Shown: positions 1 to 42,081 of the stretch, in pieces
How the letters are laid out: the number at the start of each line of letters is the position of its first letter
Numbering within the stretch: position 1 is the first letter of the stretch
Source of the DNA: Sandarakinorhabdus glacialis
GTDB taxonomy: Bacteria > Pseudomonadota > Alphaproteobacteria > Sphingomonadales > Sphingomonadaceae
DNA length: 42,081 nt
Reading direction: 5' to 3'
NCBI RefSeq assembly: GCF_014643455.1
Contig: NZ_BMJM01000016.1
Location: 1-42,081 of the forward strand
The notes under the pieces: generated by a model
Seen by the model: only the letters and a program-made list of their open reading frames with translations
Told to the model about the DNA's origin: nothing
Database searches by the model: none
Program-made: the position numbers and the translations under genes

Positions 1-434
1 TCTACCTCATCGCTGTCGTCGACTGGTTTAGCCGCCGGGTTTTGTCATGGCGGCTGTCGATCACACTGGAGACGGATTTTTGCATCGAGGCGTTAGAGGA
101 AGCGCTGACGCGCTTCGGGGCGCCCGATATCTTCAATACCGACCAGGGCAGCTAGTTCACCAGCATGGCATTCACGTCGGTCCTGCACCGCGAGAAGATC
201 GCGATCAGCATGGACGGCCGCGGCGCCTGGCGGGACAATGTGTTCGTCGAACGCCTTTGGCGATCGGTAAAATATGAGGAGGTTTACCTGCGAGCCTACG
301 GATCGGTCAGCGAGGCCCGCGCATCGCTCGGCCGGTATCTGACTTTCTATAACGCCAGGCGCCCGCACTCGTCCCTTGACCGCAAGACCCCCGATCACGT
401 CTACTTCAACCGACCGCTTCTCGCAGCGGCATGA
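1..434 (+). pseudogene. IS3-family transposase (OrfB) 3' fragment with an internal amber stop
   Basis: This is the C-terminal part of the DDE integrase-core transposase of an IS3-family element. Reading from base 3, the frame shows the first catalytic Asp in VVDWFSRRV, the second in the NTDQGS motif, and the catalytic Glu in VFVERLWRSVKYEEVYL. The normal IS3 ending (YNARRPHSSLDRKTPD) follows and the frame stops at 434. The frame is broken at 153-155: a TAG replaces the Gln codon expected in the conserved DQGSQFTS stretch, consistent with a single C-to-T change. The fragment therefore cannot make a full transposase. The 5' part and the left end of the element lie outside the window. An ATG at 165 could only give an 89-residue C-terminal piece that lacks the first two catalytic aspartates. 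Confidence 0.85.
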
Positions 435-864
435 AACCGGCAGCCGCTCCACTCAGCAATCGCGCGAGGCTGTGCAGATAAACCGAGCCATCTCTGCCCA
501 TGCGTTTCCCATGGGCCTGCATTGGGCCGAACTGGAAAACATGGGCATAGACCAAGACAGGCACTGTCGTGCGAAGGTGCAAAATATCGAGACTCCGCTC
601 GCCGTTTAAGCCTATGATAAAACTGCATTTATCGGCAAAGCCTCGCGTGCGTGCGCGTAGCTGTCACCGGCGCCCCATATTTGCATCTCGAACACAGCCA
701 CTAAGAGCCGGTCGTAGGGGCAACTCCAGCGGCTAAATCGATGTACTTAGGGGCCAGCATCGGCGTTGCCATCCAGATGGCGAAAGCTGATGCAGTTCTC
801 ACGTCGGGTTTGCATAGCAGCGCTTACGTGAAGCATTCAAGGAAGCGCCCCCCGCCGCTGAGCG
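435..864. other. Stretch with no supportable gene, probably IS remnant and intergenic
   Basis: About 430 bases between the transposase stop and the next plausible start. Short open frames exist on both strands, but none has a ribosome-binding site or any recognisable protein motif. I could not identify the terminal inverted repeat of the IS3 element with confidence. It may contain the IS end. Confidence 0.4.
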
Positions 865-1182
865 GTGGTCAAGTCTGGCTCGACATCGCGGTCGCTGCGT
901 CCCTTGGGCACTACGCAGCGCAAGATCATGGAGCGAGCGTGGGCTGGGGAGCCACGCTTTTTGAGAGACTGCAACGCCCTGCCGATCCGCGTGGCCGACG
1001 CCGAAATCGCACGGCTCCGTGCGGCCAGGTTTGTAGAACGGAAGGTCACCGCCTCGACGACTTTTCGTGCCAAAACGTCCTCGCAACAGGAGGCGGAGTG
1101 GGCAAAGTTGTCTGCCGGAAACGCCCGCATTGCGCCGCGGGCCCGGGCGTTTATCGATTACCACCTCCGGATGACCCGATGA
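865..1182 (+). CDS. Small protein of unknown function (105 aa)
   Basis: I do not recognise this family. The frame begins at a GTG directly after an in-frame TGA at 859-861, so it cannot extend further 5'. The predicted protein is basic and mostly helical, rich in Arg and Ala, with no membrane segment or signal peptide and two cysteine-free halves. Codon use (GCC, CGC, CTG, GTG mixed with less biased codons) looks coding but weaker than in the chromosomal genes further right, which fits acquired DNA. A longer overlapping frame from 741 has poorer composition and I consider it a shadow. The gene converges on the HUH-like gene, whose stop lies at 1210. Confidence 0.4.
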   Translation: MVKSGSTSRSLRPLGTTQRKIMERAWAGEPRFLRDCNALPIRVADAEIARLRAARFVERKVTASTTFRAKTSSQQEAEWAKLSAGNARIAPRARAFIDYHLRMTR

Positions 1183-1209
1183 CCTTGCCGTTTCACGAAC
1201 TGCAGAAGC

Positions 1210-1983
1210 CTAAATAGTTGCTGGCTGGCGCACCCGCGCTCGCGCCGCCTCGCCAATATTCTCGCTCCAGCCGCAACGCTTTCCGATTACGTTCCCGCCC
1301 TGATTGTAGCGTGACAGCCCCAGCGCCGAAGCCGTCTCCCCTCCGACACCCTTCAGCAGGTACGTAACGACTGCCTCGAGATTTGGATAATAAATGCTCG
1401 GCGATGTCGTTGCCGCTCGCACTTTGCCGCCGATCCGTGACGTATGCAGCGCCCCCCTGCGATATGGCAGTCCGGTGACGCGGCAAAGCCACCGTCGTTG
1501 CCACCTCGTGACGACAGGCGCCGCATCTGGTGGGACGTGCATCAGGATATAGGCGTGCGCTCCCTTGCTCCCATCTCCGTCGTCGTCCTCCCGAACCCAG
1601 ACGCATGCAAAAGGTAGGCAACGCGATGCCAACAATTGCCTGTGCAGCGTCATGAGGGCACCGACCGCCTTTGCCCCATCCCGGCGCGCGACACCCGATT
1701 TTTCGAGGTGCACCGTCAGGTGCCTGTTGAGCGGCATGCCCAAGCGCACGGCATGACAACACGCAGCGATGATGTTCTGGGCTTGTCGCAAGGTCAGGCA
1801 GTCGCTCTCGCGGTCGCTGCGGTTGCGGGCTCCACCCCAGGATCCATTGGTTGTCCCACCGATGCTCGCAGCGTCATGACCGACACTCTTCAATTTACCT
1901 GTAAGAGCAAAATCCGTGCCAGTTTCGGTAATTGGCGCATTATCGCCACTTAGGCGGGCGCGATCGACCTTCATCGTGGGCAT
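1210..1983 (-). CDS. HUH-like Rep/endonuclease candidate, copy 1 (degenerate HUH)
   Basis: This appears to be a small replication- or transposition-type HUH protein (257 aa from ATG 1983), related to the protein at 17543-18190. The shared order of motifs, numbered from ATG 1983, is LTLRQAQ (63-69), a motif-1-like PLNRHLTVH (84-92), the HUH region AHAYILMHVP (142-151), and a single-Tyr motif YLLKG (208-212) matching the YxxK motif of Rep proteins. The paralogue reads AHVHILLHMP at the HUH site, so here the second metal-binding His is Tyr. An alternative in-frame ATG at 2067 lies two bases after the upstream stop. I prefer 1983 because GAGGGG precedes it and the extra N-terminal residues look non-conserved. 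It is the last gene of a three-gene minus-strand cluster with AlpA and PC4-like genes. The HUH assignment is inference from motifs. Confidence 0.6.
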   Translation of the reverse strand: MPTMKVDRARLSGDNAPITETGTDFALTGKLKSVGHDAASIGGTTNGSWGGARNRSDRESDCLTLRQAQNIIAACCHAVRLGMPLNRHLTVHLEKSGVARRDGAKAVGALMTLHRQLLASRCLPFACVWVREDDDGDGSKGAHAYILMHVPPDAAPVVTRWQRRWLCRVTGLPYRRGALHTSRIGGKVRAATTSPSIYYPNLEAVVTYLLKGVGGETASALGLSRYNQGGNVIGKRCGWSENIGEAARARVRQPATI

Positions 1984-2069
1984 GACGTGCCCCTCTATCG
2001 CAAGTTTCAAGATTACCGAGCAAAAGGAAGGCGCGGCCGTTTCCAACCGCGCCCTCGATCTGTCCATGG

Positions 2070-2462
2070 TTAGTAGCGCTGACCCGGCCCATCCGGCTCA
2101 AGGTAGCTGCCGATCGCCTCGTAAAGATCAGCCAGCCGACCCAAGGGCATCGTAACGCCCTGGCGGGTAGGTTTCAGGATGCCGTCACTGAGCCACCATT
2201 TGCGCCAGTTGAGGAAAGCGCGGCCGCCGTGATGCGCGACCTCGAGTCGCCAAACATCGCCGCGATGTGGTTGCTCGAAAAGCAAAACGCTAATCGGCTC
2301 GTTGGCCTCAGCCGCCGGGGAGCCGACCACATCTCCTGTTGAGCCGATTGTCGCGGAGGGGTACTCGGAATGTGCCTTGCTGCAGTAGCGGGCTACGTTT
2401 GGGGCGGGAGCCGTTGGCGCGGCTTCCCCCCTTTTCGACAAAGCATTGCCTTTCACAGTCAC
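2070..2462 (-). CDS. PC4/YdbC-like ssDNA-binding domain protein (130 aa)
   Basis: The C-terminal half (about residues 68-120) matches the PC4 / transcriptional coactivator p15 fold pattern: RGDVWRLEV, then FLNWRKWWLSDGILKPTRQG, then VTMPLGRLADLYEAI, aligning with the 'hvdIReyy...g..kPgrkGIsL...w..L' signature of the family. PC4-like proteins bind single-stranded DNA. The first 60 residues are low-complexity and basic. I place the start at GTG 2462 because GTGA overlaps the TGA of the upstream AlpA-like gene by four bases and a GGGGAGG sequence precedes it; a longer frame to 2498 would run back through that gene. Its stop lies two bases before an alternative ATG of the HUH gene, so the three genes are probably co-transcribed and translationally coupled. 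An ssDNA binder beside an HUH nickase suggests a role in strand handling (inference). Confidence 0.65.
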   Translation of the reverse strand: MTVKGNALSKRGEAAPTAPAPNVARYCSKAHSEYPSATIGSTGDVVGSPAAEANEPISVLLFEQPHRGDVWRLEVAHHGGRAFLNWRKWWLSDGILKPTRQGVTMPLGRLADLYEAIGSYLEPDGPGQRY

Positions 2463-2641
2463 GCCTCCCCGCCCGTGGTGGGCAGACCATCGGCCCATGC
2501 CTTTGCATCGGTCTTTGCGATGCGGCTGGAGCGCCCAATCTTTGTGATCCGTATCTCGCCTGCGTTCACGGCGCGGTAGAGCGATGTCCGCCCCATCGAG
2601 AAGATGCGAAGAAACTCCGCGACGCTGTAGAAGCCTTCCAT
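2459..2641 (-). CDS. AlpA-family helix-turn-helix regulator, copy 1 (60 aa)
   Basis: This is a short winged-helix protein of the AlpA / MerR-like excisionase type. The pattern YSVAEFLRIFSMGRTSLYRAV followed by GEIRITKIGRSSRI and a C-terminal helix KTDAKAWADGL is typical: the first helix-turn-helix contacts DNA and the 'K.GrssrI' wing follows. Members activate integrase genes or act as excision factors in P4-like islands. It heads the AlpA, PC4-like, HUH-like cluster and overlaps the next gene by four bases. A second AlpA-like gene sits at 18328-18498 in the same relation to the second HUH gene. Confidence 0.85.
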   Translation of the reverse strand: MEGFYSVAEFLRIFSMGRTSLYRAVNAGEIRITKIGRSSRIAKTDAKAWADGLPTTGGEA

Positions 2642-2730
2642 AAAGGTGGTCTCCCGGGCTTCCAGGGGTTTGGCTGGAACGACCCGGCAGTTGATCTAGG
2701 TCAGCAAACTATGATTCTGAAACACTTTCC

Positions 2731-2760
2731 AGTCACCCTATTTCCTGAATTTAGGTGACT
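2731..2760. terminator. Hairpin at the end of the minus-strand HTH gene
   Basis: AGTCACC and GGTGACT form a perfect 7-bp stem that extends by two more pairs with one bulged base, around a 12- to 16-base loop. It overlaps the stop codon of the 2760-3371 gene and lies between it and the AlpA-like gene. There is no clear T-run on the minus strand, so it could be a factor-dependent terminator, an mRNA-stabilising hairpin or an operator. Confidence 0.4.
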
Positions 2761-3371
2761 TAATGGGCGTCCTTTTGGCGCCTATCGTAACTCTCCAACC
2801 ACAGTGAAAATGGGTCAGTGCGAAATACGTCGTTTGCGGCCTGTTCCTCTGGCAAATCGAACATCGCAACTGAAGTTTGCCGAAACCTTTGGTGATCGGC
2901 CGCAACGTCTTTGAGCCACAAAAAGATTGTTTTTTTTGATACGCCGAACTTGATGACGGCATCCGCCATCGCAGCCTTCGGCGGGTGGCCGATGTCGACG
3001 CGGTCAAAGATGAAACGTGCGCAACTGGCCTTGAGCACGCGCCTAGCCTCCTGACCGGCTCGTGTACTGGCCGGGCCCTGTTTTGAACGAACCAAACGCA
3101 ATCGTATCTTGCTTTTGTTGTTGTCCAAGGCGTTGGCTATGACGCGCAATGAATGCCGCCACACCCGTCCGTCCTTCTCCTCAGCGATATAGCGTAGCGC
3201 GGAAGCCAACCCGTTCTCGTCACAAGCTACGTCACGCGCGACGGCTTCGGAAAGCAAACCGGTGAGGTGGTCAACCTCGAAAACGACAAACTGGTACGCC
3301 TTGAAGTACTTCTCCCTATCACCAGCTTGGTGCTGCAAGCGTTGCCGCCTTTGCCGGTTGGTCTCGGTCAT
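2760..3371 (-). CDS. Unknown protein with a helix-turn-helix (203 aa)
   Basis: I do not recognise the family. The protein is basic at the N terminus, and the middle is helical. Near residues 150-175 it contains AMADAVIKFGVSKKTIFLWLKDV, a convincing helix-turn-helix of the kind found in transposase, terminase-small or phage regulators (helix, 'FGVSKKTI' turn, recognition helix). The end is acidic and polar. I place the start at ATG 3371 (MTETNRQRR); the frame stays open to 3518, and an alternative ATG near 3425 would add about 18 residues. No strong ribosome-binding site distinguishes them. Base composition is lower in GC than the chromosomal genes to the right, in line with acquired DNA. It precedes the AlpA-like cluster on the same strand. 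Confidence 0.55.
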   Translation of the reverse strand: MTETNRQRRQRLQHQAGDREKYFKAYQFVVFEVDHLTGLLSEAVARDVACDENGLASALRYIAEEKDGRVWRHSLRVIANALDNNKSKIRLRLVRSKQGPASTRAGQEARRVLKASCARFIFDRVDIGHPPKAAMADAVIKFGVSKKTIFLWLKDVAADHQRFRQTSVAMFDLPEEQAANDVFRTDPFSLWLESYDRRQKDAH

Positions 3372-3733
3372 GCTACTTTGCCTATGACCAACAACGCGGT
3401 CGCGCAGTCGTAGTGATCGTGCCATGCCCTCATCATATGCCGGTTTAGATTCGGAACGCTGGCGTGCAGATGGCGGCGTCAGACTCGCGGGTGCGAGTGA
3501 TATGCAATTCCGTTGCACTGCGCCGTCGCTGATGCGTTCTTAGCTTGCCACCAGAACGCTCGAAGTCGGCATTCCGGCCCTCAGCGGTCCTCTGACCAAA
3601 CGGGAGCAGGCTGAGCGTCTTCGTGGACCCCGCAACGCGATTCTGAGAGCCGAGCATGGACCTCAACTCCACCCCCTGTTTTCCATACTCATTCCATACA
3701 GGCGCTACGGGGGGCCGCTAAGTCATTGTAAAA
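3372..3733. other. Non-coding stretch between island DNA and tRNA-Arg
   Basis: About 360 bases that presumably carry the promoter of the minus-strand gene ending at 2760. Two overlapping minus-strand frames (one to 3518, one at 3445-3672) have no motif or ribosome-binding site I can support. No second copy of the tRNA-Arg 3' end is visible here; if the left block is a tRNA-borne island, its other boundary must lie beyond base 1. Confidence 0.4.
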
Positions 3734-3810
3734 TGGTGCACCCGACAGGATTCGAACCTGTGACCCCTGCCTTCGGAGGGCAGTACTCTATCCAGCTGAG
3801 CTACGGGTGC
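3734..3810 (-). tRNA. tRNA-Arg (anticodon CCG)
   Basis: On the minus strand the acceptor stem GCACCCG pairs with CGGGTGC, followed by discriminator A and an encoded CCA. The anticodon arm is CTGCC-CTCCGAA-GGCAG with anticodon CCG (reads CGG). The T arm is ACAGG-TTCGAAT-CCTGT and the D arm contains AGCTGGATA. All four arms pair. The 3' end faces the foreign DNA on the left, the usual side for integration into a tRNA gene. Confidence 0.97.
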
Positions 3811-3863
3811 CCGAAGCGCGTGTTAGCAGCGCCGCCGGCGTTTTGCCAGCGCGTTCGACATCG

Positions 3864-4232
3864 TCATCTGGCCTGCGGCGCGATCGGCGTGAATGGCCCC
3901 AGCCCGCAACTGGCACCGCGCCTGATACCGCCGCCCTGCTGCAGCACCGTGATGATATCGACCGAGCAGAGCTGGCTGATCGACGTCGAGTAGGAAAAAG
4001 CCCGCTCGAAGCCCAGCTGCGGGCAGGAATTAGGCAACCGGTTCCGCAATGTCTCTCCGCCGCGCATGACGAAATCGATCGTCGAATCATCGATGACATT
4101 GGTCTGGCGGATATTCTGTATGTTGACGCACGACACCGGCACGCGCGTTGCCACCACCGGCGCCGGCGGCGTCCGCGGTCCCGATGCGCACCCGGCGAGA
4201 AGGATACCGGCAGCAAGGCATATTGCGCGCAT
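3864..4232 (-). CDS. Lipoprotein, DUF6491-like (122 aa)
   Basis: The N terminus [18 protein letters not shown] is a lipoprotein signal peptide with lipobox LAGC, so the protein is probably anchored to a membrane facing the periplasm. The mature part carries the pattern [20 protein letters not shown], then a central NSCPQLGF and a C-terminal ASCGLGPF, with Cys positions typical of the DUF6491-type lipoproteins common in sphingomonads. Function is unknown. I start at ATG 4232, which has GAGGAA upstream; the frame is open further 5' but the extra residues would spoil the signal peptide. The gene lies just downstream of tRNA-Arg's 5' side and is followed upstream by nth on the same strand with about 140 bases between. 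Confidence 0.75.
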
Positions 4233-4374
4233 CGGCGATTCCTCGGGCTTTGAAATGGGTCCGCAACACCGCCGCCCAATACACTGGCAACGCAAAGTTC
4301 ACGGTTGAAAGCAACGCAACGATTACAGTCACTCAAGGACGCCATTTCGACTGAACGCGGTGTGAACCCCGGCA

Positions 4375-5019
4375 TTACCCCGGCATAATCATGACCTTTT
4401 GGTCGAACCCACACAAATCCTCCACCGGGCAGGCATAACAGCGCGGCCGGCGGGCGATGCACACATACCGCCCATGCAAAATCAGCCAGTGATGCGCGTG
4501 CCGGCGATACGGCTTCGGCGTCCGCGCCATGATCCCTTCCTCGACGACCAGCACGTTCTTCCCCGGCGCCAGCCCGGTCCGGTTTGCCACCCGGAACACA
4601 TGCGTGTCGACGGCGCAGGTTTCCTCGCCGAACACGACGTTGACGACGACGTTCGCGGTCTTGCGCCCCACCCCCGGCAGTGTCTCGAGCACGGCACGCT
4701 CGCGCGGCACCTCGCCGCCGAAATCGCGCAGCAACATCTCCGATAGCGCGATGACGTTGCGCGCCTTGGTGTTGAACAGCCCGATGGTGCGGATATGCGC
4801 CTTCAGCCCGTCCTCGCCCAGGGCGATCATCTGCGCCGGCGTCGTCACCGTCTCGAACAGCGCCCGGGTCGCCTTGTTGACCCCGACATCGGTGGCCTGC
4901 GCCGACAGCACCACCGCGACCAGCAGCGTATAGGCATTGACATAGGCCAGCTCGGTTTCGGGCGCCGGCATCGCCGCACTCAGCCGCCTGTAGAATTCGT
5001 CCACCTGGTCATCGGTCAT
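4375..5019 (-). CDS. nth: Endonuclease III (DNA glycosylase/AP lyase)
   Basis: This base-excision-repair enzyme removes oxidised pyrimidines and cleaves AP sites. The protein (214 aa) has the helix-hairpin-helix LPGVGRKTANVVVN containing the catalytic Lys, and the catalytic Asp in CAVDTHVFRVANRTGL. A C-terminal [4Fe-4S] cluster motif C-x6-C-x2-C-x5-C spans CIARRPRCYACPVEDLC. Length matches the family. I start at ATG 5019 (MTDDQVDEFYRRL), because the 18 residues added by the upstream ATG do not align with Nth proteins. It is divergent from the DUF2244 gene, with 60 bases between the starts holding both promoters. Confidence 0.95.
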   Translation of the reverse strand: MTDDQVDEFYRRLSAAMPAPETELAYVNAYTLLVAVVLSAQATDVGVNKATRALFETVTTPAQMIALGEDGLKAHIRTIGLFNTKARNVIALSEMLLRDFGGEVPRERAVLETLPGVGRKTANVVVNVVFGEETCAVDTHVFRVANRTGLAPGKNVLVVEEGIMARTPKPYRRHAHHWLILHGRYVCIARRPRCYACPVEDLCGFDQKVMIMPG

Positions 5020-5079
5020 GGCTGCGCTTTGAAGTCGCGGTGCATTCAAAGTCCAGTCCAAAGCGAATAGCATGGCCGA

Positions 5080-5538
5080 ATGCCGCCGGTCCTCGATCTC
5101 ACCCTGACGCCGAACCGCTCGCTATCCACGCGCCACATGCGCTGGGTGGTCGGCAGCGTCGGCGGCGTCTTCCTGGTCTCGGGCCTGCGTTTTCTCGCCC
5201 TCGGGGCCTGGCCGATCCTGCCGTTCCTGTTCCTCGACGTCGCGCTGTTGTGGTGGGCCTTTCGCGCCAGCACCGCCTCCGGCCGCGGCCACGAGCGCGT
5301 CGTCCTGGCCGATGACGCTCTCACCCTCCACCGGGTCAGCCCGCAAGGGACCGAGAAACGCTTCGGTTTCGAACCCTTTTTCACCCGCGTGCAGATCGAG
5401 GAGACCGCGCTCGGTGACGCCCATGTCTACCTCGCCGCCCGCGGCCGACGGGTCAGCGTCGGCAGCTTCCTCAGCGCCCCCGAACGCCGCCAGGTCGGCG
5501 CCGCCATCGCCGCCGCCCTAACACACTACCGCTCCTGA
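5080..5538 (+). CDS. DUF2244 integral membrane protein (152 aa)
   Basis: This is a small inner-membrane protein of unknown function. Residues 1-20 hold the LDLTLTPNRSLS start typical of DUF2244. Two hydrophobic segments follow (about 21-43 and 45-62, separated by a short turn). The C-terminal half is a cytoplasmic beta-rich domain with TEKRFGFEPFFTRVQIEE and VYLAARGRRVSVGSFLSAPERR, also typical. It sits back-to-back with nth, a common pairing in this order. No regulator is seen nearby. Confidence 0.85.
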   Translation: MPPVLDLTLTPNRSLSTRHMRWVVGSVGGVFLVSGLRFLALGAWPILPFLFLDVALLWWAFRASTASGRGHERVVLADDALTLHRVSPQGTEKRFGFEPFFTRVQIEETALGDAHVYLAARGRRVSVGSFLSAPERRQVGAAIAAALTHYRS

Positions 5539-5542
5539 TCTA

Positions 5543-5610
5543 CCCTCTCCCGTTGACGCGAAGGCGTCGCCTCCGGCTGAGGGAGAGGGCGACTCAGCGA
5601 CTTCGCTGAG
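5543..5610. repeat. Double-hairpin intergenic element (REP/BIME-like)
   Basis: There are two inverted repeats in a row: CCCTCTCCC (5543-5551) pairs with GGGAGAGGG (5581-5589), and CTCAGCGA (5593-5600) pairs with TCGCTGAG (5603-5610) across a two-base loop. It lies between the convergent ends of the DUF2244 gene and dapB, and could serve as a bidirectional terminator or be a member of a dispersed palindromic repeat family. No other copy is present in this window. Confidence 0.6.
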
Positions 5611-5630
5611 CGGGGAGAGGGGGCCTTCCC

Positions 5631-6434
5631 CTACATCCCCAAAACATCATCCATCGAATACCGCCCAGCCGGCTTGCCCGCCAACCACACCGCCGCCTTC
5701 AACGCCCCGCGCGCAAAAATCTCGCGCCCCTCTGCCAGATGCCGAAGCTCGATCCGCTCGCCCTCGCCGGCAAACAACACCGTGTGATCCCCCGCCGCAC
5801 TTCCCCCGCGCAGCGACGCAAAGCCGATATGCCCGGTCATCCGCGCGCCCGTAATTCCGTCGCGCCCCCGATCCGAAACCTTGTCAAGCTTGACCCCGCG
5901 CCCGGTCGCCGCCGCCGCGCCCAGCGCCAATGCCGTCCCCGATGGCGCATCGACCTTGAAGCGGTGGTGCAGTTCCGAAATCTCGATGTCCCAATCCGGC
6001 CCCAGCGCCCGCGCCGCCTCGGTTACCAGCCGCGCCAGCAAGGCCACGCCCAGGCTGGTATTCGCCGCCTGCAGGATCGGGACCGATTTCGCCGCCCGGT
6101 CGATCATCGCATGATGGTGCGGCTCGAGCCCGGTGGTACCGATCACCATCGCCGCATTGCCCTCGCACGCCGAATCGAGCGTCGCCTCTAGCGCCGCCGC
6201 CGCCGAAAAATCGATCAGCACGTCACTGGCATAGGCAATCGGGCCATGGTTCGAACAAAAGGTCAGCTGCGGTGGAAACGGCGGCCCGATCGGCGTGCCG
6301 ACCAGATGGTGTCCCGCATGCTCGATCGCCCCGACCAGTTTCAAAGTCGGCTGCGCGCCGATGGCGGCAATCAACGCCTGCCCCATGCGCCCGCCCGCGC
6401 CGAGAATACCGATCTTGATCGCCGCCTTTGCCAT
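5631..6434 (-). CDS. dapB: 4-hydroxy-tetrahydrodipicolinate reductase
   Basis: DapB reduces 4-hydroxy-tetrahydrodipicolinate to tetrahydrodipicolinate in lysine and diaminopimelate synthesis in the cytoplasm. The N terminus has the nucleotide-binding IGILGAGGRMGQAL motif. DVLIDFSAAAA and IGTTGL follow in the Rossmann domain. The catalytic/substrate region ISELHHRFKVDAPSGTAL (H-H and K residues) and the C-terminal HTVLFAGEGERIEL are diagnostic. At 267 aa it has the usual family length. I choose ATG 6434 (MAKAAIKIG); the frame is open to 6539 but the added 35 residues are Cys/Arg-rich and not part of DapB. No other dap gene is in the window. Confidence 0.95.
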   Translation of the reverse strand: MAKAAIKIGILGAGGRMGQALIAAIGAQPTLKLVGAIEHAGHHLVGTPIGPPFPPQLTFCSNHGPIAYASDVLIDFSAAAALEATLDSACEGNAAMVIGTTGLEPHHHAMIDRAAKSVPILQAANTSLGVALLARLVTEAARALGPDWDIEISELHHRFKVDAPSGTALALGAAAATGRGVKLDKVSDRGRDGITGARMTGHIGFASLRGGSAAGDHTVLFAGEGERIELRHLAEGREIFARGALKAAVWLAGKPAGRYSMDDVLGM

Positions 6435-6588
6435 GCGGGCGGTGTGCACCCGCCGCCTGCACGGCGCAAGCGCACACAAGCCTGCCGATAACGACGCCGC
6501 CCTATACAAAAGCTGCGCACCAACCCCCGAAGACCCCACCCCGCTGCCGAGCGAAGTCGAGGCACGCCCGCCGATCCAGGCGCAGCCC

Positions 6589-6984
6589 TCAATCGACCCC
6601 GGGATTTAGCGGTGCCGGATCACTCGCCGGAAAACTCTCGTCCATCGCCTGGTCCCGCCGCGACCAGGGCCCGTCATGGCTCGGATCCCCGGCATCGCGC
6701 ACCTCGGGCGTCGGCGGCGCCACGGCTGGCGGTTCCTCGCTGGCGATCGCCGCCTCGACCATCCGCGACCAGACCGCGACATCGCCTACGGCCGCCATCG
6801 CCGCATCAGGCTCGCGCAGGACCCTCAGCACGGCCATCGCCTGCTCGATCCGATTGGGCCATTCGGCCTCGACTTCCGGCGATGCCGATGGATCGACGCC
6901 ACCGGCGTTTAGCGATAATCGCCAGGCCGCCAGCACGCGTGCCACGCGCTCGACTGCCGAAGTGGTTGCCGGATGATCGATCAT
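6589..6984 (-). CDS. Conserved hypothetical protein (131 aa)
   Basis: I do not recognise a characterised domain. The first 75 residues are helical (VERVARVLAAWRLSLNAGG...WPNRIEQAMAVLRVLREPDAAMAAVGDVAVWSRMVEAAI). The rest is an acidic, Pro-rich tail that ends in DESFPASDPAPLNPGVD, a motif seen at the C terminus of many small sphingomonad proteins. It has no signal peptide or membrane segment. It follows the lipoprotein gene at 7007 on the same strand with a 22-base gap, so the two may be co-transcribed. Confidence 0.65.
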   Translation of the reverse strand: MIDHPATTSAVERVARVLAAWRLSLNAGGVDPSASPEVEAEWPNRIEQAMAVLRVLREPDAAMAAVGDVAVWSRMVEAAIASEEPPAVAPPTPEVRDAGDPSHDGPWSRRDQAMDESFPASDPAPLNPGVD

Positions 6985-7006
6985 CGATATTGTCCTGTTC
7001 CGAAGG

Positions 7007-7381
7007 TCAGCGATCCTGGTCGCCGGAGGTGTTGCTGTTGCCCGTGCCGGCGCCCGTGCCAGCGCCGCCGGGTGCGGCAGGGGCCGTCACCGCATCGGTC
7101 GTGTTCGGCTCGATCGTTCCCGGCACCACCGTGCCGCCGGCCATCGACCCCGGGTTCATCGAGGTCCCGTCTGCTGCTGAACCGGGCGCCATCTCCGGGG
7201 CCGCCGCGGCGCCGGTCTGCGCGTTCGACATCGGCGCTGTCGTCATCGCTCCCATATCCGTGCCGGTCGCGGCAGTAGACCCCGCCTCATCCTGAGCCTT
7301 GGACCCGCAGGCGGCCAGCGCCAGGCACAGTGGCACCACCGCCACCATTGCCATCTGCCGACCGATTTTCGCGTTACGCAT
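7007..7381 (-). CDS. Small lipoprotein with low-complexity tail (124 aa)
   Basis: The N terminus MRNAKIGRQMAMVAVVPLCLALAACGSK is a type II signal peptide with lipobox LAAC. The mature protein is disordered, rich in Ala, Gly, Thr, Met and Pro, and ends in GTGAGTGNSNTSGDQDR. Nothing suggests an enzyme; a structural or envelope-associated role is possible but unsupported. It is transcribed divergently from cobB, with 118 bases between starts that should contain both promoters. Confidence 0.65.
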   Translation of the reverse strand: MRNAKIGRQMAMVAVVPLCLALAACGSKAQDEAGSTAATGTDMGAMTTAPMSNAQTGAAAAPEMAPGSAADGTSMNPGSMAGGTVVPGTIEPNTTDAVTAPAAPGGAGTGAGTGNSNTSGDQDR

Positions 7382-7499
7382 TGCCGATCTCCCTCGCCGC
7401 GCCGTCCAGCCGTGACGGCCATGTAACCGGCGAACGGGATGCGGGTTCCGCCGGACAGCGCGATAGCCTGCCGCAGCGGGGCTCGCTACAAGTCAGGCC

Positions 7500-8213
7500 A
7501 TGACCGGCAAACCCGACCCCCGCATCCGCAACATCGTCATCCTCACCGGCGCCGGCGTTTCCGCCGAATCGGGCGTGCCCACCTTCCGCGGCCCCGACGG
7601 CCTGTGGGAAGGCCACCGCGTCGAGGACGTCGCCCTACCCGAGGCCTTCCGCCGCAACCCGCTGCTCGTCCAACGCTTCTACGACGAGCGCCGCGCCGCG
7701 CTATCCCGCGTCGAACCCAATGCCGCCCACCTCGCGCTGGCCCGCCTCGACGCCGAATGGAGCGGCGCGCTTTTGCTGGTCACCCAGAATGTCGACGACC
7801 TTCACGAGCGCGCCGGCTCGAAGCGCCTGCTCCACATGCACGGCGAACTGAAGCGCGCGCTCTGCACCGGATGCGGCGCTGCCTCGCCGTGGAGTGCCGA
7901 CCTGTCCGGCGCGCCGGCGTGCCCGCGCTGCGCCGCCGCCGCGCTCCGCCCCGACATCGTCTGGTTCGGCGAGATGCCATATCACATGGACATCATCGAG
8001 GCCGCGATCGACGCCTGCGACCTGTTCGTCTCGATCGGCACCTCGGGCGCCGTCTATCCCGCCGCCGGTTTCGTCGACCACGCCCGCAGTTGCGGCGCCC
8101 GGACTCTCGAGCTCAACCTCGACCGCTCGGCCGGCACCCCGATGTTCGGCGAAGTCCGCCACGGCCCCGCCGGAGCCCTCGTTCCCGAATTCGTCGCTGA
8201 AATGCTCGGCTGA
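7500..8213 (+). CDS. cobB: NAD-dependent protein deacylase (sirtuin)
   Basis: This Sir2-family enzyme removes acyl groups from lysines using NAD. It shows the NAD-binding GAGVSAESGVPTFRGPDGLW, the TQNVDDLHERAGS motif, the catalytic His in HMHGELKRALC, the structural zinc site (two CxxC pairs, CTGCG and CPRCA), and RPDIVWFGEMPY followed by SIGTSGAVYPA. The length of 237 aa is typical for class III bacterial sirtuins. The nearby acyl-binding Tyr/Arg pair of CobB desuccinylases cannot be judged reliably by eye. It stands alone between the divergent lipoprotein gene and a convergent MFS gene. Confidence 0.95.
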   Translation: MTGKPDPRIRNIVILTGAGVSAESGVPTFRGPDGLWEGHRVEDVALPEAFRRNPLLVQRFYDERRAALSRVEPNAAHLALARLDAEWSGALLLVTQNVDDLHERAGSKRLLHMHGELKRALCTGCGAASPWSADLSGAPACPRCAAAALRPDIVWFGEMPYHMDIIEAAIDACDLFVSIGTSGAVYPAAGFVDHARSCGARTLELNLDRSAGTPMFGEVRHGPAGALVPEFVAEMLG

Positions 8214-8346
8214 ATCTTACGCATCGGCCCAAACATACCGCCGACATGCCGCGATTGTCCCGTTCCCTGGCGCAAACCAGCCTGCCGCATACCCGGCACG
8301 CACCGGCGGCACGCCCCGCAACACCTCGAAATCCCCGCAAATCGCC

Positions 8347-9567
8347 CTATGCGTGGGCCGGACGGATCACCGGCAACACCAGATGGACCCACAGCAACGC
8401 CGCCAGATATCCCGACGCCGCAATCGCGAACATCGGCCAATAACCGACGCCATTATCGAGACTCCACCCGGTCAACTCATTCATCCCCAGCCCGGTCAAA
8501 TTGCCCGCCACCGCCCCCGCCGCCATCACGCTCGCGACCCGCGCCTGCGGCACGATATCCGCCGCCATGCCGAAGATATTTGTCGAAAATCCCTGGTGGG
8601 CAAACAGCGCCAGCCCGATCAGCAGCGCCGCCGTCCACTGGTTATCCGCCTGCAATGCCAACGGGATAGGCAGGATGAGCACGGCATAGAACAGCATCGA
8701 AGCCTTGCGCGCGCGGTTCACTGACAGTCCTCGGTCGAGCAGTCGCGGGAACAGCGCCCCCGACGTCAGCGCGCCCAAGGCTGCCATGGTGAAGATGATC
8801 GCAATCGGCGCGCCGATCTCGGCCTGACTCAGCCCGAACACCCGGCCAAAAAGATCGGGCGTCCAGAACAATAAAAACCACCATACACAATCGGTTAGTG
8901 CCTTCGCCCCGATCACCGCCCAGCTCCGTCGATCCTTGAGCAAGACGCCCCATTTGGCATCCAGCCGCGACGGCGGCGCAGCATCGACCGGCACCAGCCG
9001 CTTCGTCCCGAAATACCAGAACGCCAGCCACACGAACCCCAGCGCACCCGTCACGATGAACGCCGATTTCCACCCGAACGCCAGCGCCAGCGGCGGGATC
9101 AGCAGCGGCGTCAGGATCGCGCCGATATTGGGCGCGGTATTGATCAGCCCCAACCCGAAAGATCGTTCTTTCAGAGGCAGATAGGTCGCCGCCGCCTTGA
9201 CCGCGGCCGGCGTGTTCACCGATTCCGCCACCGCCAGGATGCTGCGCGCCGCAACGAATTGCCCGACGCTCGCCGCTGCCGCATGGCCCATCCCGGCCAG
9301 GCTCCACACCCCGACCGCGACGCCATAGGCAACCCGCACCCCGAAGCGATCGACGAACCAGCCGACGAACAACAGCGCCACGATCGTCGAGATATTCACC
9401 GCCGACCCAAAATGCGCGAACTCCTGGTTGGTCCAGCCGAATTCGGCCTCCAAAGTCGGTTTCAACAGCGCCAGCACCTGCCGATCGACATAATTCAGCG
9501 CCGTGCCGACAAACAACAGCCCGACCAGCCACCGCCGACTTCCTGTGCCTTCATCGCCCGTCGCCAT
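8347..9567 (-). CDS. MFS transporter, ACS/hexuronate-like
   Basis: This is an inner-membrane transporter of the major facilitator superfamily with about 12 predicted membrane helices over 406 residues. The start LNYVDRQVLALLKPTLEAEFGWTNQEF is typical of the anion:cation symporter group (ExuT/hexuronate, galactonate). FVDRFGVRVAYG matches the family motif between helices 2 and 3. NTAPNIGAILTPLLIPPLAL is also typical of ACS members. The substrate is probably a sugar acid but cannot be fixed. I start at ATG 9567, preceded by GGAGGGGGG; an in-frame GTG at 9585 would add six residues. The island's left boundary lies about 160 bases upstream of the start, so integration did not disrupt the gene, although its promoter region abuts the island. 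Confidence 0.85.
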   Translation of the reverse strand: MATGDEGTGSRRWLVGLLFVGTALNYVDRQVLALLKPTLEAEFGWTNQEFAHFGSAVNISTIVALLFVGWFVDRFGVRVAYGVAVGVWSLAGMGHAAAASVGQFVAARSILAVAESVNTPAAVKAAATYLPLKERSFGLGLINTAPNIGAILTPLLIPPLALAFGWKSAFIVTGALGFVWLAFWYFGTKRLVPVDAAPPSRLDAKWGVLLKDRRSWAVIGAKALTDCVWWFLLFWTPDLFGRVFGLSQAEIGAPIAIIFTMAALGALTSGALFPRLLDRGLSVNRARKASMLFYAVLILPIPLALQADNQWTAALLIGLALFAHQGFSTNIFGMAADIVPQARVASVMAAGAVAGNLTGLGMNELTGWSLDNGVGYWPMFAIAASGYLAALLWVHLVLPVIRPAHA

Positions 9568-9725
9568 CCATCCCCCCTCCGACACGCCGCACTATCGCAC
9601 CAAATCCGGCCCCCGTCTCGAACGGCTGTCCTACACGGCCTTGATACGCTATCCTGCCTCGACAAGACGCACTGAAAGAACCGTCTTTTGGACGATCCCT
9701 CAGCAACGAATAAGGAATTTTGGTG

Positions 9726-9742
9726 CCGGAAGAGGACTCGAA
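9726..9742. repeat. attL: displaced copy of the tRNA-Leu 3' end
   Basis: CCGGAAGAGGACTCGAA here is identical to 20638-20654 inside tRNA-Leu. Just to the left, TGGTG also matches the tRNA's CCA end, except that one C of the CCC run is missing here. Sequence similarity stops after base 9742, marking the inner edge of the crossover region. Confidence 0.85.
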
Positions 9743-9794
9743 GATGAACCCTAATACGCTCAAAGTATTGCATTTAATATAAGTTCTTTGGGAA

Positions 9795-9820
9795 TATGCC
9801 CCCACATATGCCCCCAAGCT
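9795..9820. promoter_or_regulatory. Tandem TATGCCCCCA motifs, likely recombinase arm sites (left)
   Basis: TATGCCCCCA (9795-9804) is followed by ATATGCCCCCAAGCT (9806-9820). Nearly the same motifs occur at the other end of the island at 20297-20312 and 20496-20523. Repeats at both ends close to the crossover sites are what arm-type binding sites of tyrosine integrases, or AlpA/Xis sites, look like. Assignment is inference. Confidence 0.5.
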
Positions 9821-9847
9821 CGGCTGGTAAGGCAGAAAACCTTGGGG

Positions 9848-10468
9848 TCAAGCATCGCCAAGTCGCAACATTAACCCTGCCGTCACCGCGCTGCAATGAT
9901 CATCCAGCGTGTGATATCGTGCCCAAGCTTGGTCATAGGTACGCTGCCACATGCCTTTCGGCCTTGGGGGCAGTCCGGCGCCAAAGCCTTCACGCCCGCC
10001 AAGCTGGCGTTGCATGCGGAACATGGCTTCAAAGCACCGGTCATCCGCTCTCATGCGTTGGGATCGATGCGCCAGCCCCCAAGCCTTGGCGCATGCAAAC
10101 CTGTCGCCGCCGGGCGGCAAATATAGCTTCAGCGCTCGCCGGGTGCGAAAGGGGCAGAGCAGCCACCATCGCCGGCCGCCCAAGTGCGGCTTGCTGTGAA
10201 TCAGCGTCACACGCTGAATGACTGATTCCTGTGTAGCGCCGCTGCCCCGTGAATAGCACAGTTCCAGGGCCGCGTTGTTAAGGTCCGACATGTCGGCTGT
10301 ATAACCAATCGAACCGGCTGGCTGATCACCGTGTTGCCAGCTCAGTCCGCCACGGATCACATGTCCTTCACGAGCACGGCCGGTGCGCAGCATCCACCCG
10401 ATATCGATCCGCAGGCAGTCATCTGCCAGCGGCCGCCCGCCCGATCGCCCTGATCCAAATCCGCCCAC
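9848..10468 (-). CDS. MGGFGSGR-type conserved protein with lost zinc-ribbon cysteines (206 aa)
   Basis: The start MGGFGSGRSGG and the stretch LYLPPGGDRFACAKAWGLAHRSQ mark a family common on alphaproteobacterial islands and plasmids. As I recall, members carry two CxxC pairs (a zinc ribbon: CPxC...FACRxC). In this copy the pairs read CPFR and CAKA, so three of four cysteines appear missing. The C-terminal part LPPRPKGMWQRTYDQ is also typical. Function is unknown. It is the gene nearest the left island end, on the minus strand, 32 bases downstream of the Res gene's stop, so it may be the last gene of the restriction operon. Confidence 0.6.
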   Translation of the reverse strand: MGGFGSGRSGGRPLADDCLRIDIGWMLRTGRAREGHVIRGGLSWQHGDQPAGSIGYTADMSDLNNAALELCYSRGSGATQESVIQRVTLIHSKPHLGGRRWWLLCPFRTRRALKLYLPPGGDRFACAKAWGLAHRSQRMRADDRCFEAMFRMQRQLGGREGFGAGLPPRPKGMWQRTYDQAWARYHTLDDHCSAVTAGLMLRLGDA

Positions 10469-10500
10469 TAGTGGAACATAGCAGAAACGAAGCCGTCTTG

Positions 10501-13092
10501 TTAGATATAAGGTGCGCTCAATGGACTGCGATATGCTTCTCTTGAGTTCGGAACTGAGCGCACCAGTTGCCGCACGTCTTCGGCCTTCAAATCCAGCATA
10601 AGGGTACTGCCATCGACTTCCGCAACGGCTTGGATGCGCCCAAACTTTGATCCATGCTTCTCGGCATAGTTGGCGAGGCCCCTGAGCTTTGACGCCCCAT
10701 CAGCAAGGAAGTCCCCGTGCGGGTCGATAATGTCCGCTATAACTGCACCGCTCGCATCCACGCTGAAAAACAGGAAGTCAGGTCGCAGAATCAGAGTGTC
10801 CCCGGCATAGTCATAGGCAATGCCAAGCGAATCCTGACTTGTGCGCGACGGGTTACGATACCAGCCAATGCGCCCATCCCGCTGCATCTCGACAGCCTGT
10901 ACCTTTGTTTCCAGCCCGTTCAATTCATCCGGGCACATAGCTTCGGCATCGCAAAGCAGATGATCAGGAAAGCGCGGCAAGTCGGTTTCGGTCCCGGCCT
11001 CAAGCGCCTTGGTCGGCTGGAGCCGTGAAGTCGGCTTCGCCAGCCGCACATCGAACGGTGTGGCGCTCAGCTCGCTTATCTCCCGATAGGCATCGCGGCG
11101 CTTGTCGGTGAGCAGCGCAATTGCCGTCTGGTATTCGGTCAGCCATTCATTGGCCAAGGCTTCCGCAGCTTGCTCCAGCCGCACCTTGACCGCATCGATC
11201 AGTCCCAGTGCGGCAATATCGGTGTGAGCATCAATAAGCGCATCTTCGAAGTCGTCGGTTTCCTCATTCTGCGCTGCCAGATGACCGCTATAGCTCGTCG
11301 CCAGATCGGGACTGATAATCCGCCCCGCCCGCCGATAGGCATCTTCGATCACGGCATAGTCAGCCGATTCCACAAACGCATCGAAGCTCGTCCCGCCGGT
11401 CGCAATGTCAGCGACCAGTGTTTGCCCTTCGACCGTGAGCACGTCGGCCCGCGCCGTCGCAATCTCGCCCGCCAGATCGACGCGTAGCCCGTCCAGCACC
11501 TTGTGCATCGCTGCGTGAGCCTTCTTGCCCGCGTTCGGCAAAAGCCCATCATGCGCCAGCTCGTGCGCCAGAGCGGTAAGCCGTTTCACCGGGCGCGCGG
11601 TCTTCTTGGGCAGGGATTGGGAAGGCAGGGAAACAAATTTGTCCCATAGTGCTTCCGGCATCGCAGGGTTAGGGAAAAGCTCAACCGGCTGGATCAGCAC
11701 GCGGCGCAGCGGCGTATCGCCTTCAGCTTCATTGCCCAGCATAAGCGCATCGGCCACAGCCTTTACGGTAGCCTTGTCGAACCGGGGTAAAAGGCAATCG
11801 ACCGCGTTAAGCTGATCATTGCCGGGAATGCGCCGTGCCAGGGGCGAGCGCACCATTCGGCCCAAAAGCTGCGTGATATGCGTCCGGTCGCTCGCCGCCC
11901 GGAATGAAACCATGACTTCGGCGCGCGGGCAATCCCAGCCGGTGCTGATCGCATCCTTGGCAATCAGGATGCGCACGCCATCGCGTTCCTGCACCCGCTC
12001 CGGCTCTATGTAGGGGACGGAGTAGCTCCCGAATTGTTCCGTGCGGTGCTCGCCCAGCACGTTGGCAACGCAGTCTTGTGGCAAGTCCGGCCAGGTCTCG
12101 AAGATGGTATCAATCCAGCGCCCAATCTCATTGGGATCGGGATTGTTCGGCACCTGAAGCACCATGAGCGGCTGGACTGTTTCTCCCTGCCCCTGATCAG
12201 CGCTATATTCGGCCCACGCTTTCGTCATGGCGCGCAGCCGCTCCGTCCCGCGGCGCAAGAGCACAGTTGCGAAGTCGCCAATCTCATCGGGCACGTCCAG
12301 CTTAATCGTATCTTTGATCAAACCGCTGTCCTGCACCTTCTTGGAATCCACAACGACATTGCGAAGCGTGTCGTGTCGCTTCATTCCCTCGATGGCATCA
12401 TTGAAGCGTTTTACCGTCGCGGAAATACCCCAAACGATGGGAATGCCGGGGACGGTGCCGGTGCCGTTAATTAGCTGCTTCACAATCGTCGGCTTGCCGC
12501 GCTCGCCCGTATTGCCACCATCGCGCATCCCGCGGTGAGCCTCATCAAGCACCAGGTAAAGCGTCAAGTCCGGGTCTTCGATTGTGTTCTGGATCGTCTG
12601 CCAGATCGTATGCGCGCGCAAATCGGGCATGAGCGTTTCGCCCGTAGCGGTCTTTTCCAACCCCTCATCGTCGGGATCGTGCCCGCGCACCAGCAGGCTC
12701 TTCTTGCCCAGCTTCTGCGTGTTGAGGAAATACACCTTCCCCGGCTCGAACTTCTCCCGGCTGAAGGTGTTTTCGACCGTCACCAGATCAGAGACCGTGA
12801 GCTTGTCCGCAGCCTGAAACAGCCGCCACTTGGATTGCTCATTTAATGAAGGATCATCGCTGAACCAGATCACGACCGCGCCGGAATCGGCCTCGAAATC
12901 GTGTTCGTCATTACCATAGAACAAGGCTTCGAACACAGCCGCCGCCATGACAGTCTTGCCCGCGCCTGTTGTGGCGGTGAGCGAAAAGGCGTGCGAATCC
13001 TTGTCTTCGTGCCAGCGTTTCCGCGCCTTCTTCATCCGGTCGAGTACTTCGGCAACCGCCTCGTCCTGATAATCTTTCAGCGTGAACTTCAT
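10501..13092 (-). CDS. Type III-like restriction endonuclease subunit (Res), DEAH helicase
   Basis: This is the helicase/nuclease subunit of a type III-like restriction system. Superfamily-2 motifs are clear: Walker A TATTGAGKTVMA (about 39-50), DEAH box LVLDEAHRGM (183-186), motif III WGISATVKRF, and motif VI QLLGRMVRSPLARRI. At the C terminus a nuclease-like site reads PDFLFFSVDASGAV followed by IADIIDPHGDF (about 771-795). The first Asp fits PD-(D/E)xK, but the expected ExK is replaced by DxxDPH, with a Lys only about ten residues later (SKLRG). At 863 aa it is somewhat shorter than EcoP1I/EcoP15I Res. The start ATG lies three bases after the Mod stop, so the two are co-translated. Confidence 0.88.
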   Translation of the reverse strand: MKFTLKDYQDEAVAEVLDRMKKARKRWHEDKDSHAFSLTATTGAGKTVMAAAVFEALFYGNDEHDFEADSGAVVIWFSDDPSLNEQSKWRLFQAADKLTVSDLVTVENTFSREKFEPGKVYFLNTQKLGKKSLLVRGHDPDDEGLEKTATGETLMPDLRAHTIWQTIQNTIEDPDLTLYLVLDEAHRGMRDGGNTGERGKPTIVKQLINGTGTVPGIPIVWGISATVKRFNDAIEGMKRHDTLRNVVVDSKKVQDSGLIKDTIKLDVPDEIGDFATVLLRRGTERLRAMTKAWAEYSADQGQGETVQPLMVLQVPNNPDPNEIGRWIDTIFETWPDLPQDCVANVLGEHRTEQFGSYSVPYIEPERVQERDGVRILIAKDAISTGWDCPRAEVMVSFRAASDRTHITQLLGRMVRSPLARRIPGNDQLNAVDCLLPRFDKATVKAVADALMLGNEAEGDTPLRRVLIQPVELFPNPAMPEALWDKFVSLPSQSLPKKTARPVKRLTALAHELAHDGLLPNAGKKAHAAMHKVLDGLRVDLAGEIATARADVLTVEGQTLVADIATGGTSFDAFVESADYAVIEDAYRRAGRIISPDLATSYSGHLAAQNEETDDFEDALIDAHTDIAALGLIDAVKVRLEQAAEALANEWLTEYQTAIALLTDKRRDAYREISELSATPFDVRLAKPTSRLQPTKALEAGTETDLPRFPDHLLCDAEAMCPDELNGLETKVQAVEMQRDGRIGWYRNPSRTSQDSLGIAYDYAGDTLILRPDFLFFSVDASGAVIADIIDPHGDFLADGASKLRGLANYAEKHGSKFGRIQAVAEVDGSTLMLDLKAEDVRQLVRSVPNSREAYRSPLSAPYI

Positions 13093-13095
13093 GGC

Positions 13096-15249
13096 TCAGC
13101 GCCCCATCGAAAAACGGAAGTTGGCAAGATACGATTCATATAGCCGCACCGGCTCGACCGCGTCTGGCAATTGCCGCACGACCGATTGGAAGCGCCGCTC
13201 ATCATCGGTGACGATATAGGCAAAGCGGATGCTGTCCTTGCCGTGGATCGCTTCGGCAAAGGGTGCCGCCTGATCCAGATCAGTCATCAGGCCATAGCAA
13301 TCGGCCACGCTCCAGCCGCCTTCCGGCAGGGTCTCAATGCGGCTTCCCTCGCTCCCGGCGCGCATCCACAGCAGTGGGGCGATGCGCTCGAACGCGCGAT
13401 TATGGCTGACTGCGACCGGGGTTTCATAGGTGAGCGTGAGAAACTCGGCATTTTCCGCGAATCCACTAAGCATTGGGAACTCGTCGGTGAATTTGTAATC
13501 GCCCCTGATCGGCTGACCTTCAGGGGTTTGACCCGTGATCGCAGCGTTGATCCGGGGCTTGGTGATGTAATCGCAAATGCCCCATTGCTCCCATTCGGGA
13601 TCGCCGGGACGAAAGCCATCGATGCGCAGCAGAGCGTGTTCGTCAGCACCAACTTCATTGTTGGTAATGGAGATACATTGCCGCCTGCCATCGTCCTGTT
13701 TGTTTAGGCGCATTACTGCGTGAGCAGTTGTCCCAGACCCCGAGAAGAAGTCTAAAACAATTGCCTTCGGTTTGTGCGAAACCGCGAATCGGAGCGCATC
13801 CTCAACGGCGTATAAGGATTTTGGAAATGGAAAGCGGCGGCCCCCGAGCAACGCCGTCAGCATATTGGTGCCTCCAGTCTCGGCATTATGCGACCGCATA
13901 TTCCAGACCCGCTTTGGAGACCTTCCAACGCTTGCATCTGCGGCAACATGACCCTCAACAGACCCATCAGGCGCGTGCCCAGTTAGAGCTATCTCGCCGG
14001 ATCGTATGCGCGCAATCACACCCGTCTGAAGATATTTGATCGAGCACGTTCGATTGGCTGGCCTCCAGCTAGTCGCCTTTACGAAGCCTTCAGACCAGTT
14101 TCTCCTCAAAACGTCCGGGGTGAGCCCCCAAAGCATCTCTGTGCCATCCGGTTTTAGTGGCCAGATAGCGATCGTCCCTTCAGGGGAGACAATCGTATTG
14201 CGATCAACATCTGGAGTGATGGGTTCGCCAATCGAATGTACGTGCCCAGTATTCTCGTCCACGAATATTGGATAAAATTGGTTTGGCCGCGCGGCCCGAA
14301 CACTTGTAGGCTCTCGTCTTCTCAACAAGAGCCATTCGATAGGCTGAACCGCACCATCTAGGTCTCGAATGTCCTCATCACCGGGAGAGGGTAGCATATT
14401 GGTTGTCCACCACTGGACACGCGCAGCGCCAAAAAACACGTAAAAGATATGTTCTTCGACGCGGGAGAATCTGCCGGGGCGAACGGCCCCCTTTGCACTG
14501 ATGATGCTCGTGATCATATTCATATCACCATCAGGGAACACCTGCTCCAGAAGCATCCCCAGTCGAAGATATTCCTTCTCGTCAATCGATACGATCAGAA
14601 CCGATTCAACGGGATTGAGTAGCTCCCTCGCAACGAGAAGCCGCCGCTCCATCATCGCAAGCCACTTAGAATGACGATACTGATCGTCGCCTTCCACGTA
14701 ATCGTTGTTGTATTTCCAATCCCTTGCGCCGGTGTTGTATGGCGGGTCGATATAGATCGCATCCACCTTGCCGCGATGGGTGAAGGTCAGCGCCTCCAGC
14801 GCATGAAAATTTTCGCCATTGATCACGGTGTGAAACGGCTTGTCACCGCCGCGTTCGACCTTCCCTGTGCTGACAAGGCCGGGATAGATATAATCCCGAA
14901 ATTCAGCCACCACGCACAGATCGGCAACCGGCGCTTGCGTCCGCTCCGGCTTATCGGTGTAGAGCAGGGACAGGCTGGCGACGCGCTCCGCACCCTTGCC
15001 CGCAAGGCTCGCCACCTTCCAAAGCCGGTGATCGCCCTTCTTGGTCGATCCACGTTCGGGGAGGATGCGCACCTTGTCACCCTTACGTATGGGGCGACCG
15101 GGAAGCTCAACATTCTCAGGCCGGTGCCGCTCGAAATTGAGGCCGAACGCGCGGCGCGAAGACAGCGCCCGAAACTCTCGCTCCAGCTCCCGCCCCAGAT
15201 CGGAATCCTTGGCCTTGGCCTTGGCAATTAGATCAGTCAGACGCGACAT
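13096..15249 (-). CDS. Type III-like DNA methyltransferase subunit (Mod)
   Basis: This protein is predicted to methylate an amino group of adenine or cytosine and set the specificity of the restriction pair. The DPPY motif appears in AIYIDPPYNTG (about residues 168-171), before the SAM-binding VLDFFSGSGTTAH (about 498-510), the beta-class order of type III Mod proteins. The variable region in between (about 250-480) should hold target recognition. I place the start at ATG 15249 (MSRLTDLIAKAKAKDSDLGREL), giving 717 aa; the frame stays open to 15510, but that part runs through the direct repeat and is non-coding by composition. It lies immediately upstream of Res. The cognate site cannot be read from sequence. 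Confidence 0.9.
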   Translation of the reverse strand: MSRLTDLIAKAKAKDSDLGRELEREFRALSSRRAFGLNFERHRPENVELPGRPIRKGDKVRILPERGSTKKGDHRLWKVASLAGKGAERVASLSLLYTDKPERTQAPVADLCVVAEFRDYIYPGLVSTGKVERGGDKPFHTVINGENFHALEALTFTHRGKVDAIYIDPPYNTGARDWKYNNDYVEGDDQYRHSKWLAMMERRLLVARELLNPVESVLIVSIDEKEYLRLGMLLEQVFPDGDMNMITSIISAKGAVRPGRFSRVEEHIFYVFFGAARVQWWTTNMLPSPGDEDIRDLDGAVQPIEWLLLRRREPTSVRAARPNQFYPIFVDENTGHVHSIGEPITPDVDRNTIVSPEGTIAIWPLKPDGTEMLWGLTPDVLRRNWSEGFVKATSWRPANRTCSIKYLQTGVIARIRSGEIALTGHAPDGSVEGHVAADASVGRSPKRVWNMRSHNAETGGTNMLTALLGGRRFPFPKSLYAVEDALRFAVSHKPKAIVLDFFSGSGTTAHAVMRLNKQDDGRRQCISITNNEVGADEHALLRIDGFRPGDPEWEQWGICDYITKPRINAAITGQTPEGQPIRGDYKFTDEFPMLSGFAENAEFLTLTYETPVAVSHNRAFERIAPLLWMRAGSEGSRIETLPEGGWSVADCYGLMTDLDQAAPFAEAIHGKDSIRFAYIVTDDERRFQSVVRQLPDAVEPVRLYESYLANFRFSMGR

Positions 15250-15326
15250 GGCACACCGCCTGCTCGATTTCGCATTTATGCTGTGCCCCCTGCCATTCGC
15301 CAGCATCCTTACGGGCCAACCCGCCA

Positions 15327-15414
15327 AGCGCCAAGATTTTCCGAAATTATAAGCAATCTTGCCACGTGGCGGCTGGTGGAGCGCGCCGTCGCTGCCAGAC
15401 CGCCAGCTGCTTGC
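15327..15414. repeat. 88-bp direct repeat copy 1; relic of an HUH gene 3' end
   Basis: Bases 15327-15365 are identical to 17523-17561 over 39 bp, and similarity continues without gaps to 15414 (17610). Read on the minus strand it encodes SKQLAVWQRRR, then APPAATWQDCL and a stop at 15347-15349, clearly the C terminus of a protein like the one at 17543-18190 (GKRLGVWQRRR, then TPPAVMWQDCL). No upstream part of that gene survives here. The perfect core contains a short hairpin, CAAGATT/AATCTTG. Confidence 0.85.
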
Positions 15415-15486
15415 TGATGAACCAGACTTGCAAACGTTTGGGGAGCGACCATAACCGTGTCGCTGCCCTGAGAGGGGCGGTGAGGC

Positions 15487-15605
15487 TTCGAAACCTCGAA
15501 CGCAGAGCACCGGTCACGACATCGTGGCCGGGTGGCGGGCGCGCATGTCCAAGGCCTTTCGGGGCCCAAAGGCGTCCGCGCCTTGCGCTCTGCCGAGGTT
15601 TCGAA
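15487..15605. repeat. Large imperfect palindrome with nested hairpin (cruciform)
   Basis: TTCGAAACCTCG plus GCAGAGC (15487-15508, with AAC bulged between the two blocks) pairs with GCTCTGC plus CGAGGTTTCGAA (15587-15605): 19 paired bases. A nested stem CAAGGC/GCCTTG (15550-15555 and 15580-15585), with CCTTT/AAAGG inside it, folds within. It lies between the HUH relic and the lipoprotein gene in otherwise non-coding DNA. Bulged long stems of this type are used by recombinases or HUH nickases on single strands; a role in mRNA structure is also possible. Confidence 0.65.
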
Positions 15606-15678
15606 CACCCGGCTTGTCGCCGGAGCCTCCTTCACAGACGTGGCAATTTGATATTGCCATCTTCTAGGGGGAAATATC

Positions 15679-16056
15679 ATGAAACTGATTGCGATATCAC
15701 TTAGCGCAATGGCGGTGCTGTCAGGGTGTGCCCACACGTCAAAGGGCTATCGAGAGCAAGCGCCACGGCTGGAACTGTTTTCGGACAAAGCCCCGCAAAC
15801 CGTACTGGGCTGCATCAACGAAAAATGGCAGCGTGACGGGAGAGCGACGCAGTATACACCCCTCCCTACCGGGGGCACGGTGTCGGTTGATATTGGTACA
15901 ATATTGATTTCGTTCGGAAACCTGCTGATGCTCGTCGATGCGGAAACGGTTGAGAGGAAAACTCGTGTCCGATTTTATAGAATGAGCGGGCTGGGGGCGA
16001 ACGATTATCGCGACGTCGAATTACAGATCAAAACTTGCACCGAGAGCGGGAGCTGA
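15679..16056 (+). CDS. Small lipoprotein (125 aa), cargo gene
   Basis: The N terminus MKLIAISLSAMAVLSGCAHTSKG is a lipoprotein signal peptide with lipobox LSGC. The mature region has LGCINEKWQ, TPLPTGGTVSVDIGTILISFGNLLMLVDAE, and ends in VELQIKTCTES; two cysteines could form a disulfide. The pattern resembles small periplasmic lipoproteins of phage and island origin, but I cannot name a family. A GGGGGAAAT sequence lies just before the start. GC and codon use are lower than in the chromosomal genes. The following enzyme gene starts just after its stop, so the two form an operon bracketed by the 88-bp repeats. Confidence 0.7.
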   Translation: MKLIAISLSAMAVLSGCAHTSKGYREQAPRLELFSDKAPQTVLGCINEKWQRDGRATQYTPLPTGGTVSVDIGTILISFGNLLMLVDAETVERKTRVRFYRMSGLGANDYRDVELQIKTCTESGS

Positions 16057-16058
16057 CT

Positions 16059-17519
16059 TTGCGCACAAGCAAGACGCATCCTTTGCAGATCGCCGAAGTC
16101 TGCGCAGCGCCGGGCTATGGCAAAGTCGGCATCACATTCTGCCCAGGGAAAAAGCAGCCAGGCGCCATGACCGGCGGCTGGGACCGCGACCTAGGTATCG
16201 ATCTCGATGCCGTTGCCGACTGGGGCGCCGCGGCCGTCGTGTCGCTAATCGAAGACCATGAGTTGAAGGCGCTTCATGTCGCGGAGCTCGGAAAGATGAC
16301 GCGACAGCGACACATGACATGGTTCCACATGCCGATACGCGATGTGTCGGTTCCCGACGCCCAGTTCGAATTAGCGTGGCGTGATGCAGCGGAAGGGCTG
16401 CGCGCGCGCCTTCGCGACGGCTTCAACGTGCTTGTGCATTGCAAGGGTGGCCTTGGCCGAGCGGGCACAGTGGGCGCCCGTTTGTTAATCGAGCTTGGCA
16501 TGTCGCCCGCATCTGCAATTTCAGCGGTTCGAGCGGCCCGACCGGGCGCAATAGAGACCAATGCTCAGGAAACCTATGTCAGGGCGCTACAAGCGGCGCC
16601 TGAGGCCTTTCCAGATACTTCCGGGGTAGGAGTGCAGGATCGCGCAGCTGGCGCCTTGCTAGGGCTTGCTGCGGGCGATGCCGTGGGCACCACACTGGAG
16701 TTCAAACCAAGGGATCGTTACCCCCAGCTGACCGATATGATCGGCGGCGGGCCGTTTGGCCTGAAAGCTGGCGAATGGACCGATGACACCGCCATGGCAC
16801 TGGCGCTTGCAGACTCACTCTTTGACAAGTCCAATCTTGATGAAGCTGACTTAATGCGTCGGTTCGTTCAATGGCGACAGGACGGCGTCTATTCCTGCAC
16901 TGGTCACTGTTTTGACATCGGAATGACGACTTCAGCCGCCTTGTCGCGTTGGCAAAAGACGGGCGATCCTGTTGCCGGTTCAACCGAGCCCAACACCGCT
17001 GGGAATGGCAGCCTCATGCGCCTGTCACCCGTTGCAATCCGGTTCTTCAAAGATCGTCCACGGCTTCGTGATGTCGCAGCCCGACAAAGCCGTACGACAC
17101 ACGCGGCGCCTGAAGCTGTTGATGCATGCGTGGCTTTTGCAGACGCTCTGGCTGACGCGATCGAGGGGCGACCCAGGACAGAAGTCATGCGCAGCCGTGG
17201 GGACGGTATGTCGGGCTCGATTGCAACCATAATGGCCGGATCGTGGCGCGGAAGGGCTCGGCCGAAAGTCAAAGCGTCAGGCTATGTCGCGCATTCATTG
17301 GAGGCGTCGATGTGGTCGGTCGGTCGAGCAGGAAGCTATCAGGAAGCTGTGCTGCTGGCCGCCAATTTGGGCGATGATGCCGACACGACTGCCGCGATCA
17401 CCGGTCAGCTTGCCGGCGCCTTGTACGGGGTTACTGGAATCCCGGAAGGGTGGTTAGACAAACTTGCCTGGCGACCGCGGATTTGGGGAATGGCTAAAGC
17501 ACTACTGAGCGACGATTGA
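16059..17519 (+). CDS. Fusion of a tyrosine/dual-specificity phosphatase and an ADP-ribosylglycohydrolase
   Basis: The N-terminal domain (about 1-185) has the CX5R phosphatase loop VHCKGGLGRAGT (Cys 128, Arg 134), preceded by candidate general-acid aspartates in MPIRDVSVPD. The C-terminal domain (about 195-486) is a DraG-type ADP-ribosylglycohydrolase: GALLGLAAGDAVGTTLEF, the metal-binding WTDDTAMALALADSL, and NLGDDADTTAAITGQLAGALYG. It should therefore remove ADP-ribose, and perhaps phosphate, from proteins, RNA or metabolites. I favour TTG 16059 as start, with GGGAG seven bases upstream and the preceding stop at 16054-16056; a TTG at 16035 would overlap the lipoprotein gene by 22 bases. The fusion occurs in many bacteria, but its target is unknown. 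It is cargo of the tRNA-Leu island. Confidence 0.85.
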   Translation: MRTSKTHPLQIAEVCAAPGYGKVGITFCPGKKQPGAMTGGWDRDLGIDLDAVADWGAAAVVSLIEDHELKALHVAELGKMTRQRHMTWFHMPIRDVSVPDAQFELAWRDAAEGLRARLRDGFNVLVHCKGGLGRAGTVGARLLIELGMSPASAISAVRAARPGAIETNAQETYVRALQAAPEAFPDTSGVGVQDRAAGALLGLAAGDAVGTTLEFKPRDRYPQLTDMIGGGPFGLKAGEWTDDTAMALALADSLFDKSNLDEADLMRRFVQWRQDGVYSCTGHCFDIGMTTSAALSRWQKTGDPVAGSTEPNTAGNGSLMRLSPVAIRFFKDRPRLRDVAARQSRTTHAAPEAVDACVAFADALADAIEGRPRTEVMRSRGDGMSGSIATIMAGSWRGRARPKVKASGYVAHSLEASMWSVGRAGSYQEAVLLAANLGDDADTTAAITGQLAGALYGVTGIPEGWLDKLAWRPRIWGMAKALLSDD

Positions 17520-17522
17520 TCG

Positions 17523-17610
17523 AGCGCCAAGATTTTCCGAAATTATAAGCAATCTTGCCACATGACGGCTGGCGGTGTGCGCCGTCGCTGCCACACACCC
17601 AGCCGCTTGC
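17523..17610. repeat. 88-bp direct repeat copy 2; 3' end of the intact HUH gene
   Basis: This is the partner of 15327-15414. It covers the last 22 codons of the minus-strand HUH gene, its stop codon, and 20 bp beyond. The 39-bp perfect core includes the CAAGATT/AATCTTG hairpin and starts three bases after the fusion gene's stop. The two copies are in the same orientation, 2.2 kb apart. Confidence 0.85.
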
Positions 17611-18190
17611 CTATGACAATGCTGGCTTCACCCCGCCGTGGAAGGCCCAGGGAAGCGCCCGTGGCGTGATCGCAGCCCTTCAGCATATACTTCAACTTTC
17701 GTTTCAGATTGGCTTCATGCAAGGGCGACACGCCCGGCTGTGCGCCCGCGCCGTGTATCCGCTGGCATTGCATCACCCCTGCAACATATTGGCCAGGGAG
17801 CAGCGCCTTTGCCCATTCCAGCGGCTTGGTCCGAAACAACGGGTCAAGTTCGGCTGGCATATGCAACAGGATATGCACATGCGCTCCATTTTTGCGGCTG
17901 TTCTCCTGCACCCATGACCATGCCAGCCTATACCCGTTCAATCGCAGCCAATCCGCGATGCGCTTGATAAATGCCCCTGTAAGACGGGCATTACAGCTCG
18001 CATCCGCCCCGCCAAGCTGCCACAGGATGGTGATAAACCGGTTGAACGGCAGCCCGGCCGCCTTGGCACGGTGTGATGCATCGATCAGCAACCAGCATTG
18101 CCTCGCAGTCAGATGGCGTGACTTCCGCAGGGCGCTGTTACGCGCGCCGCCTCGCCCTGAAGGTCGCTGGCCTGTCACTGTTGATCGCAA
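17543..18190 (-). CDS. HUH-like Rep/endonuclease candidate, copy 2 (215 aa)
   Basis: The motifs, in order, are LTARQ (27-31), a motif-1-like PFNRFITIL (48-56), a canonical HUH site AHVHILLHMP (103-112; His 104, His 106), and YMLKG (168-172), the single-tyrosine motif with following Lys. These fit a one-tyrosine HUH enzyme that nicks single-stranded DNA during rolling-circle replication or transposition. It is a distant paralogue of the 1210-1983 gene, which has lost one His. The frame begins at TTG 18190 shortly after a stop, and a GTG five codons in is an alternative. An AlpA-like gene lies 137 bases upstream on the same strand. The family is not one I can name, and the enzymatic role is inferred from motifs only. 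Confidence 0.65.
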   Translation of the reverse strand: MRSTVTGQRPSGRGGARNSALRKSRHLTARQCWLLIDASHRAKAAGLPFNRFITILWQLGGADASCNARLTGAFIKRIADWLRLNGYRLAWSWVQENSRKNGAHVHILLHMPAELDPLFRTKPLEWAKALLPGQYVAGVMQCQRIHGAGAQPGVSPLHEANLKRKLKYMLKGCDHATGASLGLPRRGEASIVIGKRLGVWQRRRTPPAVMWQDCL

Positions 18191-18327
18191 GTCCTACCCT
18201 GTGCTTGGCAGGGGGCACATGCAGCCCCTTGAAATACCACGCATGCGCCGCTGTAAGGCGATATGACGGGGCACCCTGTGGGACAGATGCTCGCAAGTTT
18301 CAAAACCCGGTCAGGTGACGCGGCGAA

Positions 18328-18498
18328 TCAGGACTTGGGCAATGCATCAAACCAAAGCTTGGCGTCGCATTCCGCAATCCGCGTGGCTCGGCCAATCTTG
18401 CGAAATGCCAACCGGCCGGTGTTATGCTCCCGGTATACGGTCGAACGCGCAACGCCGAAGCGCCGCGTAAATTCCTTAATAGTCATGAGCCGGTCCAT
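18328..18498 (-). CDS. AlpA-family helix-turn-helix regulator, copy 2 (56 aa)
   Basis: This gene is short, but its start is strong: AGGAGG lies six bases before ATG 18498. The protein reads MDRLMTIKEFTRRFGV, then ARSTVYREHNTGRLAFRK and IGRATRIAECDAKLWFDAL, a complete AlpA-type winged helix: the TIKEFTRRFGVARSTVYR helix-turn-helix, the 'RKIGRATRI' wing, and a last helix. It parallels the AlpA-like protein at 2459-2641, sharing the IGR-x-(S/T)-RI core and the spacing. It probably regulates the integrase or acts as excision factor for the island and may control the HUH gene downstream. Confidence 0.85.
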   Translation of the reverse strand: MDRLMTIKEFTRRFGVARSTVYREHNTGRLAFRKIGRATRIAECDAKLWFDALPKS

Positions 18499-18631
18499 TT
18501 TGTGCCTCCTGAAGCGCCTTGATGGTTCCGGTTATCTCTGGGAACAGGCGGCGAACAGATGGCAAATCTTAACGCGATTTTATCATGATTCAACGGGCGG
18601 GCATTTCATCATGCCACAGGCGACTAATCTA

Positions 18632-19243
18632 TTATGCCGGCAGTCCAAGCACGGAGAGAAGTCTCGCCATCGGGATTGCCGTTGGGTGCCTTCCCGCAAG
18701 CTTAGCAATTTCCGCAATAGTCATTTCGGCGGGGGGCTCGCCGAGTTTATCTCGGTATCGAGCTAGCGCACCCTTTTTAGTTTCAGCAGGATACGAAACT
18801 AAATTCTGAAATCTGTTATCGTGAGCGATCAGCGCTTCGCCAGCGCGAAAATAATCAGCGTGCGGCCGGTAATTTTCGCTCTTTTTCCATGCGGCGCTCA
18901 AATAAGATGTCACCCGGTGCTTGGCAAGTTTTCCCATAATACGACGGTGTGTGGACGCGCGGCTCTGTCCAGGATATTTTTCGGCAAAGTCTTCCGCGAT
19001 AGCATTATTTTTGCGAAGTTCTTCGGGGATTTTGCCATCTAGCCAAGCATCCGCATCCGCTTGGACATAAGGTGCAAGTAGCGGCCAATCTGGTTCGACC
19101 TTTCGTCCGACCCGACCTTTGCAAAGCTTGGTTGCCGCGCAACGAACGGCCGCTTTGCCGTGCCGCTTGATCAAGGCTTGCAGCTCGGCTTCCACAAGCA
19201 GCTGTTCCGGTGATGCGCCAGATGCGCCTTGCAGATTGGTCAT
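18632..19243 (-). CDS. Unknown island protein (203 aa)
   Basis: I do not recognise the family. The protein is helical and basic, without membrane segments. An N-terminal region (LLVEAELQALIKRHGKAAVRCAATKL) is followed by a middle KNNAIAEDFAEKYPGQSRASTHRRIMGKLAKHRVTSYLSAAWKKSE that could contain a DNA-binding helical bundle. A C-terminal MTIAEIAKLAGRHPTAIPMARLLSVLGLP looks like a second short helix-turn-helix. The start ATG 19243 lies 25 bases downstream of the integrase stop, so it is probably in the integrase operon. A role in controlling excision or replication of the island is possible but unsupported. Confidence 0.6.
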   Translation of the reverse strand: MTNLQGASGASPEQLLVEAELQALIKRHGKAAVRCAATKLCKGRVGRKVEPDWPLLAPYVQADADAWLDGKIPEELRKNNAIAEDFAEKYPGQSRASTHRRIMGKLAKHRVTSYLSAAWKKSENYRPHADYFRAGEALIAHDNRFQNLVSYPAETKKGALARYRDKLGEPPAEMTIAEIAKLAGRHPTAIPMARLLSVLGLPA

Positions 19244-19267
19244 GGCGTTTCGTCCGTCCCTTTCACG

Positions 19268-20464
19268 TCACGGTTTTTGCGCACGCAGCTGATCCAGATA
19301 ATCACTCCACCATTTCGCCATCTTCACGCGTTCATCCCAGTATTGCCCGCGATGATACGCACCGCGTGTCGCATCACTATCACCATGCGCCAGCGCCCGT
19401 TCAATGGCATCGGGGTGCCACCGCCCGCTCTGGTTCAACAGTGTAGATGCAGTGGATCGCAAGCCATGGCCGGTCACTTCGTCATTTCCAAAGCCCATTC
19501 GCCGGAACGCGGCATTTACTGTGTTTTCGCTCATCGGCTTCAGCCGGGTCTGCATGGATGGGAACAGATAGGGCCAGCTGCCCGTCAGGTCGCGCAGCTC
19601 ATCGATCATGCCCAAAACTTGGCTCGATAGCGGCACAGAATGCGGCCGGCGCGCTTTCATCTTGCCAGCCGGTATCTGCCAGATCGCGTTTTCGATATCG
19701 AATTCGACCCATTCAGCGTGTCGCAGTTCGCCCGGCCGCACGAACACATGCGGCGCTATTCGCAACGCTAGCAGGGTCACCGGACTACCGTTGAAGCCGT
19801 CAATGGCCCGCAGCAGCGCGCCAAGCTTCTCAGGCTCCAGAATGGCCGCGTGATGCTTCACCTTGGGGGAAATCAGCCCGCCCTTCAGCAAGGCCGCAGG
19901 ATCAGCCTTTGCGCGATCCGTCGCCACAGCGAACCGAAACACCCGGCTGGCGAACGCGCGCACCCGGCGCGCAGTTTCGTGATGACCCTTGCGCTCTAGC
20001 TGTTTCAGCGGGGCGAGGATTTCCGAAGGCTCGATATCTACAATAGGCCGACGCCCGATTGCGGGGCGTAGCAGGTCAAGAAACCAGCGCGCCTTGATCA
20101 GTGTCGCATCGGATTTGCCTTCTCCCTCCAGCTTTGTGGCAATGAATTCCTCGGCAATGACCGCAAAGCTGTTGTCAGCATTGAGCTTAGCTTGAAGCTT
20201 TTCCCGCTTGCGTGCCATCGCTGGATCACGGTCCTCGGCAAGCATGGCACGCGCTTCATCCCGTTTGCGCCGCGCTGTCGCCAGCGACACTTCAGGATAT
20301 GCCCCCAAAGCTAGCCGCTTCTCCAGGCCGGCGTGCCGATATTTGAAACGCCATAGCTTCGATGCGTTCGGGCATACTTCGATATACAGCCCCTTCTCAT
20401 CAGCTCGCCGAAACGGCTTGGCAGCTGGCCGAAAAGCCCTGATTTCTGTGTCTTTTAGCGCCAT
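19268..20464 (-). CDS. Tyrosine integrase of the tRNA-Leu island (P4 type)
   Basis: This site-specific recombinase should insert and excise the island. The N-terminal DUF4102-type domain (MALKDTEIRAFRPAAKPFRRADEKGLYIEV, then WRFKYRHAGLEKRLALGAYPEVSLATARRKRDEAR) is characteristic of P4-like integrases. Catalytic residues are visible: Arg 243 in FVRPGELRHAEW, His 333 and Arg 336 in GHGLRSTAS, His 360 in ALAHGD and Tyr 370 in RGAYHRGQYWDERV. The length of 398 aa is typical. It ends the gene string adjacent to tRNA-Leu, reading away from it; the start codon overlaps an inverted copy of the ATGCCCCC motif (20462-20473), so the integrase may autoregulate by binding its own promoter. Confidence 0.95.
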   Translation of the reverse strand: MALKDTEIRAFRPAAKPFRRADEKGLYIEVCPNASKLWRFKYRHAGLEKRLALGAYPEVSLATARRKRDEARAMLAEDRDPAMARKREKLQAKLNADNSFAVIAEEFIATKLEGEGKSDATLIKARWFLDLLRPAIGRRPIVDIEPSEILAPLKQLERKGHHETARRVRAFASRVFRFAVATDRAKADPAALLKGGLISPKVKHHAAILEPEKLGALLRAIDGFNGSPVTLLALRIAPHVFVRPGELRHAEWVEFDIENAIWQIPAGKMKARRPHSVPLSSQVLGMIDELRDLTGSWPYLFPSMQTRLKPMSENTVNAAFRRMGFGNDEVTGHGLRSTASTLLNQSGRWHPDAIERALAHGDSDATRGAYHRGQYWDERVKMAKWWSDYLDQLRAQKP

Positions 20465-20523
20465 ATGGGGGCATCACCTGCACATGATTGCCCGCCATGC
20501 CCCCTGATATGCCCCCAAAGCTT
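20297..20523. promoter_or_regulatory. ATATGCCCCCAAAGCT motifs, likely recombinase arm sites (right)
   Basis: ATATGCCCCCAAAGCT occurs at 20297-20312 (inside the integrase gene) and again at 20507-20522. CATGCCCCCT lies at 20496-20505, and an inverted copy (ATATGGGGGCAT) covers the integrase start near 20463. The left end carries the same motif at 9795-9820. They cluster upstream of the integrase, between it and attR. Binding by the integrase or the AlpA-like protein is inferred. Confidence 0.5.
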
Positions 20524-20631
20524 GCGGATTGTAGGGGCATCGCGTGGGACAAACGGGCACTTCCAGAACCGGAATGTGCACGTTTCTCCATCGTTTGTCG
20601 ATACTTAGGGGGTCACCCTGATACAGGTGAC

Positions 20632-20718
20632 TGGTGCCCGGAAGAGGACTCGAACCTCCACGCCCTTACGAGCGCTAGCACCTGAAGCTAGTGCGTCTAC
20701 CAATTCCGCCATCCGGGC
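20632..20718 (-). tRNA. tRNA-Leu (anticodon CAG)
   Basis: The acceptor stem GCCCGGA pairs with TCCGGGC, followed by A and an encoded CCA. The anticodon arm is CTAGC-TTCAGGT-GCTAG with anticodon CAG (reads CUG). A long variable arm (GCTCGTAAGGGCG) is present as expected for leucine tRNAs, and the T arm is TGGAGG-TTCGAGT-CCTCTT-like. The gene is intact although the island has used its 3' end as attachment site. Just beyond the CCA end, GTCACC/GGTGAC (20612-20631) forms a small hairpin that may terminate it. Confidence 0.97.
20638..20654. repeat. attR: attachment core inside tRNA-Leu
   Basis: The 17-bp sequence identical to 9726-9742 lies in the T arm and acceptor stem of tRNA-Leu, the usual crossover position of P4-type integrases. 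Integration restores a complete tRNA. Confidence 0.85.
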
Positions 20719-20819
20719 ACGGGGTAGGAGGGGGCGGTTACGGGCCAGCGAACGCCTTGTCAATCACAACCGCTGTTTTGCGCCGCGACAGCATCGAATG
20801 CCTGCGCTAAAGGGCCGCC

Positions 20820-21794
20820 ATGACTGAAATCCATTCCGTACTCGCTCCTGATTCCCTTGTCACCGTCGTCGGTGGCTCGGGATTCCTGGGCAAATACATC
20901 GTCCAGCGTCTCGCCGAGCGCGGGCACCGCGTCCGTGTCGCGGTCCGCCACCCCGAACGCGCCTTGTTCCTGAAACCGCTCGGCGGCCTTGGCCAGATCC
21001 AGATCGTCCGCGGCGACATCAAGTCGGATGCATCGATGGCCGCAGCCTTCGAAGGCGCCGCCGCCGGGGTCAATCTGGTCGGTATCCTCGATCAGAAATC
21101 CGGCCAGACTTTCAAGGCTGTCCAGGCCGAAGGTGCCGGCCGCGCCGCCCGTGCCGCCGCTGCTGCCGGCATCGGCCATTATGTGCAGGTGTCCGCGATC
21201 GGCGCCGACGCGGGGTCGCCGGTCCCCTACGCCCGCACCAAGGCCGAAGGCGAGGCTGCCGTCCTGGCCGCCATCCCGACCGCCGTCATCCTGCGTCCCA
21301 GCCTTGTCGTCGGCCGCGAGGACCAGTTCCTCAACCGTTTCGCCGCCATGGCACGCACGGCACCGGTGCTGCCCGTCATCGCGGGCAACACCCGCTTCCA
21401 GCCGGTCTATGTCCTCGATGTCGCCGCTGCCGCCGTCGCCGCGCTCTCCAGCAGCGAAGCCGCTGGCCGAACCTTCGAGCTCGGCGGCCCGGATGTCCTC
21501 AGCTTCCGCGCCATCCTGCAGATGATCAACCGCGAAACCCGCCACGGCCGCAGGCTGGTGGAGGTTCCTGCCGGGATCGCAAAGCTAATGGCCCGGCTCG
21601 GCGATATCCTGCCGTTCGTGCCGATGACATCGGACCAGCTCGCCATGCTGCAGAACGACAATATCGTCGGCGCCAATAGCCTCGGGCTGGCCGATCTCGG
21701 CATCACGCCGACCCCGATGGCAGCGTTCGCCCCCGCCATGCTCGAACGCTTCCGCCCCAGCGGCCGCTTCAACCGCGAAGAAATCGCGGCCTGA
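20820..21794 (+). CDS. NDUFA9-like NAD(P)-binding protein (complex I assembly/associated family)
   Basis: This is an atypical short-chain dehydrogenase/epimerase-fold protein of 324 aa. The N-terminal VTVVGGSGFLGKYIVQRLAERGHRVRVAVR is the dinucleotide-binding motif. GVNLVGILDQKSGQTFKAVQAEGAGRAARAA, VQVSAIGADAGSPVPYARTKAEGEAAV and LRPSLVVGREDQFLNRFAAMAR are typical of the complex I NDUFA9 family. The YxxxK pair (YARTK) is kept. In mitochondria the homologue is a structural complex I subunit; in bacteria the role is less clear. It begins about 100 bases from tRNA-Leu and lies 34 bases upstream of uppP, so the pair is probably co-transcribed. Confidence 0.88.
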   Translation: MTEIHSVLAPDSLVTVVGGSGFLGKYIVQRLAERGHRVRVAVRHPERALFLKPLGGLGQIQIVRGDIKSDASMAAAFEGAAAGVNLVGILDQKSGQTFKAVQAEGAGRAARAAAAAGIGHYVQVSAIGADAGSPVPYARTKAEGEAAVLAAIPTAVILRPSLVVGREDQFLNRFAAMARTAPVLPVIAGNTRFQPVYVLDVAAAAVAALSSSEAAGRTFELGGPDVLSFRAILQMINRETRHGRRLVEVPAGIAKLMARLGDILPFVPMTSDQLAMLQNDNIVGANSLGLADLGITPTPMAAFAPAMLERFRPSGRFNREEIAA

Positions 21795-21828
21795 AGCCCG
21801 GGGCTTCGACTGACAGGGTGCTGATTTA

Positions 21829-22632
21829 ATGGAACAAAGCCTGTTCGACGTGATCCTGCTCGGGATCATCGAAGGTCTCACCGAATTCCTGCCGGTTTCC
21901 TCGACCGGGCATTTGATCCTCGCCAGCGAGCTGCTCGGCTTCAAGGGCGAGGCCGAACTGGCGTTCAAGATCGCCATCCAGCTCGGTGCCATCCTGGCTG
22001 TCGTCGTGGCCTACCGGCAGCGCTTTGCCAACGTCATCGCCGGCCTCGCCCACCGCGATCCCCAGGCCATCGCCTTCACGCGCAACATCTTTCTCGGCTT
22101 CGTGCCGGCGATGGTCATTGGCGTGTTCGCCTATGAAACCATCAAGATCATGCTCGAATCGCCGTTGACCGTCGCCATCGCGCTGATCGTCGGCGGCATC
22201 GCCATCCTTGTCATCGAGCGCATGGCCCATACCGCCCGCTATCCCAGTGTCGAGGCCATTCCCGGCGAGACCGCACTCTTCATCGGCATCGGCCAGTGCC
22301 TCGCCATGATCCCCGGCGTTTCGCGGTCGGGCGCCACCATAATGGGCGGCCTGCTGGCCGGCGTCGAACGCAAGACCGCCGCCGAATACAGCTTCTTCCT
22401 CGCTGTCCCGACGATGACCGCGGCAACAGCCTATGCGCTCTACAAGAACCGCGACTCGCTTGCCATGAGCGACCTGACCGCCATCGGCATCGGCTTTACC
22501 GTTGCATTCCTGGTCGCCCTTGCCGTCGTGAAGGGCTTCGTGGCCATCGTCGGCCGCTACGGTTTTGCACCTTTTGCCTGGTACCGAATCGTCGTCGGAT
22601 CAACTGCCTTGGTGATGTTGCTCAGCCGTTAA
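21829..22632 (+). CDS. uppP: Undecaprenyl-diphosphatase
   Basis: This integral membrane phosphatase recycles undecaprenyl diphosphate to the lipid carrier monophosphate used for peptidoglycan and surface polysaccharides. BacA/UppP motifs are present: the Glu-rich IEGLTEFLPVSSTGHLIL near the N terminus and PGVSRSGATIMGGLLAG in the second half. About eight hydrophobic segments span 267 aa. It may confer some bacitracin tolerance, as known for the family. It follows the NDUFA9-like gene; the next gene (gltD) is 160 bases downstream, probably with its own promoter. Confidence 0.95.
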   Translation: MEQSLFDVILLGIIEGLTEFLPVSSTGHLILASELLGFKGEAELAFKIAIQLGAILAVVVAYRQRFANVIAGLAHRDPQAIAFTRNIFLGFVPAMVIGVFAYETIKIMLESPLTVAIALIVGGIAILVIERMAHTARYPSVEAIPGETALFIGIGQCLAMIPGVSRSGATIMGGLLAGVERKTAAEYSFFLAVPTMTAATAYALYKNRDSLAMSDLTAIGIGFTVAFLVALAVVKGFVAIVGRYGFAPFAWYRIVVGSTALVMLLSR

Positions 22633-22644
22633 CAAGTCATATAA

Positions 22645-22657
22645 GGCCGAATCGGCC
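22645..22657. promoter_or_regulatory. Short palindrome in the uppP-gltD gap
   Basis: GGCCGA-A-TCGGCC is a perfect palindrome in the 160-base intergenic region before gltD. It lacks a T-run, so it is more likely a regulator site than a terminator. No sigma-54 (GG-N10-GC) promoter could be recognised with confidence in this gap. Confidence 0.3.
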
Positions 22658-22792
22658 GTAATAATGTGTGTCCTGAGCGTGATTAAATTATACTATGGCG
22701 TAATTAGGTCAACAAAGCTGTCCCATCGACGATTATTCGCGTGACTCGCACTAGCATCGTCGCTACGCAAAGCGTCGAAAGGGGCGGTAGCC

Positions 22793-24217
22793 ATGGCCGA
22801 TACGAAGATGCTCAAGTTCACCGATCGGACGCAGGCCTACCCGGCCAAGCGTGCTGCCGACGAGCGCACCAGCGACTTCCTCGAAATCGCGCGCCCCTAC
22901 ATCATCGCCAAGGCCGAGGAGCAGGCCGCGCGCTGCTCACAATGCGGCGTGCCATTCTGCCAGGTCCATTGCCCGCTTCACAACAACATCCCCGACTGGC
23001 TCAAGCTGACCGCCGAAGGCCGGCTCGAGGAAGCCTATGAACTTTCCGCAGCGACCAGCACGATGCCCGAGATCTGCGGACGCATTTGCCCGCAGGACCG
23101 CCTCTGCGAAGGCAATTGCGTCATCGAAAAGGACTTCGGCAGCGTCACCATCGGCTCGGTCGAAAAATTCATCACCGACACCGCCTGGGAAAACGGCTGG
23201 GTCAAGCCGGTGCGCATCGTCGCCGATCGCTCGTCGCAGTCGGTCGGCATCATCGGCGCCGGCCCCGCCGGGCTAAGCACCGCCGAATACCTCCGCGTCA
23301 AGGGCTACGAGGTCCATGTCTATGATCGCTACGACCGCGCCGGCGGCTTGCTTACCTATGGCATCCCCGGTTTCAAGCTGGAAAAGTTCGTCGTCATGCG
23401 CCGCGTCGAGCGCCTGCGCGAAGCCGGCATCGTCTTTCACCAGGATTTCGAAGTCGGCCGCGACGCCAGCCTCGCCGAACTCCGCAATCGCCACGATGCG
23501 CTGCTGGTCGCCACCGGCGTCTACAAGCCGCGAAGTGTCGATGTCCCGGGCGCCGATACCGCGGGCGTCGTCGAGGCACTCGATTTCCTGACGGCCTCTA
23601 ACCGCGCCGGTTTCGGCGACACCGTGCCAAACGCCGCCGGCTTCGACGCTGCGGGCAAGCATGTCGTCGTCATCGGCGGCGGCGACACCGCTATGGATTG
23701 CGTCCGCACCGCAATTCGGCAGGGAGCTGCCAGCGTCAAATGCCTGTATCGCCGCGACCGCGCCAACATGCCCGGCTCGATCCGCGAAGTCACCCACGCC
23801 GAGGAGGAAGGCGTCGAGTTTGTCTGGCTCGCCGCGCCCGCATCGATTTCGGGCGGCGAAGTCCGCGCCACGCGGATGCGCCTCGGCCAGGCCGGCCCCG
23901 ATGGCCGCCGCGCGCCTGAAATCGACCCCAGCGCCGAATTCACCGCCCGTGCTGATCTCGTCATTAAGGCGCTTGGCTTCGATGCGGAGGATTTGCCCGG
24001 CCTGTTCGGCGCTCCCGACCTCGGCGTCACCCGCTGGGGCACGCTGCGCATCGATCACAAGACGATGATGACCTCGCTGCCCGGCGTGTTCGCCGCCGGC
24101 GACATCGTCCGCGGCGCCAGCCTGGTCGTCTGGGCAGTGCGCGACGGGCGTGACGTGGCCACGCATATGCATCAATATCTGCGCGCCAATGCCGCCGCCA
24201 CGGCGCGCGCGGCCTGA
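22793..24217 (+). CDS. gltD: Glutamate synthase small (beta) subunit
   Basis: The NADPH-oxidising subunit of GOGAT passes electrons from NADPH through FAD and iron-sulfur centres to the large subunit. Cysteines for two [4Fe-4S] clusters appear in CSQCGVPFCQVHCPLHNNIPDWLKL and ICGRICPQDRLCEGNCVIE. The FAD motif is VGIIGAGPAGLSTAEYL, with GGLLTYGIPGFKLEK. The NADPH motif is VVVIGGGDTAMDCVRTAI. GVFAAGDIVRGASLVVWAVRDGR closes the second FAD region. The length of 474 aa is typical. It precedes a DUF2059 gene and gltB, the reverse of the enterobacterial gltB-gltD order. AAGGGGCGG lies before the ATG. Confidence 0.97.
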   Translation: MADTKMLKFTDRTQAYPAKRAADERTSDFLEIARPYIIAKAEEQAARCSQCGVPFCQVHCPLHNNIPDWLKLTAEGRLEEAYELSAATSTMPEICGRICPQDRLCEGNCVIEKDFGSVTIGSVEKFITDTAWENGWVKPVRIVADRSSQSVGIIGAGPAGLSTAEYLRVKGYEVHVYDRYDRAGGLLTYGIPGFKLEKFVVMRRVERLREAGIVFHQDFEVGRDASLAELRNRHDALLVATGVYKPRSVDVPGADTAGVVEALDFLTASNRAGFGDTVPNAAGFDAAGKHVVVIGGGDTAMDCVRTAIRQGAASVKCLYRRDRANMPGSIREVTHAEEEGVEFVWLAAPASISGGEVRATRMRLGQAGPDGRRAPEIDPSAEFTARADLVIKALGFDAEDLPGLFGAPDLGVTRWGTLRIDHKTMMTSLPGVFAAGDIVRGASLVVWAVRDGRDVATHMHQYLRANAAATARAA

Positions 24218-24236
24218 CCTGCCAGGAGACTGTTGA

Positions 24237-24800
24237 ATGATTTCGTTTATCGTCGCTGCCGTCGCTGCCGTCGCCCAGCCTGCAGCAAAACCCGTCGACC
24301 CGGCCGCGCTTGCAGCTGCCACGGCGCTGGTCCAGCAGCTCGACGTGCGCGGCCAGATCAGCCGCGGCATGGCCCAGAACGTCCAGGCGATGAAATCGGG
24401 CGTCGCCCTGCGCGCCATGCTCGCCCAGCAGCCGGGCTTTGCACAAGCCTATCAGGCCAACCGCGCCAAGTTCGACCCGGTCCTGCAAAAGGCCGGCGGC
24501 ATCCAGGCCGAAATCGCGCAAAAAGTCATCAACGACAACATCAACGCCGTCGTTGCCGAATCGGCGCGCGCCTATGCCCGCAACTACACCGCCGCCGAGC
24601 TGAAGGGCCTGTCGGACTTCTACCGCAGCCCGCTCGGCCAGACCTTCCAGCGGAGCCAGCCGCAGGTGTCGGCCGAGATCGGCGCCGCCACCGGGCGCGC
24701 CATCGGCAGCAAGCTCGATGCCGCCATGCAGGCCAACTCGGCAAGGCTGCAGACCGCACTGGCACCGCTCAACGCCGCACCGCCGCCCAAGAAGAAATAG
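24237..24800 (+). CDS. DUF2059 exported protein (187 aa)
   Basis: A short hydrophobic signal (MISFIVAAVAAVAQPAAK) suggests export to the periplasm. The rest is a helical DUF2059 domain: RAMLAQQPGFAQAYQANR, AEIAQKVINDNINAVVAESARAYARNYTAAELKGLSDFYRSPLGQTFQRSQPQV, with the 'YT..EL..l..FY.s..G..' signature, and a basic Lys-rich end. No enzymatic function is known for the family. It is placed 19 bases after gltD and 11 bases before gltB, so it is almost certainly co-transcribed with both, although nothing links it biochemically to glutamate synthase. Confidence 0.85.
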   Translation: MISFIVAAVAAVAQPAAKPVDPAALAAATALVQQLDVRGQISRGMAQNVQAMKSGVALRAMLAQQPGFAQAYQANRAKFDPVLQKAGGIQAEIAQKVINDNINAVVAESARAYARNYTAAELKGLSDFYRSPLGQTFQRSQPQVSAEIGAATGRAIGSKLDAAMQANSARLQTALAPLNAAPPPKKK

Positions 24801-24811
24801 GACACGTCCTG

Positions 24812-27800
24812 ATGACCAGCTCCTTTACCGCTTCTGCCGCCGAGCGTGCCCGCATCGCCGAAGTCGGCATGTATCGCCCCGACATGGAGTCCGATGCCTG
24901 CGGTGTCGGGCTGATCGCCGCGACCGACGGCAAGGCCTCGCGCCGCGTCGTCATCGCCGGCATCGAGGCACTGAAGGCGGTCTGGCATCGCGGCGCGGTC
25001 GACGCCGATGGCAAGACCGGCGACGGCGCCGGCATCCTGACCGAGCTGCCGCTCGATTTTTTCCACGAGCATATCGACCGCGCCGGCCACAAGCCCAAGC
25101 CGAACCTGCTCGCCGTCGGCCAGGTCTTCCTGCCGCGCACCGATCTCGCCGCCCAGGAAACCTGCCGCACCATTGTCGAATCAGAGATCATCGGCTTTGG
25201 CTACAAGGTCTATGGCTGGCGCCAGGTGCCGGTCGACGTCTCGGTCATCGGCGAAAAGGCGATGCAGTCGCGCCCCGAGATCGAGCAGATCATGATCGCC
25301 GGGCCGATGCCGGGACCCGGCGCCATCGATGCCTTCGAAAAGGACCTTTACCTCATCCGCCGCCGGATCGAGAAAAAGGTCATCGAGGCGCAGACCCAGG
25401 GCTTCTACATCTGCTCGCTGTCGGCGCGCTCGATCATCTACAAGGGCCTATTCCTCGCCGAGGAACTGTCGGTCTTCTACCCCGACCTCATGGACGAGCG
25501 CTTTGTCTCGCGCTTCGCCATCTATCACCAGCGCTACAGCACCAACACCTTCCCGCAATGGTGGCTGGCCCAGCCGTTCCGCTGCCTCGCCCATAACGGC
25601 GAGATCAACACCGTCCGCGGCAACACCAACTGGATGAAAAGCCACGAGATCAAGATGGCCGCCCGGGCCTTCGGCGAACATTCCGAGGACATCAAGCCGC
25701 TGATCCCCGCCGGTGCGTCCGACACCGCGGCGCTCGATGCGGTGTTCGAGGCGTTCGTGCGCTCGGGCCGCGACGGTCCGACCGCCAAGCTGATGCTGAT
25801 CCCGCAGGCGTGGCAGAAGGACGACACGCTGCCCGCCCATCACCGCGACATGTATGCCTTTTTCGCCAGCATCATGGAGCCCTGGGACGGCCCGGCGGCG
25901 CTCGCCATGACCGATGGCCGCTGGGTCATCGCCGGGCTCGATCGAAACGCGCTGCGGCCGATGCGCTATGCGCTGACCCGCGACAACCTGCTGGTGACCG
26001 GCTCCGAGGCGGGCATGGTCGTCATTCCCGAGGCCGACATGCTCTACAAGGGCGCGCTCGGGCCGGGCGAGATGATCGCCGTCGACCTTGACGGCGAAAT
26101 CGGCGAAACGCCCAAATTCTATACCGATCGCGCCATCAAGGATCGTATCGCCGGCGCCGCCAACTATGCCGAAAAGGTCGCCGGGTTCACGACCTTCGCC
26201 TCGATGGCCGGGCACGATGCCAACCAGCCTGCCGCCGCCTATGCCCGCGACGAACTGCGGCGCCGCCAAGTTGCGGCCGGCCAATCGATGGAAGACATGG
26301 AACTGTTGCTGGCCCCGATGGTCGAGGACGCCAAGGAAGCGACCGGCAGCATGGGCGACGATGCGCCGCTCGCCGTCATTTCCGAAAATCCGCGCAACCT
26401 GGCGCATTTCTTCCGTCAGAACTTCAGCCAGGTCACCAACCCGCCGATCGACTCGCTGCGCGAAACCCACGTCATGAGCCTGAAGACGCGGTTCTCGAAC
26501 CTCGGCAACATCCTCGATGGCGGCGCCAGCCAGAAGGGCGTCATGGTCATCGACACGCCCGTCATGACCAACATGGGCTGGAACGTCCTCAAGGCGCATT
26601 TCGGTAAGCAGGCGGCGGTCATCGATTGCTGCTTCGACATCCATGGCGGCCCGGAGGCGCTGCGTGCCGCCATCGCCCGCGTCCGCGCCGAGGCGGAAAC
26701 CGCCGTCCGCTCGGGCAAGAGCCAGCTTTTCCTCACCGACGAGGACCAGTCCGCCCAGCGCGCCGGCATCTCGATGATCCTCGCCGCCGCCGGCGTCCAC
26801 ACGCACCTGGTGCGCAAGGGCCTGCGCACCTTCGCATCGATCAACGTGCGCTCGGCCGAAGCGCTCGATACGCATTATTTCGCCGTGCTGATCGGTGTCG
26901 GCGCCACGACCGTCAATGCCTATCTGACACAGGAAGCGATCGCCGACCGGCACGCCCGCGGGCTTTTCGGGGCGCTGACCTACGACGAATGCGTCGGCCG
27001 CTATCGCAAGGCGATCGAGGATGGCCTGCTCAAGATCATGGCCAAGATGGGCATTGCGGTGATCTCGTCGTACCGCGGCGGCTACAACTTCGAAGCCGTC
27101 GGACTCAGCCGCGCGCTGGTCAACGACTTCTTCCCCGGCATGCCGTCGAAAATCTCGGGCGAGGGTTTCGACTCGCTGTTCATCAACGCCCAGATGCGCC
27201 ACGACCGCGCCTTTGACGAGGACGTCATCGCGCTGCCGATCGGCGGGCTTTACCGTTATCGCGCCGGATCCGAAGACCATGCCTATCAGGCCGGGCTGAT
27301 CCATCTGCTCCAGCACGCCGTCGGCACCGACAGCTATTCCGACTATCTCAAATTCTCGCGCGCCGTTCGCGAACAGCCGCCGATTGCGCTTCGCGACCTG
27401 CTCGATTTCGCCGAAACGACTTCAATCCCAGTCGAGCACGTCGAATCGATCACCGAGATCCGCAAACGCTTCGTCACGCCGGGAATGAGCCTCGGCGCGC
27501 TGTCGCCCGAAGCCCATGAAACCCTCGCCATCGCCATGAACCGCATCGGCGCCAAGGCGGTCAGCGGCGAGGGCGGCGAGGATCGCAAGCGCTTCACGCC
27601 CTACGAAAACGGCGACAACGCCAATTCGGTGGTCAAGCAGATCGCCTCGGGGCGGTTCGGCGTCACCGCCGAATATCTGAATGCCTGCGAGGAAATCGAG
27701 ATCAAGGTCGCGCAGGGCGCCAAGCCCGGCGAGGGCGGGCAATTGCCCGGCTTCAAGGTGTCGGAACTGATCGCCCGGCTGCGTCACGCGACTCCCGGCG

Positions 27801-29359
27801 TCAGCCTGATCTCGCCGCCGCCGCACCATGATATCTATTCGATCGAAGACCTGGCGCAGCTCATCTACGATCTCAAGCAGATCAATCCACGCGCCCGGGT
27901 CGGGGTCAAGCTCGTCAGCGCCGCCGGCATCGGCACGATCGCCGCCGGTGTCGCCAAGGCGCATGCCGATTTCATCCTCGTCGCCGGCCATGTCGGCGGC
28001 ACCGCCGCGTCACCGCAGACCAGCATCAAATACGCCGGGACGCCGTGGGAAATGGGCCTGTCCGAGGTCAACCAGGTGCTGACGCTCAACGGCCTGCGCC
28101 ACCGCGTCAAGCTGCGCACCGATGGCGGGTTGAAGACTGGCCGCGACATCGTCATCGCCGCCATATTGGGTGCCGAGGAATATGGCATCGGCACGCTGTC
28201 ATTGGTCGCCATGGGCTGCATCATGGTCCGCCAGTGCCATTCGAACACCTGCCCGGTCGGCGTCTGCTCGCAGGACGAGGCGCTGCGCGCCAAGTTCGAC
28301 GGCACGCCGGAAAAGGTCATCAACCTGATGAGCTTTATCGCCGAGGAAGTCCGCGAGATCCTCGCCCGGCTCGGGGTGAAGTCGCTGAACGACGTCATCG
28401 GCCGCACCGAGCTGCTGCGCCAGGTCAGCCGCGGCGCCGAACATCTCGACGACCTCGACCTGAACCCGATCCTCGCCAAGGTCGATGCGCCCGATCACAT
28501 GCGCCGCTTCGGCATCGCGGGGCATCGCAACGAAGTCCCCGACAGCCTCGACGCCGACATGATCCGTGACGCCGAGCAATTGTTCAGCCGCGGCGAGAAG
28601 ATGCAGCTGACCTATTCGGTGCGCAACACCCACCGCGCCGTCGGCACCCGGCTGAGCTCGGAGATCACCCGCAAGTTCGGCATGACCGGTCTCCAGCCGG
28701 GGCATGTCCAGATCCGCCTGCGCGGGTCGGCCGGGCAGTCGCTCGGGGCATTCGCCGTCCAGGGCATCCGCCTCGAAGTCTTCGGCGAGGCCAACGACTA
28801 TGTCGGCAAGGGCCTGTCGGGAGCAACGATCGTGGTTCGCCCGATGGTGTCGTCGCCGCTGGCCAGCCAGGACAATGCCATCATCGGTAACACCGTGCTT
28901 TACGGCGCCACCTCGGGACGCCTGTTCGCAGCGGGCCGGGCTGGCGAGCGTTTCGCCGTCCGCAACTCCGGCGCGACGGTCGTCATCGAGGGCTGCGGCG
29001 CCAACGGCTGCGAATACATGACCGGCGGCACGGCGGTCGTGCTGGGCCGCGTCGGCGACAATTTCGCCGCCGGGATGAGCGGCGGCATGGCGTTCGTCTA
29101 TGATTTCGACGGCGACTTCCCGATCCGCGTCAACAATGAGTCGGTCGTCATCAACCGCCTCGCCAGCGCGCACTGGACCGGCGTTGTCCATGACCTGATT
29201 GCCGAACATGCTCGCGAGACCGGGTCGAAATGGTCGGCCGGGCTGCTCGCCGGATGGGACCGGACCCAAGCGCATATCTGGCAGGTCTGTCCGCGCGAGA
29301 TGCTGTCGCGGCTGGCTTATCCACTTGACGACATTTCGCTGTCGGTGGCCGCCGAATAG
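24812..29359 (+). CDS. gltB: Glutamate synthase large (alpha) subunit
   Basis: The large subunit of NADPH-GOGAT makes two glutamates from glutamine and 2-oxoglutarate. The glutaminase domain begins with Cys 30 in MESDACGVGLI, which becomes the N-terminal nucleophile after removal of a 29-residue propeptide. The domain continues with HQRYSTNTFPQWWLAQPFRCLAHNGEINT. The FMN-binding synthase domain has GGEDRKRFTPYENGDNANSVVKQIASGRFGV and GGTAASPQTSIKYAG. The [3Fe-4S] cysteines are in CIMVRQCHSNTCPVGVC. The C-terminal GXGXG helix domain (GGTAVVLGRVGDNFAAGMSGGMAFVYD) is complete. At 1515 aa the length is normal. I start at ATG 24812; an open frame to 24233 is only read-through of the DUF2059 gene. 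Confidence 0.97.
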   Translation: MTSSFTASAAERARIAEVGMYRPDMESDACGVGLIAATDGKASRRVVIAGIEALKAVWHRGAVDADGKTGDGAGILTELPLDFFHEHIDRAGHKPKPNLLAVGQVFLPRTDLAAQETCRTIVESEIIGFGYKVYGWRQVPVDVSVIGEKAMQSRPEIEQIMIAGPMPGPGAIDAFEKDLYLIRRRIEKKVIEAQTQGFYICSLSARSIIYKGLFLAEELSVFYPDLMDERFVSRFAIYHQRYSTNTFPQWWLAQPFRCLAHNGEINTVRGNTNWMKSHEIKMAARAFGEHSEDIKPLIPAGASDTAALDAVFEAFVRSGRDGPTAKLMLIPQAWQKDDTLPAHHRDMYAFFASIMEPWDGPAALAMTDGRWVIAGLDRNALRPMRYALTRDNLLVTGSEAGMVVIPEADMLYKGALGPGEMIAVDLDGEIGETPKFYTDRAIKDRIAGAANYAEKVAGFTTFASMAGHDANQPAAAYARDELRRRQVAAGQSMEDMELLLAPMVEDAKEATGSMGDDAPLAVISENPRNLAHFFRQNFSQVTNPPIDSLRETHVMSLKTRFSNLGNILDGGASQKGVMVIDTPVMTNMGWNVLKAHFGKQAAVIDCCFDIHGGPEALRAAIARVRAEAETAVRSGKSQLFLTDEDQSAQRAGISMILAAAGVHTHLVRKGLRTFASINVRSAEALDTHYFAVLIGVGATTVNAYLTQEAIADRHARGLFGALTYDECVGRYRKAIEDGLLKIMAKMGIAVISSYRGGYNFEAVGLSRALVNDFFPGMPSKISGEGFDSLFINAQMRHDRAFDEDVIALPIGGLYRYRAGSEDHAYQAGLIHLLQHAVGTDSYSDYLKFSRAVREQPPIALRDLLDFAETTSIPVEHVESITEIRKRFVTPGMSLGALSPEAHETLAIAMNRIGAKAVSGEGGEDRKRFTPYENGDNANSVVKQIASGRFGVTAEYLNACEEIEIKVAQGAKPGEGGQLPGFKVSELIARLRHATPGVSLISPPPHHDIYSIEDLAQLIYDLKQINPRARVGVKLVSAAGIGTIAAGVAKAHADFILVAGHVGGTAASPQTSIKYAGTPWEMGLSEVNQVLTLNGLRHRVKLRTDGGLKTGRDIVIAAILGAEEYGIGTLSLVAMGCIMVRQCHSNTCPVGVCSQDEALRAKFDGTPEKVINLMSFIAEEVREILARLGVKSLNDVIGRTELLRQVSRGAEHLDDLDLNPILAKVDAPDHMRRFGIAGHRNEVPDSLDADMIRDAEQLFSRGEKMQLTYSVRNTHRAVGTRLSSEITRKFGMTGLQPGHVQIRLRGSAGQSLGAFAVQGIRLEVFGEANDYVGKGLSGATIVVRPMVSSPLASQDNAIIGNTVLYGATSGRLFAAGRAGERFAVRNSGATVVIEGCGANGCEYMTGGTAVVLGRVGDNFAAGMSGGMAFVYDFDGDFPIRVNNESVVINRLASAHWTGVVHDLIAEHARETGSKWSAGLLAGWDRTQAHIWQVCPREMLSRLAYPLDDISLSVAAE

Positions 29360-29370
29360 GCGGAATTGTA

Positions 29371-29410
29371 TCGGGTGTGCCTTCTCCCTATCTAGGGCGG
29401 GCACACCCGA
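29371..29410. terminator. 11-bp stem hairpin after gltB
   Basis: TCGGGTGTGCC (29371-29381) pairs perfectly with GGCACACCCGA (29400-29410) across an 18-base loop. It begins 11 bases after the gltB stop. There is no T-run, so factor-dependent termination or protection of the long gltD-gltB mRNA from 3' decay is most likely. The next gene starts just 10 bases beyond. Confidence 0.5.
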
Positions 29411-29419
29411 GGACGCAGC

Positions 29420-29713
29420 ATGGCCGACAACAAGCAGGATCCCCTTATCGCCAGCCTGATGGCGCTTGCCGTCAGCGCTGCACCGCTGATCCAGCGGGCG
29501 CGGGAATCGGGAATGTTCAAGGCCGGCACGCGCGAGCAGGCTGCCGCCGAGACGATCGTCGACGTGCCGCCGGCGATGCCCGAGGCCGAGCCTGTCGATC
29601 AGGCCGCCCACAAGGCGGCGCTGCACGACATCATCGTCTCGCAGGCGGTCAAGATCGCGGCGCTGGAGGCCGAGATTGCGCAATTGACGAAAGTCAAACG
29701 TCACAAGAATTAG
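29420..29713 (+). CDS. Small acidic protein of unknown function (97 aa)
   Basis: I do not recognise a family. A hydrophobic stretch LIASLMALAVSAAPLIQRAR near the N terminus could be an amphipathic helix or weak membrane anchor. The middle is Pro/Glu-rich, and a C-terminal helix (ALHDIIVSQAVKIAALEAEIAQLTKVKRHKN) has the heptad pattern of a coiled coil. It is separated from gltB only by the hairpin and from the transferase gene by 66 bases on the same strand. Confidence 0.6.
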   Translation: MADNKQDPLIASLMALAVSAAPLIQRARESGMFKAGTREQAAAETIVDVPPAMPEAEPVDQAAHKAALHDIIVSQAVKIAALEAEIAQLTKVKRHKN

Positions 29714-29779
29714 AGGCATTTATGTGCCTGCTGCCTCTTCCCCCGGCGCGCCAGTTCGTTAAGACTGTATTTCCGAATA

Positions 29780-30445
29780 ATGTGGCGCCTCTATCAATAT
29801 ACCCTTTGCCCGTTCAGTCGTAAGGTTCGCTTTGCCTGCGCGGTAAAGGGCGTGACCGTCGAGCTGGTCGATGAATTTCCCTGGGACCGCCGCGATGGTT
29901 TTGCCGCGCTCAACCCGGCCGGGCAGACGCCGGTGTTGCAGAATTCCAGCGTCACGCTCGTCGATTCCGCCGCGATCTGCGACTATCTTGAGGAAACCAT
30001 CGAGCGGACGCCGCTGCTCGGTGCCGGGCCCGAGGAACGTGCGGAATCGCGGCGGCTGATCGCCTGGTTCGACCAGAAATTCTATGGCGAAGTTACGGCG
30101 CCGTTGCTGTCCGAACGCATGTACAAACGGCTTTTTACTCGCGAGGCGCCCGACGCCGCTGCCATCCGAAGCGCGGCGCGTAACGCCGAGGCCCACCTCG
30201 ACTATCTCGACTTCCTGCTCGATCGGCGGCGCTGGCTGTCGGGGCCGGCGTTCGGGCTCGCTGATATCGCGGCGGTGGCGCAGGTTTCGGTCGCCGATTA
30301 TCTCGGGGCAATCGAATGGGACGGCCATGACCCGGCACGGACCTGGTATTCGGCGATCAAGTCGCGGCCCACGTTCCGCCCGTTGCTGCAGGAGCGGATG
30401 GAGGGCCTGCCGCCGCCTTCGCACTACGACAAGCTCGATTTCTAG
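29780..30445 (+). CDS. Glutathione S-transferase family protein (221 aa)
   Basis: This is a cytosolic GST-fold protein. The N-terminal thioredoxin-like domain has LYQYTLCPFSRKVRFACAVKG with a Cys near residue 10 in the active-site position of omega/beta-like GSTs. NPAGQTPVL gives the cis-Pro of the glutathione site, and VDSAAICDYLEE holds the typical Ser. The C-terminal helical domain includes LSGPAFGLADIAAVAQVSVADYLG with the conserved LADIAA (N-capping Asp). Substrate is unknown; stress protection or a reductive step in metabolism are both possible. Confidence 0.88.
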   Translation: MWRLYQYTLCPFSRKVRFACAVKGVTVELVDEFPWDRRDGFAALNPAGQTPVLQNSSVTLVDSAAICDYLEETIERTPLLGAGPEERAESRRLIAWFDQKFYGEVTAPLLSERMYKRLFTREAPDAAAIRSAARNAEAHLDYLDFLLDRRRWLSGPAFGLADIAAVAQVSVADYLGAIEWDGHDPARTWYSAIKSRPTFRPLLQERMEGLPPPSHYDKLDF

Positions 30446-30643
30446 CGTCTGTCGGATCTCCGCCTTATTCGTTAACATTTTCCACATTTTCCGCTTTCGC
30501 CGGTTTTCGGCGGAGCGGGGAAATCCTTTCGAAGCGGCAGTGTGGAAGGGCGCGGGCGAGGGCGGTGTATTCGTAACGGAAAAGCCGCATGTAGGACAGC
30601 GGCGACAATGCCGTAGCCGTGTCGCCGCAAGGAAATGCCCCCT

Positions 30644-31789
30644 ATGACCGACGACGAACTTCACGGCCATTTGATCGGCCAGCAGGGCTCGCGCCACAGC
30701 CTCAATACGCCAGCGCTGGTAATCGACCGGGATGCGCTCGATCGCAACATCGCGGCGATGGCGCGGTATGCGGCAGCGCAAGGCGTGCACTTGCGACCCC
30801 ATGCCAAGACCCACAAAAGCCCCGACATCGCCAGGCGACAGCTTGCCGCCGGCGCCATCGGCATCTGCTGCGCCAAGATCGGCGAGGCCGAGGTGCTGGC
30901 GGACAATGGTGTCACCCACGGCCTGCACCTGACCTCCCCGCTGGTCTCGTCGCCGGCGATCGCCCGCCTGGTCGCACTCAACCAGCGCACCGACGGGTTG
31001 ATGTGCGTCGTCGACAATCCCGAGAATGTTCGCGCCCTGTCGGTGGCCGCGCACGCCTCGGGGAAATCCTTGAACGTGATCATCGATATCGATCCGGGCA
31101 TGCACCGCACTGGTGTCAATTCGGCAGAAGCCGCCGCCCGCCTGTTCGATGCCATCGAGCAAGCGGGCAGCCTCCACTATGCCGGCGTGCAATGCTATTG
31201 CGGCGCGCAGCAGCACATTGCCGACTTCGGCGACCGGCGCCGGGCAATGGAAGACCGCGCCGAGAATATCCGGTCGATCATCGCTGCTCTCACCCTGGTT
31301 GGCGGCAAGCCCGCAATCGTCACCGGCGGCGGCACGGGGACGCACCGCATCGACCCTGCCCTCGGACTTTTCACCGAGCTTCAGGTCGGCTCCTATGTCT
31401 TCATGGATGGCGAATATCTTGCCTGCGACCTGACCGGCGATGACCAGCCGGCGCCGTTCGAAACCGCCCTGATGGTCGATGCACGCGTGGTCAGTGCGAA
31501 TACGCCCGGAATGGTGACGCTTGATGCCGGCATCAAGGCCTTCGCGACCGACGCCGGCAATCCTGCCGTGGTCTCCGGCGCGCCAGCGGGATCGACCTAT
31601 CGCTTCATGGGCGACGAGCATGGCGCGCTTCTGCTGCCGGACCGGGGCACCCTGCCGCTCGGGCACATCGTCACCCTGGCGGCGCCGCACTGCGATCCCA
31701 CCGTCAATCTATACGACACCTACCACGTCGTCGAAGGCGACACGCTGCGCATGCTTTGGCCGGTCGCCGCGCGCGGCCGGTCACGCTGA
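30644..31789 (+). CDS. DSD1 family PLP enzyme (D-serine dehydratase / D-threonine aldolase type)
   Basis: This is a fold-type III PLP enzyme of the alanine-racemase N-domain group. The start TPALVIDRDALDRNIAAMARYAAAQGVHLRPHAKTHKSP carries the PLP-binding Lys in HAKTHK. The middle has CYCGAQQHIADFGDRRRAMEDRAENIRSII and TGGGTGTHRIDPALGLFTELQVGSYVFMDGEY. The C terminus has the zinc-type motif APHCDPTVNLYDTYHVVEGDTL, with His and Cys ligands as in D-serine dehydratase and D-threonine aldolase. The exact substrate is not decidable. I favour ATG 30644, with AAGGA about ten bases upstream; ATG 30635 sits directly on that sequence. Confidence 0.85.
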   Translation: MTDDELHGHLIGQQGSRHSLNTPALVIDRDALDRNIAAMARYAAAQGVHLRPHAKTHKSPDIARRQLAAGAIGICCAKIGEAEVLADNGVTHGLHLTSPLVSSPAIARLVALNQRTDGLMCVVDNPENVRALSVAAHASGKSLNVIIDIDPGMHRTGVNSAEAAARLFDAIEQAGSLHYAGVQCYCGAQQHIADFGDRRRAMEDRAENIRSIIAALTLVGGKPAIVTGGGTGTHRIDPALGLFTELQVGSYVFMDGEYLACDLTGDDQPAPFETALMVDARVVSANTPGMVTLDAGIKAFATDAGNPAVVSGAPAGSTYRFMGDEHGALLLPDRGTLPLGHIVTLAAPHCDPTVNLYDTYHVVEGDTLRMLWPVAARGRSR

Positions 31790-31810
31790 CCCTCCAGCCG
31801 CGTCCCCGAC

Positions 31811-34800
31811 TCAGCCCAGCACCGCCCGCGCCTGGCTGGCAAGGTGGGCCAGCATTGCCGTCGTCACCACGCCGCCTGCACGCGCCCGCGCGACCGCGCC
31901 AGCGATGCGCGCCACGCGGTCGCTGTTGGCCTCGAGCCAGGCGTTGACGGCGGTTTCGGGGTCGCTGCCTTCGGGGATGATCCGCCGCAGCAGGTCGAGG
32001 CGGAGGTGGTCGAAATCGCGGACCAGCCCGGCACGGAGCAGGCGTTCCCATGGGTCGGCGGGGTCAAGGCCCGCAGCCGCGCCCTTGGCCCAGTCGAGTC
32101 CGGTGGCTTCGCCAAGCGCGGTATAGGCCGATGCGACGGCGGCTTCGGCAGCGCCGAGGTCGCGCGCCAACAGGCCAACGCCGACAGCACCGCCGAGCAC
32201 TTCGATCCGCACCAGCATGGCAATGATCGCTTCGGGCGCGCCCTGCGCCGCCAGCCGCGCCGCGAACCGGTCGACCTGGGCGCGAGGCTCGGGGCGCAGG
32301 ACCGCATCGATGCTGTCCGCCAGCCGGTCGATGCCGGCGCGCAGGCGTTCGACCAGCACCGAAGGCGCGACACCGCGGCCGTGGACGATGATGTCGGCCA
32401 TCTGCGTCCGCAACGCCGCAACAGCCGCGACGTGGAGGTCGATCTGAACCGGGCCGGGCACCGCGGCAGTGTCGATCGCCGCCCATAACCCCTTGAGGTC
32501 GAACAACGCCCGCGCCGCGACGAACGCCGAGGCGACGTCCGACAGGCCGACGCCGAGTTCCTCGGCCAGTTCAAACGCCAGCCCGAGCCCGCCGCGATTG
32601 ACGAGGCGATTGCTCAGCCGTGTCGCGATCAGTTCGCGCCGCAGCCGGTGGCCGTCGATGGCGGGGGCGAAACGCTCGCGCATCGCGGTCGGGAAACCGC
32701 CGTGGAGATCGGGCACCAGCAAGGCATCGTCGACAAGTGCCGGGCCGCTGCCGCCTGTCCCGGTCGGGACCAGCGCGTCATAGATCGCCATCTTGGCATA
32801 GGCCATGACGACCGCGAGTTCGGGGCGTTCGAGCGCGCCGCCACTACGTCCGCGCTGGAGCAGCACATCGTCGCTGGCGAGGCCTTCGACCTGGCGGTCG
32901 AGCTCGGCGGCGCTGGCTTCCAAAGCCTGGATGAGGCGGACATGGCCTGGCAGGGCGGCGCTCCCGCCGCGTTCTGCGATGCTGAGCGCCTGGGTCTGCA
33001 TGACGTTGTCGTTGAGCACGAGGGCGGCAACGTCATCGGTCATTTCAACGAGCAGCGCATTGCGATCGAGCTCGGTCAACCGCCCGGCGGTGACTTCGGC
33101 GTTGAGCGCGATCTTGATGTTGACCTCGTTGTCCGAGCAATCGACGCCGGCGCTGTTGTCGATGAAATCGGTGTTAATGCGGCCGCCCTTCATGGCGAAT
33201 TCGATGCGACCGGCTTGCGTGACGCCGAGGTTGGCACCCTCGCCGACGACCTTGGCGCCGATCTCGGAACCGCTGATGCGGTGGGCGTCGTTGGCGCGGT
33301 CGCCGGCATCGGCCTGGCTCTCGGTCGTGGCCTTCACATAGGTGCCGATGCCGCCGAACCACAGCAGGTCGGACGGCATTTTCAGGATCGCGGTGATTAG
33401 TTCGGACGGCGACAGGCTGGCAGCGGTCACCCCGAGCATCGCCTGGACCTCGGGGGTCAGCGGCACCGACTTGAGGCTGCGCGCGAAGACCCCGCCGCCG
33501 GCCGATATGCGCGTCCGGTCATAGTCGTCCCAGCTCGAGCGCGGCAGCGCGAAGATGCGCTGGCGTTCGGTCAGGCTGAGGGCGGCATCGGGAGCGGGAT
33601 CGAAGAAGAAGTGGCGATGGTCGAACGCCGCGACGAGCAGGATCGACGGGCTGAGCAGCATGCCGTTGCCGAAGACATCGCCCGACATGTCGCCGACGCC
33701 GGCGACGCGGACGGGCTCGGTCTGGACGTCGACGCCCATCTCGCGGAAGTGGCGCTGGACCGAGATCCAGGCGCCGCGCGCGGTTATCGCCATGGCCTTG
33801 TGGTCATAGCCATGGCCGCCGCCGCTGGCGAAGGCGTCGCCGAGCCAGAAGCCGTGCTGCTGGGCAATGGCGTTGGCGGTGTCGGAGAAGGTCGCGGTGC
33901 CCTTGTCGGCGGCGACGACGAGGTACGGGTCGGGGGCGTCGAGGCAGACGACATTTTCGGGCGGGATGTTGGCGCCATCGGGGGCGAGGTTGTCGGTGAG
34001 CGACAGCAATGCGCGGATGAAGATACTGTACGATTCCGTACCTTCGGCGAGCCAGGCGTCGCGGTTGGTCGGGGGGGGCAACTGCTTGGGATAGAAGCCG
34101 CCCTTGGCGCCGGTCGGCACGATGACGGTGTTCTTGACCTTTTGCGCCTTCACCAGCCCGAGCACCTCGGTGCGGAAATCGTCACGGCGATCGGACCAGC
34201 GCAGCCCGCCGCGCGCGATCGGGCCGCCGCGCAGGTGGATGCCCTCGATGCGCGGGGAATAGACCCAGATTTCGCGGTACGGCACCGGGCGCGGCAAATT
34301 GGGGACGAGGGCGCTGTCGAGCTTGAAGGCCAGGGCCTCGGGGCGGCCGGGGACAAAGGCGTTGGTGCGCAGGGTGGCGAGCATCATCGAACGGTAGAGG
34401 CGCAGGATGCGGTCGTCGTCGATCGACGCGACGGCCTGCAGGCCGGTGTCGACGGCGGCGAGGGCGGTTTCGCTGGCGGCGTCGCGGTCGGTGACGGCAA
34501 GGCCGAAGCGGGTTTCGAACAGGCGGACGAGGTCGCGGGTAACCTCCGGATAGCGGCGCAGCGCGTCGACGGCGGTCATCAGGCCATAGGTGACGCCGGT
34601 CTGGCGCATGTAGCGGAAATAGGCGCGCAGCCAGCCGGCGGCCTGTTTGCCGAGGCCGGTTTCGACGGTGAGGGCGTTGAAGCCGTCGTTTTCGTCGGCG
34701 CCGAGGAGCACGCTGGTCAGCGCGGGTTCGACGCGGGCGCGCAGGGCGTCCCAATCGGCGAGCACCGAGGGGTCGCTGACTTCGAGGAGGAAATCATGGA

Positions 34801-36637
34801 TCCAGCCGAGGCGGCCTTCGGCGAGATCGAAGGGGAATTCCTCGATGACGCGGAGCCCGAAGTTTTCGAGGACGGGGACGGCTTCCGACAGGGGAATGAT
34901 CTTGCCGAGGCGATACACCTTGAGGCGAAGTTGCTTGGGGTCGTCGGGGGCGCCGGGGAGGAGGCGGACGGCGCGGCCGTTGTCGTCGTGGAGGGCCGTC
35001 AGCGCGATGATGTCGGCGGCGGCGGCGTCGGCGCTGTGCTGGGCACGGTAGCTCGGCGAAAAGGCGCGGCCGTGGCTGATGACCAGGCGCGCGGCGCGGG
35101 TCGGGCCGACGAGCGCGAGAAGCGCGGTCTCGAGGCCTTCCTCCCAGCCGCGGACGATCTGGCGCAGGCGGCGATCGAGGTCGGCTTCCTCGGCGGCGCC
35201 GAAACTTTCGGCGACGGCCGGAGATATCGCGATGACGTAGTGGACGCGGGCAAGACCCTCGGACCGCAGTTCGACCTCGAAACGGCCGAGGCTGCCGCCG
35301 GTGGTCTCGGTCAACATGCGACCGATGCTTTCGCGGACGCCGCTGGTGTAGCTGTCGCGCGGCACATAGACGATGATCGACAGGAAGCGCGCGAACGGAT
35401 CGACGCGGGCGAACAGCTTGGGGCGCGGGCGATCGAGCAGCGACAGGAGGCCGAGCGCCATGTCGCGCAGGCGGGCGGTCGAGGCTTCGAACAATTCCTC
35501 GCGCGGGAACGTTTCGAGGACATGGACCAGCGCCTTGCCGGTGTGGCCATCCGCGGCAAATCCGAGCTCGTCGACGACTTCGGCGACCTTGCGGCGGAGC
35601 AGGGGGACCTGGCGCGGCGAGACGGCGAGCGCGGCGGACGTATACAGGCCGAGGAAGCGGGTTTCGGCGATGACACGGCCCTGCCGATCGAAGCTTTTGA
35701 CCGACACGAGGTCGCCGTTGACGCGGCGATGGACCGAGACGACAGCGCCTGACTTGGTGATCAGCAGCGGCTCGGGGGTGGCGAGCAAGGCCTTGAGCGC
35801 GCCGGGCGTATCCGTATTCCCCGCGTGTCCGGTCCAGATCGGGAAGTCGGGGTCGCGGAGCAGGCCGAGGCCAGACGCCGAGACGGGCTGCATCGCCGGG
35901 TCGTCGAGATCGCCGGCGAGTTCGTAGCGGCGTACACCGAGCAAGGTGAAATTGTCGTCGGCAAGCCAATCGAGAAAGGCCGTTGCCTCGGCGGCGCGGT
36001 GGGGGGCGACCGGCGGCGGGTTGGCGGACAGGTCGCGGGTGACCTGTTCGAGCGTCTTGAGCATTGCCGGCCAATCGGTCACGGCGGCCTCGACGTCTTC
36101 GAGGACCTTGTGGAGCGTCGCGATCAGGGCGGTGCGGGCGCGGGCACCGGCACGCTCGATCTCGAAATAGATCAGCGATTCGCGGGCAACGCCCGGAGCG
36201 GGGGTGCCGGCGGCCAGGCCGATGATTTCAATGAGGGTGCCGTCCGCATCGCGGCGGACGTCGACGACGGGATGAAGCAGGCGATCGATCTCGAGGCCGG
36301 CGGCGGTGATCGCGGCGGAAGTCGAATCGACGAGGAACGGGCGGTCCTCGCCGATGATCGCCAAAGCCATGCGGCGGCGGCGGACACCGTCCTCGCCATC
36401 GGCGTTTTCAGCCGGATCGAGCTGGACGACGGGGGCATCGGGGGCGCGCTGTTGCAAGGCGCTGGCCATGAAGGCGGCGATGGCGTCGCGGCCGGCGTTA
36501 TCGAGATTTTCGACTTCACCGGGCAGTGCATGGTCGAACAATGCGGCCACGAGGGCCGCGTGAACCCCGGGCGGCAATGCGTCCGGCAGGGTTGCGGACT
36601 TGATGGGCTTTGGTTGCCCCTTGACGGTCAATGGCAC
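31811..36637 (-). CDS. gdh: NAD-specific glutamate dehydrogenase, large type (1608 aa)
   Basis: This is a large catabolic NAD-dependent glutamate dehydrogenase that makes 2-oxoglutarate and ammonium. The long N-terminal third contains ACT-like regulatory segments. The catalytic core has IARGGLRWSDRRDDFRTEVLGLVKAQKVKNTVIVPTGAKGGFYPKQLP, AFASGGGHGYDHKAMAITARGAW, MSGDVFGNGMLLSPSILLVAAFDHRHFFFDP and VVGEGANLGVTQAGRIEFAMKGGRINTDFIDNSAGVDCSDNEVNIKIAL, all diagnostic. The full length fits the 180-kDa family. The first codon is GTG (MPLTVKGQPK); no better upstream start is seen. It converges on the DSD1 gene and is preceded on the same strand by a small unknown gene. Long open frames on the opposite strand are GC-driven shadows. 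Confidence 0.96.
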   Translation of the reverse strand: MPLTVKGQPKPIKSATLPDALPPGVHAALVAALFDHALPGEVENLDNAGRDAIAAFMASALQQRAPDAPVVQLDPAENADGEDGVRRRRMALAIIGEDRPFLVDSTSAAITAAGLEIDRLLHPVVDVRRDADGTLIEIIGLAAGTPAPGVARESLIYFEIERAGARARTALIATLHKVLEDVEAAVTDWPAMLKTLEQVTRDLSANPPPVAPHRAAEATAFLDWLADDNFTLLGVRRYELAGDLDDPAMQPVSASGLGLLRDPDFPIWTGHAGNTDTPGALKALLATPEPLLITKSGAVVSVHRRVNGDLVSVKSFDRQGRVIAETRFLGLYTSAALAVSPRQVPLLRRKVAEVVDELGFAADGHTGKALVHVLETFPREELFEASTARLRDMALGLLSLLDRPRPKLFARVDPFARFLSIIVYVPRDSYTSGVRESIGRMLTETTGGSLGRFEVELRSEGLARVHYVIAISPAVAESFGAAEEADLDRRLRQIVRGWEEGLETALLALVGPTRAARLVISHGRAFSPSYRAQHSADAAAADIIALTALHDDNGRAVRLLPGAPDDPKQLRLKVYRLGKIIPLSEAVPVLENFGLRVIEEFPFDLAEGRLGWIHDFLLEVSDPSVLADWDALRARVEPALTSVLLGADENDGFNALTVETGLGKQAAGWLRAYFRYMRQTGVTYGLMTAVDALRRYPEVTRDLVRLFETRFGLAVTDRDAASETALAAVDTGLQAVASIDDDRILRLYRSMMLATLRTNAFVPGRPEALAFKLDSALVPNLPRPVPYREIWVYSPRIEGIHLRGGPIARGGLRWSDRRDDFRTEVLGLVKAQKVKNTVIVPTGAKGGFYPKQLPPPTNRDAWLAEGTESYSIFIRALLSLTDNLAPDGANIPPENVVCLDAPDPYLVVAADKGTATFSDTANAIAQQHGFWLGDAFASGGGHGYDHKAMAITARGAWISVQRHFREMGVDVQTEPVRVAGVGDMSGDVFGNGMLLSPSILLVAAFDHRHFFFDPAPDAALSLTERQRIFALPRSSWDDYDRTRISAGGGVFARSLKSVPLTPEVQAMLGVTAASLSPSELITAILKMPSDLLWFGGIGTYVKATTESQADAGDRANDAHRISGSEIGAKVVGEGANLGVTQAGRIEFAMKGGRINTDFIDNSAGVDCSDNEVNIKIALNAEVTAGRLTELDRNALLVEMTDDVAALVLNDNVMQTQALSIAERGGSAALPGHVRLIQALEASAAELDRQVEGLASDDVLLQRGRSGGALERPELAVVMAYAKMAIYDALVPTGTGGSGPALVDDALLVPDLHGGFPTAMRERFAPAIDGHRLRRELIATRLSNRLVNRGGLGLAFELAEELGVGLSDVASAFVAARALFDLKGLWAAIDTAAVPGPVQIDLHVAAVAALRTQMADIIVHGRGVAPSVLVERLRAGIDRLADSIDAVLRPEPRAQVDRFAARLAAQGAPEAIIAMLVRIEVLGGAVGVGLLARDLGAAEAAVASAYTALGEATGLDWAKGAAAGLDPADPWERLLRAGLVRDFDHLRLDLLRRIIPEGSDPETAVNAWLEANSDRVARIAGAVARARAGGVVTTAMLAHLASQARAVLG

Positions 36638-36718
36638 GACTGGCTCCGCGTTTCGCAGGCCGGGCTTATGCTCTCCCGCCGGGCAAAGTCCAAGGCCGCG
36701 CGGATCACGGCGGGGCGG

Positions 36719-37282
36719 TTATTCGCGCGGATCGGGCGCAAATGGGTCGATTTTGGGCGAAACCGCCCGCACAATCCGCAGTGCCGTGACAAGTTCGCGC
36801 CGCAAACGCGCCGATGCCGACCGATTCAGCACTTCACGCCAGTTGACGACGAACTGGACGAAATCGGGGATGTTGTCGCCGATTGCCCCGGCGACATGGT
36901 CGCATATCGGTAGCGCGATGCCGCGAAGCACGATGCAGCCGTCGGGATCGATTTCGAGCGTGGCTTCGAAAGGCTGCGGCGCGATGTCGATCGCCATCAG
37001 TCCGCAGGCGGCGCGGAGCTCGGCGGCAAGGCCGGTAGTGCCGAGCGCTAGGCCGGCAGCGAGTCCGAATGTCCCCGCAATGGCGTCACCGACGCTGTCG
37101 ATGGTCGCGGCGCCGAACGGGTCGGCGATGACCAGGCTGTTGGCCTCGAAGCCGGTAATGAGCCCACGGCCGCGTGCCTGCCAGCGATCGAGCGCCTGGC
37201 CCGCCATCCGCCGCTCGACGACGGCAAAGTGCGGTGGCAGGTCGAATGCCGGATCGGCCACCATTGCCATCGCGCCGCGCAT
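36719..37282 (-). CDS. Conserved hypothetical protein (about 187 aa)
   Basis: I do not recognise the family with certainty. The sequence MRGAMAMVADPAFDLPPHFAVVERRMAGQALDRWQARG is followed by a domain of alternating hydrophobic strands (GLITGFEANSLVIADPFG, CIVLRGIALPICDHVAGAIG, IPDFVQFVVNWREVL) and an Arg-rich C-terminal helix. It resembles small PAS-like regulatory proteins of this order, but that is only an impression. I favour ATG 37282, which has AAAGG with a seven-base spacer; ATG 37312 and an open frame to 37339 are alternatives. It ends 81 bases before the NAD-GDH start on the same strand, so it may be co-transcribed with it. Confidence 0.6.
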   Translation of the reverse strand: MRGAMAMVADPAFDLPPHFAVVERRMAGQALDRWQARGRGLITGFEANSLVIADPFGAATIDSVGDAIAGTFGLAAGLALGTTGLAAELRAACGLMAIDIAPQPFEATLEIDPDGCIVLRGIALPICDHVAGAIGDNIPDFVQFVVNWREVLNRSASARLRRELVTALRIVRAVSPKIDPFAPDPRE

Positions 37283-37401
37283 TGCCTCGCCTTTCCCTGA
37301 TGTGCTGCCCATGAGGTTACGGCAGCGCCGGCAAAACATTCACCCGGGCGGCTTGCGACAAGCGCGCGTGCCTGTTAGAGGCCGCTCCCTACCGTTCCAA
37401 T

Positions 37402-37477
37402 GCCGCTTTAGCTCAGCCGGTAGAGCACATCATTCGTAATGATGGGGTCAGGTGTTCGAGTCACCTAAGCGGCACCA
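37402..37477 (+). tRNA. tRNA-Thr (anticodon CGT)
   Basis: The acceptor stem GCCGCTT pairs with AAGCGGC, then A and CCA are encoded. The anticodon arm is CATCA-TTCGTAA-TGATG with anticodon CGT (reads ACG). The T arm AGGTG-TTCGAGT-CACCT and the D arm GCTCAGCCGGTAGAGC are complete. Accessory DNA begins on its 3' side. Confidence 0.97.
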
Positions 37478-37515
37478 CTACTAAAATCATGATTTTATAT
37501 CAGAGACTTAAGATG

Positions 37516-37542
37516 GGGCCGGCGAAAGCCGGCTTCTTTTTT
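37516..37542 (+). terminator. Rho-independent terminator after tRNA-Thr
   Basis: GCCGGC-GAAA-GCCGGC (37518-37533) forms a perfect 6-bp GC stem with a GAAA tetraloop, followed by TTCTTTTTT. It lies 40 bases downstream of the tRNA. Confidence 0.9.
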
Positions 37543-38018
37543 CGTTCACTTGACCACGCATTTTGGCACTCTGGCTGTCGACCATTTTTGCAATGGTTTG
37601 GGGCCTGAAGATGGGACCCGGGATGGTGGCTTTGTTTAACTCACTGGAGTGTTTAGATAGTTTCGCTGGGTTTGATGGGTTTGCTCATTCGAGTCAGATG
37701 CGTGGCACCACCCATTCCAAGCAGCCCTAAATTTGGGCTTCGCGTGGCATTCGGCGCGAACGGGGGCCCATTCTCCGGGCGATTGCGGTTAGTCGCGGGA
37801 GTGTCGGCGATGTACCAGGCGGTCTCTGACCGGTGATCAAGGGGTTGACGGGCCGCCGATCTCGGATGACGAGGTTTTTGACCCCAATGCTGATGCAGAT
37901 TTCAGGCGAATGCCGCCTATCGGTTCGATCGACCCATAAGTCGCCATTCGATGACCTCGGCACGAACCTCAAAAGCAGCCACTTGTTCATGTAGGTGGAT
38001 TGAGCTGCTGCCGGTTTG
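37543..38018. other. Stretch without a supportable gene (island junction region)
   Basis: No convincing gene is visible on either strand. The longest minus-strand frame (37727-38113) runs antisense to the small gene at 38019 and has unnatural composition. A plus-strand reading SDDEVFDPNADADFRRMPPI ending at about 37940 looks like a degraded coding remnant without a start. A partial copy of the tRNA-Thr 3' end lies at 37688-37711. Confidence 0.4.
37688..37711. repeat. Degenerate copy of the tRNA-Thr 3' end (possible old att site)
   Basis: TTCGAGTCA, seven bases, then GGCACCAC: the same two blocks at the same spacing occur in tRNA-Thr at 37455-37478 (19 of 24 positions agree). It may be the scar of an island once integrated in this tRNA. 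The seven central bases differ, so it is not a functional tRNA end. Confidence 0.4.
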
Positions 38019-38195
38019 ATGGACCCGCCGGAAGGCTGGAAGTATGGCTTCCCCAAGCCTGCCCCAGAGGGCGTCGACCCGGCGGAATTCGGAAAGAACG
38101 AGAACATGGACAAATGGCTCGCTGAGAATGGTTACCCGCAGGCGCTAATCGACCTGTACCGCGGCAGGGTCCGCTGCCGCGTCGGCGAATATTGA
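38019..38195 (+). CDS. Small protein with GWKYGFPKP motif (58 aa)
   Basis: The product begins MDPPEGWKYGFPKPAPEG and ends MDKWLAENGYPQALIDLY, then RGRVRCRVGEY. This layout (a 'GWkYGFPKP' start, an acidic linker, then 'WL.e.GYP..lID') is one I associate with small proteins of phages and islands, function unknown. Composition is clearly coding. No strong ribosome-binding site precedes the ATG; the gene may depend on a lost upstream partner. It lies in accessory DNA between tRNA-Thr and the nuclease/NTPase pseudogene. Confidence 0.55.
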   Translation: MDPPEGWKYGFPKPAPEGVDPAEFGKNENMDKWLAENGYPQALIDLYRGRVRCRVGEY

Positions 38196-38378
38196 GACGC
38201 CTCGGACTGAACGGGCCCAGACACCGCTTACGAAGAAACTGCTAGCCGAACTGTATCCGATGAGGCGCGAGATGCGGAATGCGAAACGGGGCGGTTGCGC
38301 CCGGAAACAGGCGGCCTGACGCCCCGCCAACGATCCAGTTCGCCTTGCGGGCACCCGCCTTGCCACTAGAAGGGGGAG

Positions 38379-41300
38379 ATGGCGCGCAAGACAACCACGA
38401 CCACATCCCCGACACCCCCGGCGACCGCACGCGAAGCCCTGCACGACATCCTGCGCACGTGGGATCCGGCGGCCGGCGCGACCGGCTTCGAGGGGCTGGT
38501 CGCAGACGCGCTCGCCGGCTTCACGGGCTACACCTTCAGGCTCGCTAAGTCGGGTTCGCAGTTCGGGCGCGATGCGGCGACGACCGCGGGGCGGTTCGCC
38601 ATCGCGATGGAGGCGAAGCGCTACACCGCCTCGGTACCGCTACAGGAACTCGTCGGCAAGTCTACGCTTGCCGCCTTTGCGCTCACCGACGGCATCGACC
38701 TCTGGGTGCTGGCGGCGACCGTCGAGGTCGGCGAGGCGACCGAACGGCAGCTCGAGCAGATCCTTGAAAAGGGCGGCATCAGCCTGCTGACGCTCGACTG
38801 GGCGGCCGCGGGCCTGCCGCCACTCGCCGTGCTGCTGGCCGCCGTGCCCGAGCACGTGAACGAGTTCGCGAAGATCCATCTCAACCCGTCGAAGCACGCG
38901 GCGCTTGCCGCCGGCCTGGCCGACATCGCCGCCGACCCGGGGTTTGGAGCTAGCCTGGACGAGATACGCAACAAGCTATCGCCAGCACTTCTCGGCCTCG
39001 ACGCTTTCCGGCACCGCAACGCGGACTGGGCGGAGGCCACGCTCGGGAGCAGGCGGCTCGCCCAGCGCCAGTTCTCCCAGTTCCTCGTGCCGCTCGAGGA
39101 CAGCTCCCTCACCGCCAACCGGCCCGAGCTGCGGTGCGCGATCGGCGAGGCGGTCAATCGTGCGCGTGCCGACGCGGAGGGCGACACGCTCGTACTGGTC
39201 GCTGGCGGCGAGGGCTCGGGGAAGACCTGGGCGGTCACGAACTGGTGGCTGTCGGCCGACCCGCGCCCGATCCTGCTACTATCTATCGGCGGATCGCGGA
39301 ACAGCTCTCGCCGGTCATCGAACCGGTTGAGATGCTCGCACGCCTCGCCGCGCACCAGTCCTGACCGCGCGACGCCAACGCCGTCGCGCGCTGGCGCCGG
39401 CGGATCGAGCGGTGGTCGCAGGGCGGGCGCTCGCGGGATGGCTTCGTGCTGGTGGTCGACGGCCTGAACGAAACCAGCGGTAAGGCATGGCATCGATCCT
39501 GCGCGACCTGCTGCCCGCGGTTCGCGACCTGGGCGGCGTCCTCGTCGCCACATGCCGCGAGCGATACTGGGTTCGCGAGGTGGGCGACCGCCTGCCGCGC
39601 TACGTCACGACCGTTCGGGTCCAGGTGAAAGATTATGACGACGCCGAATTCGCCGACGCGCTGCGGAGGAACGGGGTCGATCCAGACGAACTCAGTCCCC
39701 GCCTTAACGCCTTCATGCGGAACCCGAGGATCTGCGCGCTGGCGCTGACGATCCTGCCGCGCCTCGCCGGTGTCGGGGACCTGAGCATCGAGCGCCTACT
39801 CATGGAGTTCTGGCGCCATCGGCTCGAGGAACGCAACGACATGATCGCGCACAACGAAACCGACTTCCGCGACCTGCTCGTCCGCCACGCGCGCGAATAT
39901 CGTGAACGCCAGAGCGGAGACTTCAGCCGCGACGAATGGCGCGCCCGGTCGGGAGCCGCGACGCGGGACGACGGGCGCGACATCAGGAACGATCTCACCG
40001 AGATCGAGGAGGGGCGCTTCTTCGACGTCGCCAGCAACACCTACCGGTTCCGGCCCGAGAGCCTGCGGTTCGCGCTCGGCCTGCTGATCGCGGACGAGCT
40101 TAGGGGCCACGTCGACGCCGGAGACGACCTCGACCAGGCGCTGGCCCCGATCATCGACCCGATCCGCGGCTTCGACGCCGCCGCCGACATCCTGGCCGCG
40201 GCCATCGCGGTGAGCGTGATGGCCGCGGGCTATCCCGACGCCGTGATAGCGGCGCTCGTCTCGGTGTGGATCTCGCTGCAGAACCATGTCGAGGACGCGT
40301 TCGACGACCTCATCCCGCACATCGCCGCCCGGCCCGGCCCGTTCCTCGACGCCTACGAACTGCGCGACACTGACCGCGACGACGGGCGCTTCCTCCACTT
40401 CATCCTGGAAGCCGCAGCCGAGCGGGAGAGTGTGCGGCTCGCGCTCGACCAACGGGTCGTCCGCTGGCTCGGCAGCTGGACCCGGGCGCTGCCCGACAGC
40501 GCCGACGGCCCGGAACTCAAACGCCGCCAAGCGGAGCGCGACCACCTGATCGAAGACCGGCTCGAGTCGATGATGATCGATGAACGGGCCTGGTTCGCCG
40601 CGAACTGCCCGGAGCTCGCTAGGCCGACAGGACTCGCGACGGCCGCCACGCTGCACATGGCCGGCCGCGCGCTGACGCCGTTTGCGCCGGGCCTCGTTGC
40701 CTTCGCGTTCGCCTACAAGATGGCCGGCCCGTTCGACTCGCCCTATGACGAGCTCGCCTGGGTGCTCCGCTTGAACCGGATCGACCCGGCGGAATTCGCA
40801 GCCGCCGTCCGAGACGCCGTGGCACCCTTCTCCACAAACGGATCATCAGCCCTTGCCCGTCAGGCAGTCGCCTTCGCGCTGCGGCTGATGGGGATGGAGG
40901 AGGATGAGGACGCCGCCGAGGCCCTGCAGCCCAGGCAATCTGCGACCGCGTTCGGGGAGACAAGTCCGGACGCGCTCGATCCGGAGACCGAGCGACCTGA
41001 AGGTGTGGAGCAGGCCGCCGCGCGCACCTCGGCGATGGATCCGGCGATCATCTGGAACCACATGAGCACGACTGCCGAGGACCACGACCTCCAGCGGACG
41101 ATGGAGAACCTCGTCCGCTTCGAGTTCGACAGCCTGCGCGGATTTCTCAACCGGGTGGCCCGGACCGTCTCGACGAGGACCGGGCTCCCGCTGCGACAAC
41201 TAGGCTGGCATCTTCCATGGATCAGCCCGCTGCTCGATCCCGACACCGTCAGCGCGATCACCCAGCGGATCGACGAAGCCGCCGCGAACCCTTCGCTGGC

Positions 41301-41892
41301 GCCCTCGCAGGATGCCCACTGGATCACCGGCATGATGGTGGAGAGCGTGCTGCCGGCGCACGACGCCGCCGGCCAGCTTGACCTGCTCCAGTCACTGCCG
41401 AACGACGCACCCTACTACTTCCGCTACTCCCGCGTCGCGAAGCCGCTGACGGGCGACGAGACCGCCGACCGGTTGAACGCCGTCATCGACGGCGATTCCG
41501 AGATCCTCGAACGGACGCTTATCTTCCTCGCAGACGCGGCCACCGACGTCACACCGGCCCTGAGCAAGCTGGTGATCCGCTGCCTCGGCCGCACCGACAC
41601 CGAAGTGGTTGCCGCCGCTGCCGAGTTCGCCCGGAGGCACGACGACGCGGGCATCGACGTCGCGGTCCTGCAGCTGTCGCGACCCGACGATGCCGATCGT
41701 TCGTGGCGCGGCCGGACCATCGCCTCCGCAATCTCCACCGCCATCGCGCGGCGTGGCCGCGCCGACCTGGTGGAGGACATACCGGTCGAACACCTAGACT
41801 GGGTCGCAGCGCGCCTTCCCGCCGCGCTCGACCGGCTGGCCGTCACGCGTCTATTCAGCGTCGATCGCCAGGGCCGTGCCAATAAAGGTTAG
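38379..41892 (+). pseudogene. Frameshifted Mrr-nuclease/NACHT-like STAND NTPase (Avs-like), about 1,170 codons
   Basis: The N-terminal region carries a Mrr-like PD-(D/E)xK nuclease: FEGLVADALAGFTGYTF, Asp in QFGRDA, and Glu-Lys in AMEAKRYTA. A STAND/NACHT-like NTPase follows, with Walker A GGEGSGKTW and, in another frame, Walker B FVLVVDGLNET and sensor-like LVATCRERYW. A long helical C terminus (about 39700-41892) could be a sensor domain. The reading frame is broken: frame 0 to about 39290, frame 2 from there (containing a TGA at 39362-39364), and frame 1 from about 39487, where one G appears to be missing in AAGGCATGG-CATCG. AGGGGGAG precedes ATG 38379. Domain order matches antiphage Avs proteins. 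Sequencing error is a possible alternative to true decay. Confidence 0.8.
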
Positions 41893-41959
41893 ACTTTAGC
41901 TTTCCGACGCATCGCTGTGGATCGGCGCCTGGTTGGATTTGCCAATCTAGGGCCGAGAC

Positions 41960-42081
41960 TCATAACCACCACATGGTGGCGGCGGCGAGGTGGATGTTGC
42001 CGAGGAAGTTGGCGGCGAGTTTATCGTAGCGGGTGGCGAGGCGACGGCAGTCTTTGAGGCGGCAGAACATGCGCTCGATGG
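41960..42081 (-). mobile_element. IS5-family transposase, C-terminal fragment at the window edge
   Basis: The minus-strand frame reads IERMFCRLKDCRRLATRYD, then KLAANFLGNIHLAAATMWWL and a stop at 41960-41962. IERxFxRLKxxRRxATRYDKLAxNFL is the diagnostic C-terminal signature of IS5-family (IS427-type) transposases. The element's end should lie between here and the pseudogene stop at 41892; a CTAG at 41947-41950 next to GGCCGAGACTC may be the junction, but the other end is outside the window so the inverted repeat cannot be checked. Confidence 0.88.

Follow-up and report, generated by a model that had tools for sequence, protein, structure and literature searches.

The direct repeat at the 3' end of an HUH endonuclease gene of Sandarakinorhabdus glacialis is most likely the scar of two related mobile islands that were stacked in one tRNA gene and fused by a deletion. 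We put at roughly 75% the probability that the window (the whole stretch of 42,081 nucleotides that was analysed) holds two accreted islands joined by one single deletion. The repeat lies inside a 10.9-kb island in tRNA-Leu(CAG), the parts of which follow each other in the order integrase, AlpA-type HTH gene, HUH gene, a conserved site (SITE1), cargo 1, a relic of a second HUH gene, a second copy of the site (SITE2), cargo 2, the GGS gene and attR (Table 1).

Table 1. Parts of the tRNA-Leu(CAG) island, in window coordinates.
Feature	Position	Strand	Remarks
tRNA-Leu(CAG), integration target, 3' end = attL	20632..20718	-	
ATATGCCCCC repeat, attL side	20507..20516	.	further copy 20297-20306
Tyrosine integrase	19268..20464	-	Pfam Phage_integrase, Phage_int_M, Arm-DNA-bind_3
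Uncharacterised island gene	18632..19243	-	relatives in L047 and L055
AlpA-type HTH gene (stretch scanned)	18334..18498	-	PF12728 HTH_17, 8.9e-7
Intact HUH endonuclease gene, REP_ORF2-G2P-like	17543..18190	-	
SITE1, 31-bp conserved site across HUH stop codon	17527..17557	-	40.7 bits
Cargo 1: fused DSP/PTP phosphatase + ADP-ribosylglycohydrolase	16035..17519	+	
Cargo 1: putative lipoprotein (phrog_914)	15679..16056	+	no Pfam match; lipoprotein by eye
Second HUH gene relic, codons about 182-215	15350..15451	-	upper end = inferred deletion junction
SITE2	15331..15361	-	40.7 bits
Cargo 2: type III methyltransferase (Mod)	13096..15249	-	PADLOC 1.8e-284
Cargo 2: type III restriction subunit (Res)	10501..13092	-	domain and PADLOC scans
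GGS gene (MGGxGSGRxGGRP), conserved right-end gene	9848..10468	-	
Two ATATGCCCCC repeats, attR side	9794..9815	.	
attR, exact 17-bp copy of tRNA-Leu 3' part	9726..9742	-	

All four copies of ATATGCCCCC in the window (9794, 9806, 20297 and 20507) fall within the two island ends and, by analogy, they might represent arm sites of the integrase; the HTH_17 gene would hold the AlpA role. Comparable layouts are present in relatives at tRNA-Leu, -Thr and -Ser, and tRNA-Leu is a target in use among relatives of the genus: in the 1.2-1.5 kb downstream of this gene in eight of them, two carry an integrase, one a short integrase-like fragment and four none, the locus ending there in the eighth. No similar island was found in 24 genus genomes, and no tRNA gene near the MFS gene within its retrieved flanks in 10 relatives. 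Another HUH gene, a distant member of this family, is located at 1267-1860 (- strand) with a tRNA-Arg nearby (3734-3810), and probably belongs to a second island in the window.

The earlier note on this DNA had described a duplication of the 3' end of the HUH gene plus 20 bp about 2.2 kb away, and the duplication is real. The direct repeat (15327-15420 versus 17523-17616, spacing 2196 bp) is 94 bp long and 88% identical; its 11 mismatches all fall at repeat positions 40-90, leaving the initial 39 bp (the final 16 coding bases of the HUH gene, the stop codon and 20 bp downstream) without a difference. Among the matches listed, this pair is the only + strand stretch with repeated 30-mers in the window; no inverted recurrence of a 30-mer was found there, and no third copy in the organism's own genome. 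The outer copy runs on into 34 codons of the C-terminus of a second HUH gene, with 59% amino acid identity, so that its description as a relic was right. Its description as an outside copy was not: the same island encloses it, and the position of attR at the far end places it mid-island. Beyond the core, the two HUH ends differ at 11 of 55 bp, and thus they represent different alleles. Cargo does lie between the repeats, as had been noted, the phosphatase and the ADP-ribosylglycohydrolase being one fused gene.

The identical core corresponds to a conserved 31-bp site, hereafter SITE. In nine relatives of the HUH gene (41-54% protein identity) the core lies no more than about 220 bp from the HUH end, and the coding ends differ; in L021/L053 it is degenerate. 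Among HUH relatives of about 40% identity, SITE lies 1.7 kb off in L019/L051, and L022/L054 and L010 have none. A profile of 31 positions was built from 23 sites (these training sites score 32-49 bits) and gave two matches above 12 bits in 536 kb of shuffled sequence. A 30-base pattern, allowing up to three mismatches, occurred at 30 places in 28 of the 397 genomes of the family, the backwards control giving none; HUH relatives are present in 51 of the same 397 genomes. Twenty-five of the 30 places fall within stretches of up to 20 kb with a full or partial integrase, HUH or GGS match. Eight of the 30 (L095, L096, L097, L098, L103, L107, L154 and L159) have a GGS or integrase match but no HUH-profile match, and another HUH family is possible there. 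The five places other than these 25 have no family match: three of them, located within ORFs, are possibly chance matches (L160, L161 and L164), and two are strong solo SITEs near tRNA-Met (L157:2919-2949, 47.6 bits; L163:7376-7406, 46.8 bits) with no integrase, HUH or GGS match. Hence the core is a conserved site of tRNA islands that borders variable cargo, as had been suggested, and solo copies do exist, so that it is not confined to full-length HUH genes, but these solo copies have no HUH gene beside them and no recognised family gene. The idea that the core is bound to HUH 3' ends does not agree with the eight places devoid of an HUH-profile match, nor with the occurrence of SITE before the GGS gene in cargo-free islands and on plasmids.

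Different functions were considered for SITE itself. The hairpin previously proposed at the core finds no support in covariation, since over 31 distinct sites facing columns pair no more than independent columns do, and an RNA hairpin was rejected on the same ground. A sigma-70 promoter was rejected because no conserved position exists at the -35 distance, and a promoter of the cargo because the MmeI-type gene of L045 and cargo 1 of the window both point against SITE (L090 and L094 have a spacing similar to that of L045). A phage packaging site is not supported either. An exact 20-base pattern retrieved ten IMG/VR contigs, nine of which exceed 12 bits with the 31-bp profile, and some scores match those of island sites (39.0 in L113; 35.8 and 35.6 in L116); these two loci are AT-rich (GC 0.32 and 0.29), their matches are internal to long ORFs, and an integrase, HUH or GGS match is absent from all ten loci, so that we take them as chance matches. 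A BLAST search of one SITE against phages and plasmids gave matches only at E values of 0.5 or more.

SITE is tied by its position to the GGS gene rather than to the HUH gene, as far as sequence comparison can tell. The GGS profile matched 47 of 326 genomes of the order; 44 loci were tabulated, 32 of them with a full GGS gene, and SITE is present upstream on the GGS strand in 31 of these 32, some of which had been chosen through SITE (L155, L158, L159 and L162) or through the HUH gene (L044-L052). Among the loci chosen by GGS alone (L090-L107), 17 of 18 have SITE, L090 being one that resembles L045. A single SITE is found in 28 of the 32 loci, two in three of them (the window, L048 and L155) and none in one (L105). 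The backwards profile reached a top score of 23.6 in any locus, so that sites under about 25 bits (L104 and L106) have to be considered weak. In 11 loci 8-33 bp separate the end of SITE from the GGS start (in L048 and L155 this applies to the second SITE), cargo-free islands having SITE directly upstream of GGS; in the other loci the interval ranges from 148 bp to 13 kb and usually embeds cargo.

The association extends well beyond this order. GGS relatives were retrieved on 27 plasmid records (31-39% identity among the best 15 of the 27), and in all 14 of these 15 that were examined the strand has its best SITE score within the retrieved stretch 6-23 bp ahead of the GGS start or of the start of the match. 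These scores are 21-28 bits in Phaeobacter, Leisingera and their relatives, 21.9 in Alicyclobacillus, 15.1 in Haloferax and -7.7 in Solidesulfovibrio, two of the 14 being below zero; five of the records (L166, L167 and L172-L174) are not independent because they share a common block of 80-94% identity. In these Rhodobacterales plasmids SITE and GGS form a common block of about 700 bp, several pairs having unlike flanks, and in some pairs a motif of 32-44 bp recurs beyond the block at a shifted distance; the block may be a unit that moves by itself. Ten distant chromosomal GGS loci were also inspected, and in the eight where the start could be placed the SITE position is the best of the strand in six and the second best in two (scores from -3.6 to 21.4). 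Viral contigs gave GGS at one locus, without SITE, and no match to the HUH profile. That SITE and GGS were kept together over such a distance suggests a direct interaction, SITE possibly being the binding site for the GGS protein or a partner.

Since 28 of 32 full-GGS loci have one SITE, an island with two of them points to a combination of parts from two islands. SITE2 and the HUH relic occupy the usual place of HUH and SITE, before cargo 2, GGS and attR; thus, the right part appears to be what is left of one island, and the left part, through cargo 1, the front of another. On this basis, two related integrase-type islands would have entered the same tRNA-Leu(CAG) gene. One would have supplied the integrase, the AlpA-type HTH gene, the HUH gene, SITE1 and cargo 1, and the other its final 34 HUH codons, SITE2, the type III Mod and Res genes, GGS and attR. 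A single deletion would have taken the GGS gene and the right att site of the first island together with the integrase, the HTH gene and most of the HUH gene of the second. The GGS gene, rather than the HUH gene, would have SITE as its cis-partner, and the 39-bp core would be identical because SITE is constrained in each island, not because it is a transposon end.

This scenario is in agreement with locus L155, where SITE1 precedes an in-frame fusion of about 30-40 GGS codons to an HUH C-terminus, after which come cargo, another HUH relic, SITE2 and an intact GGS gene. The GGS-5'/HUH-3' fusion is the junction expected if tandem islands lose their middle, and the junction of the window is of the same kind, entered from cargo 1. 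A relic of a second element within one att pair, as in accretion composites, is also present in the window (HUH relic, SITE2 and second cargo). Nothing shows the tandem stage directly: an internal att site between the elements was looked for and not found (one attR copy scored in the window), and the interval from cargo 1 to the HUH relic yielded no GGS or integrase relic. Intact tandem pairs were not encountered either, and with no relative known to have just one of the halves, a one-step change is not observed. Locus L048 speaks against the fusion of two islands, since its two SITEs (40.1 and 32.6 bits) surround a type IIG gene and neither side carries a family relic, a layout that a deletion would have to reach by chance; a fortunate deletion and a cassette bracketed by SITEs would account for it equally well.

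Two alternatives were also considered. The first, a tentative one that we hold to be rather unlikely, is that the GGS protein and SITE form an undescribed, self-contained DNA-acting module, common to bacteria and at least one archaeon, and that the sphingomonad islands use it to load defence cargo between SITE and GGS; SITE-bracketed cargo would be what remains, clean in L048 and eroded in the window and in L155. The second, also unlikely, assigns to the GGS protein or to some other recombinase the insertion of circular cargo at SITE, so that the cargo ends up with a SITE on each side. The relic-free L048 fits such a cassette insertion, two SITEs surround cargo in three of the 32 full-GGS loci, many islands carry cargo between SITE and GGS, the two being adjacent in 11 loci, and SITE precedes GGS far beyond the sphingomonads. 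However, two SITEs are what one would expect from an integron-like system, and 28 of 32 loci have one; the window and L155 contain HUH and GGS relics; and genes also lie between HUH and SITE in L051, in L155 and, judging from the spacing, probably in L091. Moreover, GGS matched no family or solved structure: neither Pfam nor NCBIfam recognised the window protein, scans of two GGS proteins returned nothing from NCBIfam and a single weak Pfam match below the cut-off, and the GGS profile had no match in PDB. The predicted GGS structure is of low confidence (pLDDT 62).

A local duplication of the HUH 3' end within one island by ordinary recombination, followed by drift, appears very unlikely. Only about 120 bp are common to both copies and constraint could have kept SITE, but such an event leaves unexplained both cargo 1 between the copies and the normal place of SITE2 before cargo 2 and GGS, and it fits poorly with 11 of 55 differences beyond the core against none of 39 within it. 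The least probable explanation, and in our opinion a scarcely tenable one, is the capture by rolling circle proposed in the earlier note, driven by the HUH protein as in IS91/ISCR with the core as its origin: the core closely follows the genes of one HUH subfamily and the HUH fold finds some weak support, but SITE is not tied to HUH (islands without an HUH-profile match carry it, the ground on which an HUH origin was rejected, and it precedes GGS on plasmids), the motif has a single Tyr with no IS91-type Pfam match, and the island has the ordinary att ends of an integrase.

As for the HUH protein, an alignment of 11 proteins shows no variation at the two His of the HUH motif or at the Tyr and Lys of YMLK; this Tyr (Y168) has no partner four residues on, and the other invariant Tyr, Y135, is outside the motif. 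The sole Pfam match is REP_ORF2-G2P (PF23343, 1.3e-5), just under the cut-off. The predicted fold (pLDDT 79.8) finds its best PDB matches in AAV Rep domains, with parvovirus NS1 nucleases slightly lower; since these matches have E values of 1.2e-3 and weaker and TM-scores mostly of 0.3-0.4, with unrelated proteins also among them, the model lends an HUH fold weak support. The protein would be a replication initiator. Two other elements were observed near these genes. A hairpin-forming noncoding element lies at 15487-15610 (the fold of 15451-15660 is about -117 kcal/mol); for the stretch 15465-15640, matches of 70-81% identity were obtained in 23 plasmid records (22 sphingomonad-type), and of 18 further genomes tested, three match it at a single place each. 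A GC-rich palindrome after a T-run (CAGTTT..TCGCCCGCGCGCGCGAG-like) was recognised by eye downstream of HUH or GGS in L045, L050, L048, L051 and L155, and is a possible origin or repeat.

Concerning the cargo, nine of 16 selected proteins from 12 islands belong to restriction-modification systems (seven of the eight run in PADLOC, plus the MmeI-type enzymes of L045 and L154). Two of the remaining seven come from the window (phosphatase/ADP-ribosylglycohydrolase and putative lipoprotein), two are an SRAP and a PIN protein, and three lack a Pfam match (from L049, L101 and L155). The SITE-GGS pair often frames restriction-modification genes. The SRAP and PIN proteins are encoded between HUH and SITE (L051 and L155), so that cargo is possible on either side of SITE.

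Accretion is known for ICEs and IMEs, which can integrate in tandem at one att site and then decay, leaving relics (PMC5704250). The island analysed here resembles these composites, or CIMEs, in its relics and, on the reading proposed above, in tandem entry and decay; unlike CIMEs as described in that source, it has no internal att site that could be found and no recognised conjugation module, and a SITE-GGS pair frames the cargo. A second likeness is with the PICMI satellites of Vibrionaceae, which are small islands with an integrase, an AlpA-type regulator and a replication gene, and for some loci of which multiple integration, loss and recombination are suspected by their authors (PMC10803314). 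Unlike PICMI as presented there, which target fis, these islands target tRNA genes and contain GGS and SITE, with an HUH-profile match in 20 of the 32 full-GGS loci. The int, alpA and prim (DUF3987) set of PICMI is represented in the window by int and HTH_17, with an HUH gene in the place of prim; no DUF3987 was found among the window island proteins scanned, and the relative L159 carries a PICMI-type DUF3987 gene. The Pseudomonas tmRNA/tRNA islands share the integrase (intY there), AlpA, an inovirus Gp2-like protein and defence cargo, and the accessible part of the article does not mention GGS or SITE (PMC12595487). IS91/ISCR elements also have an HUH enzyme beside a conserved sequence and cargo; the IS91 transposase has two catalytic tyrosines, Y249/Y253, in contrast with the single one of the window HUH motif (PMC5714925). 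Besides, their conserved end is tied to the transposase gene and they are described as moving without the ends of a site-specific integrase, unlike SITE, which is not tied to HUH, and the window island with its tRNA attL/attR and integrase. No description of GGS or SITE was found in the accessible portions of the open literature on PICMI, accretion, inovirus Gp2 with AlpA, satellites in Sphingomonadales and ISCR/IS91, where a sequence cannot be searched. The SITE-GGS pair is what appears to be new, the repeat itself apparently reflecting a known process.

The repeat offers a readable case of stacking and fusion among tRNA islands. Following it up matters more for having exposed a family of small Sphingomonadales islands, often with restriction-modification cargo, and a conserved DNA site positionally tied to an unnamed protein family that is also present on plasmids of distant bacteria and of an archaeon.
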